Notes under the pieces: generated by a model
What the model was told of the DNA's origin: nothing
The model's database searches: none
What the model saw: only the letters and a program-made list of their open reading frames with translations
Shown here: positions 1 through 64,000 of the stretch, piece by piece
Layout: each line of letters starts with the position of its first letter
Numbering within the stretch: the first letter of the stretch is position 1
From: Synechococcales cyanobacterium GL140_1_metabinner_5_sub
GTDB lineage: Bacteria > Cyanobacteriota > Cyanobacteriia > Cyanobacteriales > Chamaesiphonaceae
Assembly (NCBI GenBank): GCA_025359065.1
Contig: JANYHM010000041.1
Coordinates: 1-64,000, forward strand
Direction: 5' to 3'
Length of the DNA: 64,000 nucleotides
Program-made: the position numbers and the translations under genes

Positions 1-81
1 TAATTGCTGTTGTGTTAACATGACTTCAGATTTGTAAGTATCAATGATTTTCTGTCTCAGATCTACTGAATATGCTTTCAC
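1..81 (-). CDS. IS630-family transposase, N-terminal fragment (runs off window)
   Basis: The first 27 codons read leftward out of the window from a GTG at 81. They begin VKAYSVDLRQKII, the usual opening of IS630/Tc1-type transposases of cyanobacteria, followed by the start of the first helix-turn-helix. A strong Shine-Dalgarno (GAGGAG, about 84-95 on the minus strand) sits just upstream. The DDE catalytic part would lie outside the window, so I cannot say whether the element is intact. IS630 elements insert at TA dinucleotides; I could not fix the element's right end in the AT-rich 95-150 stretch. Confidence 0.7.
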   Translation of the reverse strand, partial: MKAYSVDLRQKIIDTYKSEVMLTQQQL

Positions 82-151
82 TAAGTTTCTCCTCTAGTAA
101 ATAAGCATATTATACTTCATCCGATCCTGATTTGCTATAACTGCATCAAGT

Positions 152-394
152 ATGTACATAGAAAAACCTATCTCAGCATCTGCTTCTATGTGTGATGCGA
201 CTAGAAATAGTTCTTTGCTATACACAGAATGTCTCAAAAGAGAAGACTACCAAAACACACAAAGACGAATGGCACAAGCAGGATGTGGCTGGAATGGATG
301 CGTACAAAATAATTCTAAAGATAACAAAGAATGGGATTGGAGATTGATTATATTAGGAGCATTTGTAACTTATAAAATATTTTTTCGACATTAA
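152..394 (+). CDS. Small hypothetical protein with C-terminal membrane segment
   Basis: An 80-residue open frame that I do not recognise. Its first 55 residues are polar and carry four cysteines (C14, C27, C45 and C50). Residues about 62-79 (WRLIILGAFVTYKIFF) form a short hydrophobic segment ending in RH, as expected for a tail anchor. There is no convincing ribosome binding site, and base composition is AT-rich like the flanking mobile-element debris. It could be a real small membrane protein or a chance frame between an IS630 end and the MITE-like element. Confidence 0.3.
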   Translation: MYIEKPISASASMCDATRNSSLLYTECLKREDYQNTQRRMAQAGCGWNGCVQNNSKDNKEWDWRLIILGAFVTYKIFFRH

Positions 395-517
395 TATTTC
401 AAGTGACCTTGGTAGAGTCGAGGGAGGATAGTCGGGTCAGATTAGAGAGTCACCGGGTTTGTGGAATTGTAAAATAGTTTGTGTCAAAGGTTGAAATAAG
501 ATCTCATGAGCTAGTAC

Positions 518-641
518 CAATGCTCCGGACAGTTTTTGAACACCAACGACAGAATGAGGGTTTCAGCCTTCAGTTAGGATACAACGACCAACGAGAAATC
601 GCGGGTTTCAGATGCTCTCTGAAAAACTGTCCGGACTGTTG
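518..641. mobile_element. MITE-like element with terminal inverted repeats and 7-bp direct repeats
   Basis: Positions 524-537 (TCCGGACAGTTTTT) and 622-635 are perfect 14-bp inverted repeats. Extending outward to 518-537 and 622-641 gives 17 of 20 matches. The copy is flanked immediately by CTAGTAC at 511-517 and 642-648, which looks like a 7-bp target duplication. The 124-bp interior has no coding capacity. I infer a non-autonomous element. Alternatively, the arms may belong to the left end of the IS256-type remnant directly downstream. Confidence 0.6.
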
Positions 642-665
642 CTAGTACATAACCAGAGCAAAATA

Positions 666-800
666 ATGGATTTTAGACCAGAATTAATTGGCGAGTTATT
701 GAAAGATTACCAGAAGCCCGAAGATTTGATGGGTGAGGGTGGAATCTTTAAGCAGCTCAAAAAAGCACTAATTCGGGTAGGTACAGAAAAGTTAAACTAA
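666..800 (+). pseudogene. IS256-family transposase, N-terminal remnant
   Basis: From ATG 666 the frame reads MDFRPELIGELLKDY, then QKPEDLMGEGG and FKQLKKALI. This is the characteristic start of IS256-family (mutator-type) transposases. After about 37 residues the similarity ends and a stop follows at 798-800. The family protein is about 400 residues, so over 90% including the DDE domain is gone. The downstream DNA (801-1450) shows no continuation that I can recognise in any frame. It lies 25 bp beyond the right inverted repeat of the MITE-like element. Confidence 0.7.
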
Positions 801-888
801 GTGTAGCGACCTGCAATCATAATCGCGTGGGACCGCAATCATCGCAATTTTGGAACCAGATTAAGTGCAACTATCAGTCGAGGATATA

Positions 889-918
889 GAGGAAAGAAAA
901 CATCGGTTTTCTTTCCTC
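889..918. other. Perfect 13-bp hairpin
   Basis: GAGGAAAGAAAAC (889-901) and its exact complement (906-918) enclose a 4-base loop, ATCG. The stem is purine-rich on one side. The U-tract needed for a classical terminator is absent (TCCGTTTTCC follows). It lies in an otherwise unexplained stretch (801-1450) with no convincing gene. Confidence 0.6.
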
Positions 919-1125
919 TCCGTTTTCCATGTGCCTCATCCGCTCAATCAAAAAAACCCTGCTGTATCGTTGAGTGAGGAAGTTAGCCGAGGCTCATCCA
1001 GCCACCCGCAGGTCGGTCAAGACTGGCGACAACTTGGCACCGAGTATTAACCAGGTTAGAAACCAGAGATAGTAAAAGGTTCCTTATCTCACCGCTGAAA
1101 CCAACATAGTACACCTTTTTATTAA

Positions 1126-1168
1126 ACCTCCAGACACCTTACACAGAAAGGTATCTAGAGGTTATTTT
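1126..1168. terminator. Possible terminator hairpin in accessory region
   Basis: ACCTCCAGACACCTT (about 1126-1140) pairs with AAGGTATCTAGAGGT (1148-1162), 13 of 15 positions, around a 7-base loop. It is followed by TATTTTG. The pairing and weak T-run suggest a terminator reading rightward, but no upstream gene is evident. Confidence 0.4.
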
Positions 1169-1281
1169 GCAAATATCAGATCAACCTAAAGAGCTGAAAC
1201 CCTTGCCAGTTAAAGATTCTAGAATTGTGTTTAATACACATAAACAAAAGTTCAGAACCGTTGCCTAGAGCAGATTTAAAC

Positions 1282-1345
1282 ATAGGTACCTATAACGTAT
1301 ATGCTATTAGGTGAAACCATTATCGTATACCTCGAACACATATAC
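1282..1345. promoter_or_regulatory. Palindrome cluster upstream of RepL-like gene
   Basis: ATAGGTACCTAT (1282-1293) is a perfect 12-bp palindrome. GTATATG (1297-1303) and CATATAC (1339-1345) are inverted copies with GTATAC (1325-1330) between. Such clusters are typical of operators or replication-initiator sites, and this one lies about 110-170 bp before a replication-type winged-helix protein. Function is inferred from position only. Confidence 0.4.
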
Positions 1346-1451
1346 TTAGTACAGCTTCGAGCCTGCATCTACCTCATGACCCAAAAAAGCACCAGCTCAA
1401 AAAATCAAGCGGCTAAAGATAGAATTAGAATGTAACGACGAGCAATATCCT

Positions 1452-1817
1452 GTGATCGGCATTCGCTCCCGTATCAAGTTCAAAAATTGGGTCATGTTGT
1501 ATCAACTCGCTTCCGAGGATCTAGCCAAAGACAAAAGAATAGGCGGTGCTGAATACCGCGTCCTACATTTTTTGCTCTCCAGAATGGGTTACGAAGGGTC
1601 AGTGCAAATCTCCCAACGTGATATCGGTGAAGTCATCGACATGAAACAGCCCAGCATCGCCAGAGCCATGAAAGTACTGATGGAAGTTGGGGTTATTCGC
1701 TCAGAAGGAAAGCCGGGTCAAACTGCCACACATATGTTGAATCCTTACTACGGAAGCCGAGGCAAGGCCAGCAATGTGGTGAAAATGCAACGGGCATGGG
1801 ATGGAGCTGAGAGTTAG
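1452..1817 (+). CDS. RepL-like winged-helix replication/maintenance protein
   Basis: A 121-residue protein whose core (residues about 15-105) matches the RepL type of plasmid replication or maintenance proteins. It starts with a WVMLYQLASEDLA helix, followed by a winged helix-turn-helix in which the recognition helix is about MKQPSIARAMKVLMEVGVI. It ends in the LNPYYGSRGKA motif seen at the end of that domain. The annotated start is GTG 1452. However, the same frame stays open back to 1380 and reads plausible protein (KRLKIELECNDEQYPVIGI), while ATG 1376 (MTQKSTSSKNQAA) sits in another frame. A single frameshift near the 5' end would explain this, so the gene may be N-terminally broken. Probably derived from an integrated plasmid. 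Confidence 0.6.
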   Translation: MIGIRSRIKFKNWVMLYQLASEDLAKDKRIGGAEYRVLHFLLSRMGYEGSVQISQRDIGEVIDMKQPSIARAMKVLMEVGVIRSEGKPGQTATHMLNPYYGSRGKASNVVKMQRAWDGAES

Positions 1818-1856
1818 CCGCCCCTCCATCTATTCCACATGGCCAGCATTTCATGC

Positions 1857-2432
1857 TCAAAACTGTTGGGCACGCTCTAGCCGATCGTTATAATCCACCT
1901 CCACAGCCTCCATAATTTCCTGAAGTGTCCCCATTTCACCCCCTAATACCTGCTCCGCCGCCGCACAACAGCAATTGTTATACCTCGTATTCTTTTCCCT
2001 AAGATTAGCCATCACCGCCAAACACAACCTCACTCGCTCGATCGGCTTTCCTTCAGACAGGGCATAAATCGAGTTGACATACATCTTCACAGCATTCGAC
2101 GAAGCACCATAAATCAACCTCAAAATCTCAGTCACCAACAGCTCAGATTCCCCAGATCCACTGCGAAACAGCCGCAGCTTCTCATTTTCAGCTCTCAAAC
2201 CACCAACCAGCTCATTCACCCGCTCCAAATCTTCACTCAGACCCACTAACTTCTCATCTAAAGTCTGATTTTTTTGTTGCAGCGCCCCAATCTCATCATC
2301 CTTCTCCCTAACTTGCCGCTGGGCTTCCCGGTTCTGTTGCTTGAGCTGCCGCACCTCAGCAATCTGCCCTTCTAACTCTGCTTTCATCTTTTCTAACTGC
2401 GGATTCGCTATCCTGATACCAGTTACCGCCAT
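1857..2432 (-). CDS. Coiled-coil protein of unknown function
   Basis: A 191-residue protein that I do not recognise by family. Residues about 12-90 are a long heptad-rich coiled coil (repeated LKQQNREAQRQV-like segments, rich in E, K, Q, L and R). A compact C-terminal domain of about 100 residues follows, containing a CCCAAAEQ motif with three consecutive cysteines. The start is only 9 bp from the divergent start of the DUF2887 gene, so either promoter must lie inside the other gene, or translation begins later (the next Met is codon 16, about position 2387). Coiled-coil proteins beside replication genes are often plasmid partition or stability factors. That role is inference from the RepL-like neighbour. 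Confidence 0.6.
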   Translation of the reverse strand: MAVTGIRIANPQLEKMKAELEGQIAEVRQLKQQNREAQRQVREKDDEIGALQQKNQTLDEKLVGLSEDLERVNELVGGLRAENEKLRLFRSGSGESELLVTEILRLIYGASSNAVKMYVNSIYALSEGKPIERVRLCLAVMANLREKNTRYNNCCCAAAEQVLGGEMGTLQEIMEAVEVDYNDRLERAQQF

Positions 2433-2441
2433 CCAGCACCC

Positions 2442-3308
2442 ATGAAGCGCGATACCATTTTTTTTAAGATTTTTCAGCAGTCCCCCGCCCGTCTGTTTGA
2501 ACTCCTAACGGCTCTCGCTCCTGAACAGCTCCACCTTTACCAACCTGCCAATCCCACAGACTACTCCTTCAGTTCCGTCGAGCTGAAGGAGTTCAGCTTT
2601 CGCATTGACGGCGTTTTTCTGCCTCTTACCAGTGATGGCTGGATCTTTTTTGTCGAAGTCCAAATGCAGCTCGATGACAACCTCTACGAACGGATGCACG
2701 CCGAGATCAGCGCCTACATTTATCAAAACCTTGACTCCTCCAGCAATTGGATCGCAATCGCCATCTACCCTAACCGTGCCACTGAACAAAAAAAGACTCG
2801 CATTCCCTCAGAACTCTTTGCCAGTGGCCGCTTTCTGCCAATTTACCTTGACGAACTAGGAGATATCCCTAACCCTCCGATCGGTCTAGAACTGATGCTT
2901 TTGACTATTTTCAAAGAGGATGACCGCGCCGTTCAAAGTGCCAGAGACTTAATCAGCCAACACCGCAACCAAGCCGAGGGAAGTGCCATAATAGACCTGG
3001 TGGCCGAAATAATGGTCTACCGATTTGCTCAACTCAGCCGGGAGGACGTAGAAACCATGTTAGACATCACCTTGCAAGAAACTCGTGTTTACCAAGATGC
3101 AAAGGCTGAAGGAAATACTGAAGGACAAATTAGAGGCCGCCTAGCAGCAGTGTTAGAGCTATTGGAATATAAAATACCTGTCGCCATCCCCACTGAGCTG
3201 AGGTCGCACATAGAAGCTCTCAGTCTTGAGCAACTCTCCAGACTAACCAAAGATTTGTTGGCATTTCAAACTCTGAAAGATCTGAAAAAGTGGTTAGACA
3301 AAAATTAG
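2442..3308 (+). CDS. DUF2887 / Rpn-family PD-(D/E)XK nuclease-like protein
   Basis: A 288-residue protein beginning MKRDTIFFKIFQQSPARLFELL, the hallmark of the DUF2887 branch of Rpn-type proteins (recombination-promoting nuclease / putative transposase). The PD-(D/E)XK-like core is visible as F-R-I-D-G about residue 55 and F-V-E-V-Q about residue 72. An YERMHAEISAYIYQ helix follows. The C-terminal third is the helical region common to this family (AKAEGNTEGQIRGRL, then a segment ending DLLAFQTLKDLKKWL). Rpn proteins are proposed to cut DNA and are often subject to phase variation or lineage-specific expansion. It is transcribed divergently from the coiled-coil gene and sits between mobile-element debris and the rpsT cluster. 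Confidence 0.8.
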   Translation: MKRDTIFFKIFQQSPARLFELLTALAPEQLHLYQPANPTDYSFSSVELKEFSFRIDGVFLPLTSDGWIFFVEVQMQLDDNLYERMHAEISAYIYQNLDSSSNWIAIAIYPNRATEQKKTRIPSELFASGRFLPIYLDELGDIPNPPIGLELMLLTIFKEDDRAVQSARDLISQHRNQAEGSAIIDLVAEIMVYRFAQLSREDVETMLDITLQETRVYQDAKAEGNTEGQIRGRLAAVLELLEYKIPVAIPTELRSHIEALSLEQLSRLTKDLLAFQTLKDLKKWLDKN

Positions 3309-3491
3309 CCCAGCATTTCTGAGTTCTCGCATGAATAGCACGCTAAAGCATACCAAGTTACTCGGCAGTAGTAAAAGAGAACTGATTCTCATCAAATTTC
3401 AAGAAAAGTTTGCACGCAGCGGCCATGTATGCTAACATCGAACCTCTGGCAATATGCCCATGTCCCAACACAAGTTTTCCAAAGGCTAACT

Positions 3492-3779
3492 GTGGCTAAT
3501 ATCAAGTCTGCGATCAAACGAGTCGAAGTAGCCGAACGTAATCGGCTACGCAACAAGTCCTTCAAGTCCGCAGTGCGGACGCTGATGAAGAGCTATTTTG
3601 TGGCGACGGAAAAATACAAATCCGACCCTACCCCCGAAGCACTAGCTGAGGTACAGAAAAGAATGTCTGATGCTTACAGCAAAATTGACAAAGCTGTGAA
3701 AAAGGGCATCTTACACAGAAACAATGGTGCCCATAAAAAGGCTCGCATAGCTCACGCGCTGAAACCGGCAGCTGCTTAA
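3492..3779 (+). CDS. rpsT: 30S ribosomal protein S20
   Basis: S20 is a primary 16S rRNA-binding protein of the small subunit. I place the start at GTG 3492, giving (M)[17 protein letters not shown], the conserved N-terminus, with AAAGG 6 bases upstream. A longer frame opens at 3429 but its extra 21 residues do not fit the family. The 95-residue product is lysine-rich and ends [14 protein letters not shown], as expected. It is the first gene of the conserved cyanobacterial rpsT-tatD-rpoB-rpoC1-rpoC2 cluster; its promoter must lie in 3309-3491. Confidence 0.95.
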
Positions 3780-3793
3780 TGCAACTGTTTTTG

Positions 3794-3812
3794 AGCGGGC
3801 AAGCTGCCCGCT
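3794..3812 (+). terminator. Hairpin between rpsT and tatD
   Basis: AGCGGGCA (3794-3801) and TGCCCGCT (3805-3812) form a strong 8-bp GC-rich stem with a 3-base loop, 14 bp after the rpsT stop. There is no U-tract afterwards, so it may act as an attenuator or mRNA-stabilising hairpin rather than a full terminator. Confidence 0.5.
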
Positions 3813-3846
3813 TGGTGGCCGTCTGTCAACTGTAAGCCGTCACGCC

Positions 3847-4626
3847 ATGCAGCTCATCGATACCCACGTCCACATCAACTTCGAGAACTTTCAGCAAGAT
3901 CTCGAAGCTGTTGCTATGAACTGGCGATCGCACGGTATTGTGCAGCTTGTACATGCCTGCGTTCATCCAGAGCAGTTTCCCGGCATGGTAGAGCTGGCAA
4001 ACCGTTTCCCAGAGCTATCTTTAGCAGTGGGAATGCACCCTTTGGAAGCAGATCGCTGGCAAACCAGCAGCAGCGCTGAAATTTTGGCCTATGCCCAAAG
4101 TGATCAGCGCGTAGTGGCGATCGGCGAAATGGGCTTAGATTTTTATAAATCGGAGAGCACATCGAACCAAATCGATGCTTTTACTGGCCAACTGCGCATT
4201 GCCCGTCAGTTGGATTTACCCGTGATCATTCACTGCCGCGATGCAGCCGAACAGATGCGGGATATTGTGGCCGACTTTTGGCAAACTGAAGGATTAGTCA
4301 AAGGTGTGATGCACTGCTGGGCAGGCACACCGGCAGAAACCCAGTGGTTTTTGGACTTAGGTTTTTACATTAGTTTTAGTGGGGTTGTCACCTTCAAAAA
4401 TGCTAAGCAAATTCATGCCTCCGCCCAAATGGTGCCCGATAATCGACTGTTGATTGAAACCGACTGTCCATTTTTAGCACCTATGCCTCACCGGGGCAAA
4501 CGCAATGAACCCGCTTACGTTAGTCACGTAGCCGATCGAGTTGCTGAGTTACGCAGCGAAACCGTTGAATCGATCGCTGCCACTACCACCGCCAATGCCC
4601 GCAAGCTTTTCAGTTTGCCCGCTTGA
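3847..4626 (+). CDS. tatD: TatD-family metal-dependent deoxyribonuclease
   Basis: A 259-residue TIM-barrel hydrolase. The metal ligands expected of the family are visible: DTHVHI at residues 5-10 (two His), GEMGLDFY around residue 94 (Glu), VIIHCRD (His), VMHCWAG (His), and IETDCP near 201 (Asp). TatD proteins are cytoplasmic 3'-5' exonucleases/DNases linked to DNA repair. The length is normal. The gene sits 67 bp after rpsT and 80 bp before rpoB, its usual place in cyanobacteria. Confidence 0.93.
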
Positions 4627-4706
4627 CCCAGCCTGTTAGACTGAACCAGACCGCTCCCGACCGAATAGTTGCAAAACACCAGAACGCCAAAAAAAGAGGA
4701 TGAATT

Positions 4707-7700
4707 ATGAGTAATCAAATTGTCAAGGCATCCACCTACATGTTGCCTGACTTAGTAGAGATTCAGCGTTCTAGTTTTCGGTGGTTTTTAGAAGAAGGCT
4801 TAATCGAAGAATTAGACAGCTTTTCGCCAATTACCGACTACACCGGTAAGTTGGAGCTGCGCTTTTTGGGCAAAGATTACAAGCTCAAGCGCCCTAAGTA
4901 TGATGTAGACGAAGCCAAGCGGCGGGATGCCAGCTATGCGGTGCAGATGTATGTGCCCACCCAGTTGATCAATAAAGAAACCCGCGAAATCAGCCAAATG
5001 GATGTATTCATTGGCGATTTGCCCCTTATGACCGAGCGGGGTACCTTCATTATCAACGGTGCCGAGCGGGTAATCGTAAACCAAATCGTTCGTTCTCCTG
5101 GTGTTTACTACAAATCTGAGCTAGACAAAAATGGTCGGCGGACTTACAGCGCCTCTTTGATCCCCAACCGGGGAGCCTGGTTGAAGTTTGAGACAGATAA
5201 AAACGACATTGTGTGGGTGAGAATCGACAAAACTCGTAAGCTTTCGGCGCAGGTGTTACTCAAGGCGCTAGGTCTGAGTGACAACGAGATTTTGGATGCC
5301 TTGCGCCATCCAGAATTTTTCCAAAAAACCATTGCCAAAGAAGGCAACCCCAGTGAAGACGAAGCTTTGATGGAGCTATATCGCAAGCTGCGTCCCGGTG
5401 AGCCGCCTACTGTGACCGGTGGTCAACAGTTGCTGGACTCTCGCTTTTTTGATCCGAAGCGCTATGACTTGGGTAAAGTAGGTCGCTATAAGCTAAATCG
5501 CAAGCTGCGTTTGAATACTCCAGATGCCACCAGAGTACTGACTCCCCAAGATATCTTGGCGGTGATCGATTACTTGATCAACCTAGAATTTGACCTAGGC
5601 AACACTGATGATATTGACCACTTAGGCAACAGACGTATCCGATCGGTCGGAGAACTTCTCCAAAACCAAATTCGGGTGGGCTTGAGCCGTCTAGAACGGA
5701 TTATCCGGGAACGGATGACTGTCTCAGAAACCAGTACTTTGACCCCGGCCAGTTTGGTGAACCCCAAACCATTGGTAGCGGCGATTAAGGAATTCTTTGG
5801 TTCTTCTCAGCTTTCGCAGTTTATGGATCAAACCAATCCTCTGGCGGAGTTGACTCACAAACGTCGGCTTTCAGCCTTGGGTCCAGGTGGTTTGACCAGA
5901 GAACGTGCCGGTTTTGCGGTGCGCGATATTCACACCTCTCACTATGGTCGAATCTGCCCGATCGAGACTCCAGAAGGCCCAAATGCTGGTCTAATTGGTT
6001 CTTTGGCCACTCACGCCCGGGTAAATCAGTATGGCTTTATCGAAACTCCCTTCTTGCCGGTAATTAACGGTCAAGTGCAGCGAGATCAAGAACCCCAGTA
6101 CATGACGGCGGATCAGGAAGATGACCTGCGGGTAGCACCAGGAGACATTCCTACCGATGAGAACAACTATATTTTAGGTGAAAACATTGCGGTGCGCTAC
6201 CGCCATGAATTTACCACCACCACTCCAGATCAGGTGGATTATGTAGCGATCTCGCCGGTACAAATCATCTCGGTAGCAACATCCTTGATTCCATTCTTGG
6301 AACACGATGATGCCAACAGAGCATTGATGGGTTCTAACATGCAGCGGCAGGCAGTACCTTTGCTGCGTCCTGAGCGCCCCTTGGTGGGAACTGGTTTGGA
6401 AGTACAAGCCGCCCGGGACTCGGGGATGGTGGTAGTCTCATTGACTGCTGGTCAGGTGAGCTATGTAGACTCCGAAAACATTGTGGTGACTGATCCAGAA
6501 GGCGAAAAACACTCCTATGAGCTACAGCGCTACCATCGATCGAACCAAGATACTTGCCTGCACCAAAAGCCCTTAGTGAACCATGGTGAACTAGTTAAAG
6601 TTGGTCAAGTGTTGGCCGATGGCTCCGCGACCGAAGGCGGTGAGCTGGCCTTGGGTCAAAACGTCCTGGTGGCTTACATGCCCTGGGAAGGTTACAACTA
6701 CGAGGATGCGATCTTGATCAGCGAAAAGCTGGTATCCCAAGATTTCTACACCAGCATTCACATCGAGAAGTTTGAAATCGAAGCTCGTCAAACCAAGCTT
6801 GGCCCAGAAGAAATCACCCGCGAAATTCCTAACGTCAGTGAAGAATCTGTCCGTCAGCTAGATGAAACTGGGATTATCCGTAAGGGTGCCTGGGTAGAGT
6901 CTGGCGACATTTTGGTCGGTAAAGTTACACCGAAAGGTGAATCGGATCAGCCTCCAGAAGAAAAACTGCTGCGCGCCATTTTTGGGGAAAAAGCTCGGGA
7001 TGTCAGAGACAACTCCTTGCGGGTACCAAACGGTGAAAAAGGCCGAGTGGTAGACGTGCGGGTGTTCACCAGAGAACAAGGCGACGAGTTGCCCCCTGGT
7101 GCCAACATGGTAGTCAGAATCTATGTCGCTCAAAAGCGCAAGATTCAAGTAGGTGATAAAATGGCTGGTCGTCACGGTAACAAGGGGATTATCTCTAGAA
7201 TCCTGCCGATCGAAGACATGCCTTACTTACCCGATGGCACCCCGATCGACATCGCCCTCAACCCCTTGGGTGTACCTTCCCGGATGAACGTGGGCCAGGT
7301 ATTTGAAACTCTCTTGGGCTGGGCTGGTCACAACTTAGGAATGCGCTATAAAGTCACACCTTTCGATGAAATGTATGACAAAGAAGCTTCTCGCTTAACA
7401 ATTAACGCCAAGCTGAAAGAAGCCGCCGATGAAAACGAAAAACCTTGGTTGTTTGACCCCGCTGAACCAGGTAAAACCAAGGTCTACGATGGCCGGACGG
7501 GGGAAGCGTTCGATCGACCAGTAACCGTGGGCAAAGCTTACATGCTGAAGCTGGTGCATTTGGTAGATGACAAAATCCACGCTCGTTCTACTGGCCCTTA
7601 CTCTTTGGTTACTCAACAGCCATTGGGTGGTAAAGCCCAACAGGGTGGTCAGCGTTTCGGCGAAATGGAAGTGTGGGCATTAGAAGCCTTTGGTGCTGCC

Positions 7701-8006
7701 TATACTCTTCAAGAGTTGCTCACCGTCAAGTCCGACGATATGCAGGGACGTAATGATGCGTTGAATGCGATTGTCAAGGGCAAGGCGATTCCTAGTCCTG
7801 GTACGCCAGAATCGTTCAAGGTATTGATGCGCGAGCTGCAATCTTTGGGTCTAGACATCGCTGTTCACAAAGTGGAAGTAGATGCTGACGGCGATAGCCG
7901 CGATGTGGAAGTAGACCTGATGGCCGATGTGGTCACTCGACGTGCTCCTTCTCGTCCTACCTATGAGTCTTTCGCCAAGGAAGAAACCGATTCTGATGAT
8001 GGTTAA
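4707..8006 (+). CDS. rpoB: DNA-directed RNA polymerase subunit beta
   Basis: Beta subunit of the core RNA polymerase, 1099 residues, the usual cyanobacterial length (shorter than the E. coli protein because it lacks the enterobacterial insertions). The rifampicin pocket is intact ([14 protein letters not shown] and [14 protein letters not shown]). The DDR-type catalytic-site helper region ([11 protein letters not shown]) and the C-terminal clamp segment ([19 protein letters not shown]) are present. A Shine-Dalgarno AGAGGAT precedes ATG 4707. It is followed by rpoC1 after 66 bp. I see no missing key residues. Confidence 0.98.
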
Positions 8007-8072
8007 TTGAAACCAGTTTTTAGATAAAGCTCATCTTCTTATAGTCCTCTGCACCGGAGTCAATATTTCCCC

Positions 8073-9950
8073 ATGCGCCAAAAAATCGAGACCAAGTTTG
8101 ACTACGTAAAAATCGCGATCGCCTCTCCCGAAAGGATCAAGCAGTGGGGCGAACGCTCCCTGCCCAATGGCCAGTTGGTAGGTGAAGTTACCAAGCCAGA
8201 AACCATTAACTACCGGACATTGAAGCCGGAAATGGATGGTCTGTTTTGTGAGCGGATTTTTGGTCCAGCCAAAGACTGGGAATGCCATTGTGGGAAGTAC
8301 AAGCGGGTACGCCACCGGGGGATTGTTTGTGAGCGTTGCGGCGTAGAAGTCACCGAATCGCGGGTGCGTCGCCACCGTATGGGCTACATCAAGCTAGCTG
8401 CGCCGGTTTCCCATGTTTGGTACTTAAAAGGAATCCCTAGCTACCTGAGCATTTTGTTAGACATGCCCTTGCGGGACGTGGAGCAGATTGTGTACTTCAA
8501 TGCCTATGTGGTGTTGAACCCAGGTAACGCTGAAGCTCTCACCTACAAGCAGTTGCTGACTGAAGAACAGTGGCTGGAAGTAGAAGAGCAGTTCTACAGC
8601 GAAGACAGCAACCTCGAAAACGTAGAAGTAGGGATTGGAGCCGAAGCTGTGCAGCGCTTGCTCCAAGATCTGACTATGGAAACCGAAGCGGAAAGCCTGC
8701 GGGAACAGATTGCTGATGCCAAAGGCCAGAAGCGCGCCAAGTTAATTAAACGTTTGCGGGTCGTTGATAACTTTGTGGCCACTGGTAGCCAGCCCGACTG
8801 GATGATCCTCAGCTATATTCCAGTCATTCCGCCCGACTTGCGCCCGATGGTGCAGTTGGACGGTGGGCGCTTTGCAACTTCTGACTTGAATGACCTGTAT
8901 CGTCGGGTAATTAACCGCAACAACCGCTTGGCCAGATTGCAAGAAATCTTGGCTCCCGAAATCATCGTCCGTAACGAGAAACGGATGCTGCAAGAAGCGG
9001 TGGATGCCCTAATTGATAACGGTCGGCGTGGTCGTACTGTGGTTGGTGCCAATAACCGTGCCCTTAAGTCTCTTTCCGACATTATTGAAGGTAAGCAAGG
9101 TCGTTTCCGTCAAAACTTGCTGGGTAAACGGGTAGACTACTCCGGTCGATCGGTTATCGTAGTTGGCCCGAACCTAAAAATTCACCAGTGCGGTCTGCCT
9201 AGAGAAATGGCGATCGAGCTATTCCAGCCTTTCGTGATTCAGCGCTTAATCAAAAACAACTTGGTGAACAACATCAAGGCTGCAAAGAAACTCATTCAGC
9301 GTGGTGACCCCACAGTTTGGGAAGTGCTAGAAGAAGTGATTGCTGGGCACCCACTATTACTTAACCGTGCTCCAACGCTTCACCGTTTGGGTATTCAAGC
9401 TTTTGAGCCGCTGTTGGTAGAAGGTCGGGCAATTAAACTACACCCCTTAGTTTGTACAGCCTTTAACGCCGACTTTGATGGAGATCAAATGGCGGTACAT
9501 ATTCCTCTGTCTTTGGAAGCTCAAGCTGAAGCGCGACTGTTGATGTTGGCTAGCAACAATATTCTGTCTCCGGCCACCGGATCGCCAATTATTGCGCCTT
9601 CCCAAGATATGGTGTTGGGTATCTATTACTTAACCGCTCGCAACCCAGAGCTTAAACCCAAGACCCACCGCAACTTCAGCAACATGGATGATGCGATTCG
9701 CGCATATGATCGAGGCGATTTAAGCGTTCACGATTTTGTATGGGTGCGCTATGAAGGCACAATCGAATCAGATGAACCAGAGAAAGATCCATTAGAAGTG
9801 CAAAATCATGGCGATGGTACTCGTACCGAGATCTATAAATACCGTCGTTGTCGGATGACCGAAGAAGGTGAAGTACTTTCTCAGTATATTTTCACTACCC
9901 CTGGTCGTTTAATTTATAACAAGACCATCCAAGACGTTTTACTGGCTTAG
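8073..9950 (+). CDS. rpoC1: RNA polymerase subunit gamma (N-terminal part of beta')
   Basis: N-terminal half of beta', a separate 625-residue protein (gamma) in cyanobacteria and plastids. It holds the Zn ribbon (CHCGKYKR to CERCGVEV, residues about 70-90), the clamp and rudder, and the absolutely conserved catalytic metal loop [12 protein letters not shown] about residue 467. The frame stops at 9950 and rpoC2 starts 15 bp later, so the split is genuine and not a frameshift. Both parts must assemble with beta and alpha. Confidence 0.98.
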
Positions 9951-9965
9951 TCCTCCCCCAACATC

Positions 9966-12900
9966 ATGACACTAGAAAAAAAGAGACCAGCACTGCCCTA
10001 CAACAACCGGATGGTCGATAAGGGACAGCTCAAAAAACTTATTTCCTGGTCTTACCGTCATTACGGTAGCGCCCGCACTGCTCAAGTAGCCGATCAGCTC
10101 AAAGACTTAGGCTTTAAGTCTGCTACCCGTGCCGGAGTCTCGATTAGTATCGATGACTTGAAAGTGCCGACTGAAAAGAAAGCGATGCTCGAAGAGGCGG
10201 AAGAAACCATCCGCAAGACTGAGACTCGCTATACCAAGGGCGAAATCACCGAAGTAGAGCGTTTCCAAAAAGTAATTGATACCTGGAACGCCACCTCCGA
10301 AGCACTAAAAGACCAAGTAGTAGTCAACTTCCGCGAAAACTATCCCTTGAACTCCGTCTATATGATGGCCTTCTCTGGTGCTCGGGGTAACTTGTCTCAG
10401 GTGCGGCAATTGGTGGGAATGCGTGGTTTGATGGCTAACCCCCAAGGGGAAATCATCGATTTACCAATTAAAACCAACTTCCGGGAAGGTTTGACGGTAA
10501 CTGAATACATTATTTCTTCTTATGGTGCCCGCAAAGGCTTAGTAGATACCGCTTTGCGCACCGCCGATTCCGGGTACTTAACCCGCCGTTTGGTGGATGT
10601 AGCCCAAGACGTAATTGTGCGGGAAAAAGATTGTGGCACCACTCGGGGTGTACATGTACATCCCATGAAAGACGGTGACAAAGTACTGATTCCGATCGGC
10701 AACCGCTTATTTGGTCGGATCTTAGCGGCTCCAGTTCATCACCCCAAAACCAAAGAGTTATTGGGTGAACGGAATGATCAGCTTGATGAGAACTTGGTGA
10801 AGAAAATCAGCGACGCTGGTTTGCAAGAAGTCTTTGTGCGTTCGCCGCTGACTTGCGAAGCCACTCGATCGATCTGTCAGTTTTGCTACGGCTGGAGTTT
10901 GGCCTATGTGAAGATGGTGGATCTGGGCGAAGCTGTAGGGATTATCGCGGCGCAGTCGATCGGTGAACCGGGCACCCAGCTCACCATGCGTACCTTCCAC
11001 ACCGGGGGAGTATTTACCGGAGAAGTAGAAGTTCAGCTCAAAGCCAAGGTGGAAGGCATCATTCGTTACGGCACCCTGCGAACTCGATCGATGCGGACTC
11101 GCCATGGGGACGAACGAGAACAAGTAGAAGCTAACGGTGAATTTACTCTGGAGCCAACTGGCAAGGGTAAAAAACAGACCTTCTCGGTCACAGTGGGTTC
11201 TTCGTTGCCCATTAAAGATGGTCAGTTAGTGAAAGCTGGCGAACTGATGGCAGAAGTGGCGCTTTCTAAGGGACATCGTTCTACTGAGAAAGCGACTAAA
11301 GATGTGGCTACCGACCTGTCTGGGGAAGTGCTGTTCGCTGATATTGTACCGGAAGAAAAAACCGACAGACAGGGCAACACTACTCGCAGTGCTTCTCGGG
11401 GCGGTCTGGTGTGGGTATTGTCTGGGGAAGTTTATAACTTGCCGCCAGGAGCAGAGCCTGCGATTCGGAATGGCGAGCCAGTTGGTCTAGAAGGAGTTTT
11501 GGCAGAAACCAAGCTGACTTCGGTGAATGGTGGAGTTGTGCGACTGCGTGGTGAACGAGAAATCGACATCATCACTGCTTCGGTATCTTTGGATAAAGCT
11601 ACGGTAGAAATCGAAAGTAACGGTACTCGCGATCGATATGTAGTCACCACCAAAGACAGCCAGCGTTTCCATCTGTTGGCTCCGCCGGGAACCAAGGTGC
11701 AAAACCAAGCTGCAGTAGCAGAGCTAATCGACGATCGGTATCGCACTCGTACTGGTGGCATCATCAAGTACGCCGATATCGAAGTGCAGAAAAAAGGCAA
11801 GGCCAAACAGGGATTTGAAATCACTAAGGGTGGCACCATCTTGTGGGTACCAGAAGAATCCCATGAGGTAAATAAAGACATCACCTTGCTGAACGTAGAA
11901 GACGGTCAGTATGTAGAAGCTGGCACAGAAGTCGTCAAGGACATCTTCTGTGCTACCAGTGGGGTGGTAGAAGTCGTGCAGAAGAACGACATTCTGCGGG
12001 AAATCACCATTAAGCCCGGTGAGCTATTCTTACTCGATGACCCTGAAGCGGGTCAATCGGTCACTGGCACGCTAATTCAGCCCGGTCAAAAGCCGGTGCC
12101 CGAAGTAGCAGAAGTGAAAGAACTGCGCTATGCCGAATACGTGGAAACTCCTGATGGATCGGCACTACTACTGCGTCCGGTACAGGAGTACCAAGTAAAC
12201 GACAGCGCGGCGATGCCCTCCCAGTCTTCGGTGAACAAGTCTGGTCGGGGTAGCTCGATCGAACTGCGTGCCGTGCAGCGGATTCCTTATAAAGATGGCG
12301 AACGGGTGAAATCGGTAGATGGCATTGAGCTGGTACGGACTCAGTTGGTGTTAGAAATGGATGGCGGTGAGTCTTCTTCTACTGTCCAACTAGCTGCGGA
12401 TATTGAGCTGATTCCAGACGAAAAGAATCCGAAGATTAATCGCCTGCAACTGGTGATTTTAGAATCATTGGTCATTCGTCGTGATACTGCGGCAGATCCT
12501 TTAGGGGGCAGCACTCACACTGAGCCGTTGGTGACTGATGGTCAACAAATCTTGCCAGGAGCAGTAGTTGCTCGCACAGAGATTCGCTGTAAGTATCCTG
12601 GGGAAGTGCGTGGCATCCGTGAAGGCGAAGAGCTGGTGCGTCGGGTCTTGGTGATTCGAGATACCGATCTCATCTCAATACCGATTACTGGTGCGGCAAC
12701 AGTGAAGGCTGGTGGTTTGATTGTGGCGGGTAGCGAAGTAGCAGAAGGCTGCAATACTCCCGATTCTGGTCAGGTAATCAGCATCGAAAAAGATGCCGTA
12801 ATTGTCCGACTGGCACGTCCTTATCGAGTTTCTCCCGGTGCGATTCTGCACATCGATAATGGTGACTTGGTACAGCGCGGTGACAACCTAGTACTGCTCG

Positions 12901-13973
12901 TGTTTGAACGGGCGAAGACTGGAGATATCATTCAGGGTCTACCTCGGATTGAAGAGCTACTAGAAGCCCGCAAACCTAAGGAAGCTTGTATTCTCTGTCG
13001 GCGTGATGGCACGGCTACAGTGGTTTACAGTGATGACGGTGAGCCGATCGAAATCAAGGTAATTGAAGCTGGTGGCTTGGTGGCAGAATATCCCCTTGGC
13101 CCTGGTCAGAACATCTCGGTGGGTGACGGTGAAGCTGTGACGGCTGGTCAGTCTTTGACCGATGGTCAGTCTAATCCTCACGAAATTCTTGAAACTTATT
13201 TTGAGCATTACCGCGAAGTTAAGGATGGCATTTATGATGCGGCCTTGTCGGCACTGCAAAAAACCCAGGCTTTCTTGGTAGACGAAGTACAGTCGGTGTA
13301 CCAATCTCAGGGGGTAGAAATTTCGGACAAACACATTGAAGTGATTGTGCGTCAGATGACCTCTAAGGTGCGGATCGATGATGGTGGTGACACCACAATG
13401 CTGCCCGGTGAGCTGATTGAGCTGCGTCAGGTGGAGCAGGTAAATGACGCGATGTCGATTACTGGTGCGGCTCCGGCGTTGTACACGCCAATGTTGCTGG
13501 GTATCACTAAGGCTTCGCTGAATACGGACAGCTTTATCTCGGCGGCCAGTTTCCAAGAGACTACTAGAGTCTTGACCGAAGCGGCGATCGAGGGCAAGTC
13601 TGATTGGCTGCGCGGTCTAAAGGAAAACGTGATTATTGGTCGCTTAATTCCGGCAGGTACTGGTTACAACGCCTACGAAGAATCGATGAGCAGCTTCGAC
13701 ACTGATTTGGGTGCGGGGATGATGTACGGTTATGAGGGCAATTTGGCTGGCACTGATGAGGATATGATCCTCGATGACAATAGTGCTCGTCGCTATGACT
13801 TTGAAGATCCGGCCACTGTGGGCTTGTCGATCTTTGCTCCTGGTAAGGATGACTTAGATGACGACGACAATAAGTTGATGGGTTTACCCAATGATGAGGT
13901 TGTTGGTGAAGACAGTGAAGACGACTGGGAAGATCCAGCCGGTGATGATTTTGAAGATGACGACGATTTGTAA
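9966..13973 (+). CDS. rpoC2: RNA polymerase subunit beta' (C-terminal part)
   Basis: C-terminal part of beta', 1335 residues. The bridge-helix region ([19 protein letters not shown], about 135-155), the second Zn site (CGTTRG and [14 protein letters not shown]), and the trigger-loop segment ([16 protein letters not shown]) are clear. After the trigger loop comes the very large SI3 insertion typical of cyanobacteria, built of repeated sandwich-barrel hybrid motifs (about 350-980). The conserved C-terminal clamp then resumes ([22 protein letters not shown]). The tail is strikingly acidic (runs of D and E). It ends the rpo operon before a strong terminator. Confidence 0.98.
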
Positions 13974-13994
13974 ATAGATTTTCAATAGAGTAGG

Positions 13995-14023
13995 CCGCTA
14001 TGCTGCAAAGCTAGCGGTTTTTT
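13995..14023 (+). terminator. Rho-independent terminator of the rpo operon
   Basis: CCGCTA (13995-14000) pairs with TAGCGG (14012-14017), with an inner GC/GC pair, and is followed directly by TTTTTT. It lies 22 bp after the rpoC2 stop. Confidence 0.85.
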
Positions 14024-14057
14024 AATATAGAATTACTGGCAAGTAATTAATTGGAGA

Positions 14058-14130
14058 GCTGCCTTATCAATCCCAAACTTGGCATCGCTTTCTGCACTTT
14101 TGAAATTATTGACTACCGCAGATGCTCAGA
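14058..14130 (-). pseudogene. Decayed fragment of chlG
   Basis: Read on the minus strand, this stretch encodes SAVVNNFKSAESDAKF then GIDKAA. Intact chlG 1.7 kb away has IAVVNDFKSVEGDAKF, then nine residues, then GIDKAA. The relic therefore lacks exactly 27 bp, a deletion bounded in the intact gene by two CCAAAC direct repeats. Remaining differences are almost all transitions (about 85% identity by eye). No start codon or other ChlG parts are present. It fills the rpoC2-LRR gap together with AT-rich DNA and shows that part of chlG was once duplicated here. Confidence 0.8.
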
Positions 14131-14270
14131 CCATTTTTAACAAACTTGCTTAGTGTAGACCAGGATAAATTAATTGTCAGCAAATGCAATAGAATAGGAA
14201 TTGTTGCAGATTATTTTAAGTTCTGAAACACCAACATATCACTCTAGTAGAAAATCTTAAAATAGCTAAT

Positions 14271-15533
14271 ATGAAATCAACAAAATGTTTGGAGATTGCA
14301 GTCCTCAGTATTATTTTAACCAGCCTGCAAACATCGATCGGTCTGTGTAATCCGATCATCCATCATAAACATCAGCAAATTTCATTTAAACTTAGACCAA
14401 TCAAAAGCTTCACTCAGTGGTGTCAGCAGAAAGAAACAGTCTCTAAGAGCATCAGAAATACCATAGATGCTCTATTAGAAAAAGCTGACACTAAAAATTG
14501 TGTATTAGCTAATACCAAGTTGCAAAGTTTTAATGAAATTAATATTGAAAGTAGAAATATTGTTGATATTCAAGTCCTCGCTGCGTTTAAAAACTTATCG
14601 GAGTTGAATCTCAGAGGCAATCAAATCACTGATATTCAACCACTGGCAAATTTGCATAATTTGACTCGTATCGATCTGAATTTCAACCAAATCAGGGATC
14701 TGAAACCACTAGCTGAACTAGACAAACTAGACTCTTTAGAGTTAGATGGCAATAAAATTAGTAATTTGCAACCTTTATCTGGATTTAAGAATATAACTCA
14801 TTTATACCTAAATACTAATAAAATTAGTAATATCCAGCCTTTACTAAAATTACAAAATTTAGAGTTATTGCAACTGATGTCTAATCAAATTAAAGATATC
14901 AAACCATTAGCTAGCTTAACGAAGTTAAAAAAATTATCTTTGGGGGAAAACTATATTAATGACATTAATTCATTATCAAGTTTGGTTAACTTGGAGCTGC
15001 TTAGTATTGATGAGAATAGGATTAGTAATTTGCAGCCATTGGCTAAACTCACTCAGCTACAGGAAGTCCGGATTAATGGTAATCAAGTAACCAAAGTAAG
15101 TCCACTAGCCAAATTAACTAAACTAAGAAGTTTAGAACTCAACAATAATCAGATTATTGACATTACGCCACTATCTAGCCTAAGTAACTTGATTACTCTG
15201 AAGCTGAATAATAATAAAATCAGGGATCTAAATCCATTAGCAAAGTTAGAATTTCTAGATTGGCTGTATCTTAAAAAAAATCAGATCAGTGACATCAGTC
15301 AATTAAGCGGCTTGAATTTATTATACAGGCTTGATCTTAGCGAAAATCAAATTAGTGACATTAAACCGTTGGCAAGCTTAAGAAACATGGATTATCTAGA
15401 ACTGAACGATAATAAGATAACTGATACCAGTGCTCTTATTGGATTTAGCAATACAGCCTTCATTAACTTTATCAATAACAGAATTACAGCTAAAAAATGT
15501 CCAGTTCAACCAGAATCTCACTGTAAATTCTAG
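14271..15533 (+). CDS. Exported leucine-rich repeat (internalin-type) protein
   Basis: A 420-residue protein with an N-terminal signal sequence (residues 1-26, ending around SIGLC). An alpha-helical cap follows, then about 14 tandem 22-residue LRRs from about residue 97 to 405. The repeat pattern is LxxLxxLxxLxLxxNxIxDIxPLA, the SD22/internalin type. The C-terminus has a cysteine cap (KKCPVQPESHCKF). Such proteins are secreted or periplasmic binding scaffolds; the ligand is unknown. Base composition is clearly more AT-rich than the flanking rpoC2 and chlG, and a chlG relic lies just upstream. Both point to insertion of foreign DNA at this point. It converges on chlG with only 6 bp between stop codons. 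Confidence 0.85.
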   Translation: MKSTKCLEIAVLSIILTSLQTSIGLCNPIIHHKHQQISFKLRPIKSFTQWCQQKETVSKSIRNTIDALLEKADTKNCVLANTKLQSFNEINIESRNIVDIQVLAAFKNLSELNLRGNQITDIQPLANLHNLTRIDLNFNQIRDLKPLAELDKLDSLELDGNKISNLQPLSGFKNITHLYLNTNKISNIQPLLKLQNLELLQLMSNQIKDIKPLASLTKLKKLSLGENYINDINSLSSLVNLELLSIDENRISNLQPLAKLTQLQEVRINGNQVTKVSPLAKLTKLRSLELNNNQIIDITPLSSLSNLITLKLNNNKIRDLNPLAKLEFLDWLYLKKNQISDISQLSGLNLLYRLDLSENQISDIKPLASLRNMDYLELNDNKITDTSALIGFSNTAFINFINNRITAKKCPVQPESHCKF

Positions 15534-15539
15534 GTGAGT

Positions 15540-16544
15540 TTATCTGCCCAAAGCCAATCCAGCCATTAACATTCCCAATACCAAGAATGGTTGAGCGCTG
15601 GCTTGATACTTCACATCGTTCTTTAATGGATCGCGGAGGAAATACATATCTTGGAAAGTGATCTGCGGAACCACCAAAAGCAGGATGATCGCCCCATATA
15701 AATGTTGACCGATCGACATCAAATACAAACCAATGCCAGTCTGGAAAGTATCGATCATGATCACACAGACCCAAGCCGCTTTATCAATCCCAAACATTAC
15801 TGGAATGGATTTCATGCCAAACTTGGCATCGCCCTCTACACTTTTAAAATCATTGACTACTGCAATTCCTAAACCCGCCAAACTGTAGAACAACGTAAGC
15901 ACCACAATTGTCCAGTTCAAAGTGCCAAATAAAGCATGTCCTGCCCACCAAGGCAAAGCAATATAACTAGCCCCCAAAGCATAGTTTCCTAACCAGCCAT
16001 TCTGCTTCAGCTTTAGTGGTGGTGCCGAATAAATATAGGCCACCAGCGAACCGCCCAAGGCCAAACAGGTCATTATCGGAAACTCGTGACCCGCCCACAC
16101 ATCCAAAAAGTAGGAAATGCCGATGCCGCCAATAAATAAAACCCAAACTTGCACAATTACCTGCGGCAGCGAAATAGCTCCCGAGGGAATCGGGCGATAG
16201 GGTTCATTGACCGCATCAATCTCTCGATCGTAATACTCATTCACCGTCTGAGTATAGCCCGTCAAAAACGGCCCCGACATCAGCATACAAAGTGCAGCCT
16301 TCAACACATTTTCGATCGACCAAGTATAATTCCCCGACGAAGCTGCCCCGCAGACTACTCCCCAAATTAATGGAATCCAAGTAATCGGCTTCATCAACTG
16401 GCGACGAATTGCCCAGATTGAGCCGCCGGCAGCAGCGCCTTTCATGCCTAGAGCCTGTCTGGCAGTAGAGCCTTGGGCAGATTCTGGAGACTTAGATTCT
16501 TTAGTTGATTCTTCAGGGGCTGGTTGGTTAGTCATGTCAGTCAC
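15540..16544 (-). CDS. chlG: Chlorophyll synthase
   Basis: A membrane prenyltransferase that esterifies chlorophyllide a with geranylgeranyl or phytyl diphosphate, the last step of chlorophyll synthesis. The 334-residue sequence carries the UbiA-type active-site motif NEYYDREIDAVNEPYRPIPS about residues 102-121 and the second acidic motif VVNDFKSVEGDAKFG. About eight or nine hydrophobic helices follow. The N-terminal 30 residues are polar and variable. It is the last gene of a minus-strand operon, 9 bp after the Get3d-type gene. ATG at codon 4 is an alternative start. Confidence 0.95.
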   Translation of the reverse strand: MTDMTNQPAPEESTKESKSPESAQGSTARQALGMKGAAAGGSIWAIRRQLMKPITWIPLIWGVVCGAASSGNYTWSIENVLKAALCMLMSGPFLTGYTQTVNEYYDREIDAVNEPYRPIPSGAISLPQVIVQVWVLFIGGIGISYFLDVWAGHEFPIMTCLALGGSLVAYIYSAPPLKLKQNGWLGNYALGASYIALPWWAGHALFGTLNWTIVVLTLFYSLAGLGIAVVNDFKSVEGDAKFGMKSIPVMFGIDKAAWVCVIMIDTFQTGIGLYLMSIGQHLYGAIILLLVVPQITFQDMYFLRDPLKNDVKYQASAQPFLVLGMLMAGLALGR

Positions 16545-16553
16545 AGAAAAATT

Positions 16554-17630
16554 TTATAGAGAAATAATCAAATAGTTGTCTTGAAACTTAGCACCAGTCA
16601 CATCGGCACCGCGTAAGCCTGGAGGCAACAAAATGTTCCGACGCTGTTCACCGGCTTCGATCGTAATCTCGGGTCCCGATTGACTTAGCTTTACCTGTTG
16701 TTTGGTGAAACCTGGTAAGAACAGTCTGACCTGACGAGCAGTTACGTCTACTTCGATCGGCTTTGGTACATCCCGAGTAGGTTTCAAACTAGGCATTTCG
16801 CTCCGAGGATCAGCCACAGCAACCACTGGTAAAGGTGCAAAGGCCGTTTGGAGATCAGCACTAACTACGCCAGCCCGATTCACCAATACTCCGGCCACCG
16901 CCAGGCTGGCTTGCTGGGCACTGCCCCACATCCATGTGGCTGCTTGAATTTCAGCAGGATTATCGCTGACTACCAGATAAGCGGCGACTTGGGTCGGATC
17001 TGCTAGAGCTTTTTGGCCGCGATCGAGCATTTCCGTTGCTTCTTGCACCGCCGGCATATTTAAATTTTCCCCAGTCCAAGCCATGCTCAAAACTGTGGCG
17101 GCCACCGGCTGCAAAATCGGCATGGCATTGCGCCATAAATCTGAAGTTTCAATCACCTGACGGAAACGACGAATGTACCAGCTCAAAGTATCTGGCATCG
17201 CAAAAGCCCGCAGAGCATCGAGACTGCTGGGGTTATCGTAAATAATCACGTCGTACTTGTCGCTGGCAAAATACTCTTGCAGGCTATATAGTGCCACCGC
17301 ACCATCAATCCCGGGCACTACGCTCAGCTCTTGGCCATAAACATTTTGCAGCAAGGGGGTGCGCAAATACTTGGTTTCGGCCTGCTTAATCACATCCCAG
17401 GCTTTTTCTAGCAACTGGGTGGCCGACAAATTTACCACCGATAGGTTGGCGGCGATCGATTGCGGCTGGGTACTAAGGGTGACTCCACTCCACAGATCTG
17501 CACTGTAATAAGCGCTTTGGCCAACCCACAGCACTCGCTGACCGCCACTGGCTAACTGCCGTGCGGAGGCGATCGACATGGTGGTGCGTCCACTGCCGCC
17601 TTTACCTAAGAAGGTGATAATTTGGGGCAT
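16554..17630 (-). CDS. get3d: Get3d-type ATPase with C-terminal alpha-crystallin-like domain
   Basis: A 358-residue ArsA/Get3-fold ATPase. The deviant Walker A GKGGSGRTT is at residues 9-17 (signature Lys kept, P-loop Lys replaced by Arg). A switch-like D-N-P-S-S segment lies about residue 132. The last 85 residues (from PKPIEVDVTARQVRLFLPGF) form a small beta-sandwich resembling alpha-crystallin. That fused domain is the hallmark of Get3d of cyanobacteria and plastids. I see no cysteine at all, so the CxxC zinc site of eukaryotic Get3 is absent. It is coupled to the preceding DUF2862 gene (1 bp apart) and followed by chlG. Its client is not established; the context suggests photosynthetic membrane protein or pigment handling, which is inference. 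Confidence 0.8.
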   Translation of the reverse strand: MPQIITFLGKGGSGRTTMSIASARQLASGGQRVLWVGQSAYYSADLWSGVTLSTQPQSIAANLSVVNLSATQLLEKAWDVIKQAETKYLRTPLLQNVYGQELSVVPGIDGAVALYSLQEYFASDKYDVIIYDNPSSLDALRAFAMPDTLSWYIRRFRQVIETSDLWRNAMPILQPVAATVLSMAWTGENLNMPAVQEATEMLDRGQKALADPTQVAAYLVVSDNPAEIQAATWMWGSAQQASLAVAGVLVNRAGVVSADLQTAFAPLPVVAVADPRSEMPSLKPTRDVPKPIEVDVTARQVRLFLPGFTKQQVKLSQSGPEITIEAGEQRRNILLPPGLRGADVTGAKFQDNYLIISL

Positions 17631-17631
17631 T

Positions 17632-17826
17632 TTAAGCTTCTACCTTAAGTTCGTCTTCAAAAAACCATGTGGCTGACTTGTCGCCAAACTCCACAACGGC
17701 ACCGACACCACTGCCATCAGTCATTCTAAATTCTGTGATAGTGCCCACTTGTCCGAGCTTACTAACGATTTTGTCCGAGACTCGGTCTCTTAAGCGATAT
17801 ACCTTTACCTTTTGCCCGATTTCCAT
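17632..17826 (-). CDS. DUF2862 small protein
   Basis: A 64-residue cyanobacterial protein of the DUF2862 family (MEIGQKVKVYRLRDRVS, then a beta-rich stretch with DGSGVGAVVEFGDKSATWFF). The fold is probably a small SH3-like barrel; function is unknown. It is first in the operon with get3d and chlG, and its stop is separated from the get3d start by a single base, which implies translational coupling. Full family length, no anomalies. Confidence 0.85.
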   Translation of the reverse strand: MEIGQKVKVYRLRDRVSDKIVSKLGQVGTITEFRMTDGSGVGAVVEFGDKSATWFFEDELKVEA

Positions 17827-18131
17827 TATGAGTTTTTATATATTGAGTTAAATTGCCCTTCATAGTTTACCGGAATCTTTACAGAGATTAACGCGGTCAA
17901 AAAAAATCCATAAAAATCCATTGATATTCTTAGCCATATTCTCAACCATTAGTGATTAGACCGCTTTCTGATTGTTTCAAGCCGGGATCACCAGCTCGTA
18001 GCAAAACTGACGGCCTAAAAGGTCAAGTTTCACTGGTTCGATCCCCAATTTAAAGAATTAGCAGCCAGCAATACAGTATTTATGCTGTGATATGATGTGC
18101 TCAAAATATCCGCTCTCAGGTAGTCAAAAAC
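17827..18131. other. Divergent intergenic region with a structured element (17984-18045)
   Basis: About 305 bp between the DUF2862 start and gpmI. GGGATCACCAG (17984-17994) pairs with CTGGTTCGATCCC (18033-18045) as an 11-bp stem with a 2-base bulge. Inside it GGCCT/AGGTC (18012-18016, 18020-18024) form a second hairpin. The rest shows no gene. A TATGAT box near 18091 may serve gpmI, which would put the structured element upstream of that promoter and possibly in a separate small RNA. Confidence 0.45.
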
Positions 18132-19727
18132 ATGACACAAGCGCCGATAGCTCCCGTGGTACTGGTGATTTTAGATGGTTGGGGATATCGCCCCGAGAAG
18201 TCTGGCAACGCGATCGAAGCTGCAAATACGCCCATAATGGATAGCCTGTGGGCAGCTTATCCACACACCTTAATTGGCACCTCTGGCCGCGCAGTCGGTC
18301 TCCCCGATGGCCAAATGGGGAATTCTGAAGTAGGTCACATTAATATCGGCGCAGGCCGCATTGTCCCCCAAGAATTAGTGCGGATTGGCGATGCTGTTCA
18401 AGATGGCACCCTGTTGGAAAATAAAGCCTTAAAACAGGTCTGTAGCAAAGTTCTAGAAACTGGTGGTAAACTCCACATCCTAGGACTCTGTTCGGAAGGC
18501 GGCGTACATTCGCACCTCAGCCATATTATTGGCATCATCGATCTAGCTAAAGCCACTGGTATTAAGCAACTCTGTATTCATGCGATCACCGATGGTCGAG
18601 ACACCAACCCCAAAGATGGCTTGGGTTCTCTCCAGCAAATCCAAGATCACTTAGATGCGGTGGGTATTGGCCAGATTGTTACTGTGAGCGGTAGATACTA
18701 CGCCATGGATCGGGACAATCGCTGGGAACGGGTGCGAGCAGCCTACGAAGTCATGACTAGCAAAGATGCTGGCACTAATCAATCGGCCATCGACCTGTTG
18801 ACTGCCTCTTATGCTGAGGGGATCACCGACGAATTTATTACTCCTACCCGTCTACAGGCTGGCGCGATCGAAGATGGTGACGGGGTAATTTTCTGCAACT
18901 TCCGCCCCGATCGAGCCAGACAGCTCACTCAGGCTTTTGTTAGCCCCAAGTTCATTGGGTTCGATCGATCTCTGTTAGCTCTCAGCTTTGCTACTTTTAC
19001 CCAATATGAAGCCGACTTACCAGTCTTGGTGGCTTTTGAGCCGACTGTCCCCGCCAATCTGTTAGGGGAAGTAATCTCAAAACAGGGCTGGAAACAGTTC
19101 CGCACTGCCGAAACCGAGAAGTATGCCCATGTGACCTATTTCTTCAACGGTGGCGAAGAGGCCGAGTATCCCGGTGAAGTGCGCGAAATGATTCCTAGTC
19201 CTCCGGTGGCTACTTTTGACAAAGCTCCCGAAATGGCGGCCAAAGAAGTTACTAAAGCAGTAATAGATGCTCTAAATTCGCGGGAATATTCTCTGATTGT
19301 GGTGAACTATGCCAACCCCGATATGGTGGGTCACACAGGCAAAATGCCAGAAACCATCAAGGCGGTAGAGGCAGTCGATCGCTGTTTAGGCAGGCTAGTA
19401 GATACCATTGGCCGGGTCGGAGCCACCGCAATTATCACGGCGGATCACGGCAATGCCGAGTATATGAGTGATGAACAAGGCAATCCTTGGACAGCTCACA
19501 CCACTAACCAGGTACCCTTCATTTTAATCGAAGGCGAAAAGCTGACGATTCCGGGCTATGGCGCAGAAGTAACTCTGCGAGAAAACGGCAAATTGGCCGA
19601 CATCGCTCCCACCATTTTGCAGATCTTGTCTTTACCTCAGCCCCCAGAGATGAATGGCATTTCTATGATTATGCCTACAGAACTAGAGCTAAGCCACGAT
19701 CAGACACCGATGCGCGTAGGGGTCTAA
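18132..19727 (+). CDS. gpmI: 2,3-bisphosphoglycerate-independent phosphoglycerate mutase
   Basis: Interconverts 3- and 2-phosphoglycerate in glycolysis using two Mn ions and a phosphoserine. The 531-residue protein starts PVVLVILDGWGYRP (first metal Asp). It carries the active Ser in DGQMGNSEVGHINIGAGR about residue 61, then HAITDGRDTNPKDG, GRYYAMDRDNRWER and the alkaline-phosphatase-type metal motif ITADHGNAEYM near residue 437. Length and motifs are normal. It is followed after 70 bp by secG, an arrangement common in cyanobacteria. Confidence 0.97.
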   Translation: MTQAPIAPVVLVILDGWGYRPEKSGNAIEAANTPIMDSLWAAYPHTLIGTSGRAVGLPDGQMGNSEVGHINIGAGRIVPQELVRIGDAVQDGTLLENKALKQVCSKVLETGGKLHILGLCSEGGVHSHLSHIIGIIDLAKATGIKQLCIHAITDGRDTNPKDGLGSLQQIQDHLDAVGIGQIVTVSGRYYAMDRDNRWERVRAAYEVMTSKDAGTNQSAIDLLTASYAEGITDEFITPTRLQAGAIEDGDGVIFCNFRPDRARQLTQAFVSPKFIGFDRSLLALSFATFTQYEADLPVLVAFEPTVPANLLGEVISKQGWKQFRTAETEKYAHVTYFFNGGEEAEYPGEVREMIPSPPVATFDKAPEMAAKEVTKAVIDALNSREYSLIVVNYANPDMVGHTGKMPETIKAVEAVDRCLGRLVDTIGRVGATAIITADHGNAEYMSDEQGNPWTAHTTNQVPFILIEGEKLTIPGYGAEVTLRENGKLADIAPTILQILSLPQPPEMNGISMIMPTELELSHDQTPMRVGV

Positions 19728-19797
19728 TTGCTTTTTTCGATCGACCGTGCCAAAATTGGCGTATTAAGTATTAAGTTTCATTGATTTAGAGGTTCTA

Positions 19798-20031
19798 ATG
19801 TCAGCCGTAGTCATTTTGCAAGTAATCTGGGCACTTTCGGCTTTGGGGTTGACAGCCTTAGTCATGCTACACAGCCCTAAAGGCGACGCAGGAATTGGCG
19901 GTATTGGTGGTCAAGCCCAGTTGTTTACTAGCAACAAGAGCGCCGAAGATACCCTCAACCGTATCACCTGGTCATTGGCCGTCACCTTTATGTCTTTGAC
20001 AGTGGTTTTAAGCGCTGGCTGGATTAAGTAA
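19798..20031 (+). CDS. secG: Preprotein translocase subunit SecG
   Basis: A 77-residue inner/thylakoid membrane protein with two hydrophobic helices (residues about 4-24 and 55-75). The connecting loop is glycine-rich (GIGGIGGQAQLF) with the family motif SAEDTLNRITW. SecG associates with SecYE and assists protein translocation. GAGGT lies 6 bases before ATG. The gene ends just before a strong terminator. Confidence 0.93.
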   Translation: MSAVVILQVIWALSALGLTALVMLHSPKGDAGIGGIGGQAQLFTSNKSAEDTLNRITWSLAVTFMSLTVVLSAGWIK

Positions 20032-20061
20032 GGCTTTAAAATCGATTTTTTTAAATAAAAC

Positions 20062-20101
20062 CCCCTGTTATTTGATTATTTGACAGGGGCTTTGTTTTTT
20101 T
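20062..20101 (+). terminator. Terminator after secG (overlaps dacB stop)
   Basis: CCCCTGT (20062-20068) pairs with ACAGGGG (20083-20089) and is followed by a T-rich tract to 20101. The T-run abuts the convergent dacB stop codon, so it probably protects both genes. Confidence 0.85.
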
Positions 20102-21572
20102 ATGGACAGTTGCGTACCCGCAAAAAAGCTGTGGCCATTTCATCCACTGCCGATCGAATTTCACTGGCCGGTCGATCGTAATTATTCACCACAATCCCAA
20201 AAGCCAACTGCTGATATTGTGCTGGATTGGCATAGCCCGCTAAAGCGATCGCTCCAGTTAAAGTACCAGTCTTGGCCTGAATTTGGTTGGGATAGTTTTT
20301 AAACCGATTAGCCAAAGTACCATTCACTCCTCCCACCGGCAAAGAATCACGATAAACAGCCGCCTCGGGAGTTTTGGACATGCCCACCAAAGTCTGTACC
20401 AAAGTCTGGGGTGACAGCAAATTTTTCCGGGACAGCCCCGAACCATCGACTTGACGGTAGCCATTGGCGTTTACGCCCAAACCAGTCAGCTTCGCCTTGA
20501 CCAGCCGCAAGCCTAAATCGGCGGTGCTGTTACCAGCTTCGGTATTGCTGCGGCCTAAAGTGCGCAACAGCACTTCTGCAAATAAATTATTACTAGTGCG
20601 GTTAGTTTGCTTAATTAACTCCCCCAAAGTTGGTGATTCGATCGATGCTACTTCTTGCCCCAACTTAAATGGTTCATCACTCACCTGTACCTGACTGGCG
20701 TTGATCTGTTTCTGCGCCAAATTGAACTGCAATTGGCTGAGCCAGGTAGCGCTGGGGTTCAGCATCGCCAAATTTAGCGTGGTGCCACCGCCTACCGGTA
20801 AATTGCCTATTAACAACAAAGTGGGTTTACCTTGTACGGCCTGAACTTCGATCGAATTCTCGGTGCGGGCAGCTCCCGTAACTGCCCGGTTATCTATTTG
20901 CCAAGGAATACCCGCCAACGAATTTCCCCAGCGGTAACTGGGCGGCTGCCCAATCTTTTGAGGAGTAACGACTAAATCCACCGCATTTTGCTGCAAAATC
21001 AGGCTGGTAGTAGGCACTCCATAATCGGTGTACAAATCGCCCCATTCCCAGTCAGGATTCATCGGCGAGCCACGAAAGTAGCTGCCGTTAGCAGTCAGTT
21101 TACTAATCTGCCGGATGCCCTGCTGCTGAAGCTGATCTGCCAAATCTTGAATTTGGAGATTGGTAATAGTGGGATCTCCACGACCAAAAACGTTCAGGGA
21201 CGGCTGCTGCGGATTGCTGTTGGGATCTAGGTAAATGGAGGTACGTAAGCGGTATTGACTGCCTAGATGGTTTAAGACGGCAGCGGTAGTCAAAAGTTTA
21301 TTACTAGAAGCAGGAATAAATAGACTGTTTCCTTGGTAGCTGGCCAAAGGAGTATTCGCTGCTAACGGCTGCACATAATAGCCCCAATGATAGCGCTGTA
21401 GGTTGTAGCGACTGGCGATCGAATTCACCGTATTACTCAGATTGGCTGGACAGATTGTGGGTTCACTCTGCGCTATCGGCGAGGGAGATGATTTACTAGG
21501 GGCTTGGGCAAATGCCGGATGGGTCAGCAATAAGTGCGAAGCAAACAGAATAGCTAAAGATTTTGGGATCAT
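20100..21572 (-). CDS. dacB: D-alanyl-D-alanine carboxypeptidase/endopeptidase (PBP4 type)
   Basis: A 490-residue periplasmic class C penicillin-binding protein that trims or opens peptidoglycan crosslinks. A signal peptide covers residues 1-23 (cleavage near AFAQA). Catalytic motifs are all present: SxxK at S89-S-N-K92 in IPASSNKLL, SxN in NRTSNNLFAE about residue 330, and KTG in QAKTGTLTGA about residue 435. The ~100-residue PBP4 insertion between SxxK and SxN is present. It converges on secG. Upstream 21573-21812 holds no gene. Confidence 0.92.
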   Translation of the reverse strand: MIPKSLAILFASHLLLTHPAFAQAPSKSSPSPIAQSEPTICPANLSNTVNSIASRYNLQRYHWGYYVQPLAANTPLASYQGNSLFIPASSNKLLTTAAVLNHLGSQYRLRTSIYLDPNSNPQQPSLNVFGRGDPTITNLQIQDLADQLQQQGIRQISKLTANGSYFRGSPMNPDWEWGDLYTDYGVPTTSLILQQNAVDLVVTPQKIGQPPSYRWGNSLAGIPWQIDNRAVTGAARTENSIEVQAVQGKPTLLLIGNLPVGGGTTLNLAMLNPSATWLSQLQFNLAQKQINASQVQVSDEPFKLGQEVASIESPTLGELIKQTNRTSNNLFAEVLLRTLGRSNTEAGNSTADLGLRLVKAKLTGLGVNANGYRQVDGSGLSRKNLLSPQTLVQTLVGMSKTPEAAVYRDSLPVGGVNGTLANRFKNYPNQIQAKTGTLTGAIALAGYANPAQYQQLAFGIVVNNYDRPASEIRSAVDEMATAFLRVRNCP

Positions 21573-21812
21573 GCAAAACTAACGAGGAAATTCGATCAGG
21601 GTATTGCTAATTCTGACATTCGATCGGGGTAAACTGTGAAATGTGAGACATAATTTGGCTTGACAATTTTTTAGATTGCAGGCACACATTGGGTGCAAAA
21701 TCATCTAGGATAGCCACTGGGTCAGCCTGCCATCATCTAGAATTTTTCTTGTCCGCCTGCCCGCATTCAACAACAGTAGCCACCCCCTCAGCATTTGTAG
21801 CTGCTAGCCAGT

Positions 21813-22772
21813 ATGGTTCTCGATTCGCCCCCCATCAAAATATTATTGGTAGATGACGATCTAGTCGTGCGCGCTAAAATTGGCGAAGCATTAGTTCTAG
21901 ACGGTTTTGAACTGATCTTGGCTGAGAATGGCAATGCAGGCATTGAGGCTTACCTCGAACATCACCCAGATATTGTCTTGGTCGATGGAGTGATGCCAGA
22001 TCTAGACGGTTTTGAATTCTGTGAGAAGCTTAAAGAGCTAGAATCTAACCGACTCACCCCGATTTTGATGATTACGTCTCTGGATGATGACGATTCGGTC
22101 GAAAAGGCTTTTGCGGCTGGAGCTAATGATTATATTACTAAGCCAGTAAACCTGGCAATCTTGCGCCAGCGGGTCAAGAACATGGTGCAGCAGTCCCAGC
22201 AGCTCAAAGACAAGTTCAAAATTGCCGAAGAACTGCAACAAGACAACCAAAACCTGAAAATTTTAGCCAATCTAGATAGCCTCACCAAGCTGCACAATCG
22301 ACGGGGCTTTGAAGACTATTTGCAGCAGGAATGGGAGCGAATGAAGCGAGTCTGCGCGCCGCTTTCAATCATCATGTGTGATATTGATTTTTTCAAAAAT
22401 TACAATGACACTTATGGCCACCCCGCAGGTGATCGATGCCTAATTAAGGTCAGCGCTGCCATGCGCAACGCCGTGCGCCGCAGCAGTGATTTGGTGGCCA
22501 GATACGGCGGCGAAGAGTTCGTAGTAGTATTGCCCAACACCGATGCCATGGGCGCAATCTATGTGGCCGAAAACATTCGATCGGCGGTCAAAGATTTACG
22601 AGTGCATCACAACACTTCGGCTGTAGGTGAGTTTTTGAGCATGAGTCTGGGAGTAGCCACCATGATCCCCACCCCCGGCGTAGATATTTCTAAAGTAATT
22701 GACGCATCCGATCGGGCATTGTACGAAGCAAAAGCCCAAGGCCGCGATCGAGTAGTAATGGCGATCGCTTAA
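21813..22772 (+). CDS. Response regulator with REC and GGDEF domains (diguanylate cyclase)
   Basis: A 319-residue PleD-like two-domain protein. The REC domain is residues about 8-125: acidic pair DDD at 15-17, phospho-acceptor Asp in VLVDGVMPD, Thr/Ser in MITSLDD, Lys in YITKPVN. A short coiled coil (128-148) leads to a GGDEF domain with RYGGEEFVVV about residue 230. The inhibitory I-site RxxD five residues before it (RSSDLVARYGGEEF) is intact, so the enzyme should make cyclic di-GMP and be product-inhibited. The partner kinase is not in the window. Confidence 0.93.
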   Translation: MVLDSPPIKILLVDDDLVVRAKIGEALVLDGFELILAENGNAGIEAYLEHHPDIVLVDGVMPDLDGFEFCEKLKELESNRLTPILMITSLDDDDSVEKAFAAGANDYITKPVNLAILRQRVKNMVQQSQQLKDKFKIAEELQQDNQNLKILANLDSLTKLHNRRGFEDYLQQEWERMKRVCAPLSIIMCDIDFFKNYNDTYGHPAGDRCLIKVSAAMRNAVRRSSDLVARYGGEEFVVVLPNTDAMGAIYVAENIRSAVKDLRVHHNTSAVGEFLSMSLGVATMIPTPGVDISKVIDASDRALYEAKAQGRDRVVMAIA

Positions 22773-22804
22773 AACCAATCAACCCCATATTTACTACTTA
22801 TGGG

Positions 22805-23593
22805 CTATTTGGTGAACACCCCGATCGTCTGGGGTAATTGGGTATGGGGCTGCATAATAATTTTACTATTTACCATCAAACCAGTGCTGGCTCCACCGTC
22901 TAACATGGCTACCTGTTCAGCACCAAATTTTTTCAAGGTTGCCTCAGCTTCGCTTTGACTAGCACCTTCACTACTGAAGAATAAAACCGTTTTATATGCG
23001 CTGTCATCACGCAAATTTTTGGTGCCGATAAAAGTGCGAGCCAAAGGCTGATTGGCATTTTTTCCAGCGGTAGCAGCCAGCGCTCCCACCACATTGGGCA
23101 TTGCTCCATCAAAAGTGCGTCGGCTATAAGGATCGATCGAGATTCGCCCCTGCGACCAAGCAACTGTTAGGGTTTTATCAGGAAATTCTTTTAGTCCGTA
23201 GCCATAGGTAATTAGCTGACGGTTTTGCTTCAGACCAAAGGCAATCCCAGTAGGTTTGTTGTACTCCTGAAAAAAGGTGCCGTTGATCATTACTTTGGGG
23301 ACTTCTTTTTTCTTATTTGGAGCAGCAAATTCTTCAAAAGCCATTTGGCCAACTTTGCCAGTGGGAGTAGGTTTACCGCTAAGGCTGCGCAGTTCGGCTT
23401 TGCTCAAATCAATTTCAATTACATGAGGATTCCCTTTGATCACCTTATTTGCCCACATTTTGATGCCAGGAGCAATTGTCGTTTCTTGCAAAACAGGTGT
23501 GGGTTTGGGTGTAGGTGTCGCCTGGTTTGCTGGAATACAGCCGCTCAGGGCAATGATTGGCAGGAGACTTAACAGGTATCGATTGCTGCTCAT
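22805..23593 (-). CDS. Lipoprotein with phosphodiester glycosidase (NAGPA) domain
   Basis: I start it at ATG 23593 (MSSNRYLLSLLPIIALSGC), which gives a proper lipoprotein signal with lipobox LSGC; the frame extends 15 codons further upstream. A TP-rich linker follows, then a NAGPA-type domain. Its signature segments are VMINGTFFQEY, GIAFGLKQN, VVGALAA and the C-terminal AMLDGGASTGL. These domains are thought to act on phosphodiester-linked sugars; the substrate in cyanobacteria is unknown. Convergent with the GGDEF gene, 32 bp apart. Confidence 0.85.
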   Translation of the reverse strand: MSSNRYLLSLLPIIALSGCIPANQATPTPKPTPVLQETTIAPGIKMWANKVIKGNPHVIEIDLSKAELRSLSGKPTPTGKVGQMAFEEFAAPNKKKEVPKVMINGTFFQEYNKPTGIAFGLKQNRQLITYGYGLKEFPDKTLTVAWSQGRISIDPYSRRTFDGAMPNVVGALAATAGKNANQPLARTFIGTKNLRDDSAYKTVLFFSSEGASQSEAEATLKKFGAEQVAMLDGGASTGLMVNSKIIMQPHTQLPQTIGVFTK

Positions 23594-23848
23594 GGATTTG
23601 AGGTATTTGAACAAGACTTGCTTCACACAGGTCATCACCGTTATCGAAAAATGTGGGAAAATTTCTTAACTCATCGATCGAGAACCCTTCTATTTTTAGG
23701 ATACCCAGAAGCTTTGACTGTGTAGCAGCTATTTGGCTGATTGGTAAGCCCTAAGAAATTTGTTTGCTCATCATAAAATTTAAGTTTTCCTAGACAGGAA
23801 TTGCCTCTATAGCATTTGAAGCTAAAAACTAAACTATGGTCATAAAAG

Positions 23849-24802
23849 ATGTCTGGAAAACAAACAACCGCTGGAATAATAGCTCTTTTGATTGTCTTAG
23901 TTACTTCGATCGCTATCCTTTGTTCGATTTTTGGCTGGAGCTATTGGCCAGAGAGGCTTTCACACTTTCAGATTCAATATTGGCTGCTAGCGATCGGCTT
24001 ATTTTTGGTATTGTTGTTGTTGAGAGAGCGATCCACAGTTTTAATTGGACTCTTTTGTGTAGTGATTCTCTCGACCAATATGGTCACTTGGTACTTGCCC
24101 GCTGGTCGTCCTCATCGGTCATTAGTTAAAATTTTGTTTTCTAATGTCTGGGAAACCAATCTTAATCATCAGCCGATTTTGAATTTAGTTCGATCAGAAG
24201 CTCCAGACATTGCAATTTTTGTGGAGGTGAATACACGCTGGCGAAAGCAGTTGGATAGTCTCCAAGACATTTTGCCTTACAGCCGTGATAATAAAAGAGG
24301 CGAGGTAATCTACAGCAAAATTGATTTAGCCAAAACTTCAATTGTGCCGCCAGACTCTAGTTTTGTCCGCACACTAATTTTACGTTATTTGCAAATACAG
24401 GGCAAAACATTCACCCTAGTTGCCACCCACCCCTCTGCTCCGGCAACCCCTGCCGAATTTGCCAAGCGCAATAGACATTTAGAAGATTTAGGACTACTTT
24501 TGGAAAAATCATCAGATGATTTAATTGTGGTGGGTGATTTTAATGCAACTCCTTGGTCGCCTTACTACAAAAAATTTGTAGATCGCAGCCGGTTGGTAAA
24601 TGCGCGGGAGGGTTTGGGACTGCATCCCACTTGGTCAACGTTGGTAGTCCGGAAGTTGCCTAGCTGGTTACAATCGGTGTTCTCGGTGCCGATCGATCAT
24701 ATTTTTATTCGTGCTCCCAATACCTACGCTACTTCTTTTCGGACTGGGAATGATATTGGTTCAGATCATCTGCCGATTATTGCTGAAATTAGTCACTGGT
24801 AG
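23849..24802 (+). CDS. Membrane-anchored endonuclease/exonuclease/phosphatase family protein
   Basis: A 317-residue protein. Three hydrophobic helices lie in residues about 7-85, followed by an EEP catalytic domain. The DNase I/sphingomyelinase-type motifs are visible: ILFSNVW, IFVEVN (metal Glu), VATHPS (His), VVGDFNATPW (Asp/Asn), PIDHIFI and IGSDHLPIIAEI (Asp-His pair). The topology fits an enzyme facing the periplasm or lumen. The substrate (nucleic acid, phospholipid or inositol-type phosphate) cannot be told from sequence. Confidence 0.88.
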   Translation: MSGKQTTAGIIALLIVLVTSIAILCSIFGWSYWPERLSHFQIQYWLLAIGLFLVLLLLRERSTVLIGLFCVVILSTNMVTWYLPAGRPHRSLVKILFSNVWETNLNHQPILNLVRSEAPDIAIFVEVNTRWRKQLDSLQDILPYSRDNKRGEVIYSKIDLAKTSIVPPDSSFVRTLILRYLQIQGKTFTLVATHPSAPATPAEFAKRNRHLEDLGLLLEKSSDDLIVVGDFNATPWSPYYKKFVDRSRLVNAREGLGLHPTWSTLVVRKLPSWLQSVFSVPIDHIFIRAPNTYATSFRTGNDIGSDHLPIIAEISHW

Positions 24803-25198
24803 GAATATCAGTTGACAAGGGGGAGAAAAAGAGAGTAACCACAGGAAATCTAACGGAGAGCTGTAGTGTTCTTAGGGTACGCCGAGAGGGGCAAAGTTGA
24901 GATTACTCTGAAAATGTTGGTTTGGCACTGCTTATTTTTTTGTAAGTGCCTTTGGTGGTCATAGCATCAGTTGGAAAATCGCAGCTCCCTTTTGACTGGA
25001 GACCACTAGAGTTCCTGGCTTGATCACCGCTAATCCGCAGATGATAGAGAATGCTGTTTTTATAGTGTTGTTCATGAGTTAGATGGATCCAAGAAAACCA
25101 ATCCAAATCTAACACACCTCGCAGCCATGCGAGAGATAGCCTATGGGTGAGCCAGTTTGGATTAGATAACTTTACAAAATCTGATTTCTGTCTAAAAT
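24803..25198. other. Gene-poor stretch upstream of truncated pirin
   Basis: About 395 bp without a gene I can support. A 70-codon minus frame (24903-25115) shows no family features that I recognise. A hairpin CTCGC/GCGAG (25118-25122, 25129-25133) lies between inverted ATCCAAA/TTTGGAT words. The DNA replaces what should be the 5' third of the pirin gene, so a deletion or insertion endpoint lies near 25198. Confidence 0.5.
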
Positions 25199-25678
25199 AA
25201 AGATAGTTTGGGGACAGGATCGGTGATTTTACCTGGAGATGTGCAGCGGATGTCGGCGGGGAGAGGAATTCGGCACAGTGAATTTAATGCTTCTTTAACT
25301 GAGCCGGTGCATTTTTTGCAAATCTGGATTTTGCCGGGGCAAAATAGTATCGATCCTGGTTATGAGCAGAAGAACTTTACGGATGCTGAAAAGCTGGGTA
25401 AGCTGCGGTTGGTGGGTTCCAGAGATGGTCGGGATGGTTCCATTACTATTCATCAAGATGTGAATTTTTATGCGGGCATTTTACAAGCTGGTGAAGATGT
25501 CAGCTACGATTTTGTGCCGGGACGAGTTGCTTGGTTGCAGTTAGCTCGGGGTGCGGTGAAGTTCAATGAATATGAGCTGAAGGCCGGTGATGGGGTGGCA
25601 ATCGATAAAGAATCTTCAATAGCAATTAAATCTCTCACCGCAGATACCGAAGTACTGTTGTTCGACATGGCCTCATAG
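25199..25678 (+). pseudogene. Pirin-family protein lacking its N-terminal third
   Basis: The frame reads KDSLGTGSVILPGDVQRMSA, GRGIRHSEFN, FLQIWILPGQ and a full C-terminal cupin to FDMAS. This matches the YhhW-type pirins (bicupins, some with quercetinase activity) from about residue 78 on. The first 75 or so residues, which hold the HxH metal ligands of the N-terminal cupin, are missing, and no matching sequence lies upstream. A TTG at 25208 could start a 156-residue product, but without the metal site it would not be a normal pirin. I infer a pseudogene. Confidence 0.75.
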
Positions 25679-25907
25679 ACCTCAGGTAGAAGTGTGACTT
25701 CTCTTAGGATTCCATGGATTGTTTTGTCACAGCTATACCAGCATCAGATGCCAGAGTAAACTAGAATAGCTATAATCCAGACAGTTTACGTAACTAGCAA
25801 AAACTTTTAGAAATCGATGGATCAATAAATTTCGTTGCCCATCATTGTAATTGATCAAACCTTAGCCAAAATTCATCTATACTTTGGGTCACACATCATA
25901 CCCAGTC

Positions 25908-26162
25908 ATGTCTACAGAATTCACCATTGGCGCAACAGTTTGTCTGGCCAGCCAACCACCCTACATTAAAACCGCTGATCCTATGCCCATGCTGCGACCA
26001 GGGCAATTGATCGCAGTGGGTGCAACCGGCATTGTAATTTCGCGCCAACCCGGAGAGTATTGGGCGGTAAAGTTCGATCGAGGGTCTTTCTTGATCGATG
26101 GCAAATACCTCAGCAGCGAAATGACTCCTATAGAAACACCCTCCACAGAACCCCAAAGCTAG
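25908..26162 (+). CDS. sipA: SipA-like regulatory protein (NblS interactor)
   Basis: An 84-residue protein of the DUF3148/SipA family. It starts MSTEFTIGATVCLASQPPY and continues IKTADPMPMLRPGQLI. It keeps the conserved GVVISRQPGEYWAVKF core of a small SH3-like barrel. In Synechococcus SipA binds the histidine kinase NblS and the regulator NblR, tuning high-light and nutrient-stress signalling. I chose ATG 25908 over an upstream TTG (25884) because family proteins begin here. The last 15 residues are a variable tail. Confidence 0.85.
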   Translation: MSTEFTIGATVCLASQPPYIKTADPMPMLRPGQLIAVGATGIVISRQPGEYWAVKFDRGSFLIDGKYLSSEMTPIETPSTEPQS

Positions 26163-26211
26163 CAGCTTGCGATATCCTAGTGCAAGAGTCGCTGAGAGAT
26201 CACAATCTGCC

Positions 26212-27393
26212 ATGAAATACCGTCGCTTTGGCCGTACCGAGCTATCCGTCCCCGTTTTTTCTTGCGGTGGAATGCGCTATCAATACAAATGGCAAGATAT
26301 TGGGATGCCCGGAATCCCTGCTGAAAATCAGCAAAACCTGGAAGCCACCATTCGTCGATCGCTAGAGTTGGGCATTAACCATATCGAGACGGCTCGTTTT
26401 TATGGTTCTTCGGAAGTGCAGCTCGGCCAAATTTTACCGCAGCTCGATCGATCGAGCTTTATTTTCCAGACTAAAATTGGCCCTGAGTCCGATCCTAAAA
26501 AATTCTTAGCCAATTTTAATCGCTCCATGGAGCTACTACAGCTAGACTATGTAGATCTGTTGGGCATTCATGGCATTAATAATGCTGAATTATTAGAGCA
26601 AACCATCCGTCCTGGCGGCTGCTTAGAAGTAGCCAGAGCACTACAAAAATCTGGGCGAGTGCGCCATGTGGGCTTCTCGACTCATGCTCCTACGGATGTT
26701 ATTTGTCAGGCCATTGCTACTAATGAGTTTGACTATGTAAATTTGCATTGGTACTACATTAACCAACAAAATTGGGCAGCGATCGCAGCGGCGACTAAGC
26801 ACGATATGGGAGTCTTTATTATTAGTCCTACCAATAAAGGCGGCTTACTCAATAAACCTTCAGCTAAACTCCAAGAACTCTGTCAGCCGCTCAGCCCTAT
26901 GGTGTTCAATAATTTGTTTTGTCTGAGTCATCCTCAAGTGCATACTCTCAGCGTTGGTGCCTCGGTGCCGAGTGATTTTGATGAGCATATTAAAACGCTG
27001 GAATTCCTTGATCAATCAGAGGATATACTGCCGCCTATTATTCAACGTTTAGAGCAGGCCGCGATCGATAAACTAGGCGAAAATTGGTATCGCACTTGGC
27101 GCGATGGTTTGCCAGAACATGGGGCGACTCCTGGCAATATCAATATTCCGGCAATTTTATGGCTACGAAATTTGGCCTTGGCTTATGATATGGAAGAATA
27201 TGGCCAGTTGCGCTATAACCTCTTAGAAAACGGCGGCCACTGGTTTCCGGGGGCGCGGGCTACAGATGTTGGTCAATATAATCTGACAGAATGCCTAAAA
27301 AATAGTCCCCATGCTGCTCAGATTCCTGCTTATTTAGCAGAGGTCGATCGGCTGTTGGGTAGTGAAGGGGTCAAGCGCTTGTCGCAGAGTTAA
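26212..27393 (+). CDS. Aldo/keto reductase
   Basis: A 393-residue AKR-fold oxidoreductase of the long cyanobacterial type. The start MKYRRFGRTELSVPVFSCGGMRYQ is canonical (ATG 26212; the frame opens 15 codons earlier). Catalytic residues are recognisable: the Asp before GINHIETARFYGSSE (the Tyr of RFYG), and DLLGIHGINN with the His. The C-terminal 90 residues correspond to the region that in related reductases carries a [4Fe-4S] cluster. Here the cysteine quartet is not present (GNINIPAIL and NLTECLKNSP instead), so I predict no cluster. The substrate is unknown. Confidence 0.88.
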   Translation: MKYRRFGRTELSVPVFSCGGMRYQYKWQDIGMPGIPAENQQNLEATIRRSLELGINHIETARFYGSSEVQLGQILPQLDRSSFIFQTKIGPESDPKKFLANFNRSMELLQLDYVDLLGIHGINNAELLEQTIRPGGCLEVARALQKSGRVRHVGFSTHAPTDVICQAIATNEFDYVNLHWYYINQQNWAAIAAATKHDMGVFIISPTNKGGLLNKPSAKLQELCQPLSPMVFNNLFCLSHPQVHTLSVGASVPSDFDEHIKTLEFLDQSEDILPPIIQRLEQAAIDKLGENWYRTWRDGLPEHGATPGNINIPAILWLRNLALAYDMEEYGQLRYNLLENGGHWFPGARATDVGQYNLTECLKNSPHAAQIPAYLAEVDRLLGSEGVKRLSQS

Positions 27394-27433
27394 TCATCAA
27401 ATTGTGGTAATACGTTTTCACTATAATTGGGGA

Positions 27434-28042
27434 ATGACAATGGTTGCACTCCGAGATACATCGCCTTTAATGACCCCAGAAGAATATTTGGACTGGGAAG
27501 GAAAGCAAGAACTGCGCTATGAGTACGTAGACGGTGAGGTCTATGCTATGACTGGTGGTACTATTAACCATAGTGCAATTGCTGTCAACATCACTACCCT
27601 GCTGAGTAATCATTTGGCAGGCGGTGGATGCCGGGTCTTGAATTCTGATGCCAAGGTGGAGATTTTATCAAGCATCCGCTCCGTGAACAACAAATCTAGT
27701 GCCTACCTTTATCCTGACATTAGTGTTACCTGCGATAATCGCGATCGCCGTGCTAATCAGTTTATTGCTCATCCATGCTTGGTCATCGAAGTCCTTTCGC
27801 CTAGTACCGAAGCTTATGACCGAGGCAAGAAGTTTCGTTTGTACCAAAGATCGGAAACTTTGCAGGAGTATGTAATGGTTAGCACTGAGGAAATGGCGGT
27901 TGAAATCTATCGCAAAAATGACCAAGGCCAGTGGAGCATCTTGGCCTATGAAGTTGGGGATACGGTGGAATTTACGAGTGTGGAGTTGTCGGTGGAGATC
28001 GATCGGCTTTTTCAGGGCATTGTGTTCGAGCAGGAGGCTTAA
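27434..28042 (+). CDS. Uma2-family putative endonuclease
   Basis: A 202-residue Uma2 (DUF820) protein with a PD-(D/E)XK fold. It starts near MTMVALRDTSPLMTPEEYL, with RYEYVDGEVYAMTGGT (Glu/Asp) about residue 34 and the core YPDISVTCDNRD, then PCLVIEVLSPSTEAYDRGKK (Asp, E-V-L). Uma2 genes are hugely amplified in cyanobacteria; their role (nuclease, possibly linked to mobile DNA) is unproven. The start is ATG 27434, with GGGG just upstream; ATG 27440 is possible. Fragments related to its 3' part recur at 29221 and 29402. The following 256 bp to 28298 hold no gene I can support. Confidence 0.85.
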   Translation: MTMVALRDTSPLMTPEEYLDWEGKQELRYEYVDGEVYAMTGGTINHSAIAVNITTLLSNHLAGGGCRVLNSDAKVEILSSIRSVNNKSSAYLYPDISVTCDNRDRRANQFIAHPCLVIEVLSPSTEAYDRGKKFRLYQRSETLQEYVMVSTEEMAVEIYRKNDQGQWSILAYEVGDTVEFTSVELSVEIDRLFQGIVFEQEA

Positions 28043-28298
28043 TGTGGTTTTCATTGGTGGCTTAACTCACAAGTGCCCTTAGATCTTTGAGGGCAATCGT
28101 CAAAGTCATAGGTTCGATCGGGGTGAAGGTTGTGCTGGTGATTCCCATGGTGCGGGAGTTATTATAGTTTTTTTGAGTTGAATGTCGTTATGCCTTTTTA
28201 TATTCAGGTTGTCTGTGTTATTCACGGCGCGTAAGATCTATTCTTGATCTCTAAGGATGATAATTAATCACCATTCTTTTAGCGGGAAGGGAGTAATC

Positions 28299-28817
28299 CT
28301 ATCCTTTAACTTCTTGAGTCGATTGTCTTTTCTGGTGGGTTTGAGTTACCTTCTCTGTACCTATTAGTTTATGAAGATCTGATAGCTCATCTACTGAAGC
28401 TTCGGTTTTACGAGGTCTACCACCACGTTTGCCATTATCTCTGGAGGCTTGAGCTTTAGCTTCAGATTTCGACTTACCACCGTGACGACCTAATTCGGCC
28501 ATCCAGGCTTTAGAACCAAATAACCCCGATACTAATTGCGCTACTCCTAGATCTGCATCTAAACTTTCCCAGTGCAAAGCAGATCCAGTTGGCATAATCT
28601 CCACTTCGGCTAGTTGTTCTGGAGTGCCATTTGCTAATCCTTGTAACAGTTGATAGGGAAAACCCATCATCACTCCGTTAGTTAGCTCGATGAATACTCG
28701 TTCGCTATCGGTTGCATACCAAGCTTTGACGGCTCTGGGTTCGGCTTCGGCTAGAGCTTTGCCAGCAGCTCTGGCTTGGTCGAACTGTGCTATTAATTCG
28801 GGACTAATATTACTCAT
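28299..28817 (-). CDS. DUF2442 protein with basic AT-hook-like tail
   Basis: A 172-residue protein. Residues about 25-95 are a DUF2442 domain (RAVKAWYATDSERVFIELTNG, then PYQLLQGLANGTPEQLAEVE). The C-terminal 70 residues are basic and contain GKRGGRPRKTE, an AT-hook-like DNA-binding motif. DUF2442 genes often lie directly after DUF4160 genes and the pair is thought to behave as a toxin-antitoxin module. Here its start overlaps the DUF4160 stop by 8 bp. The DNA-binding tail suggests that this partner is the autoregulator or antitoxin, which is inference. Confidence 0.8.
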   Translation of the reverse strand: MSNISPELIAQFDQARAAGKALAEAEPRAVKAWYATDSERVFIELTNGVMMGFPYQLLQGLANGTPEQLAEVEIMPTGSALHWESLDADLGVAQLVSGLFGSKAWMAELGRHGGKSKSEAKAQASRDNGKRGGRPRKTEASVDELSDLHKLIGTEKVTQTHQKRQSTQEVKG

Positions 28818-29043
28818 GAATTTCTTTCCATTTTGCTAACAGCTCGATTTGATACTCGATTACTAAACTCAACGCTTTGGCTAGATCTTTGTTGCCGATT
28901 TTCCCTTCAACGTTGAACACTATGGGTTCGACTAACTCTATCTTTACTTCTGCGTCACTTTTGAAAACATGTACGTGTGGAGGGAGATGGTCGTTAGGCC
29001 AAATTACAATCCTGAACCCATCTTGTTTGATAATTGTTGGCAT
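28810..29043 (-). CDS. DUF4160 protein (putative toxin-antitoxin partner)
   Basis: A 77-residue protein starting MPTIIKQDGFRIVIWPNDH, then LPPHVHVFKSDAEVKIEL. The PPHVHV motif is the signature of DUF4160. I start at ATG 29043; the frame extends 16 codons upstream, without family support. It overlaps the downstream DUF2442 gene by 8 bp, so the two are translationally coupled. The histidine-rich HxPPHVHV segment could be catalytic, but the activity is not known. Confidence 0.8.
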   Translation of the reverse strand: MPTIIKQDGFRIVIWPNDHLPPHVHVFKSDAEVKIELVEPIVFNVEGKIGNKDLAKALSLVIEYQIELLAKWKEIHE

Positions 29044-29220
29044 ATTTACTCCCCTACTTTTGAATATAACCTGTCGCTTGGGTTTTTGCAACCTTCACTT
29101 TGGTTGGTAGGGGTAGTTCATGCTCGATCGAGTCAAATTATCACTCATACTGCGATTGCCTCCTGTTCGATGTTTATCTTCAAACCTGCTGTATCTCTGC
29201 TGTGTCTGCGGTAAGTTTTT

Positions 29221-29260
29221 GGTGATCGATCGGCTTTTTATGGGCATTATGTTTGAGCCT
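29221..29260 (+). pseudogene. Uma2 C-terminal relic A
   Basis: VIDRLFMGIMFEP here mirrors EIDRLFQGIVFEQ at the end of the Uma2 gene ending at 28042, with about 85% nucleotide identity over 35 bp. No other part of Uma2 is attached, so this is a fragment left by recombination. Confidence 0.6.
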
Positions 29261-29294
29261 AGAAAGGAATTTTATTGAGAAGTATGAAGCAGCA

Positions 29295-29372
29295 GAAAAC
29301 TATAGCCATAGTTGGACTATCGATTATTTTGCCAACTGTTCTTTGATCCACTGCCGCACCTGGCGAATCAAA
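29295..29372. repeat. Left 78-bp direct repeat of the helicase-methylase island (Uma2 relic B)
   Basis: Aligns without gaps to 36851-36928, with about 86% identity overall and 32 identical bases at the right end (29341-29372 versus 36897-36928). On the minus strand 29324-29372 encodes LIRQVRQWIKEQLAK and a stop, the C-terminus of the Uma2 gene at 36880-37539. The two copies, in the same orientation, enclose the helicase and methylase genes. Confidence 0.8.
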
Positions 29373-29401
29373 TGTACTAGTCAAAACGGATAAAATATCC
29401 C

Positions 29402-29515
29402 TTGATCTCTACCGCGTAAATGAGTAGGATCTTTGGGGCATTTTGTACTGAGAAGCTGGGAATACGTTGGAATTTGTCAGGATGAGGTTATCAGCGGAGA
29501 TTGATCACTTGTTAC
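29402..29515 (+). pseudogene. Uma2 relic C (with stop codons)
   Basis: Reads DLYRVNE, stop, DLWGILY, stop, EAGNTLEF then LSAEIDHLL, matching EIYRKNDQGQWSILAYEVGDTVEF and LSVEIDRLF of the Uma2 gene at 27434-28042. Two in-frame stops show decay. It overlaps the very end of the convergent helicase gene. Confidence 0.65.
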
Positions 29516-32500
29516 TACTATAGCCAGAACTCAGGAGTGCGCTGCTGCAAACAATATTTGAAATCGACAAATCACTTTTCGGCTCTGATACAGAATTGAT
29601 TTGAGTTTTGAGATCATATTGCTGATACAGACGGGTTAATTCGCTTAGTAACTTTTCTCCAGCAGAACCATTATTCTTGATGTTTTTCAGCTCTCGTAAA
29701 ATGACTGGATTGTAAATGGATTCCACAGCTCTAATGAATTCGTAAATGATGAGTTGTGTATTTTCTTCAACGTCATCTTTAAACAATTTCTCCAACTCTT
29801 TCAAAACATATTTCTGAGGAGAGGTTAGTTTGAAATCGCGTTGCTCAGATTGGCGATGTTTCACTTCTTTACTAAATCTGTGCAGGGTTTGGGTAACTGT
29901 TTGATTATGAGTTTGGGGCAATAGTGCTGTTGGGGTGTTTTCTTTGGCGATAATAATCGAGAGAATCTTGGAAATATCACGGCTGATTTCTTTACCATCT
30001 TGATCGAGTAGAAATAGCTGTGGATATCTGCTCGTGCTGGGATCGTTAATACTGCTCGATTCGCAAAAGACGAATGTACCCGTTGATTGGGCTAGTTTGG
30101 CAGTGCGGATACCGTTGGGTAATTTGACAATGCGATCAAACTCGTCAGGATTATGTTGTCGCAGTTGTCTGAGCATTTCTTCAGCATCGGTGAGATCAAT
30201 TATTGGAGGTGGTTCTAGATCGAATAAGTCTAATTGTTTATCTCCATGCTCGTAGATGGCGTACATCGCATTTTCGTTGAGCTGTTCGCTATTATCAAGA
30301 ATTGCTGAATCTTCACCGATGGTTTCATGGATTTCTTGAATGCGGCGCTGGAGCTTTCCTTTTAAGCCAAGATTTCTTTCGATCCCCAATTCGGGAAGAA
30401 AGTTATAGCCATAGATAGTTTCTTTCTCTGTCCCAATTCGATCGATCCGCCCGAAGCGTTGAATTAGTTTGACTGGATTCCAGTGCAGGTCATAGTTAAT
30501 AATCATGTCGCCATCTTGGAGATTAAGACCTTCGGCGAGGATGTCGGTGGCAATGAGGGTATTGAGTTCGGCTTCTCCGGGCTTAAGTTGGTAATTATCA
30601 TTAGCTTTAGGTGCAAATCTCTGAACTAAGCGTCCTTTATCTTTGCCACTGTTGCTATGGATAACTTCGATGTCTTGGCGATCTTCAGCAATTTGGTCAA
30701 ATAGATATTGGGCGGTGTCTGCGTACTGGGTAAAGATAATCTGCTTCTTACCCTGAATGTCGGGTTTGGCTAGCCACTGCTTGAGGGTTTGCAGCTTGGC
30801 ATCTTGGGCGGGGGTGATGGGGGCAACTAATTGGTGAATCTGTTTGAGGATTTTCAGATCGTGAGCAATGTGTTTGGTGAGTTTAGCGCGATCGAAATCG
30901 TCAATGTCATACTTACCCGATACCGATCGCAGTGCTTCGATGATATCCAATTCATCTTCGCCAGCAGCTTCATCGTCATTGAGAATATCTTGAGCTTCTT
31001 TCCCTGCGGGGATTAGACCGCTATCGAGTCCGATTAAAAATCGTTCGTGAGCAAGAATCATCCGATCGATTGTCTGTTGAAAGGCATAAACGCTAGATTC
31101 AAACCGTTTGAATAACAGTACGCGGATTAGACCTCTGAGGTTGGCTCCGGCGGTCTGAAGTCCTTTGTATGGATCTTGTTGCTGTTTGGAAGGTAAGACA
31201 TAGTTACCCAAGCCATAACGAGCATAGCAGAGGGTGTCGGTAAGAGTTTTGAGTGATTTTTGCTTGCTAGATTTACCTAGATACTGGCGAAGCTGCTGAT
31301 ATAGTCCGTTGTAGGTATCTTCAATGCTGTATTCGATCGTTTCTAGTCGGCGTTTGGGGAAGTATTGGTGTTTACCTCCGACAAGGATGTAGGCTTTCCG
31401 CTGACCGGATAGATACTCGTTGAAATTGGGATAGGAAGCTATGGGTAAATTGGTTTCTGAGTCAAAGCCATAGAAGCGAAGAATGTGATTTCGGGTGCGG
31501 CGAATCAGGATGTGGGAAAGGAGATCAGGGAGGTTTCGTTCGCCTTTTTCGACCATCTTAAAATATTCATTGAGATCGGGTGGGTCGATCGGGAGGTTGG
31601 TGATATCGGTGGGGTGAAATAGTTTGATTTGGTGGTAGATATCCCATGCACTTTTATTCCGTGGGGTGGCAGTCAGGAAGCAGCACCGCTTGTCACCAGC
31701 GGCCAGATATTCTTGCAAGACTTTATATCTTTGGGTGCCATAGTTGCGGAGGTGATGGCTTTCATCAATTAATACAAAGTCGCGGTGTTTGTATTTTTCA
31801 TCTTCAAGCAAGGTGCGTAAGCCTTGCTCGCTATCGCTTTTGAGCATTCCCATTGAAAGTACTCGCGCATTGAGCTGATACTTTTCGTTGTATTTTTCCC
31901 ACATCTCGATTAATGGTGGCGGGCAAATAATCAGGGTACGAGCGCGTTCGTGTTGCTCCATCCATTTGACGATCGCGGCTCCAATGTAGCTTTTACCTAA
32001 GCCCACAACATCGGAAACAAAAGCACCGTCATATTTTTGAATATTTTGAATTGCATTTTGGACGGCTCTAGTCTGGAAATCGGCGAGCTGCTTGCTGATA
32101 TCGTTAGGATCAATGATAATTTCTGCTGGTGCGAGTTCTAGCCTGTCGTGGACGAGATGATAAAGGGTTTTCATGTACACGTCGTAGGGCGTAGCAATAT
32201 TCATCACCCAAGACTGTTTCATTTCTTTCATCAAGATGGCATCAAAGTCTTCGGCTACGTTCCATAGTTCATCGAACCAGTTGGTAAGCTGTTGATGGTT
32301 GTCGTTACCGTGAATAACGACGTTGAGTTCGGTATTATTGTTGAGTCCAGATAAGGTGAGATTAGAAGAACCGACGATCGCGATGCCCTGTTCTGGGCGA
32401 TCGAGTTTTTTACCCTTGTTATCAAAAATGTCGCCATAGTCGAAGATGTAGGCTTTGGCGTGTAATACGCCTTTGGTGTAAACCTTGACTTCGAGGCGTT

Positions 32501-32888
32501 TTTCTTCGATCATTTCGGCGAGATTTTTCACCAGTGTTTCGGATTCGTCGCTTTGCTCTAGCAGTTCGAGCTGGGAGCGTACCTGTTCGGAGTTATTGGC
32601 AAAGATGGTTTGTTTCTCATGTTCTTTCGGATATGTTTGAGCTTCGAGGCGATCTTTGATTAGTTCTACCTGCTGGTAGCCTTGGGCAATTTGTTCGATC
32701 GTTTGGCGGTTGGTGGTGTTACCAATTAGTAACCGTAGGTGTTTGATGTGGGGGAGTTTGTCGGCGATCGCGGTGAAGCCGGAAAGGAAGAAGTAGCCGA
32801 CGGCGAAGTGAGCGGCGGTGGAGGAATCGAGGTTGGTGCGGATCTGATCGGCGAGATGTCGATCTCGATTGTCGATGATGTCTGACAT
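29505..32888 (-). CDS. PLD-domain SNF2-type helicase (defence-associated)
   Basis: A 1127-residue two-part protein. Residues about 1-210 are a phospholipase D-like domain (LHAKAYIF near 142, GSSNLTLSGLN near 176; a single HKD-like motif). From about 265 on it is an SF2/SNF2 helicase: Walker A VVGLGKSYIG near 294, LIDESHHLR near 373, FLTATPRNKS near 406, then FTQYADTAQYL, ATDILAEGLNLQ and RFGRIDRIGTE near 813. A helical tail of about 250 residues follows. PLD and SNF2 parts occur separately in DISARM; here they are fused. It lies downstream, on the same strand, of an Eco57I-like methylase, so I infer a two-gene restriction or defence system. I cannot assign a named system. Confidence 0.85.
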   Translation of the reverse strand: MSDIIDNRDRHLADQIRTNLDSSTAAHFAVGYFFLSGFTAIADKLPHIKHLRLLIGNTTNRQTIEQIAQGYQQVELIKDRLEAQTYPKEHEKQTIFANNSEQVRSQLELLEQSDESETLVKNLAEMIEEKRLEVKVYTKGVLHAKAYIFDYGDIFDNKGKKLDRPEQGIAIVGSSNLTLSGLNNNTELNVVIHGNDNHQQLTNWFDELWNVAEDFDAILMKEMKQSWVMNIATPYDVYMKTLYHLVHDRLELAPAEIIIDPNDISKQLADFQTRAVQNAIQNIQKYDGAFVSDVVGLGKSYIGAAIVKWMEQHERARTLIICPPPLIEMWEKYNEKYQLNARVLSMGMLKSDSEQGLRTLLEDEKYKHRDFVLIDESHHLRNYGTQRYKVLQEYLAAGDKRCCFLTATPRNKSAWDIYHQIKLFHPTDITNLPIDPPDLNEYFKMVEKGERNLPDLLSHILIRRTRNHILRFYGFDSETNLPIASYPNFNEYLSGQRKAYILVGGKHQYFPKRRLETIEYSIEDTYNGLYQQLRQYLGKSSKQKSLKTLTDTLCYARYGLGNYVLPSKQQQDPYKGLQTAGANLRGLIRVLLFKRFESSVYAFQQTIDRMILAHERFLIGLDSGLIPAGKEAQDILNDDEAAGEDELDIIEALRSVSGKYDIDDFDRAKLTKHIAHDLKILKQIHQLVAPITPAQDAKLQTLKQWLAKPDIQGKKQIIFTQYADTAQYLFDQIAEDRQDIEVIHSNSGKDKGRLVQRFAPKANDNYQLKPGEAELNTLIATDILAEGLNLQDGDMIINYDLHWNPVKLIQRFGRIDRIGTEKETIYGYNFLPELGIERNLGLKGKLQRRIQEIHETIGEDSAILDNSEQLNENAMYAIYEHGDKQLDLFDLEPPPIIDLTDAEEMLRQLRQHNPDEFDRIVKLPNGIRTAKLAQSTGTFVFCESSSINDPSTSRYPQLFLLDQDGKEISRDISKILSIIIAKENTPTALLPQTHNQTVTQTLHRFSKEVKHRQSEQRDFKLTSPQKYVLKELEKLFKDDVEENTQLIIYEFIRAVESIYNPVILRELKNIKNNGSAGEKLLSELTRLYQQYDLKTQINSVSEPKSDLSISNIVCSSALLSSGYSSNK

Positions 32889-32947
32889 GATTTTGTGGTG
32901 TGATGTTGGCGTAGAATGTCTTTGATATCTATAATTGAGGGGTGTAG

Positions 32948-33133
32948 ATGCCTACTAATGAGCAAGCGCAGGCTTGTCTGCGACTGTGCCAAATGCTGTC
33001 TAGTGGATTTCAACCGATTCATTTATTTCGGTACAATCCAGAAACGCAGACGGTTTATGTTTTGGCAGGTGTGACGGAAGGAATTGAAGTGATTGTCGAT
33101 CCCAATGGTAAATGGAGGTTTGCAGATGAATAA
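32948..33133 (+). CDS. DUF6888 small protein
   Basis: A 61-residue protein (MPTNEQAQACLRLCQMLSSG, then IHLFRYNPETQTVYVLAG, and IVDPNGKWRF at the end) of a cyanobacterial family that I recall as DUF6888. It regularly precedes a DUF6887 gene, as here, with an 8-bp overlap of stop and start. Its role is unknown; the pairing and size resemble a toxin-antitoxin cassette. It lies antisense between the two defence genes and starts 59 bp from the helicase start codon, so the two share an intergenic promoter region. Confidence 0.75.
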   Translation: MPTNEQAQACLRLCQMLSSGFQPIHLFRYNPETQTVYVLAGVTEGIEVIVDPNGKWRFADE

Positions 33134-33338
33134 GCCAGATTTTAGTACGATGACTAGAAAACAGCTCAGAGCTTATGCTTTTACCCATCGTGAGGATGAA
33201 GCAGTTTTCACTGAGTTGATTAGGCGTGTCGAGCGCAGTGGCACGAGCTACCCATATCCTCAGACGGAGGAAGACTTCGAGGAAATGAAGCACATTCTTC
33301 ACCGCAGACTTTATGGTGATAGTGGTGAATCTTCCTAA
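33126..33338 (+). CDS. DUF6887 small protein
   Basis: A 70-residue acidic protein starting MNKPDFSTMTRKQLRAYAF, then THREDEAVFTELI, matching the DUF6887 family (conserved NKPDF..M..K.LRAYVL..R.D..AF). Start ATG 33126 is preceded by GGAGG and overlaps the DUF6888 stop, so the two are co-translated. The function is not known. It converges on the methylase gene, whose stop is 62 bp away. Confidence 0.75.
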   Translation: MNKPDFSTMTRKQLRAYAFTHREDEAVFTELIRRVERSGTSYPYPQTEEDFEEMKHILHRRLYGDSGESS

Positions 33339-33400
33339 ATTTTCTTGAGAAGGGGAACTTTCGGCTCTCAGCCACTTTTCCAAGAGGTTGAGAGATTAAT

Positions 33401-36400
33401 TTAGTTGAGGTCATAGTTATCATTAAATCCATACAATTTAGCCACCCTGATATCGATCTCTTTTTCCCACGCCTCACAGCCAACACCTTTAGCATCTAGA
33501 CATTTTTTCACCAGGTTAGATATCGCCTTTCGCTCTATCTCACTAGCTTGGGGAATTGGAAGTTTATTTAGATAAATTGACTTCATATTTAATCTGCCCC
33601 CTCTATCGGCATCACCAAGAACAGCACAAACATTTTTCAGGTATTCCCATGCTGAAACAGAATTCAATACTCCCAGTAAGTAAAAGTCGTTAGAAGGAAT
33701 AGTAAATGTTGCATCATTTATAAATGATCCACTTCTGTCAAAGGTGAATCTAGATTCCTTTGCTATAATTGGATAAATAATTTTAGGTTGATCGAATAAA
33801 TCATAATAAGCACAGGCTCTTAATTCCCACCAGTAGTTGCCTTTGTCGCAACGCTTCTCTAGTTGTGGCTGATATTTTTGAAGATGCTTTAATACAGAGG
33901 GATATCTAGTGATGTCAACACCAATTCTTGTGACAATTAACCATTTGCCTTTATCCTTTAAGTACCACTTTCGGACATCATCACCTACAGCCAATGGCTT
34001 GATGATCTCCTCGCTGGCTGAATTTTCAGAGATCAACTGATTGCGAGTTTGACTATCGATAAAAAAAGCCTGATTGAAACCAGTCTTAACTCCATAGTGA
34101 ATTTCTCCATTGACATACTGACCGAGTGGGATTCCCCTGGACTCCATTTGCTTGATTCTATCAACAGAATTACTATCTGTCAGCAGCCAATCTGAACCAT
34201 TAATCGCATTGTGAGGTAGAAAATTACCACAAGATTGAATCAGGGCTTTTACATCGGGATAGGGCGCAGCCAACGTCTCTACTTGAGTAAATTTCGTTGG
34301 AATATGTTGATTTAAACTGTTACTATTTTTATCCTTAAATTGGCTCACAAATATCATTGGAAATGTAGCTGCACTTTTGAATACAGGCAACTCTCCAAAA
34401 TCAGTAATACTATGAATATCACAGTTGTCAGCAATATACTGACGTAGTTTGTTTCCATAACCAGACCGAAACCATTTATTTGAAGAAATAAAAGCTAACA
34501 TTCCTCCCGGTTTCAGCAATTGGAGCGATCGAGCATAAAAATAACAGTACAAATCTGACGTGCCATTATACGTCTGTGGAAAAACTTTCTTCAAAGTCGG
34601 CTTCATATCTACGATCGCTTCTTGCCGCACATAAGGCGGATTTGCAACCTGAATATCAAACCCACCATCTGCCATGATTTCCGCAAAATCCACCATCCAA
34701 TCGAAATCACCCGCTTTGTAAACCCCAGGTGTGAAAGTTGCAATTTGCTCCTTAATATCCTCGATCTTCTTCTCTAAACCAGCCTTCTTCTCCTTCCCAT
34801 GCGCCGTCAAATATTCCGATTTGAGCCGCTGAAACTCCTGCACCGAACCTGTGCGTAACGATAGCTGACTAACAGCAACAGGCGTAATCAAACTATCCCC
34901 GACCTCCAATTTGTACTTGAGATTTGGCAACGGCTGTGGCTTATCTCCATCCACCGACAACGATAACCACAATCGCAACCGCGCAATATTCACCGCAAAC
35001 ACATCCTTATCCACCCCATAAAGATTATGTTCAATAATCTCCAACTTCCGTGCATAGACACTCTCCGCCCCCAGATTATCGCTAGCAAACAGACAAGCCC
35101 GCAAATCCAGCAACTCGTGCATCATCCCCAACAAATACGCCCCACTGCCACAAGCCGGATCGCAAGCCGTAACAGACTTCAACGCATTCAAAACAGCTTC
35201 AGGATCAGCGAGATCGCTACTATTATGGTCATCCACAAACCGATCGATCTTCTCCCCATCCTCCGCACACTTCGACTTCAAATAACCCTTCAACGTCTCC
35301 CGACACATAAAAGCCACGATTGGCTTTGGCGTATAGTAACTCCCCGAACCATGCCGATTTGTCACCAGCTCCTCGAACACCTTGCCCAACATCTCCGGAT
35401 CTACCGCCACATCCACATCCAGCGGCGTACTCTCACTCACCGTAAAATTAAACCTTTCAAATAACTTTGTCAGAATATCCTCGATCGCCCCATCCGGCAC
35501 CACAATCCCAGACACCATCTCACTCGCATCCTCCTCAAACAACCCCCCATTCAAGTATGGCACCTTGCCAATTATTTTAATCAGCTTCTCATCACCCTGC
35601 TTCTCAGGATCATTCAAACCTGCAAAGAACAAATGCGACAATCGATCGCGATAAAAATTCTCATCCTCTCTCTTAGCCCCCTTTCCAAGGGGGTTGGGGG
35701 ATTCCTTCTTATAGTCTTGCCAAAGAGCCTTAAAATAATCATCAGAGCCATTAAACTCCAACCAGCCCTTCTTCTGCACAAAAGCAATAAACATCAAACG
35801 GTTGAACAACTTTTGGGTAAATAACCGCTTCTGTTCCGCATCCTTAATGCCCTCGATCGAACCCTCAACCGACTCAAACACCAGCTTGTACTCATTAAAG
35901 AATCGATCCGTTACCTTCTCAACATCGAATGCCTCATCATGCTGAATCTGAATCTCTAGCGGCTCCAGCTCATTAGCTCTCTTCCCGCATTGTTGCCCGA
36001 TCGACTGTAAATCCAACTCGCCAATTTGTTCGATCGCCGTGCGTAGCTGCTCCCGCTGATTAACCACAATCCGCCGCAACAACCGCCGTTGAGTATTCTT
36101 CTCATCATACTTAGCATTGATAAAATGCCAGTCATCCTGACCCTGATTAGAGAAAACAAATAGTGAGTGACGATAGTTATTTATCTTTAGCAACTCTTCA
36201 ATAACATCACGCTGTTGCTGCTTGTGAATCTGCCGAGAACTCAGTCTTGTGTAAATAACATTGAACTGTCCCTGAACTCCGCCGTTAGCCAATAGCAGCA
36301 CTTCACTATCTCTCAGGCTATCCTGTACCGACCTCGCAAACCTGCGGGTGGAAATGGTTTCGCTGACTCGATCGTAATGCAATCGATCATAAAAAAGTTC

Positions 36401-36664
36401 TTTGAGACTGCGAGTATCAGTCAGCGACGTTAAAGCTGATTCAATTCGACCAAGGCTGGGAGTAGATGCAATCATGTTGGGTAGTTCACTATATACCCAA
36501 GCACCAGACATTAATGCGACCATCATGTCATTGGCATAGCCTTTCCTTTGGAAAATCGATCTCAGTCTGTAGCAAGGGGATGATACACCACAGAATTCCC
36601 AGTCCATCCGGACAGAATGAAGAGTCGATTGAACAGCATTACTTATCGATAGAGACCAGATCAA
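33401..36664 (-). CDS. Eco57I-like restriction-modification methylase with TaqI-type specificity region
   Basis: A frame of 1087 codons. After an N-terminal region with SLFVFSNQGQDDWHFINAKY (about 165-185) comes an N6-adenine methyltransferase core: AdoMet motif ACDPACGSGAYLLG about 498-508 and catalytic motif VANPPYVRQ about 675. The last 330 residues form a TaqI/Eco57I-type target-recognition region. I see no clear nuclease motif, so cutting may depend on the PLD-helicase downstream. The start is uncertain: codons 1-46 look non-native, and ATG at codon 47 (36526) or 64 (36475) is likelier; AAAGGAAAGG precedes codon 47. A short palindromic repeat is inserted in frame at 35677-35700. Confidence 0.85.
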   Translation of the reverse strand: MIWSLSISNAVQSTLHSVRMDWEFCGVSSPCYRLRSIFQRKGYANDMMVALMSGAWVYSELPNMIASTPSLGRIESALTSLTDTRSLKELFYDRLHYDRVSETISTRRFARSVQDSLRDSEVLLLANGGVQGQFNVIYTRLSSRQIHKQQQRDVIEELLKINNYRHSLFVFSNQGQDDWHFINAKYDEKNTQRRLLRRIVVNQREQLRTAIEQIGELDLQSIGQQCGKRANELEPLEIQIQHDEAFDVEKVTDRFFNEYKLVFESVEGSIEGIKDAEQKRLFTQKLFNRLMFIAFVQKKGWLEFNGSDDYFKALWQDYKKESPNPLGKGAKREDENFYRDRLSHLFFAGLNDPEKQGDEKLIKIIGKVPYLNGGLFEEDASEMVSGIVVPDGAIEDILTKLFERFNFTVSESTPLDVDVAVDPEMLGKVFEELVTNRHGSGSYYTPKPIVAFMCRETLKGYLKSKCAEDGEKIDRFVDDHNSSDLADPEAVLNALKSVTACDPACGSGAYLLGMMHELLDLRACLFASDNLGAESVYARKLEIIEHNLYGVDKDVFAVNIARLRLWLSLSVDGDKPQPLPNLKYKLEVGDSLITPVAVSQLSLRTGSVQEFQRLKSEYLTAHGKEKKAGLEKKIEDIKEQIATFTPGVYKAGDFDWMVDFAEIMADGGFDIQVANPPYVRQEAIVDMKPTLKKVFPQTYNGTSDLYCYFYARSLQLLKPGGMLAFISSNKWFRSGYGNKLRQYIADNCDIHSITDFGELPVFKSAATFPMIFVSQFKDKNSNSLNQHIPTKFTQVETLAAPYPDVKALIQSCGNFLPHNAINGSDWLLTDSNSVDRIKQMESRGIPLGQYVNGEIHYGVKTGFNQAFFIDSQTRNQLISENSASEEIIKPLAVGDDVRKWYLKDKGKWLIVTRIGVDITRYPSVLKHLQKYQPQLEKRCDKGNYWWELRACAYYDLFDQPKIIYPIIAKESRFTFDRSGSFINDATFTIPSNDFYLLGVLNSVSAWEYLKNVCAVLGDADRGGRLNMKSIYLNKLPIPQASEIERKAISNLVKKCLDAKGVGCEAWEKEIDIRVAKLYGFNDNYDLN
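35677..35700. repeat. Palindromic repeat inserted in frame in the methylase gene
   Basis: CCCCCTT (35677-35683), loop TCC, AAGGGGG (35687-35693), followed by TTGGGGG. Read through on the minus strand it encodes SPNPLGKGAKRED within the helical region of the methylase (about residues 320-333). Very similar C/G-run repeats are scattered in cyanobacterial genomes and often give SPNPLGKG-like tags inside proteins. Confidence 0.7.
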
Positions 36665-36741
36665 TATCGATCTACAAATCGATCGAAATGACCTCAGTGA
36701 TTATCCTCAATAAATTTATAAATCTGCTAACAAATCTATAG

Positions 36742-36861
36742 ATTTTTCAAAATAGTCTCAGTAATTACCCGCAGAGCGATGAAGCCTGGAAAAATGTCGC
36801 CCAAGGCATCAAGAAAGTAGTGAAAGACATTAGCGCTAAGAAAACAGTAAAAAAACTATAG
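36742..36861 (+). pseudogene. C-terminal relic of a TIR-domain-like protein
   Basis: An open stretch reads SLSNYPQSDEAWKNVAQGI and KKVVKDISAKK before TAG at 36859. The pattern of a proline, D-E-A-W, then V.GI..V closely resembles the last helix of TIR domains found in bacterial defence proteins. Nothing upstream of 36742 continues it (stop at 36739). It lies next to the methylase start and just before the right direct repeat, so it probably remains from another defence gene lost here. Confidence 0.5.
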
Positions 36862-36928
36862 CTACATTTAGACTATTAACTATTTCGCCAACTGTCCTTT
36901 GATCCACTGCCGCACCTGGCGAATCAAA
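36851..36928. repeat. Right 78-bp direct repeat of the helicase-methylase island
   Basis: Partner of 29295-29372 (see there). It spans the end of the TIR-like relic and the last codons of the intact Uma2 gene on the minus strand. The 32 bases at 36897-36928 are identical to the left copy. The two repeats are 7.5 kb apart. Confidence 0.8.
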
Positions 36929-37539
36929 CTCGTTTCACCCATTGTTGAACTTAAATTCAAAAAATCCATCAGCACAACGTTAGTGAATAGAGGTAACGCG
37001 ATCGAAGCTTCACAGCTTTGATATTTGCCATCAACCAACCGTAAAATTGTAAAAGTCTGCCGATCGCCTTTGCTGTAAGCCAAACCATCAAATCGCCAGA
37101 TCTCAGGTATACCCAGCGCTGCATAAATTTCTAGCCGGTTTAGTGAACTGCTGGTATTGTCAATTTCGATCGCTAAATCTGGTGGTGGATCAAGTTCCAA
37201 ATCAATTGAGTCCTTCCCGCGCACCGCCAACTCATTTTGAACGTAGTAACATTCATCAGGTTCCAAGCCCTTCTGTAGATCCCGACGGCTCCAAGTTGTA
37301 GAGCCTAAACTACGCACTTCAATCTCTAACTCTTCAGTCATCACTTCCACAAACCGTCCCAAAAGTTTTTTAAAGCGTTCGTGAGGTGGTAGTGGCATAG
37401 TGATCTCCAAAGTGCCGTGATCGTAAGTTAGCCTGGTACCTGGCTGTGACTCTAGATCTTTGATTAATCTCTGATAAGTATCCCAATGAATTCCTTGCAG
37501 AACTGTGGGTGATTTAGGTAAGGCGATCGCATTTGTCAT
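36880..37539 (-). CDS. Uma2-family putative endonuclease
   Basis: A Uma2 protein of about 219 residues. It starts MTNAIALPKSPTVLQGIHWD (ATG 37539, AAGGTGG upstream; the frame opens four codons earlier at a GTG). The PD-(D/E)XK core is visible: RLTYDHGTLEITMPLPPHE, PDECYYVQN and PPPDLAIEIDNTSSSLNRL (Asp, then E-I-D in place of E-V-x). It ends SLIRQVRQWIKGQLAK; a copy of this end is found 7.5 kb away at 29324. It belongs to a different Uma2 subfamily from the gene at 27434. Confidence 0.88.
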   Translation of the reverse strand: MTNAIALPKSPTVLQGIHWDTYQRLIKDLESQPGTRLTYDHGTLEITMPLPPHERFKKLLGRFVEVMTEELEIEVRSLGSTTWSRRDLQKGLEPDECYYVQNELAVRGKDSIDLELDPPPDLAIEIDNTSSSLNRLEIYAALGIPEIWRFDGLAYSKGDRQTFTILRLVDGKYQSCEASIALPLFTNVVLMDFLNLSSTMGETSLIRQVRQWIKGQLAK

Positions 37540-37584
37540 AGTTTTTTCCACCTTAACTCAGGTTAATTCTTGTACACACATAGA

Positions 37585-38076
37585 TTAACTGCATTTCCAA
37601 AATCTGGGATCTAACTCAAAAGGTTGTGGTGAGATTATCCTTAACCTCACAAAATCAGGGTGCGACGGATTAACTAAGTAGTTGTATTCCATTGGAATAA
37701 TCACTGAAGGCACTGCTAAAATCGCTGTTGCACCCGATCGAAACCAATCATCTCCCATACTCGCCAAAGTAGCAGGTGCCGAAATATTTCGCCAATCTGG
37801 AGGCAACTGAGCCACTTCTAGGTACTTGACCTCAACCTCTTTAGGAACATCGACCTGAATCCAGGCTAACATTGTCGCTACATCTTCTATCTCCATATGC
37901 ACAAAGACTTCTAAAGCTGCTAACGACAACGTTCCCGAAGTATAAACCATTCCCTGTCCACGAGAATTCCAGCGTCCGCCGACTCGTCTAGCACCTTCAC
38001 CACTAAAAGCCGAATCTGCATACTTACGCTTAGAAATTCGCCACAAAACCAGACCCGAGTTAATTTGTGGAGTCAA
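37585..38076 (-). CDS. RES-domain toxin
   Basis: A 163-residue RES domain protein, full length. Conserved elements: LVLWRISKRKYADSAFSGEG (the Arg of the R-E-S triad), GGRWNSRGQGMVYTSGTLSL, AALEVFVHME (Glu) and a Ser-containing VPSVIIPMEYNYLVNP. RES toxins degrade NAD+ and are neutralised by an Xre-type antitoxin. The antitoxin gene is directly upstream and overlaps by 4 bp, so the order antitoxin-toxin is standard and the module looks intact. Confidence 0.93.
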   Translation of the reverse strand: MTPQINSGLVLWRISKRKYADSAFSGEGARRVGGRWNSRGQGMVYTSGTLSLAALEVFVHMEIEDVATMLAWIQVDVPKEVEVKYLEVAQLPPDWRNISAPATLASMGDDWFRSGATAILAVPSVIIPMEYNYLVNPSHPDFVRLRIISPQPFELDPRFWKCS

Positions 38077-38504
38077 CTGTACACCCCATACTCAATACGA
38101 TCGAGCAATTCTACTACTTGCTCTGTTCCGGCATCAGTATCGAGTAAATCGATCGGTGCATAACCATTCAACCCTCGATTGGGTCGCTTCAGCCAACTAG
38201 TCGCAGTATCTGCACTCTCAAATACATCCTGGGCTTGAGCCGCAACTCTGGCCAGTCGATACAGCCTGTCCGACCAAGTAGGGTTCAAAGGCTTATCTTC
38301 TTTTTGAAGTCTGATGATTGTGCGGACTGAAGTACCTACAACCTTAGACATTTGAACATCTGAGAGTTGGTAGTAACCAGCTACTCGCTTGAAAGACTCG
38401 ATCGGTAATCCACGCCGTACAACTTCAGCACGATCAATTGCTGAAGTTGAACTTGCCGAACCTGGAATTCCTAAAATATCTAGTAATTGGGTTGATGGAG
38501 CCAC
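38073..38504 (-). CDS. Xre/MbcA/ParS-type antitoxin
   Basis: A 143-residue antitoxin. The N-terminal two-thirds is an Xre-like helical DNA-binding part (VRRGLPIESFKRVAGYYQL, MSKVVGTSVRTIIRLQK). The C-terminal toxin-binding DUF2384 part contains LARVAAQAQDVFES, TATSWLKRPNRGLNGYAP and DLLDTDAGTEQVVELL. It neutralises the RES toxin encoded next and should repress its own promoter through the inverted repeat upstream. Complete and in the usual operon order. Confidence 0.93.
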   Translation of the reverse strand: MAPSTQLLDILGIPGSASSTSAIDRAEVVRRGLPIESFKRVAGYYQLSDVQMSKVVGTSVRTIIRLQKEDKPLNPTWSDRLYRLARVAAQAQDVFESADTATSWLKRPNRGLNGYAPIDLLDTDAGTEQVVELLDRIEYGVYS

Positions 38505-38518
38505 AACTCACCTCATTC

Positions 38519-38562
38519 TAAGCATTTGTCTTAATTATAACGCTAAATGCTTAATTTCTTAA
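38519..38562 (-). promoter_or_regulatory. Promoter and operator of the RES/Xre operon
   Basis: On the minus strand TATAAT (38534-38539) lies 17 bp from TTAAGA (38557-38562). TAAGCATTT (38519-38527) and AAATGCTTA (38545-38553) are perfect 9-bp inverted repeats that flank the -10 box. This is the layout expected for an autoregulated antitoxin operator. Confidence 0.7.
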
Positions 38563-38650
38563 TCGACAATGATTTGGTCAGACAATCATCGTCAACCAAA
38601 GAAGAGACTTAAGGCTTTACAATATATAGCCACATATATACTTTGAAACA

Positions 38651-40354
38651 TTGACCGACTCAATCTTGTCTGATGAACTCCTCCGGGGCTACGATGTAAT
38701 TATCGTCGGCGCTGGCGCGGCTGGACTTTACTCAGCTCTCTGTTTGCCCGCCCATTTAAAAATAGCCATCATCAGCAAAGATTCGATCGCCACCGAATCA
38801 CCACCAGTAGCCAGTAAATGGGCACAGGGCGGCATCGCCGCCGTAGTCAGCGCCGCAGATTCAGTAGAACTGCACATCCAAGACACCCTCAAAGCCGGGG
38901 TCGGACTTTGTGATCCGGTCACAGTCAGGTTTTTAGTCGAAAATGCTGCCCAGTGCGTCAGCGAATTAATCAACATGGGAGTAGCCTTCGATCGAGTAGC
39001 CACCCTGGGCGGTGACTCTACCCTAGCCATGACTCTAGAAGCCGCCCACTCTCGGCCAAGAGTGCTGCACGCCGCCGATACTACTGGTCGCACCGTCATG
39101 AAAGTACTACTCGAACAAGTCCGATCGCGATCGAACATTCGCACCCTTGCCCCAGCCTTAGCCTTAGACCTATGGATAGCAGAAAGTCAATGCCAGGGCA
39201 TCAGCTTGGCCTACGGCGGTGAAATTCGCTGGCTGCGTTCACCCGCAGTAATTTTGGCTACCGGCGGCGGCGGACAGGTCTACGCCCACACCACCAATCC
39301 AGAAGTTAGCACTGGTGATGGAGTGGCGATGGTCGATCGAGCTGGTGGCACCTTAGCCGATTTAGAATTTGTGCAGTTCCACCCTACCGCTCTCAATGTT
39401 ACCGGCGCGCCTCGCTTTTTAATCAGTGAAGCAGTGCGTGGCGAAGGAGCTTATTTGATTGATGACCAAGGAGAACGCTTTTGTTTTCATTATCACCCAG
39501 ATGGTGAATTAGCTCCTCGGGATGTAGTTAGCCGCGCAATTTTTTCTCACTTAGCCAAAATTGGCGGCGACAAAGTATATTTGGATCTGCGATCGATGCC
39601 GACTGCTACTGTTAGTCACCGGTTTCCTAATATTATTCAGTTTTGCCAGAGTTGGGGCATTGATGTGTTTACTCAACCGATTCCGGTATCACCAGCAGCC
39701 CACTATTGGATGGGTGGCATTGCTACCGATGTGCAGAATAAAACTGCTATTTCGGGAGTCTATGCGGTAGGTGAAGCTAGTTGCACAGGAGTCCATGGCG
39801 CTAATCGCTTAGCCAGTAACTCGCTGTTGGAATGCTTGGTGTTTGGGGCGGGTTTTGCTCATAGCGATTTATCAACGTTATCAACTACAACGACCACAGT
39901 TGATTCCAACAAAGCCGCTAAAATCGATGCTGGAGACTGGCTGGCGCAGCAGAAAGTAATTACGACAATTCGGCAGGAGTTACCAGGAGTAATGTGGCAG
40001 GCAGCCGGAATTGTGCGCACATTAGCTAGTCTCGAAGCAGGTTTGACTCAAATCAAAGACTGGCAAATTCAGTTCGATCGATTACCAATCTCTAAAACTT
40101 TCAGCACCTGGAACATTCAGCTACCTCAACAATTACCAATTGCTCTGGCCGATTTACGATTGTGGTCAGAAACTCGCAACCTATTGCAAATCAGCAATCT
40201 GATTGTGGAAAGTGCTCTGTTTCGTACCGAAAGCCGAGGTGGTCACTTCCGCTCAGACTTCCCAGCAACCCAGTTAGACTGGGAAAAACATAGTTTAGTT
40301 ACCGCTGGCAAATGGAGCCGATCGATCGGCAGCAAGGTGCTGGAAACCAATTGA
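38651..40354 (+). CDS. nadB: L-aspartate oxidase
   Basis: A flavoprotein that oxidises L-aspartate to iminoaspartate, the first step of de novo NAD synthesis. It is 567 residues long. The FAD dinucleotide fold is YDVIIVGAGAAGLYSAL at the N-terminus; substrate-site segments include SKWAQGGIAA, THSRPRVLHAADTTGR-like HSRPRVLHAADTTGR, EFVQFHPTAL and SEAVRGEGAYL. GGIATDVQ and ANRLASNSLLEC lie near the end. No in-frame ATG exists nearby, so the start is TTG 38651. It lies head to head with the RES/Xre operon, whose toxin consumes NAD+. Confidence 0.93.
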   Translation: MTDSILSDELLRGYDVIIVGAGAAGLYSALCLPAHLKIAIISKDSIATESPPVASKWAQGGIAAVVSAADSVELHIQDTLKAGVGLCDPVTVRFLVENAAQCVSELINMGVAFDRVATLGGDSTLAMTLEAAHSRPRVLHAADTTGRTVMKVLLEQVRSRSNIRTLAPALALDLWIAESQCQGISLAYGGEIRWLRSPAVILATGGGGQVYAHTTNPEVSTGDGVAMVDRAGGTLADLEFVQFHPTALNVTGAPRFLISEAVRGEGAYLIDDQGERFCFHYHPDGELAPRDVVSRAIFSHLAKIGGDKVYLDLRSMPTATVSHRFPNIIQFCQSWGIDVFTQPIPVSPAAHYWMGGIATDVQNKTAISGVYAVGEASCTGVHGANRLASNSLLECLVFGAGFAHSDLSTLSTTTTTVDSNKAAKIDAGDWLAQQKVITTIRQELPGVMWQAAGIVRTLASLEAGLTQIKDWQIQFDRLPISKTFSTWNIQLPQQLPIALADLRLWSETRNLLQISNLIVESALFRTESRGGHFRSDFPATQLDWEKHSLVTAGKWSRSIGSKVLETN

Positions 40355-40435
40355 GTTCGTTGCCAAAATTGTAATAAGATTGGCAGAAAAGGCTCGATCG
40401 ACTATTTTGATTGTGGAACCCAACTTAAAAATCTC

Positions 40436-40951
40436 ATGAAAAAAATCCTGATTGCGATGCTGGCCTGTTTATCTTTGGCATCCCCCGCTGGTGCCACAGC
40501 CCAAATTGGTGAAACCATAATCATTGACGGTAAGCCAGAAAACATGAATGCTGAACCACTAAACCCTTATCTGAATCAGCCCGAAAACTTTGAGCAATTT
40601 AAGCAGTATGCTCAACCTGGTGGCTGCACAGCACTCTGGCGTGCATACGTCGGAGAGTGGGAAATTAAAGAGCGCAAGCTATACCTCAACAAGCTGGAGA
40701 CAGGATCTTGCTCATCGGAAGACCGCAAAAAATTCCCCCTAGACAAACTCTTTCCCGATCAGCCTCAACCAATTTTAGCCAAATGGTATTCGGGTTTGTT
40801 GGTGATGCCCAGAGGAAAATTATTGCAATATGTTCACATGGGTTACGAATCACGTTTTGAGAAATATTTAATTATAAATATCCAAGCAGGAGTGATAGTT
40901 AAACAAGAAACCCTCACCGATAAGCAGTTCCAAAAGCGTTTTAGAGGTTAA
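40436..40951 (+). CDS. Small exported protein of unknown function
   Basis: A 171-residue protein with a clear signal peptide (MKKILIAMLACLSLASPAGA, cleavage about residue 22). The mature part has two cysteines (CTALWRAYVGEWEIKERKLYL and SCSSEDRKK). The segment WRAYVGEWEIKERKLYLNKL recurs in other uncharacterised bacterial proteins. I do not know a function. It lies 81 bp after nadB on the same strand and 190 bp before the DUF1800 gene. Confidence 0.75.
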   Translation: MKKILIAMLACLSLASPAGATAQIGETIIIDGKPENMNAEPLNPYLNQPENFEQFKQYAQPGGCTALWRAYVGEWEIKERKLYLNKLETGSCSSEDRKKFPLDKLFPDQPQPILAKWYSGLLVMPRGKLLQYVHMGYESRFEKYLIINIQAGVIVKQETLTDKQFQKRFRG

Positions 40952-41140
40952 TAGTTTAAATTTTGTAACTACTTTTGGTTATTGCCATGTAATAACCATC
41001 TGGTAATAATCTCTCCAAAATTGAGAAACACTTATTTTATAGCCTCACAGCAGATCGGCAGATGGCATGACAGCGGAACTATTGATTTTAGATTGCAGTC
41101 ACGAAAAGCTAATCCTCACATCTTAACTCTTTACCCAGCC

Positions 41141-42571
41141 ATGACCCGGATTATTGCCGCTACGTTACTGCTGTGGGTTGCCGTTGTATTACCAGCCAGC
41201 GCCAACTCCAAAGTTCTACATGCCATTAATCGACTTAGCTTTGGACCCACTCCTGGCGAAATTGAACGAGTAGAATCGATCGGGGTAGAAAAATACATCC
41301 AAGAACAGCTCAACCCCAACACTATTCCCACTGTTGGGGCTTTAGAGAACCAACTATCCCAACTCAGCAGCCTCAAATTGAGCACCACTGAACTTGGAAC
41401 TATCTACGGAGCGACTCGCAAGGCGCTCCCTGCTGACAGGCCGGAAATGAATATTCGCAAGGTGGCTGACGAAAGAAATCACGCGAAATTATTACGGGCG
41501 ATCGACAGCCCTCGGCAGCTCGAAGAAGTAATGACCGATTTTTGGTACAACCATTTCAATGTTTCGATCAGTAAAGGCATTAGTAGAGTTTGGGTGGGTA
41601 ACTACGAACAAACTGCTATTCGTCCCCATGTTTTTGGCAAGTTTCGTGATCTGTTAGGAGCCACCGCCCGTCATCCAGCAATGTTGTACTATTTAGACAA
41701 CTGGCAGAACACCACTCCCAATCCTAACCCCAAAGCAAAAAATCGCGGTGGTCTGAACGAGAACTATGCCCGTGAGTTAATGGAACTACATACTTTAGGA
41801 GTCAAAGGTGGCTATAGCCAAAAAGATGTCACCAGCTTGGCGCAAGTCTTCACCGGCTGGGGCTATTTGCCAGCCAACACCAAAAAAGGTGCCCCCTTTA
41901 CTTTTTACTTTGACCCCAACCGTCACGATGCTAGTCCTAAGACTTTATTGGGTAAACCAATCACCGGCACTGGCGAACAAGAAGTAGCACAAGCGTTAAA
42001 TATATTAGCAAAAAATCCGGCCACCGCCAAATTTGTTAGTTATAAAATTGCTCAGCGTTTTGTCAGCGATAATCCGCCTGCGGCTTTGGTTGATCGCATG
42101 AAAACCCGCTGGCTCCAGACCGATGGAGACATTAAAGCAGTGATGACTACAATGCTAAATAGCAAAGAGTTTTGGGCACCTGCTGCTCAGCGTAGCAAAT
42201 TTAAAACGCCATTAGAATACGTGGTTTCTGCGGCTCGTGCTACTGGCTCTAAAGTCGAAGAAACCCAATTTCTTCAGGGGCAACTGACCGGATTGGGAAT
42301 GCCCCTCTATGCTTGCCTGACTCCAGACGGCTACAAAAATACCCGCGAGGCTTGGTTGAACGAAAACTCAACTATTCAAAGAATTAATTTTGCTAATCAT
42401 CTTGCTAGCGGTCGGGGTTTATCTAAACAGCCCCAGCCGATCGATAACACTAACCTCGATCGGGCGATTGGGCCTTATTTATCAGCCAATACCAAAACCG
42501 CGATCGCTGCTAGTAAAGTGGGTCTACAATCGGCCTTGATGCTGGGCAGCCCCGACTTTATGTATCGTTAA
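41141..42571 (+). CDS. DUF1800 exported protein
   Basis: A 476-residue protein starting MTRIIAATLLLWVAVVLPAS, a signal peptide (I chose ATG 41141; the open frame starts earlier without a plausible N-terminus). DUF1800 hallmarks: LHAINRLSFGPTPGEIERV, MTDFWYNHFNVSI, GLNENYARELMELHTLGVKG, YSQKDVTSLAQVFTGW and HDASPKTLLG. The family is nearly always followed by a DUF1501 gene, as here after 31 bp. The pair is exported and its biochemical role is unknown. Confidence 0.92.
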   Translation: MTRIIAATLLLWVAVVLPASANSKVLHAINRLSFGPTPGEIERVESIGVEKYIQEQLNPNTIPTVGALENQLSQLSSLKLSTTELGTIYGATRKALPADRPEMNIRKVADERNHAKLLRAIDSPRQLEEVMTDFWYNHFNVSISKGISRVWVGNYEQTAIRPHVFGKFRDLLGATARHPAMLYYLDNWQNTTPNPNPKAKNRGGLNENYARELMELHTLGVKGGYSQKDVTSLAQVFTGWGYLPANTKKGAPFTFYFDPNRHDASPKTLLGKPITGTGEQEVAQALNILAKNPATAKFVSYKIAQRFVSDNPPAALVDRMKTRWLQTDGDIKAVMTTMLNSKEFWAPAAQRSKFKTPLEYVVSAARATGSKVEETQFLQGQLTGLGMPLYACLTPDGYKNTREAWLNENSTIQRINFANHLASGRGLSKQPQPIDNTNLDRAIGPYLSANTKTAIAASKVGLQSALMLGSPDFMYR

Positions 42572-42602
42572 TTTGCTTACCTCTTCACCACCCCATAACC
42601 CT

Positions 42603-43823
42603 ATGAATCGTCGTCACTTTCTTACCTGTGCTGGTTTGGGCACCCTCAGTGCCTTTGCCCAAAATAGCTGGCTCGGAGTTAATGCTGCTCCAGACAGCAA
42701 TCCTCGCCGCCTGATCGTCATTTTTCTACGCGGTGCCGTAGATGGATTGAATGTAGTTGTACCATATAGTGATCCAAATTATTATCAGTATCGTCCCAAA
42801 ATTGCTATCCCTCAACCGGGTAGTCCCGAAGGAGCGTTGGATCTAGATGGACGCTTTGGTTTGCATCCAGCGATGGCTCCCATTTTGCCGCTTTGGCAGC
42901 AAGGCAGTCTGGCTTTTGTCCATGCCAGCGGACTGACCCAAGAAATTCGATCGCATTTCGATGCCCAATTTTATATGGAGACTGGAGTACCAGGAGCTAG
43001 CCGCCGCCAAGATGGCTGGATGAATCGCTTACTGGTAGAGGCTAACAATAAATCTCCGTTGCAAGCTATTAGCCTGAGTGCTAATGTGCCGCAGATTCTC
43101 TCTGGCAAAATGCCGGTGAGCAGCATTGGGTCTACTCGTCGCGCTGGTAATCGCCAGACTCTCGATCGCCAAGATGTGGCGAATGCTTTCGATCGACTGT
43201 ACAGCGGCAGCGATGCTTTAGGTCGCAATTATCGTGGTGGTCGGGCAGCGCGTGCCCAGTTGCTGCAAGATCTGGCAGCAGAAATGAATGTGGCTGATAA
43301 CGGTGCGCCGTTGCCCAAGGGTTTTGCGGCTGAAACTCGATCGCTTGCCCGCTTAATGGTCAAAGATCCCCGGATTCAAATTGCCTTTTTACAGCTCGGC
43401 GGCTGGGATACCCATGTTAATCAGGGTAACTCTAAAGGTTTATTGGCGCGCAATTTGGGTGAGTTATCTCAAGGATTAGCTACTCTCCAGCAAGAGCTAG
43501 GTGCCATCTATGGTCATACTCAGATCGTGGTGATGTCGGAGTTTGGTCGCACGGCCAAAGAAAACGGCAATGGTGGTACTGATCATGGTCATGGTAATGC
43601 TATGTGGCTGTTGGGTGGAGCAACCAAGGGCGGCAAAATTTATGGTCAATGGCCAGGGCTAGCTCCAGATCAGCTCTATCAAGGTCGAGATTTAAATGTA
43701 ACCACCGATTTCCGGGAGCCGATCGCTAAAATTTTGACTAACCATTGGGGTTTGAATAGCTCTAGTACTGCTAAGATTTTACCGCAGTTTACGGCTGGTA
43801 TCGATTGGTCGCCGATCGCTTGA
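42603..43823 (+). CDS. DUF1501 exported (Tat-type) protein
   Basis: A 406-residue protein starting MNRRHFLTCAGLGTLSAFA, a twin-arginine signal (R-R-H-F-L). DUF1501 features of the alkaline-phosphatase superfamily are visible: FLRGAVDGLNVVVPYSDPNY, GLHPAMAPILPLW, RSHFDAQFYMETG, QLGGWDTHVNQG, SEFGRTAKENGNGGTDHGHG and AMWLLGG. ATG 42603 fits the signal better than the upstream TTG at 42573. It is the partner of the DUF1800 gene before it and is probably co-transcribed and folded before export. Confidence 0.92.
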   Translation: MNRRHFLTCAGLGTLSAFAQNSWLGVNAAPDSNPRRLIVIFLRGAVDGLNVVVPYSDPNYYQYRPKIAIPQPGSPEGALDLDGRFGLHPAMAPILPLWQQGSLAFVHASGLTQEIRSHFDAQFYMETGVPGASRRQDGWMNRLLVEANNKSPLQAISLSANVPQILSGKMPVSSIGSTRRAGNRQTLDRQDVANAFDRLYSGSDALGRNYRGGRAARAQLLQDLAAEMNVADNGAPLPKGFAAETRSLARLMVKDPRIQIAFLQLGGWDTHVNQGNSKGLLARNLGELSQGLATLQQELGAIYGHTQIVVMSEFGRTAKENGNGGTDHGHGNAMWLLGGATKGGKIYGQWPGLAPDQLYQGRDLNVTTDFREPIAKILTNHWGLNSSSTAKILPQFTAGIDWSPIA

Positions 43824-43833
43824 TCTAAGTCCG

Positions 43834-44043
43834 ATGAAAACAGCAACTCCAAATTCAAATGTCTTTCTAGGTTCGAGATTATCAGTGCAGCGAATTGGTG
43901 GCTGTTTGGTGCGAGGTGAAACTTTTGATGTATTGCGTGAAGATTATCCTTACTTAACCGATGAAGATTTAAATTTTGCGCAGATCTACGTCAAGGCTTA
44001 TCCTATTCAAGGCAGACCAAAACTAGATGAAGTTTATAATTAA
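43834..44043 (+). CDS. DUF433 small protein
   Basis: A 69-residue protein of the DUF433 family (GGCLVRGETFDVLREDYPYL, then TDEDLNFAQIYVKAYP). DUF433 proteins are small winged-helix-like proteins often found as antitoxin-type partners. Its stop overlaps the start of the Rpn/DUF4351 gene by one base (TAATG), so the two are translationally coupled and may form a module. Confidence 0.8.
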   Translation: MKTATPNSNVFLGSRLSVQRIGGCLVRGETFDVLREDYPYLTDEDLNFAQIYVKAYPIQGRPKLDEVYN

Positions 44044-44987
44044 TGACAACGCCCTTAGATAGCCCGTGGAAGCAGATTCTAGAATCTTACTTCCCACAAT
44101 TTATGGCTTTTTTCTTCCCGGAACCCTACAGTCAGATTGATTGGAATCGAGGCTTTGAATTTTTGGATGGGGAGCTTCAGCAAGTAACGTTAGAAGCCGA
44201 AACTGGCAAAAGAATTACCGATAAGCTGGTTAAAGTCTATCTGCAAAACGGTGAGGAACGGTGGATAGTTGCGCACATTGAGATTCAGAATCAAAAAGAG
44301 GCAGAATTTGGTGAACGGGTCTTTGTTTACTATGCGCGATTACGAGACAAATTCAAGCGAGAAGTGGCTAGTTTTGCGGTTCTGGGGGATACTGATGCAA
44401 GTTGGCGACCCAATTCGTTTGTCCGGGAGACGTTGGGCTTTAATCTTCAGGTTTCTTTTCCGATTGTGAAATTGGTAGACTATAAAAGGCGGAAGGAAGA
44501 GCTGGCTGCCAGTGATAATCCTTTTGCAGTGGTAGTACAAGCTCATTTAGCAGCTCAGGCTACTAAGGGTAAAGAAAGCCAGCAGCGGCGCAGAAAGCAG
44601 AAGTTTGCTCTGATGACGATGATGTACCAACGGGGATACAGCCGTCAGGAGGTCGTTGACCTGTTTCGTTTTATCGCATGGGTGATGACTCTGCCGCCGG
44701 AGTTAGAAGAGGCTTTCAAAAAAGATTTAATCGCTTATGAGGATGAAAGAAACATGCCATATATCAGCAATATTGAAAAGGAAGGCGAAGCTAGAGGTGA
44801 AGCTAGAGGCAAAGTTGAGCTGGTTATTAAACTCTTGGAACGTCGGATTGGCAAGGTCTCTGAGGAGACTTTGTTGAGGATTAAGGCGTTGCCGATCGAG
44901 CAAGTAGAACAGCTTGGCGAAGATCTGATGGACTTTACTGGTAGCAATGATTTGGCGGAATGGTTTCAGCGTTTTGCTGGCTCTTAG
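44043..44987 (+). CDS. Rpn/YadD-like nuclease family protein with DUF4351 tail
   Basis: A 314-residue protein beginning with the helical SPWKQILESYFPQFMAFFFP. The nuclease-like core has DWNRGFEFLDGEL and WIVAHIEIQNQKEAEFGERV (E-I-Q of a PD-(D/E)XK variant), and FVYYARLRDKF. After a basic linker the last 60 residues are a DUF4351 domain (VELVIKLLERRIGKVSEETL, LPIEQVEQLGEDLMDF). The 3' end and following bases are duplicated 1 kb downstream (45899-46032), beyond a HigB/HigA-like module. Confidence 0.85.
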   Translation: MTTPLDSPWKQILESYFPQFMAFFFPEPYSQIDWNRGFEFLDGELQQVTLEAETGKRITDKLVKVYLQNGEERWIVAHIEIQNQKEAEFGERVFVYYARLRDKFKREVASFAVLGDTDASWRPNSFVRETLGFNLQVSFPIVKLVDYKRRKEELAASDNPFAVVVQAHLAAQATKGKESQQRRRKQKFALMTMMYQRGYSRQEVVDLFRFIAWVMTLPPELEEAFKKDLIAYEDERNMPYISNIEKEGEARGEARGKVELVIKLLERRIGKVSEETLLRIKALPIEQVEQLGEDLMDFTGSNDLAEWFQRFAGS

Positions 44988-45059
44988 TGAAGTCCAAGAT
45001 TATGACCAAGGGTTGTTGTTTGAGTACGAGCAAATTTGGAGACTAGGGCAGGTCTCTGA

Positions 45060-45380
45060 TCAATATGAGGCATGTTGTGGAAGTTTTTCTGGGGTGAGGC
45101 GGTAGCCCATTGCGTGCATAATTGCGTTTATGCTGTCAAATTGTGGATTGCCATTTTCTGCAAGAGCTTTCTGTATTTCTGGATGACTGAGTTCTGCTAC
45201 TTCTGCAATGGTGGTCAAACCTTTGACACGACTAACGATACGTAGTGAGGATAAGAGAGAAGCCGTATCACCACTTTCGGCAAAATCATCAAACAGTACG
45301 GTGATGTAATCGTCTATTTCGTCAGGATGATTGCGCAGATATTCTTCCTCGACCTCTCTAATCGTTCTGTACTTCTTCAC
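45060..45380 (-). CDS. HigA-like antitoxin
   Basis: A 106-residue helix-turn-helix antitoxin. It starts MKKYRTIREVEEEYLRNHPD; the DNA-binding domain is SRVKGLTTIAEVAELSHPEI and GNPQFDSINAIMHAMGYRLT. It matches the addiction-module antidote (HigA/PHA00-type) family in full. It follows its toxin gene and overlaps it by 23 bp, the inverted toxin-first order usual for HigBA. A truncated second copy is found at 46202-46345. Confidence 0.85.
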   Translation of the reverse strand: MKKYRTIREVEEEYLRNHPDEIDDYITVLFDDFAESGDTASLLSSLRIVSRVKGLTTIAEVAELSHPEIQKALAENGNPQFDSINAIMHAMGYRLTPEKLPQHASY

Positions 45381-45759
45381 GATTCAGATACTCCTGCCAA
45401 TAGGCTTTTGCTTGTTGAATGTCTTTATCTTGGCTATCTTTGTCTCCGCCGCAGAGCAAGATAACAATATCGTTGCCATTTTCGCCAAAGTAAACCCTGT
45501 AACCTGGCCCAAAGAACATGCGTAGTTCGCTGATACCTTCACCGACTGGTTCGCAGTCGCCGTAATCGCCATCTTCTAATCGGGCAACACGAGCGAGTAT
45601 CCGCTTTCGTCCGATCGCATCACGAAGGTTGTTCAGCCAATTTGTAAATGGTTCTTCTTTGTTTAGGGTTTCGTATACAATGACCCATTTTGGTTTGGCT
45701 TCACCAGTCACAGTTGGCACACTCCCAAATTTATAGCATGGCAAACCATGATCCGCCAA
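45358..45759 (-). CDS. HigB/RelE-like toxin
   Basis: A protein of up to 133 residues. Core motifs of the phage-derived Gp49/HigB group: PKWVIVYETLNKEEPFTNWL, LRDAIGRKRILARVARLEDG, GEGISELRMFFGPGYRVYF and VILLCGGDKDSQDKDIQQAK. They define a RelE-fold mRNA-cleaving toxin. The start may be ATG 45759 or GTG 45720, which removes 13 residues that lack family support. Toxin and antitoxin genes overlap. The module is framed by copies of the Rpn gene 3' end. Confidence 0.85.
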   Translation of the reverse strand: MADHGLPCYKFGSVPTVTGEAKPKWVIVYETLNKEEPFTNWLNNLRDAIGRKRILARVARLEDGDYGDCEPVGEGISELRMFFGPGYRVYFGENGNDIVILLCGGDKDSQDKDIQQAKAYWQEYLNREEVQND

Positions 45760-45898
45760 CGATCATAGTACATAATTGCCTTGCTCAAGCTATTATAACG
45801 GTTCCGATTCGAGTAATGAGAATTGCTGTAATTCTCTGGACGTTCAGTGGCACTTCTGCGCCACCATTACTTTAGATCTAGTGTAGGTACTAAACTTC

Positions 45899-46032
45899 GC
45901 CAAGGCGATCGAACAAATAGAGCAACTCGGTGAAGATCTGATGGACTTTACTGGTAGTAATGATTTGGCGGAATGGCTCCAGCGTTTTGCTGGCTCTTAG
46001 TGACGTTCAGAATTATTACCAAGGGTTGTTGT
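45899..46032 (+). repeat. Duplicated 3' end of the Rpn/DUF4351 gene
   Basis: Aligns to 44884-45018 (about 85% identity by eye). It includes the end of the coding region (IEQLGEDLMDFTGSNDLAEW-like) and about 35 bp beyond the stop, up to ACCAAGGGTTGTTGT at both places. The two direct copies enclose the HigB/HigA-like module, so one end of the Rpn locus was duplicated when that module arrived or was rearranged. The preceding 45760-45898 holds no gene. Confidence 0.8.
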
Positions 46033-46085
46033 GGATCAATCAGAACTTGAGTACGGAAAGAGTTTGAGACTGATTCTCTGGCTTT

Positions 46086-46178
46086 ATAGCGGTTCCGCAT
46101 CGGATGAAATAAATTTAGGCAGCTTTAAGCCTTGCTAGGCAACGATTAATCACACCACATTCGAGCTGGAACCGCTAT
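46086..46178. mobile_element. Short MITE-like element
   Basis: ATAGCGGTTCC (46086-46096) and GGAACCGCTAT (46168-46178) are perfect 11-bp terminal inverted repeats around a 93-bp AT-rich unit without coding capacity. A solo related end (ATAACGGTTCCGATTCGAG) lies at about 45794-45812. I see no clear target duplication. Confidence 0.5.
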
Positions 46179-46201
46179 GACTTGGCGGGAGGATAAAACT
46201 T

Positions 46202-46345
46202 ATGAGAAAGATTAGAACCATTGATGAGTTTACAGATCAGTATTTTGTGGCCATCCTGAAAAGATTAATGAAAATCTTGCAAGAGTTCGCAGATGATAAT
46301 TATCCTGGAGGATTATTGGCATCATTGCAGGATTCAGGATCTTAG
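46202..46345 (+). pseudogene. Truncated HigA-like antitoxin
   Basis: A 47-codon frame, MRKIRTIDEFTDQYF, then EFADDNYPGGLLASLQ, aligns to the N-terminal half of the HigA-like antitoxin at 45060 (MKKYRTIREVEEEYL, then DFAESGDTASLLSSLR). The helix-turn-helix half is missing. A good GGAGG lies 9 bases before the ATG, so it may still be translated. It is too short for the 60-codon cutoffs often used in gene finding. Confidence 0.6.
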
Positions 46346-46364
46346 TGACATTGCGTAGATTAGA

Positions 46365-48101
46365 TCATTCTATTCCTTCATCCTCATCAGAATATCTTAA
46401 GGAATCCCCAATCACTTCTTGCACTCTTTGTAAAAGGAGTTCTGCTCTTTTCTCTAGGAATGCACTGAAATTTTCAATTTCAAACTGTTTGGAAAATGTC
46501 GGAGATTCTAATTCCCCAGGTATTAGACAATCTTTTAACCTCTTACTTACATCGGGAATAATACCATTGTTTTTAGATGTTTTCTGAAGGTCATAAAAAT
46601 ATTCACTTGGATACTTATCACTTAAACTTCGATTCGTAGATTTGGATATTATAAGCTTATTAACTATTGATTCTATATTTTTGAAAATCGGATCGGACGG
46701 ACTAACTTTTTTCCTCATAGATCTTGGATAAATATGATGGTCTTCAAGATCTTTATCTAGAGGAGTTCCATCGACTAGATCAACATTTGCTGTAATAGCC
46801 ATTATACATTGGAGACTCTTGTATCTGGTATCAGTTGACTTGTTAATTTGAATTAATCGCTCTACGTTGAGATGAATTACTGGGAAATCCAGTGGAATAT
46901 CCTCTTCAGCAAACTTTACAAGCATAGTGAAATCTTTTCCTATTCTATAGTTGCTAGCTTGCTTTGCTCCAGGTTCGAGAATCTTGCTAAAATACCATCT
47001 TTTCAAAACTGCTTGCCAACTAGAAATTGGTCTTTTAGCGAATTCAGAACATACAATATTAAATGTCGCAATAACAGCTAAAATTCCATGATTTGGTAAA
47101 TTTGTTGGTGTCGCTCCATTTTTATAAGCCCATTTGTACGCATTTGATAAACTTTCAGCAGCCGTCTTCCAATTCTTAGCGATAAAGTGACGATCTAATT
47201 GTAACAGTACACTACGTGTAGGATCTAAAGGGCGATTGTTTTCTTTTGCATCCCATAAAGCTAAAACTTGAAGTACCCGTTCACCGTTTACATCAAAATC
47301 AGAAAGCTCAGGACATTCTTTTTTTGTTTCATTCCACAATTCACGCAGATCTGGATTTGGGAAAAACTTGGCTACTGCAAGATCAAAAGTCGTCAAGCGA
47401 GTTCCCGTAGAATTAATCGTTTCAAAAACACGGCATACTGATTCTAATGGAGCATCTTGATCAAGCATAACAATTGGAACTTGATATTTTCTGATGACTT
47501 CAAAAATACCTTTGATTTTTGCGGCTGCTTCTCTTTGGGCAGGTCGATTGTCAACCAGTTCAACTATATCATTAGAATCCTCTATGTATTCGGTAACATA
47601 AATATCTGTTTTTCGCTGATCTAAAACTATATCTGCTCTTAATAATCGGTTTTTATCTTTACGGTCGGGATCATTTTTTCCTTTTGTTCTGACAACAACC
47701 CAATTAGTTTCCTCATCAGTAAAACCTTCATGGATCTTCTTAAGGTCAAAATAGTAATTTCTAGATTTATTGGCATTTAAAAAAACGCGAGCTATTGACG
47801 TAAGTCTTTGCTGGCCATCCAAAACATAATGAATTTCTTGTCCAGATTCATCCGGATTATCTATGTAATCAGGATCATCATTGACTATACTGGCTTCAAC
47901 AGAGCGAGATTGTAATTGAACTTCCAAACTTTTTGCAAGAACAAGCAATGAGCCAACTGGATAATTTCTAGCAATGGAGTCAACGAGAAGCTTAACTTGG
48001 CTTTCACTCCATACAAAGTCTCTCTGAAACTGAGGTATGGCATAAAGATTGGAGCGGACACGTCGAAGTAAGGTTCCAAGCTCGTATGTGATAGTTTGCA
48101 T
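46365..48101 (-). CDS. GmrSD-like DUF262 protein with C-terminal HNH/DUF1524 motif
   Basis: A 578-residue protein. DUF262 motifs at the N-terminus: IPQFQRDFVWSESQVKLLVD (residues about 22-41) and IHYVLDGQQRLTSIARVF (about 90-107, DGQQR of the nucleotide-binding ParB-like fold), then VFETINSTGTRLTTFDL near 231. The C-terminal half carries DLEDHHIYPRSM near 459 with later NRSLSDKYPSEYF, an HNH-type His-Me site as in DUF1524. GmrSD enzymes cut modified phage DNA with NTP; related DUF262 genes are common in defence islands. AT-rich. It stands alone, so its exact system is unclear. Confidence 0.88.
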   Translation of the reverse strand: MQTITYELGTLLRRVRSNLYAIPQFQRDFVWSESQVKLLVDSIARNYPVGSLLVLAKSLEVQLQSRSVEASIVNDDPDYIDNPDESGQEIHYVLDGQQRLTSIARVFLNANKSRNYYFDLKKIHEGFTDEETNWVVVRTKGKNDPDRKDKNRLLRADIVLDQRKTDIYVTEYIEDSNDIVELVDNRPAQREAAAKIKGIFEVIRKYQVPIVMLDQDAPLESVCRVFETINSTGTRLTTFDLAVAKFFPNPDLRELWNETKKECPELSDFDVNGERVLQVLALWDAKENNRPLDPTRSVLLQLDRHFIAKNWKTAAESLSNAYKWAYKNGATPTNLPNHGILAVIATFNIVCSEFAKRPISSWQAVLKRWYFSKILEPGAKQASNYRIGKDFTMLVKFAEEDIPLDFPVIHLNVERLIQINKSTDTRYKSLQCIMAITANVDLVDGTPLDKDLEDHHIYPRSMRKKVSPSDPIFKNIESIVNKLIISKSTNRSLSDKYPSEYFYDLQKTSKNNGIIPDVSKRLKDCLIPGELESPTFSKQFEIENFSAFLEKRAELLLQRVQEVIGDSLRYSDEDEGIE

Positions 48102-48273
48102 GAGTTAGAGTAGAATTAGATGAACTTAGTTTACATCGTCTCTCCACTCATTGGCAGCGACCCACAGCCATACAGCAATTCTCATTTTAAAACATTTGTT
48201 CTATTTGCATTCTTTCTCAGACCGAATACTCGACGGCAGAATCAGACTTCCAGAGTACCTAATCTTACTTATC

Positions 48274-48429
48274 TCAGAGTAGGATTTTCATAATGATAAT
48301 TACCTGTCGAGCCAGGTCTATTGTTAATTGCCCATAATTTTCTTCAAGCTGATGAAGAATTTTGTCCAGCTTACTCCTGGCATAGGTATCCTTGTAAATA
48401 CGAGTATTTTCAGATTGAATATCTAGCAT
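48274..48429 (-). CDS. Small hypothetical protein downstream of xisI
   Basis: A 51-residue frame starting 1 bp after the xisI stop (TAAAATG): MLDIQSENTRIYKDTYARSK, LDKILHQLEENYGQLT, then a hydrophobic IDLARQVIIIMKILL. It is likely co-translated with xisI. It is mostly helical by inspection. I do not recognise the family. Its position right after a XisI gene is the best evidence that it is real. Confidence 0.5.
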   Translation of the reverse strand: MLDIQSENTRIYKDTYARSKLDKILHQLEENYGQLTIDLARQVIIIMKILL

Positions 48430-48430
48430 T

Positions 48431-48751
48431 TTACGGATGAGCGGCTGCCAGAAGCTTGCGGATACTGGGAGAACGGAACCCTAGAACGATGTCTTGGGAC
48501 AAAACACCCCGCTGAACCAGTTCCCGATCGACATAAATTTCGGTGTTGTTTTGTTGAATCCAAATCTGACCTTCGATGATATCTAGCTGTATAGCACAGC
48601 CATAGATGCGATTTTCACCGCGCCATTCATTGTGCATTACCAGATATCGATCGTGGGTAGGGTCAAAAATGAGTTGGGCGTTAGGGTCATTTTTGGCAAA
48701 ATCGGCAAGGAATTCTTGCACGATCTGAGGGTATTCTTTCACTCTATCCAT
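48431..48751 (-). CDS. xisI: XisI protein (fdxN-element excision controlling factor)
   Basis: A 106-residue XisI. Diagnostic segments: FDPTHDRYLVMHNEWRGENR, IYGCAIQLDIIEGQIWIQQN, NTEIYVDRELVQRGVLSQDI and VLGFRSPSIRK. XisI was named for its requirement in excision of the Nostoc fdxN element, but XisH/XisI pairs are widespread in cyanobacteria without such elements, and their function is unknown. A complete xisH should lie directly upstream; here only its last 20 or so codons remain. Confidence 0.92.
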   Translation of the reverse strand: MDRVKEYPQIVQEFLADFAKNDPNAQLIFDPTHDRYLVMHNEWRGENRIYGCAIQLDIIEGQIWIQQNNTEIYVDRELVQRGVLSQDIVLGFRSPSIRKLLAAAHP

Positions 48752-48807
48752 CTATCAATCGCCTCATCATTGGGTTTATAAGTAATCAACTGCATACCTT
48801 TCGGTCA
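48739..48807 (-). pseudogene. C-terminal stump of xisH
   Basis: KGMQLITYKPNDEAIDRWIE followed by TGA matches the end of XisH proteins (a xxLIVYDPxxExIxxWI pattern), and it overlaps the xisI start as complete xisHI pairs do. Upstream the frame closes (TGA), and 48830-48858 is instead a near-copy of xisI bases 48671-48700. The nuclease-like body of XisH is therefore gone. Confidence 0.6.
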
Positions 48808-48992
48808 CTGTTTTTGCGGGGGCAAACAAGAGTGGGGCGTTAGGGTCATTTTGGCAAAGATAAAGCCAGTCAAGTAGCTTGCAAGGCGAACGACCGGATT
48901 TGATCGTAGAAAGATAATATCGTGAAAGACAATGGGAATGTTAAGATTTTGTTACGATAAATCATCAACTTCAATCTAGGAGATCTCAGTTA

Positions 48993-50687
48993 ATGCTCAG
49001 ACTAGAACACATCAGCAAAATCTATCCCACTGGCGAAGTTCTAAAAGACATTAACTGGGAAGTTAAACCAGGCGATCGAATTGGCCTAGTAGGAGTCAAC
49101 GGTGCCGGTAAATCCACCCAGCTCAAGATTATTGCAGGCAAGACCGAACCCACTACCGGTGAAATCATTCGTCCAGCCAGCTTACACATCGCCTACCTCA
49201 GCCAAGAGTTTGAGGTAGACAACTCCCGCACAGTCAAAGAAGAACTGTGGCAAGCCTTTGGTGCAGCCAACATCGCCCATGCTGCCCTCGACGAAGTGCA
49301 TCGCCAGCTCGAAGTCGCCACTCCCGAAGAGCTAGACAAGATTTTGAACAAAATGGACAAGCTGCAACGGCAATACGAAGCGTTGAATGGCTATGCCCTG
49401 GAAGCCGAAATTGACAAAATTTTGCCCGAAATGGGCTTTGAATCAGAAGACGGCGATCGATTAGTTAGCGCTTTTAGTGGCGGCTGGCAAATGCGCATGA
49501 GTTTGGCCAAGATCTTGCTGCAAAGCCCAGATTTATTGCTGCTAGATGAACCTACCAATCATTTAGATCTAGAAACCATCGAGTGGCTAGAAAACTACCT
49601 GCGGAAACTAGAAACCCCGATGGTGATTGTTTCTCATGACCGAGAATTCCTCGATCGGCTCTGTAACCAAATTGTCGAAACCGAGCGCGGTGTCTCCCAG
49701 AGCTACCTGGGCAATTACAGCACCTACTTAAACGTAAAAGCTGAAAATGAAATGGCGCAGCTCAGCGCCTTTGAACGCCAGCAAAAAGAGCTAGAAAAGC
49801 AGCAGGCTTTCGTAGAAAAATTCCGTGCCAGCGCCACTCGTAGTACCCAAGCCAAGAGCCGAGAAAAGCAGCTCGACAAAATTGAGCGGATCGAAGCACC
49901 AGTGGGCGGAATGCGAACTCTGCACTTCCGCTTTCCCCCTGCTCCTCGCAGTGGCCGGGAAGTAGTAGAAATTAAGAACTTGGTGCATACCTACGGTGAC
50001 AAGATTTTGTTTTTGGGTGCTGATCTATTAATTGAACGCGGCGATCGAATTGCTTTCTTAGGTCCGAACGGCTCCGGCAAATCCACTCTGCTGAAGATGA
50101 TCATGGGTACCGAGACTCCTACTGAAGGCGAGATTGCATTAGGTCAACACCAAGTGCTACCCAGCTATTTCGAGCAAAACCAAGCCGAAGCACTGGACTT
50201 GAACAAAACCGTGATGTTTACCATTCATGATGAAGTCCCCGAATGGACTAACGAAGAAGTTCGGACTCTCTTGGGTCGCTTCTTATTCAGTGGTGACAGC
50301 GTGTATAAAAAAGTCGAATCACTTAGCGGTGGCGAAAAAGCCCGATTGGCTTTGGCCAAGATGCTATTGAATCCCTTCAATTTGTTGATCTTGGATGAGC
50401 CGACTAACCACTTAGATATTCCAGCTAAAGAAATGCTGGAAGACGCACTGAAAAACTATGATGGCACTGCTTTGGTAGTATCCCACGATCGATATTTCAT
50501 CTCCCAAGTAGCCAACAAAATCGTGGAAATCCGCGATGGAGAATTCCGAGTCTATTTGGGCGATTACCATTATTACTTGGACAAAATCGCTGAAGAAAAA
50601 GAAGCTGCCAAACAACAGCGGCTAGCAGATGAGCAGGCTGCCAAAAAAGCCGCCAAACAAGCTAAGGCTACTGCTAAAGGCAAGTAG
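48993..50687 (+). CDS. ABC-F family ATPase
   Basis: A 564-residue cytoplasmic protein with two ABC domains and no membrane segment. Domain 1: Walker A GVNGAGKST about residue 34, signature FSGGWQMRMSLA, Walker B LLLLDEPTNHLDL. The linker (about 240-315) is helical and charged. Domain 2: GPNGSGKSTLLK about 359, LSGGEKARLALAK, LLILDEPTNHLDI and VVSHDRYFIS. The KA-rich tail follows. ABC-F proteins act on the ribosome (translation factors of the Uup/EttA kind). SD AGGAG precedes ATG. Confidence 0.93.
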   Translation: MLRLEHISKIYPTGEVLKDINWEVKPGDRIGLVGVNGAGKSTQLKIIAGKTEPTTGEIIRPASLHIAYLSQEFEVDNSRTVKEELWQAFGAANIAHAALDEVHRQLEVATPEELDKILNKMDKLQRQYEALNGYALEAEIDKILPEMGFESEDGDRLVSAFSGGWQMRMSLAKILLQSPDLLLLDEPTNHLDLETIEWLENYLRKLETPMVIVSHDREFLDRLCNQIVETERGVSQSYLGNYSTYLNVKAENEMAQLSAFERQQKELEKQQAFVEKFRASATRSTQAKSREKQLDKIERIEAPVGGMRTLHFRFPPAPRSGREVVEIKNLVHTYGDKILFLGADLLIERGDRIAFLGPNGSGKSTLLKMIMGTETPTEGEIALGQHQVLPSYFEQNQAEALDLNKTVMFTIHDEVPEWTNEEVRTLLGRFLFSGDSVYKKVESLSGGEKARLALAKMLLNPFNLLILDEPTNHLDIPAKEMLEDALKNYDGTALVVSHDRYFISQVANKIVEIRDGEFRVYLGDYHYYLDKIAEEKEAAKQQRLADEQAAKKAAKQAKATAKGK

Positions 50688-50772
50688 ATCGTAAATTTAC
50701 AGCTACTTCTGGCAACAGATAAGGTGTGGAAGACCTGATCGGATATTCCACCTAGGTAATTTTACACACCTT

Positions 50773-50792
50773 GAACATTCTTGTTCTATAAT
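50773..50792 (+). promoter_or_regulatory. Promoter -10 box overlapped by an inverted repeat
   Basis: A perfect TATAAT (50787-50792) is preceded directly by GAACATTCTTGTTC (50773-50786), a GAACA/TGTTC inverted repeat with a 4-base centre. I find no good -35 at 16-18 bp, so the site may need an activator or be bound by a repressor. It is 33 bp before the lipoprotein start. Confidence 0.5.
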
Positions 50793-50824
50793 TGAGAAGT
50801 AGTGTTTGTGAGTTCAAGAATTTT

Positions 50825-51331
50825 ATGTCTATTAAAAACAATGTGGTAGCTGCTGTTTTACTGGTAGCTTTGACTGGCACTTTGGCTAGCTGCGGCGGCG
50901 GTGCTGATGTGAAAGATAAGGTAGCTGATGCAGGTAAAGGTGCTGTAGATGCGACTAAAGATGCTGGTGGTAAGGCTGTAGATGTCACTAAAGGCGCTGT
51001 AGACGCTGGTGGGAAGGCTTTAACCGGAGCTGCTGCTACTGCTGCATTAACTCCTTTGGTAAAAGAGGCTAAGACCCCTTTAGTATTGGCTAACACCGAC
51101 GTTAAAGCAGGCAAAATGGACAAAGCCAAAGCCAACTTTGCTAAGTTTGAAGAAGTTTGGAAGACTGTTGGTCCTAAAATTCAGCCTTTAGCTGGTGATA
51201 AGTATGCAGCGATCGATGCTGGTGTCACTAAGCTGTCTGCTGCTATGGGTGGTACTGACAAAGCTAAAGCTGGCGATGCTTTGAGCGGTGTCATTAAGGC
51301 TATGGACGGTTTAACTGCTGCTAAGAAGTAG
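50825..51331 (+). CDS. Lys/Ala-rich lipoprotein
   Basis: A 168-residue protein with lipobox LASC at residues about 19-22 of MSIKNNVVAAVLLVALTGTL, so I start at ATG 50825. After a GGG linker come repeated 11-residue-like units (KGAVDATKDAGGKAVDV, then TKGAVDAGGKA), then a helical domain (NTDVKAGKMDKAKANFAKFE, VWKTVGPKIQPL). The arrangement resembles cyanobacterial DUF4363-like periplasmic proteins. The role is unknown. The product is very low in aromatic residues and rich in A, K, G and D. Confidence 0.8.
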   Translation: MSIKNNVVAAVLLVALTGTLASCGGGADVKDKVADAGKGAVDATKDAGGKAVDVTKGAVDAGGKALTGAAATAALTPLVKEAKTPLVLANTDVKAGKMDKAKANFAKFEEVWKTVGPKIQPLAGDKYAAIDAGVTKLSAAMGGTDKAKAGDALSGVIKAMDGLTAAKK

Positions 51332-51368
51332 TTTTAAGCCTGTATTGAATAATCGCTAAATAGTGAGC

Positions 51369-51400
51369 AAAACCCGCTTTGGTTATCCAAGGCGGTTTTT
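51369..51400. terminator. Bidirectional terminator between lipoprotein gene and sqdX
   Basis: AAAACCCGCTTTGG (51369-51382) pairs with CCAAGGCGGTTTTT (51387-51400), with a 4-base loop and A/T tracts on both sides. It sits between two convergent genes and should serve both. Confidence 0.8.
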
Positions 51401-51402
51401 GT

Positions 51403-52521
51403 TTATCGATGTTGATCGATCGCCCGTTGATAATAATCAGCTAACTGCTTGGTCGCTGCACTCCAACTCCACTGCTCTGCCTCAGTTCGGGCATTCTGAG
51501 AAATCGTCTTCCGCTGTTCGGCAGCAGCCAATAAATTCTTTGTCGCCACAATTGCACTGTCTGGCTGAGCCGGATCAAACAGAAAACCATTTTCACCATC
51601 GGTCACAATATCTGGGATTCCCCCCGATCGCGCCGCCACTACCGGGCAACCAGCCGCCATGGCTTCTAGTAACACCAAGCCCAAAGTCTCGGTGCGCGAA
51701 GGAAAAATAAAGGCATCGGCAGAAGCATAGGCACTGGCCAGAGTCTTGCCTTCTAAGTAGCCCACAAAATGGGTCGGTGTCCCAGCAAACTCCGCCATCA
51801 ACTGCTCTCGATGGGGGCCATCCCCGACGATCGCTAGTCTTGCGCCGGGAATAGCTGCTAAAACTGGCTTAATTTGTTCAATCTCTTTTTCGGCACCCAA
51901 TCTACCCACATAGAGCAACAGAGGAGCCTCCGGATGACCCTGACTAAGCCGATCGCGCATTTCGCTAGTAGCCAAGCTGGGATGATAGGTTTCGGTATCT
52001 ACACCCCGCTGCCATAAATCAGTACGTTCAATGCCATGTGCTGACAGCTCCTGTACCATTACTGTTGAAGTACAGAGATTTAGCGCCGCCTGGTTGTGTC
52101 CTAACTTCAATAACTCCCACAACAGTCCTTCTAAAGCTCCCAAGCCATAGTGCTGAAGATATTTGGGCAAGTGAGTATGATAGGAAGCCAGCAAGGGCAA
52201 ATTCATCTGTTTAGCATAAAAAATTCCTGCCAAGCCCAATACCGCCGGGTTCACCACATGAATAATATCCGGTCGGAATTTGTGTAGCTCAGTGCCGATC
52301 GAAGGTCGCGGCAAAGCCATCTTTAATTCTGGATACAAGGGCAGCGGAAAAGCTGGTACTCCACAAACAATGGCTCCCTTATGGGATTTCAAGCCACCAT
52401 CGGGGCAAAAAACACAGACTTGATGACCATCTCGCTGCAAATGTTCGATCGTGTGACGCAAACGGGTGACAATGCCATCTACTTTGGGCAAAAAAGTCTC
52501 GGTAAAAAGAGCTATGCGCAT
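51403..52521 (-). CDS. sqdX: Sulfoquinovosyltransferase SqdX
   Basis: A GT4 glycosyltransferase that moves sulfoquinovose from UDP-sulfoquinovose to diacylglycerol, the last step of the thylakoid sulfolipid SQDG. The 372-residue sequence is typical: MRIALFTETFLPKVDGIVTR, DIIHVVNPAVLGLAGIFYAK, ASYHTHLPKYLQHYGLG, LWQRGVDTETYHP, LLYVGRLGAEKEI, and the E-x7-E motif region FPSRTETLGLVLLEAMAAG. Full length. The partner sqdB is not in the window. It lies downstream of the HAD gene on the same strand. Confidence 0.93.
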   Translation of the reverse strand: MRIALFTETFLPKVDGIVTRLRHTIEHLQRDGHQVCVFCPDGGLKSHKGAIVCGVPAFPLPLYPELKMALPRPSIGTELHKFRPDIIHVVNPAVLGLAGIFYAKQMNLPLLASYHTHLPKYLQHYGLGALEGLLWELLKLGHNQAALNLCTSTVMVQELSAHGIERTDLWQRGVDTETYHPSLATSEMRDRLSQGHPEAPLLLYVGRLGAEKEIEQIKPVLAAIPGARLAIVGDGPHREQLMAEFAGTPTHFVGYLEGKTLASAYASADAFIFPSRTETLGLVLLEAMAAGCPVVAARSGGIPDIVTDGENGFLFDPAQPDSAIVATKNLLAAAEQRKTISQNARTEAEQWSWSAATKQLADYYQRAIDQHR

Positions 52522-52596
52522 AGGGTCAGTCGTGAGCTGAGGATGCTACAACGGTATCAGATGTTGGGATCTTAGGATTGGTGATTTTGCCAGATT

Positions 52597-53277
52597 TTAG
52601 CCTCGCTGTAACAGCCAAGCTTGTAGACCTGCTGCGGTGGCTCCTTGATAGTCTTCTAGTTCGCTGTCGCCGATATGCCAAGCGTTGCTAGCTAAGCAGT
52701 TATGCTGACTCAGAGCCTGTTGAAAAATTAGGTGAGATGGCTTAGCGGCTCCTGCTTCGGTGGAAATGGTCACGCTGCTAAAATATTTGCGTAGATCCAA
52801 AGCATCCAAAACAGCATACAGACGGGTATCGAAGTTGGATAATATTCCCAAAGTAAAGCCTTGCTGTTGCCATCGATCGAGTGCCACCAAGGTATCGGGG
52901 TAAACTTCCCAGGCAGCAGTAGTAGAGAAGTAGGCATAGAGAGCCTGAAAAAAACCTTCAAAGTCCTTAAAATCTGCGATTTTACCAATTTGAGTAAAGG
53001 TGCGCTGGTTAATTCTTCGCCACCATTGATATTCTTGCTCAGGAATCTCGGCGCTGGCTACTCCTGGAAACACGCAGGGATCGGAGGCTTTGAATTCTTG
53101 GTAAAAAGCAGCGTTCACTTGAACTGGATCGCATTCCACACCAAATTTGTGGGCAAATTCGCTGTAAATTTCACCCACACCGTCTTTGACTCCAATAATG
53201 GTACCTACGGCATCTAGAAAAATCACGGTGTCAGTTGGGGGCTGAGGTAAAGCAAGCAGGTCTGGATAGGAGTTCAC
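52597..53277 (-). CDS. HAD-superfamily hydrolase (HDHD3/REG-2-like)
   Basis: A 226-residue HAD protein. Nucleophile motif FLDAVGTIIG: D22 is present but the usual second Asp (D+2) is V24, which is characteristic of the REG-2/HDHD3-like branch and may mean reduced or unusual phosphatase activity. Motif II LGILSNFDTRL, Lys in GAAKPSHLIF and acidic motif IV WHIGDSELEDYQGA are present. The substrate is unknown. It lies 110 bp downstream of valS and 75 bp upstream of sqdX on the same strand. Confidence 0.88.
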   Translation of the reverse strand: MNSYPDLLALPQPPTDTVIFLDAVGTIIGVKDGVGEIYSEFAHKFGVECDPVQVNAAFYQEFKASDPCVFPGVASAEIPEQEYQWWRRINQRTFTQIGKIADFKDFEGFFQALYAYFSTTAAWEVYPDTLVALDRWQQQGFTLGILSNFDTRLYAVLDALDLRKYFSSVTISTEAGAAKPSHLIFQQALSQHNCLASNAWHIGDSELEDYQGATAAGLQAWLLQRG

Positions 53278-53387
53278 GATTAGATATTTTGAAAGGTTAA
53301 TTAATCATTTGTAAAATAATATTGTACTTATTTAATCTTTTGCTCATGCTTCCCTCGGCGATAACTTACTCCCATGCCTGGACTAAC

Positions 53388-56108
53388 TTATAGACTGTCA
53401 ATCCGATCGGCTAAAATTGACATCTGTTTTTCTACTTCCACCAAACCATCTCTAGCTGCCTGGACTACCTCCGGCAAAGCCCGATCGACGAAATTAGGAT
53501 TCTTTAATCTAGCTTGGGCTGACTCTGCTTCCTTAGCCAACTTCGCTAGCTTCTTCTCCAACTTTGCCCGGAAAGCTATCAGATCCACCACTCCGGTTAA
53601 AGGCAAGATGACCTGCACTGTAGCGGCAACTCCTGCAATCGATCGATTGTCTGCCACAGTCGCAGCCACAACTTCTAGGTTATCCACCTTGCCAGCATCA
53701 CGAATATAACTGGCCGCTCGCTCTAAGGCTGCCCGCTCTGAGGGATTATGACTTTGCAGCACAATATTAGCCTTGATACTAGGCTTAATATCAGCCTCAG
53801 CCCGCAGGTTCCGAATAGTACGAATCACGGTAAATAACAGATCAAACTCTTGCTCTAACTGAAGATTGATCGCATCTTTACGACCAACCGGATAAGCCAC
53901 CAATGAAATATCGGCTCCGGTTGTAGCTGTTAAAGTTTCCCAAATTTCTGCGGTAATATGGGGCACAAAAGGATGCAGTAGCTTTAATACCCCATCTAGG
54001 ACATAGGCTAAAGTACGTTGGGCTGCCCGTTTGCTATCAGCAGGAGCCTCAGGTAATAAGCGAGATTTAACCAACTCAATATACCAATCACAAAAATCCC
54101 CCCAAAATAGCTCGTAAAGTAACTTGGCGGCATCACCAAAACTATAGTTATTAATATACTCATTAGTTTGAATTGCACAGCGCTCAAACCGAGAAATCAT
54201 CCAGCGATCGGCCATTTCCATTTGTACCGGCATCCCCAAGTGAGATGGGGTTTGACCCTCTAGATTCATCATCACAAACCGCGCCGCATTCCAAATCTTG
54301 TTGGTAAAATTGCGGCTAGTTTCCACAATCTCCGATTCATCGGCCTTGCGATCATACTGAAACCGAATATCTTGCCCCGCACCCACCACTTCCCGAATCA
54401 GGGCATAGCGCAGAGAATCGGTGCCATATTTTTCGATCATCAATAGCGGGTCAATGCCGTTACCAGCCGACTTAGACATTTTTTTGCCCTTTTCGTCCAG
54501 TACCAAACCATGAATATACACATCCTGAAACGGCATTTGGCCAGTAAAATGCCCCGCCATCATGGTCATTCTGGCCACCCAGAAGAAAATAATGTCAAAG
54601 CCTGTCACCAAAGTTGAAGTGGGATAATATTTAGCCAAGTCTGCGGTTTGCTCTGGCCAGCCGAGAGTGGAAAACGGCCAGAGTCCAGAAGAAAACCAAG
54701 TATCTAACACATCTGGATCTTGACGAATTTCTACGCTGTCGCCAAATTTCTGCATAGCCTGCGCTTTGGCATCGGCTTCATTAGCAGCAACTACAAAAGG
54801 CGTGTGATCCAAAATCTCGCCGCCAGTTTCACTCACTGCATACCAAGCCGGAATTTGATGTCCCCACCAGAGTTGACGAGAAATACACCAATCATCTAAT
54901 TTCACCAGCCAGTCCCGGTAAACCTTGCCCCATCGATCGGGCACGAAGCGCGGTGAATTATGGTTATCAAAATAATCTAGGCAGCGATCGGCCAAGGGGC
55001 GAATTTTGACAAACCATTGAGTCGAAAGTAATGGTTCAACCGGGACTTTTCCTCGATCGCTGTAGGGCACTGTGTGCTTGTATTCTTCGATTTTTACCAA
55101 ATTACCAGCGGCATCCAAAGCAGCCACAACGTTTTTACGAGCAACAAAGCGATCTTGACCTACAAAGTCGCCGCCATTTTCGTTGATGCTGCCGTCTTTG
55201 TTCAAAATGTTAATCATGGGCAGGTTGTGGCGTTTACCCATGGCAAAATCACTCAGATCGTGAGCTGGAGTGATTTTTACACAGCCGGTACCAAAATCCA
55301 TTTCTACGCTGTCGTCACCAATTACCGGAATTTCCCGGCCTACTAGGGGCAAGGTAATGGTTTTGCCGATCGAACTCTGATACCGAGGATCTTCTGGGTT
55401 CACGGCCACCGCCGTATCTCCCAGCATTGTCTCGGGACGGGTCGTGGCAACTTCTATAAATCCGGAGCCATCAGTGAAGGGATAACGGAAATGCCAGAGG
55501 CTGCCAGTAACTTCTTTGTTTTCTACTTCTAGGTCAGAAACTGCTGATTGGGAAGCCGGACACCAGTTTACTAAATAATTCCCACGATAAATCAAGCCTT
55601 CTTGGTAAAGCTGCGTAAAAGCAGTGAGGACAGCAGAACTTAAGCCTTCATCTAAGGTAAAGCGCTCCCGTGACCAGTCTACAGAAATCCCTAAACGGCG
55701 CTGTTGACCAACGATCGTGCTGCCCGATTCTTCTTTCCATTTCCAGGCTTTGTTTAAAAATTCGGTCCGTCCAACTTCGGCTCTGGTTGTGCCTTCGGCC
55801 TTGAGCTGCTTTTCTAAAATAGTTTGGACTGCAATACTGGCATGGTCTGTCCCTGGTACCCACAGAGTGTTTCGACCAGTCATCCGTCGATAGCGCACTA
55901 ACAAGTCAATCAGAGCACTCTCGAAGGCGTGACCCATGTGCAAGCTGCCAGTCACGTTCGGTGGTGGAATTACCACACAGAAAGGATCTCCGCTGGCGGC
56001 AGAGTCTGCTCGATAGGTCTGTTGACTCTCCCAATGACGCTGCCATTTGGCTTCGGTTTCTTGGGCAGTGTATTGGGTCGGAAGATCGGCAGTCATGTCA
56101 AGCACCAA
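53388..56108 (-). CDS. valS: Valyl-tRNA synthetase
   Basis: A class I aminoacyl-tRNA synthetase of 906 residues, normal length. HIGH-type motif [15 protein letters not shown] about 48-62, editing domain segments ([31 protein letters not shown]), [16 protein letters not shown], and KMSKS in [17 protein letters not shown] about 540. The tRNA-binding domain ([11 protein letters not shown]) and a C-terminal coiled coil (residues about 835-900) complete the enzyme. Monocistronic or followed by the HAD gene; the upstream 56109-56396 gap contains a hairpin but no gene. Confidence 0.97.
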
Positions 56109-56230
56109 AGGGATTCTCGGGATATCATAGCAATCGATCGACCTTCCTTGTTTATCATTGCGATTTTAACCTAGCTTCCACTGCGTCTACTGATGTATGA
56201 AGCAAGGCGTAACTCAAAAACTGCCTTAAA

Positions 56231-56270
56231 GCTGCGTGTGCCGGTAATCAGTGTCACTGGCACATGCGGC
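56231..56270 (+). other. Strong RNA hairpin upstream of Uma2 copy 1
   Basis: GCTGCGTGTGCC (56231-56242) and GGCACATGCGGC (56259-56270) form a 12-bp stem only if two G-U wobbles are allowed on the plus strand; the minus strand would have A-C mismatches. This favours a plus-strand transcript. It lies in the valS-Uma2 gap and has no U-tract. Confidence 0.5.
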
Positions 56271-56332
56271 CCATAGCTCAGCAGTTCGATCACATGGCAT
56301 CTGCGGCGATTTCTTTCGGAGCACGCGCAGCC

Positions 56333-57122
56333 CGATCGAATTATCACTAACTCAAGCTAAAATAATAGAAGCGTACCACCGGAGCATTTTAGACTTATGG
56401 TTCAGCAACTGAAAAAAAGCGAAATTATTTATCCAGATTGTGACGGCCAGCCAATGTCAGACAACACTCTCCAATTTAGCTGGATCGTCAAAATTAAAGA
56501 AAACTTAGAAATATTATTCGCCAAAAACCCAGATGTCTTTTTGGCCGGTGATTTACTCTGGTACCCGGTAGAAGGTAATAACAGTATTAGACGAGCACCA
56601 GATACGATGGTCGTATTTGGTAGACCAAAAGGATATAGGGGTTCGTATCAGCAGTGGTTAGAAGATAACATTTCACCTCAAGTGGTGTTTGAAATCTTAT
56701 CCCCAGGGAATCGTTTGGCCGAGATGGCCGCTAAGTTTGAGTTTTACGATCGATACGGTGCCGAAGAATATTACATTTATGATCCCGACCGAGTAGATTT
56801 CACTGGTTGGCTCAGGCAAGCAGGCAGGCTACAGGGCATCACTGATATTTCTGGATGGGTCAGCCCTCGCTTAGGGGTGAGATTTGAACTCCAGGAAGAG
56901 CTAGAAATTTATACGCCAGCAGGCGAATTGTTTCTGTCACCGTTAGAGATTGCCCAAAAAGCTGAAGCAGCTCAGCAAAAAGCTGTTCGCCAACGAGCCC
57001 GAGCAACAGTTGCCGAAGAACAGCAGAAGATTGAGCGCGATCGGGCTAATGCCGCTGAACAAAAATCTGCTGTGATGGCAGCTAAACTGCGGGAATTAGG
57101 GTTAGACCCAGATAAACTTTAA
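56333..57122 (+). repeat. Long direct repeat, copy 1 (leader plus Uma2 gene)
   Basis: Matches 60283-61094 almost base for base, including the 64-bp leader with AGCTAAAATAATAGAAGCG and the whole Uma2 gene. Differences are scattered single bases plus a 21-bp insertion in the coiled-coil part of copy 2. The copies are 3.2 kb apart and in the same orientation. Confidence 0.9.
56397..57122 (+). CDS. Uma2-family putative endonuclease with coiled-coil tail (copy 1)
   Basis: A 241-residue Uma2 protein, starting MVQQLKKSEIIYPDCDGQPM. PD-(D/E)XK residues: LWYPVEGNNSIRRAPDTMVV (Asp) and PQVVFEILSPGNRLAEMAAK (Glu), with FYDRYGAEEYYIYDPD. The C-terminal 50 residues are a charged coiled coil (AEAAQQKAVRQRARATVAEE) ending MAAKLRELGLDPDKL, a tail seen in one large Uma2 subfamily. 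Nearly identical to the copy at 60348. Confidence 0.9.
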   Translation: MVQQLKKSEIIYPDCDGQPMSDNTLQFSWIVKIKENLEILFAKNPDVFLAGDLLWYPVEGNNSIRRAPDTMVVFGRPKGYRGSYQQWLEDNISPQVVFEILSPGNRLAEMAAKFEFYDRYGAEEYYIYDPDRVDFTGWLRQAGRLQGITDISGWVSPRLGVRFELQEELEIYTPAGELFLSPLEIAQKAEAAQQKAVRQRARATVAEEQQKIERDRANAAEQKSAVMAAKLRELGLDPDKL

Positions 57123-57143
57123 ACATATCGCAGGTTTATCCTT

Positions 57144-57809
57144 ATGCCCAAGCTGACCTTTTCTACAATCTCTCTAGCAGAGCTGCAATCTTGTGTTGAT
57201 CTGCGAGAAGGAACTGTTGGCAACTATGCTTGGAATCAAGTCAGCAACACTTCTTTGACTGCTTATGAACTACAACGGGCTAACGAGGTCAGCAATTATC
57301 TGCTGAATCGTGACACGACGCTAATGAACGAAGCGACAGTTTGGGGCAAGGCGATCTTTCCGCTACTGACTTTAGCTGAGTAAGGCAATATCGAGATTTG
57401 GGCAGAAGTATTGCTCAGAGCAAAATACAAAAACTTTGAACTAGACGGGGTGGCCGATGGTGTTTTAGGCAAAAGCGTAATTGGTCGAATTGAAGCGCCG
57501 TATTTGGTGGTGGTAGAAGCTAAAAAGGGGATTGAAGCTCAAAATCCGGTATATCAGCTCTACGGTCAACTCTTGGCGGCAGCACATCTCAACTGGGAGC
57601 TAGACGGCAATGATTGTCAAGAGATTTTTGGTTGCTATACGATCGGTGATGTTTGGAAATTTTTACGGGCAGAGGTTTCTGATATGGCGGGCGATCGACC
57701 GCTTTTAAAAACAGAATATTCCCGCGAATATGTAGAAAAGCTAGAAGCAGAAACCATCCTAAAAATAATCAAAGGCATCGTGCAACGACATTTGTATCAA
57801 GTAACTTGA
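57144..57809 (+). pseudogene. PD-(D/E)XK-like gene interrupted by an in-frame TAA
   Basis: One continuous frame of 222 codons with a single TAA at 57381-57383. Upstream reads MPKLTFSTISLAELQSCVDL to FPLLTLAE; downstream GNIEIWAEVLLRAKYKNFEL, DGVADGVLGKS and PYLVVVEAKKGIEAQNP continue in the same frame. DGVADG plus VVVEAKKG looks like the D...ExK pair of a restriction-type nuclease fold. A CAA-to-TAA change would create the stop. I infer a recent nonsense pseudogene, unless the stop is read through or the two parts act separately. Confidence 0.75.
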
Positions 57810-57948
57810 CACAACTATATCTACAAACCTCAAACTTGATTTACTTTACCAGTAAACTCGTCATTCAATCAATACTCCGAACATTTTTTAGCGCCAAATG
57901 TAGCATGATGCTTTAACGTGTTTATTCAGTGACAATAGAGTGATCGCT

Positions 57949-59316
57949 TCATCGAGATAGTTGTAAATCTGTCTGGAGCGGTGTTAGTTTTGCAGTGAGC
58001 TTTGTCACATTATCTACCATGCGCCGAATTGGATATTCCACCCCACTGGGTAGTGGAGCAGATACTAAATCGTAGTTATCGAACAAGATCCCCAAAATCA
58101 GCTTCATCTCCATCTTGGCAAACTCCACGCCTATACAGCTATGTGCGCCACCACCAAAGCCGATCAGCGAGTATGGATATTTGGTATCTTCTTCCCGTGG
58201 CGGTGCGAATCTGTCAGGATCAAAGCTGTCGGGTTCAGTATAAATTTCTGGCAATCGATGGGTAAAAATTGCCGAAATCATCACATTCCAACCTGCTGGA
58301 ATGTGATAACCGTTGATCTCGATATCTTCTAACACCCCACGAATCATCACGCCCACTGGTGGATAAAGTCGTTCTCCTTCTTTTAAGACATTGGTCATTT
58401 GGTAGAGTTGGCGCAGATGAGACATTTCGATCTCGCCGGTAACTACTCCACTATATTCATCACGCAGTTTATCGCGCCATTCGGGGCGATTTCCTAATTC
58501 AAACAATAGCCAAGACATCAGTGTTGCTGTTGTTTCATGGGCGGCAAACAAAAAACCCAGGGCTTGATTGGCCACCTGCATTTCGGTAAATTTCCGTCCA
58601 TCCTCATCTACTGTGTGCAGAAATAATCCCAAGACATCTTGTGCATTGTCTAGATCGCCAAGCTTTTGTCGTTCTTGAATGACTTTAAGAATATATTCAA
58701 TAATCTGGCGGCGGGCAGTTTGTCCCTGGCCATGCGCCATAAATGGTACGTCCCATTTGATAACCGCCGAATTGGCCTTGGTCATCAAAGTAGTAAATAA
58801 ATCGCGCACTCGATCGATTTCCTCTATTTTTTCGCTGCCTAAAAAAATTCGCACGGCCACAGTCAAGGTCAACTTCCGTAATTCGGCATCAAGGTTAATT
58901 GTTTCCTGTTTCCCCCAATCTGCGACCGCTGATTCTACCAGAGACTTGATTATGTCAAAATAGGAGGTGATCGCCTGCTGATGAAAAATAGGTAAAATCA
59001 ACCGCCGACTGGTCCGATGCTCGGCTCCATCTTGGAGCAACACCATATCCTCACTCAAAATTGGCTTTAATGTTTTCCAACCCAAGCGCGACGAAAAATT
59101 GTCCGCACGATCTTTTAGCACTAAACGACTGGCCTCTGGATCGGCCAATATCACATAGTTCTCACCTAGAAAGCTCATTTTAAAGATTTTCCCATGCTGC
59201 CAATAGCGTTGCCAGTAGAATAGTTCTCGGTGCCGAAAAGCATCTATCAGGTTGCCGATGATCGGCAAGCCCAGGCTGCCAGGAATAGCATCAACAGACT
59301 TGAGTTTAGTGTTCAT
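57949..59316 (-). CDS. Cytochrome P450 (CYP120-like)
   Basis: A 455-residue heme monooxygenase. I start at ATG 59316 (MNTKLKSVDAIPGSLGLPII); the frame opens 10 codons earlier. Motifs: proline-rich PGSLGLPIIGN, I-helix FLFAAHETTATLMSWL, ExxR in LKEGERLYPP, PERF-type DSFDPDRFAPP and the heme loop FGGGAHSCIGVEFAKMEMK with the Cys ligand. This is close to cyanobacterial CYP120, which oxidises retinoids, but the substrate here is not provable. No redox partner gene is adjacent. Divergent from a TetR-type gene only 43 bp away, likely its regulator. Confidence 0.9.
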   Translation of the reverse strand: MNTKLKSVDAIPGSLGLPIIGNLIDAFRHRELFYWQRYWQHGKIFKMSFLGENYVILADPEASRLVLKDRADNFSSRLGWKTLKPILSEDMVLLQDGAEHRTSRRLILPIFHQQAITSYFDIIKSLVESAVADWGKQETINLDAELRKLTLTVAVRIFLGSEKIEEIDRVRDLFTTLMTKANSAVIKWDVPFMAHGQGQTARRQIIEYILKVIQERQKLGDLDNAQDVLGLFLHTVDEDGRKFTEMQVANQALGFLFAAHETTATLMSWLLFELGNRPEWRDKLRDEYSGVVTGEIEMSHLRQLYQMTNVLKEGERLYPPVGVMIRGVLEDIEINGYHIPAGWNVMISAIFTHRLPEIYTEPDSFDPDRFAPPREEDTKYPYSLIGFGGGAHSCIGVEFAKMEMKLILGILFDNYDLVSAPLPSGVEYPIRRMVDNVTKLTAKLTPLQTDLQLSR

Positions 59317-59359
59317 TGGGCTGCTTACTCCAAGATCGTAAAACAAACACAGCTATTTT

Positions 59360-60310
59360 ATGAATAATTCCTCATCTTTGTCAAGCGATCTGCCCCCACG
59401 TCGTCAACCCAAGCAAAAACGCGGACAGCAGAGATTGGAAAAAATTTTGTTAGCTGCGGTGGAAGTGTTTACCGAGGTGGGTTATACAGCCGCAACTACT
59501 CAGCAAATCGCTGAGCGAGCCGAAACAGCGATCGGTTCTATCTATCAATTTTTTCCCGATAAGTTAGCGATTTTTCACGCGCTAGAGGCACAATATCTCC
59601 AACAGACCCAAGATTTCCATCAAGAATTTTTTCAGCAAGATATTTATCGCCCCTTAGAATCGGTGATTGGTGAGCTAATTGATCTTTTTGCTGGTTACAT
59701 CGAGCATCCACTCATTTACTGTATCTATCTTCAGTCAACACAGCCACCAGTAACGGGCTTATTTTTGTTGTTGACCAATGAGTTTGGTGCAAGTATGCAG
59801 CAACAATCGATCGTTCAACATGCCGCCGTCTATCGCCAACGCAATCCAGCTCTGAGTCAAAGCAAAAGCGAACTGCTTTCAGAAGTGGCGCATCGCATCT
59901 ATGAAAGCTTGGCTCTGGTTGCAGTTAGAAGTGGCTCTGGTCGTCGTCCAATAATTTATGAGGAGCTAAAAGCCGCACTTTACGGCTATCTGAATCCTCA
60001 CATTGGCGATCATTTGCTAAATCTGCACAACGATATGATGATATGCCCCCACTGCCAGGGCGATCGGGTGGCAAAAAACGGTCATCATAAAAACAAGCAA
60101 AGGTATATTTGCAGAGCTTGTAATCGGCAGTTTATCGATCGATATGCCTCCCGTGGATATCCCCCCAAGATTAAGCAAAAATGTCTCGATCTTCATCAAC
60201 AGGGAACGAGCTTTCGCGAAATCGAACGCCAAACCGGTGTTTCACACAACACGGTAATTAATTGGGTGAAAAGTATTGAGCGCGATCGAATTACCACAAA
60301 CCCAAGCTAA
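59360..60310 (+). CDS. TetR regulator fused to an IS1-type InsA zinc finger and HTH
   Basis: A 316-residue fusion. Residues 20-215 are a complete TetR-family repressor (DNA-binding LLAAVEVFTEVGYTAATTQQ, IAERAETAIGSIYQFFPDK, helical ligand domain). From Met226/227 the sequence switches to the start of an IS1-type InsA: MMICPHCQGDRVAKNGHHKN, then CRAC (zinc-finger cysteines 229, 232, 251, 254) and the HTH HQQGTSFREIERQTGVSHNT. The frame is uninterrupted. The last residues and the stop are encoded by the leader of the duplicated Uma2 repeat, which starts at about 60283. It is divergent from the P450, so I infer control of that gene; the extra DNA-binding domain could change its site or avidity. 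Confidence 0.85.
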   Translation: MNNSSSLSSDLPPRRQPKQKRGQQRLEKILLAAVEVFTEVGYTAATTQQIAERAETAIGSIYQFFPDKLAIFHALEAQYLQQTQDFHQEFFQQDIYRPLESVIGELIDLFAGYIEHPLIYCIYLQSTQPPVTGLFLLLTNEFGASMQQQSIVQHAAVYRQRNPALSQSKSELLSEVAHRIYESLALVAVRSGSGRRPIIYEELKAALYGYLNPHIGDHLLNLHNDMMICPHCQGDRVAKNGHHKNKQRYICRACNRQFIDRYASRGYPPKIKQKCLDLHQQGTSFREIERQTGVSHNTVINWVKSIERDRITTNPS

Positions 60311-61094
60311 AATAATAGAAGCGTACCACCGGAGCATTGTCTAAGTCATGGTTCAGCAACTGAAAAAAAGCGAAATTATTTATCCAGATTGTGATGGTCA
60401 GCCGATGTCAGACAACACTCTCCAATTTAGCTGGATCGTCAAAATCAAAGAAAACTTAGAAATATTATTCGCCAAAAACCCAGATGTCTTTTTGGCAGGT
60501 GATTTACTCTGGTATCCGGTAGAAGGCTATAACAATATTAAACGAGCACCAGATACAATGGTCGTATTCGGTAGACCAAAAGGATACAGGGGTTCGTATC
60601 AGCAGTGGTTAGAAGATAATATTGCACCTCAAGTGGTGTTTGAAATCCTATCGCCAGGGAATCGTTTGGCTGAGATGGCCGCTAAGTTTGAGTTTTATGA
60701 TCGATACGGTGCCGAAGAATATTATATTTATGACCCCGACCGAGTAGATTTCACTGGTTGGCTCCGGCAAGAAGGCAGGCTACAGGGCATCACTGATATT
60801 TCTGGATGGGTCAGCCCTCGCTTAGGGGTGAGGTTTGAACTCCAGGAAGAGCTAGAAATTTATACGCCAGCAGGCGAATTGTTTCTGTCACCGTTAGAGA
60901 TTGCCCAAAAAGCTGAAGCAGCTCAGCAAAAAGCTCAAGAAGCTCAGCAAGAAGCTGTTCGCCAACGAGCCCGAGCAACAGTTGCCGAAGAACAGCAAAA
61001 GATTGAGCGAGATCGGGCTAATGCCGCTGAACAAAGAGCTGCTGTGATGGCAGCTAAACTGCGGGAATTAGGATTAGACCCAGATACAATGTAA
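60283..61094 (+). repeat. Long direct repeat, copy 2
   Basis: Second copy of 56333-57122. Its first 28 bp encode the end of the TetR-InsA fusion, and it contains a 21-bp in-frame insertion relative to copy 1. Similarity stops at the Uma2 stop codon. Confidence 0.9.
60348..61094 (+). CDS. Uma2-family putative endonuclease with coiled-coil tail (copy 2)
   Basis: A 248-residue near-duplicate of the protein at 56397 (substitutions such as YNNIKRAPD for NNSIRRAPD). Catalytic residues are conserved. The coiled coil is longer by seven residues (QKAQEAQQEAVRQRAR), an extra heptad-like unit. It begins 37 bp after the TetR-InsA stop and could be transcribed with it. Both copies appear intact, so selection or recent duplication must explain their similarity. 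Confidence 0.9.
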   Translation: MVQQLKKSEIIYPDCDGQPMSDNTLQFSWIVKIKENLEILFAKNPDVFLAGDLLWYPVEGYNNIKRAPDTMVVFGRPKGYRGSYQQWLEDNIAPQVVFEILSPGNRLAEMAAKFEFYDRYGAEEYYIYDPDRVDFTGWLRQEGRLQGITDISGWVSPRLGVRFELQEELEIYTPAGELFLSPLEIAQKAEAAQQKAQEAQQEAVRQRARATVAEEQQKIERDRANAAEQRAAVMAAKLRELGLDPDTM

Positions 61095-61186
61095 AGCAAA
61101 CAATCGGGAGTATTGGTGGGTTTGCGGTATATACTGGCTATCGCTGGCTAAAGATTCTGTATTTTATCCCCCCATCCTCAAAAATC

Positions 61187-62365
61187 GTGGCGCGCGTCCT
61201 CCTCGAAAATATTTATAAAACCTATGCACCGGGCACCGATACGCCCCCAGTGCTGCGCCAAATCGATCTATTGATCGAAGATGGTGAGTTTATGGTGCTC
61301 GTTGGACCATCGGGCTGCGGCAAAAGCACTCTGTTAAGGTCGATCGCCGGACTCGAACAACTCACGGCTGGCTCGATTAGCATCGGAGATAGAGTAGTCA
61401 ACGATCTGCCACCCAAAGACCGAGATATTGCCATGGTCTTTCAGAGCTATGCCCTTTACCCCCACCTGCGAGTTTATGACAACATTGCTTTTGGTCTACG
61501 GCGGCGCGGATTAGACGGCTTAGCAGCGATCGGGCAAAACTTTTTAGTAGAAACCACCCGGAACCTGCCTAAAGCTCTGAGATACGAAACCGATCGAGAG
61601 CGTCAAATTAAACAGCAAGTCTACAAAGTTGCCGAAATGCTCCAGATTGAGGGTCTATTGCAACGTTTACCGAAACAGCTTTCTGGTGGCCAAAAACAGC
61701 GGGTAGCCTTGGGGAGGGCGATCGCCCGTGATGCCCAAGTATTTTTGATGGATGAGCCGCTTTCTAACTTAGATGCCAAACTCAGAGCCGAAACCCGTAG
61801 CCAAATTGTCAGATTACAGCGCCAGCTTGGCAAAACGACTATCTATGTTACCCACGACCAAACCGAAGCCATGACCATGGGCGATCGAATTGCGGTGATG
61901 TATGGTGGCCAAATTCAGCAGGTGGCTTCGCCGCTAGAAATTTATCATCATCCAGTAAATACTTTTGTGGCGCAATTTATTGGTTCACCACCGATGAACT
62001 TTGTGCCGGTCAGAGCCGATCTGCCAGCTTTGACCAATGGTGATTTACGAATAACCTTGTCGGGTGCGATCGCTCAAGCAGCCCAACAGAACGGCAGTCG
62101 CAATCTGTTACTGGGCATCCGCCCCGAACACCTAGAACTAGCTGCTCCTGATTCCGCCCATCTCCATGGTCGAGTAGAACTAATCGAAGCCTTGGGCACC
62201 GATACTTTCATTACTGTGCAGTTGGCGGGTTTACAAAATGCTCCTAGCTCAATCCAAGCAAGGATTTCACCAGAACAAAACGTGAAAAACGGCCAGGAGG
62301 TTTCACTCTCCTTGACCGCCGATAAGATTCACTTATTCGATCCCCAAACTACTTTGGCGATTTAG
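61187..62365 (+). CDS. ABC transporter ATP-binding protein, sugar-import (UgpC/MalK) type
   Basis: A 392-residue importer ATPase. Start is GTG 61187 (VARVLLENIYKTYAPGTDTP). Walker A GPSGCGKSTLLRSIAG about 42, Q-loop MVFQSYALYPHLRVYDNIAF, signature LSGGQKQRVALGRAIARD, Walker B VFLMDEPLSNLDAKLRAET, H-loop VTHDQTEAMT. A C-terminal regulatory OB domain (GIRPEHLELAAPD) is present. A ~35-residue insertion after FGLRRRGLD (containing ETTRNLPKAL) is not in most homologues. The membrane and binding subunits are not adjacent; one shared ATPase may serve several sugar or compatible-solute transporters. Confidence 0.9.
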   Translation: MARVLLENIYKTYAPGTDTPPVLRQIDLLIEDGEFMVLVGPSGCGKSTLLRSIAGLEQLTAGSISIGDRVVNDLPPKDRDIAMVFQSYALYPHLRVYDNIAFGLRRRGLDGLAAIGQNFLVETTRNLPKALRYETDRERQIKQQVYKVAEMLQIEGLLQRLPKQLSGGQKQRVALGRAIARDAQVFLMDEPLSNLDAKLRAETRSQIVRLQRQLGKTTIYVTHDQTEAMTMGDRIAVMYGGQIQQVASPLEIYHHPVNTFVAQFIGSPPMNFVPVRADLPALTNGDLRITLSGAIAQAAQQNGSRNLLLGIRPEHLELAAPDSAHLHGRVELIEALGTDTFITVQLAGLQNAPSSIQARISPEQNVKNGQEVSLSLTADKIHLFDPQTTLAI

Positions 62366-62369
62366 ATAC

Positions 62370-62732
62370 CTACGTCATGTCGCCGCCGCCGCTGTAGTCG
62401 CCGCCTTCATTGTCTCGTTTAGAACCCAGTAGGTCTAGTCGTTCTACCTTTACAACTGGGCTAGAGCGCTCATTTCCGGTACTGCGATCGTTCCAAGATT
62501 CAATTTCTAGGGAGCCTTGAATACCAATTAAAGAGCCTTTTTTTACATAGTCCGCAGCGATCTTGGCGGTGTTGCCCCAGATTTTTAGGCTAAACCAATC
62601 GGTTTGGTCATTGTTCTTCGATCGACGGTTAACGGCCATGGTCAGAGTGCAGAGGACACTGCCGCTTTCAAAATACTTGATTTCGGGGGTACCACCCACC
62701 CGACCGACGAGGTGTACAGAGTTAATATTCAT
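62370..62732 (-). CDS. ssb: Single-stranded DNA-binding protein
   Basis: A 120-residue OB-fold SSB starting MNINSVHLVGRVGGTPEIKY (ATG 62732; the upstream 19 codons do not fit the family). Core motifs: SVLCTLTMAVNRRSKNNDQT, DWFSLKIWGNTAKIAADYVK and KGSLIGIQGSLEIESW. The tail GGDYSGGGDMT is short and lacks the acidic DDIPF-type tip that recruits partner proteins in most bacteria, so partner binding may differ. Convergent with the ABC gene (4 bp apart) and divergent from mreB. Confidence 0.92.
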   Translation of the reverse strand: MNINSVHLVGRVGGTPEIKYFESGSVLCTLTMAVNRRSKNNDQTDWFSLKIWGNTAKIAADYVKKGSLIGIQGSLEIESWNDRSTGNERSSPVVKVERLDLLGSKRDNEGGDYSGGGDMT

Positions 62733-63003
62733 ATTCTTGGTATTTTTGTACGCAATAAAATTGTAATTGAAAACGTCGATTTTGGCCACCAGTTGATGGA
62801 CTTTAGATCGAAAATCGCGTAGAGTCTAAAGTCAGTATATCGACTACCGCCAACTGGCTCAATTTGCCCTATTCCAGGTAGTCGAAGGTTATGATGTGTT
62901 CGTGTGGTGGTCTAGTTTTGAGCAACGGCATTCAGCATCAAAAACGCTGGCAACAAGAATTATTAAAAGTTGGTCGAATTTATCTTGGGAGTGCTTTAAA
63001 CAA

Positions 63004-64000
63004 ATGAAATTTTTTAATCGGTTTTCGATGTCCCGCGATATGGGCATGGATCTGGGAACTGCTAATACCTTAGTGTATGTTGCCGGCAGAGGCATAGTAT
63101 TGCAGGAACCATCGGTGGTGGCGATGGATCAAATTAAAAATATTCCTTTGGCCGTAGGTGAAGAAGCCAAAAGAATGTTGGGTAGAACCCCGGGGAACGT
63201 AATTGCGATTAGACCCCTGCGCGACGGGGTAATTGCCGACTTTTTTACCGCAGAGGTAATGCTGAAACACTTCATTCAGCGGGCGAATGAAGGCAATAAC
63301 TTGGTACGACCTCGGATTGTCATTGGCATTCCTAGTGGTGTAACCGAAGTAGAGCGACGGGCGGTAATGGAAGCGGCGCAACAGGCCGGAGCCAGCGAAG
63401 TATTTTTGATCGATGAACCAGTCGCAGCAGCGATCGGTGCTGGTTTACCAGTGGCAGAGCCTACCGGCAACATGATTATTGATATTGGCGGTGGTACTAC
63501 CGAAGTAGCAGTACTCAGTTTGCAGGGTTCGGTAATTAGCGACTCCGTGCGAGTTGCTGGCGATGAACTCAGCGACTCGATTATCCAATACATGAAGAAA
63601 GTTCATAACTTGGTAATTGGAGAAAGAACTGCCGAAGAAATCAAAATTCAGGTGGGATCAGCTTACCCCACGCCTAACGACGACATGAACATGGAAGTAC
63701 GTGGTCTGCACATGCTCTCGGGCTTACCCCGGACAGTGACCATTAAGGCACCAGAGATTCGAGAAAGTATGTCGGAGCCGCTGTCGGTAATTGTGGAAGC
63801 AGTCAAGCGCACCTTAGAGCGCACTCCTCCAGAATTGGCTTCTGATATCATCGATCGTGGCATTATGCTGGCTGGTGGTGGTGCTTTGCTAAGAGGCATC
63901 GACACCTTAATCAGCCATGAAACTGGAATTGTTGCTCACATTGCTGATGATCCCCTAACTTGTGTGGTTAAAGGTACTGGTCTAGTCCTAGAAAATTTCA
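63004..64000 (+). CDS. mreB: Rod-shape protein MreB (runs off window)
   Basis: The bacterial actin homologue, cut by the window end after 332 codons (family about 345). It starts MKFFNRFSMSRDMGMDLGTA (ATG 63004). Phosphate-1 motif DLGTANTLVYVAGRGIVL, connector IDEPVAAAIGAGLP, phosphate-2 IDIGGGTTEVAVLS, adenosine loop IMLAGGGALLRGID. It polymerises under the membrane to guide peptidoglycan synthesis. mreC and mreD would be expected downstream. The 271-bp gap from ssb carries both promoters; I see no other gene there. Confidence 0.95.
   Translation, partial: MKFFNRFSMSRDMGMDLGTANTLVYVAGRGIVLQEPSVVAMDQIKNIPLAVGEEAKRMLGRTPGNVIAIRPLRDGVIADFFTAEVMLKHFIQRANEGNNLVRPRIVIGIPSGVTEVERRAVMEAAQQAGASEVFLIDEPVAAAIGAGLPVAEPTGNMIIDIGGGTTEVAVLSLQGSVISDSVRVAGDELSDSIIQYMKKVHNLVIGERTAEEIKIQVGSAYPTPNDDMNMEVRGLHMLSGLPRTVTIKAPEIRESMSEPLSVIVEAVKRTLERTPPELASDIIDRGIMLAGGGALLRGIDTLISHETGIVAHIADDPLTCVVKGTGLVLENF

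Follow-up and report, generated by a model that had tools for sequence, protein, structure and literature searches.

The gene described here raises a question about where bacterial repressors obtain their DNA-binding parts: can such a part be taken from a transposase, and what would it then do on a host regulator? In the window, by which we mean the whole 64,000-nucleotide stretch of cyanobacterial DNA that was analyzed, a single open frame at 59360-60310 (+ strand) runs from ATG to TAA and codes for a protein of 316 residues. In this protein a TetR repressor is joined to the zinc ribbon and helix-turn-helix (HTH) of InsA, a protein of the insertion sequence IS1. The fusion is confirmed by Pfam and NCBIfam domain assignments and by full-length in-frame homologues.

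Architecture of the fusion protein

The first two thirds of the protein have the hallmarks of a TetR/AcrR regulator. The N-terminal TetR_N HTH lies at residues 29-75 (59444-59584, +; PF00440, E 5.9e-15, 55.2 bits against a cut-off of 24) and is highly conserved in two alignments. The all-helical C-terminal ligand and dimerization domain is modelled by AlphaFold as helices between residues 99 and 215, and its best-scoring part is found at residues 141-211 (59780-59992, +; TetR_C_15, PF17918, 36.7 bits against a cut-off of 26.8).

The remaining third is of IS1 type. An InsA-type zinc ribbon with the four cysteines C229-x2-C232 and C251-x2-C254 occupies residues 229-258 (60044-60133, +) and is followed at InsA spacing by an InsA-type HTH at about residues 265-313 (60152-60298, +). 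Residues 229-313 correspond to positions 1-86 of the 199 in the IS1 transposase profile NF033558 (E 1.1e-24, 87.5 bits, below a 100-bit cut-off that is set for the whole transposase), and residues 229-260 match the IS1/IS1595 zinc domain NF050000 with 49.6 bits against a cut-off of 28. In Pfam, HTH_23 and HTH_Tnp_ISL3 match the tail HTH below gathering score, as does Zn_ribbon_InsA when run on the window tail alone (E 2.3e-4); the same ribbon model matches 14 of 18 tails of the long form, which has both ribbon and HTH, at E<=0.01 when these are searched alone. The catalytic InsB (DDE) half of an IS1 transposase is absent, with the profile match stopping at position 86 and the next gene coding for a Uma2 protein.

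The initial annotation had the TetR part followed directly by the MMICPHC segment of an InsA finger and HTH. The domains are as it described, but between the two parts lies a linker of some ten residues (216-226). Its description of two DNA-binding-type modules, one at each end of the protein, holds, as does its view that a transposon-derived domain has been taken up by a host regulator.

In the AlphaFold model the TetR fold is followed by a separate three-stranded zinc ribbon (strands 237-243, 246-251 and 257-259) and a three-helix HTH (helices 269-280, 285-292 and 296-313), with low-confidence joints at 223-225 and 261-265; the tail was also modelled alone. The best Foldseek matches of the model are TetR regulators, for example BkaR, TM1030 and DesT. 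With the tail model Foldseek returned no match at E 0.001, and the weak ones include several HTH proteins and paired domains. A PDB sequence search with the tail at E up to 10 yielded nothing but unrelated proteins, among them eukaryotic zinc-finger and paired-box ones.

Distribution, ancestry and selection

The window's own genome (3.92 Mb in 121 contigs) contains a second tailed TetR, on contig C5. This protein of 251 residues is 38% identical, consists of a TetR part and a zinc ribbon, and stops right after the ribbon, and the genome thus carries both a long InsA form and a short one restricted to the ribbon. The initial annotation had asked whether other strains possess the fusion, and they do: among 195 genomes searched overall it is present in full, at 57-61% identity, in 8 of the 11 from the window's family, and it occurs in Nostocales and other groups as well. 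The three family genomes without the full fusion are 77-89% complete. Among the best 80 loci of named genomes, long forms come from Dulcicalothrix, Calothrix, Brasilonema, Scytonema, Mastigocoleus and a Chroococcidiopsidaceae MAG and short forms from many other genomes, including a Gloeobacterales MAG; the closest named relatives of the window in this set are Chamaesiphon.

We read 117 TetRs in all, comprising 60 short forms (ribbon only), 25 long forms (ribbon and HTH), 10 proteins with a winged-HTH-like tail and 22 without a tail. Removal of seven near-identical rows before tree building left 110, divided 57, 21, 10 and 22, respectively; the four cysteines were also the criterion by which ribbon-bearing forms were sorted, and the tailed sample was gathered with tail-bearing queries, so these frequencies are not population estimates. 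The set leaves out the own-genome loci L003-L009 (of which L004 and L005 are weaker TetR matches), the cut locus L100, and L082 and L145, where no frame fitted the sorting motif; a further long form, L177, enters no count. Since many homologues are without the HTH, it is dispensable in the family. The winged-HTH-like C-terminal domain, recognizable by an SRRTLQR[ED]L motif, stands in place of the InsA tail in L024, L025, L066, L093-L095, L139-L141 and L143. It is unrelated to that tail, although the TetRs that carry it belong to the same clade, and Pfam names no domain in the copy from L066. One typical cyanobacterial TetR-ribbon locus (L061) lies on a contig filed under Candidatus Gracilibacteria, which is probably mis-binned.

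In a quickly built tree of the TetR core, with 197 columns for the 110 proteins, all 88 tailed proteins group with three tail-less ones in a single clade of 91 (SH-aLRT 99). Over this clade the long form is scattered, requiring at least six changes on the best tree, with its main groups in Chamaesiphon and Nostocales. Two Calothrix short forms are nested in the Nostocales group of long forms, which suggests that they have lost the HTH. On a tree of InsA domains a branch (support 94/93, which is not decisive) separates all 21 TetR-fused domains from 23 IS1 domains, hand-picked among the matches listed, five GntR domains and one sigma domain. The nearest relative of each short ribbon (57 of 57) is a long one in a pool of 21 long, 22 IS1, five GntR and one sigma domain, and that of each long ribbon (21 of 21) is a short one, again with IS1 in the pool. 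Recent loss of the HTH in short forms is rejected, as no HTH remnant was detected within up to 300 nt past the stop codon at 88 short, winged-HTH or tail-less loci (best E 1.3, against 0.91 for a control stretch further downstream); any such loss must consequently be old. These comparisons fit a single acquisition, early on, of InsA's entire DNA-binding part, with old losses of the HTH thereafter and a replacement of the InsA tail by the winged-HTH-like domain in two places, where in both cases the direction of change is our reading of the tree.

The tails are under purifying selection. The ratio dN/dS is 0-0.24 for the ribbon in all pairs in which it is defined (22 of 25) and 0.04-0.42 for the HTH in 12 of 12 long pairs, about equal to the 0.04-0.43 of the TetR part, with some pairs near saturation of synonymous sites. 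The few residues that short forms have beyond the ribbon, with one ratio of 1.24 over 10 codons, did not enter the HTH figures. The capture envisaged in the initial annotation was thus right in kind and too narrow in scope: the fusion is a conserved family, and its tail looks like an old, domesticated acquisition. We conclude that this is a conserved, selected TetR repressor variant with a domesticated IS1 DNA-binding tail. The open-license literature that we searched yielded no description of such TetR-InsA fusions, which is weak evidence of absence.

The InsA module is also found at the C-terminus of other proteins. Among the matches listed, six loci (L119-L123 and L169) code for GntR/FCD regulators with the full module and five (L170-L174) for GntR/FCD regulators with the ribbon only, the same long and short pattern as in TetR. 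A sigma-70-like protein with regions 2 and 4 (L124, genome G097) ends in the module, and the relatives of this protein that we examined from other genomes end differently. Two C5-cytosine methyltransferases of 413 and 414 residues, both from genome G286 (L175 and L176), end in an InsA zinc ribbon and HTH. On the InsA tree, which does not include L169-L176, the five GntR domains group by themselves (100/100) and the sigma domain lies apart from the TetR ones, so the GntR and sigma fusions look like separate captures. The carriers number at least these, counted among the matches listed, and more may exist. In a further protein of 229 residues (L185) InsA follows about 90 residues of unknown kind. 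A 309-residue frame with an InsA match in genome G168 proved to be a broken IS1 gene and no fusion.

We tentatively suggest, as a reading slightly more apt to be wrong than right, that the cyanobacterial InsA ribbon and HTH form a portable DNA-gripping module. Such a module would have been taken up independently by DNA-acting proteins of at least four unrelated kinds (TetR, GntR/FCD, sigma-70-like and cytosine-5 methyltransferase), two of which also have a ribbon-only form, and some of the long forms may still read IS1 ends. If so, the module would be a bacterial counterpart of transposase-derived transcription factors, and for any long forms that do still read IS1 ends, copies of IS1 would be mobile operators or decoys.

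Divergent oxygenase and conserved element

The gene divergent from the fusion codes for a cytochrome P450 (57949-59316, - strand; Pfam p450, E 7e-73), whose best PDB sequence match is P450 120 (entry 2ve3, E 1.4e-58). As initially annotated, the two genes are 43 bp apart, the P450 start codon being at 59316 (-) and that of the TetR at 59360 (+). Considering the 85 non-redundant tailed loci with an upstream open frame, the upstream neighbor is a divergent Rieske gene at 75 and a P450 at six, all six in the window's own family. The other four have a 61-residue Rieske match (L066), a 103-residue P450 remnant (L011) and, judged by eye, genes for an FAD monooxygenase (L051) and a radical-SAM protein (L115). 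These neighbor classes derive from single-linkage BLAST clusters, with Pfam run on one Rieske member. The divergent oxygenase is probably controlled by the tailed TetR. In L014 and L042 two genes, one of them PIN/VapC toxin-like by eye, lie between the TetR-InsA gene and the P450.

The P450/TetR block of the window is flanked by a duplication of a Uma2 gene and its upstream flank (56329-57123 and 60279-61095, 92% identical over 817 alignment columns). The second copy of the flank starts within the final ten codons of the fusion gene, taking in its stop codon, and about ten codons plus the stop (60279-60310, +) therefore consist of DNA common to both copies.

A 28-bp element with the consensus ATAYGANNNNNNNNTCRYRTTYGTCAAG is present in 86 of the 88 tailed loci, its window copy being at 59358-59385. 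Within it lies the predicted TetR operator, a TATGA-N8-TCATC palindrome at 59359-59376 (no strand assigned) that overlaps the TetR ATG. The palindromic site near the own gene that is typical of TetR/AcrR regulators is in this way present as a conserved sequence. The window copy scores 30.3 bits, and 440 shuffled stretches score at most 3.7 bits, with a matrix that started from a chosen seed and was fitted to the same loci that it scored. Five loci (L065, L069, L077, L080 and L086) scored low on a clipped scan stretch, and the element was found in them on rescanning. The two tailed loci without it are L033, at a contig edge, and L014, with its two intervening genes. In L046 a stop codon separates the element from the coding frame, and in some loci the element is upstream of the frame, so it is conserved as DNA and not as protein code. 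Across the window's own genome, zero-mismatch copies of TATGA-N8-TCATNTTTGTCAAG occur only at the two tailed TetR genes, with six more at 3 mismatches; a reversed-pattern control gave 0 matches. The initial annotation had proposed the 59316-59360 gap as the site to test, but the likely operator is the conserved element, which is mostly inside the start of the TetR gene.

The -35 box of a predicted P450 promoter (TTGACA-N18-TAAAAT, 59355-59384, -; 11 of 12 consensus bases) also falls in the element. The promoter scan found one site, and since shuffled sequences average 2.0, the scan alone is no evidence. The palindrome is located between the -35 and -10 boxes of this predicted oxygenase promoter and also covers the start codon of the TetR, as is common for repressors that regulate themselves as well; promoter function alone could conserve part of the element. 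Most tail-less relatives have a similar site with a 7-bp gap instead of the 8-bp one, and the site may thus predate the tail. In tail-less TetRs such as L097, L099, L102, L105 and L108-L111 it reads TAYGAACAnTGTTCATGTTTTGTCAA, with a 7-bp gap, and the neighboring genes are different.

A second operator-like site, TNYGA-N8-TCRYR, is found mostly 27-32 bp upstream of the first (for example in L034). With at most one mismatch it is present at 54 of the 56 short-form loci, 8 of the 20 long-form ones and 4 of the 10 with a winged-HTH tail, compared with 0 of 86 in a control region 120-142 bp upstream; the window does not have this site, its best candidate having 2 mismatches, the same as the best controls. 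A tie between tail form and operator number was considered and dropped: the tree offers only five independent pairs (sign test, median p 1), and we therefore make no claim on it.

Role of the tail and relation to known systems

We infer dimer binding, repression, ligand response and the job of the tail from what the comparison of loci establishes, namely architecture, conservation, selection, the conserved element and the neighboring gene. In the mechanism that we propose, a TetR dimer would bind the palindrome at 59359-59376, covering the TetR start codon and sitting between the P450 -35 and -10 boxes so as to block the P450 promoter, and a ligand in the TetR pocket would release it. The tail would be the domesticated InsA DNA-binding part of IS1, probably acquired once, early in the TetR clade, and kept by selection. 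Held on flexible linkers, it would most likely contact DNA adjoining or between operators and so strengthen or bridge binding, without choosing the operator. That the protein represses both its own gene and the divergent oxygenase gene, with the InsA tail as an accessory DNA-contacting module, is a reading in which we have reasonable confidence. For the tail taken separately we favor accessory DNA contact at roughly even chances, because the alternative tails share a DNA-binding-type fold and the other InsA carriers that we examined are DNA-acting. The tail seems not to set the operator, since ribbon, full and winged-HTH tails share one operator class and tail-less relatives have a similar site.

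The main rival, unlikely in our view but the strongest of the alternatives, is that the tail no longer reads DNA and tunes an oxygenase repressor by other means, either as a zinc-dependent element with a structural or a metal- or redox-sensing role or as a protein-protein interface. It would account for the 57 of 110 TetRs that have a four-cysteine ribbon, the cysteines being also the sorting criterion, without a tail HTH. It also agrees with our failure to see by eye any conserved DNA element specific to a tail type in the stretch from 110 bp upstream of the operator to 60 bp downstream. It sits less well with the 10 proteins in which the winged-HTH-like domain replaces the tail, where what is shared is a DNA-binding-type fold and not a metal, or with selection on the HTH in long forms.

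We give rather little credence to the idea that the tail still reads IS1 ends, in which case the regulator would also occupy copies of IS1, either repressing them or being titrated away by them. According to PMC12428005, the promoter of IS1 is repressed by InsA, a potent repressor in trans, whose zinc finger and HTH are both required for binding IS1 ends. The HTH stretch GVSHNTVINWVK is moreover identical in the window and in a 214-residue IS1 InsAB-type frame (L125). However, with a matrix built from seven cyanobacterial IS1 ends, on which true ends score 33-39 bits, nothing above 5.4 bits was found from -300 to +100 of the TetR start at the 21 long loci (mean 0.38, against 0.61 in shuffles), and the reading of an IS1 end at the own promoter is rejected for these loci. 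Weak matches of 11.5-16.6 bits in the same interval occur at 4 of 57 short loci (L098, L089, L090 and L112). The window's own genome offers few targets, with one broken and one fragmentary InsA-like match at E<=0.001 besides the two TetRs, and the ribbons themselves differ, having KQR or KQC in 78 of 78 TetR tails versus KQN in 18 of 22 IS1 ribbons. The cyanobacterial IS1 elements that we identified (L196-L212) are about 750-883 bp long; of eight delimited ends, seven start GGCGTTGC to within one base, and at the eighth the alignment stopped short.

It is improbable that the gene makes two products, the full TetR-InsA protein and a separate InsA-like peptide from methionine 226 or 227. A methionine does stand two residues before the first cysteine in 75 of 78 InsA-tailed TetRs, but Shine-Dalgarno-like sequences are not enriched at the first linker methionine (5 of 78, against 28 of 365 other internal methionines), and an internal start there was rejected on this ground. 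Many cyanobacterial genes have no Shine-Dalgarno site, which makes the test a weak one.

Hardest of all to credit is that the fusion is an error of assembly or sequencing, or that the TetR frame has recently, and neutrally, been read through into a remnant of IS1 lying downstream: the last codons do lie in duplicated Uma2-flank DNA, a sign of rearrangement at the gene's end, but full-length in-frame copies in other assemblies rule out the missing stop or frameshift that the initial annotation had allowed for, and these homologues together with the dN/dS of their tails refute read-through for the family.

The usual view is that bacterial regulators draw new DNA-binding parts from one another. 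In this case a transposon protein supplied the part, which is now a permanent component of a repressor family found widely in cyanobacteria, and its occurrence on further proteins that act on DNA points to a general path by which insertion sequences feed into bacterial gene regulation. The predicted operator and target are directly testable, and the natural variants, with full tail, ribbon only, another tail or none, provide ready-made comparisons.

The fusion resembles the TetR/AcrR repressors that are divergent from the gene they control in its TetR_N and TetR_C_15 domains, its divergent neighbor and a palindrome over promoter and start codon. It is unlike them in its additional C-terminal zinc ribbon and HTH, and we know of no described TetR with such a tail. 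With IS1 InsA and InsAB' it shares model positions 1-86, the cysteine spacing and the HTH, but it has no InsB catalytic half, stands behind a regulator and is apart from the 23 IS1 copies on the tree. The closest analogs in design are the host-transposase fusion transcription factors of eukaryotes, in which a host regulator has gained the DNA-binding domain of a transposon. The fusion described here likewise combines a host regulator with a transposon DNA-binding domain, and differs from the eukaryotic ones in being bacterial, in deriving from IS1 and in that its module occurs with four host protein families.
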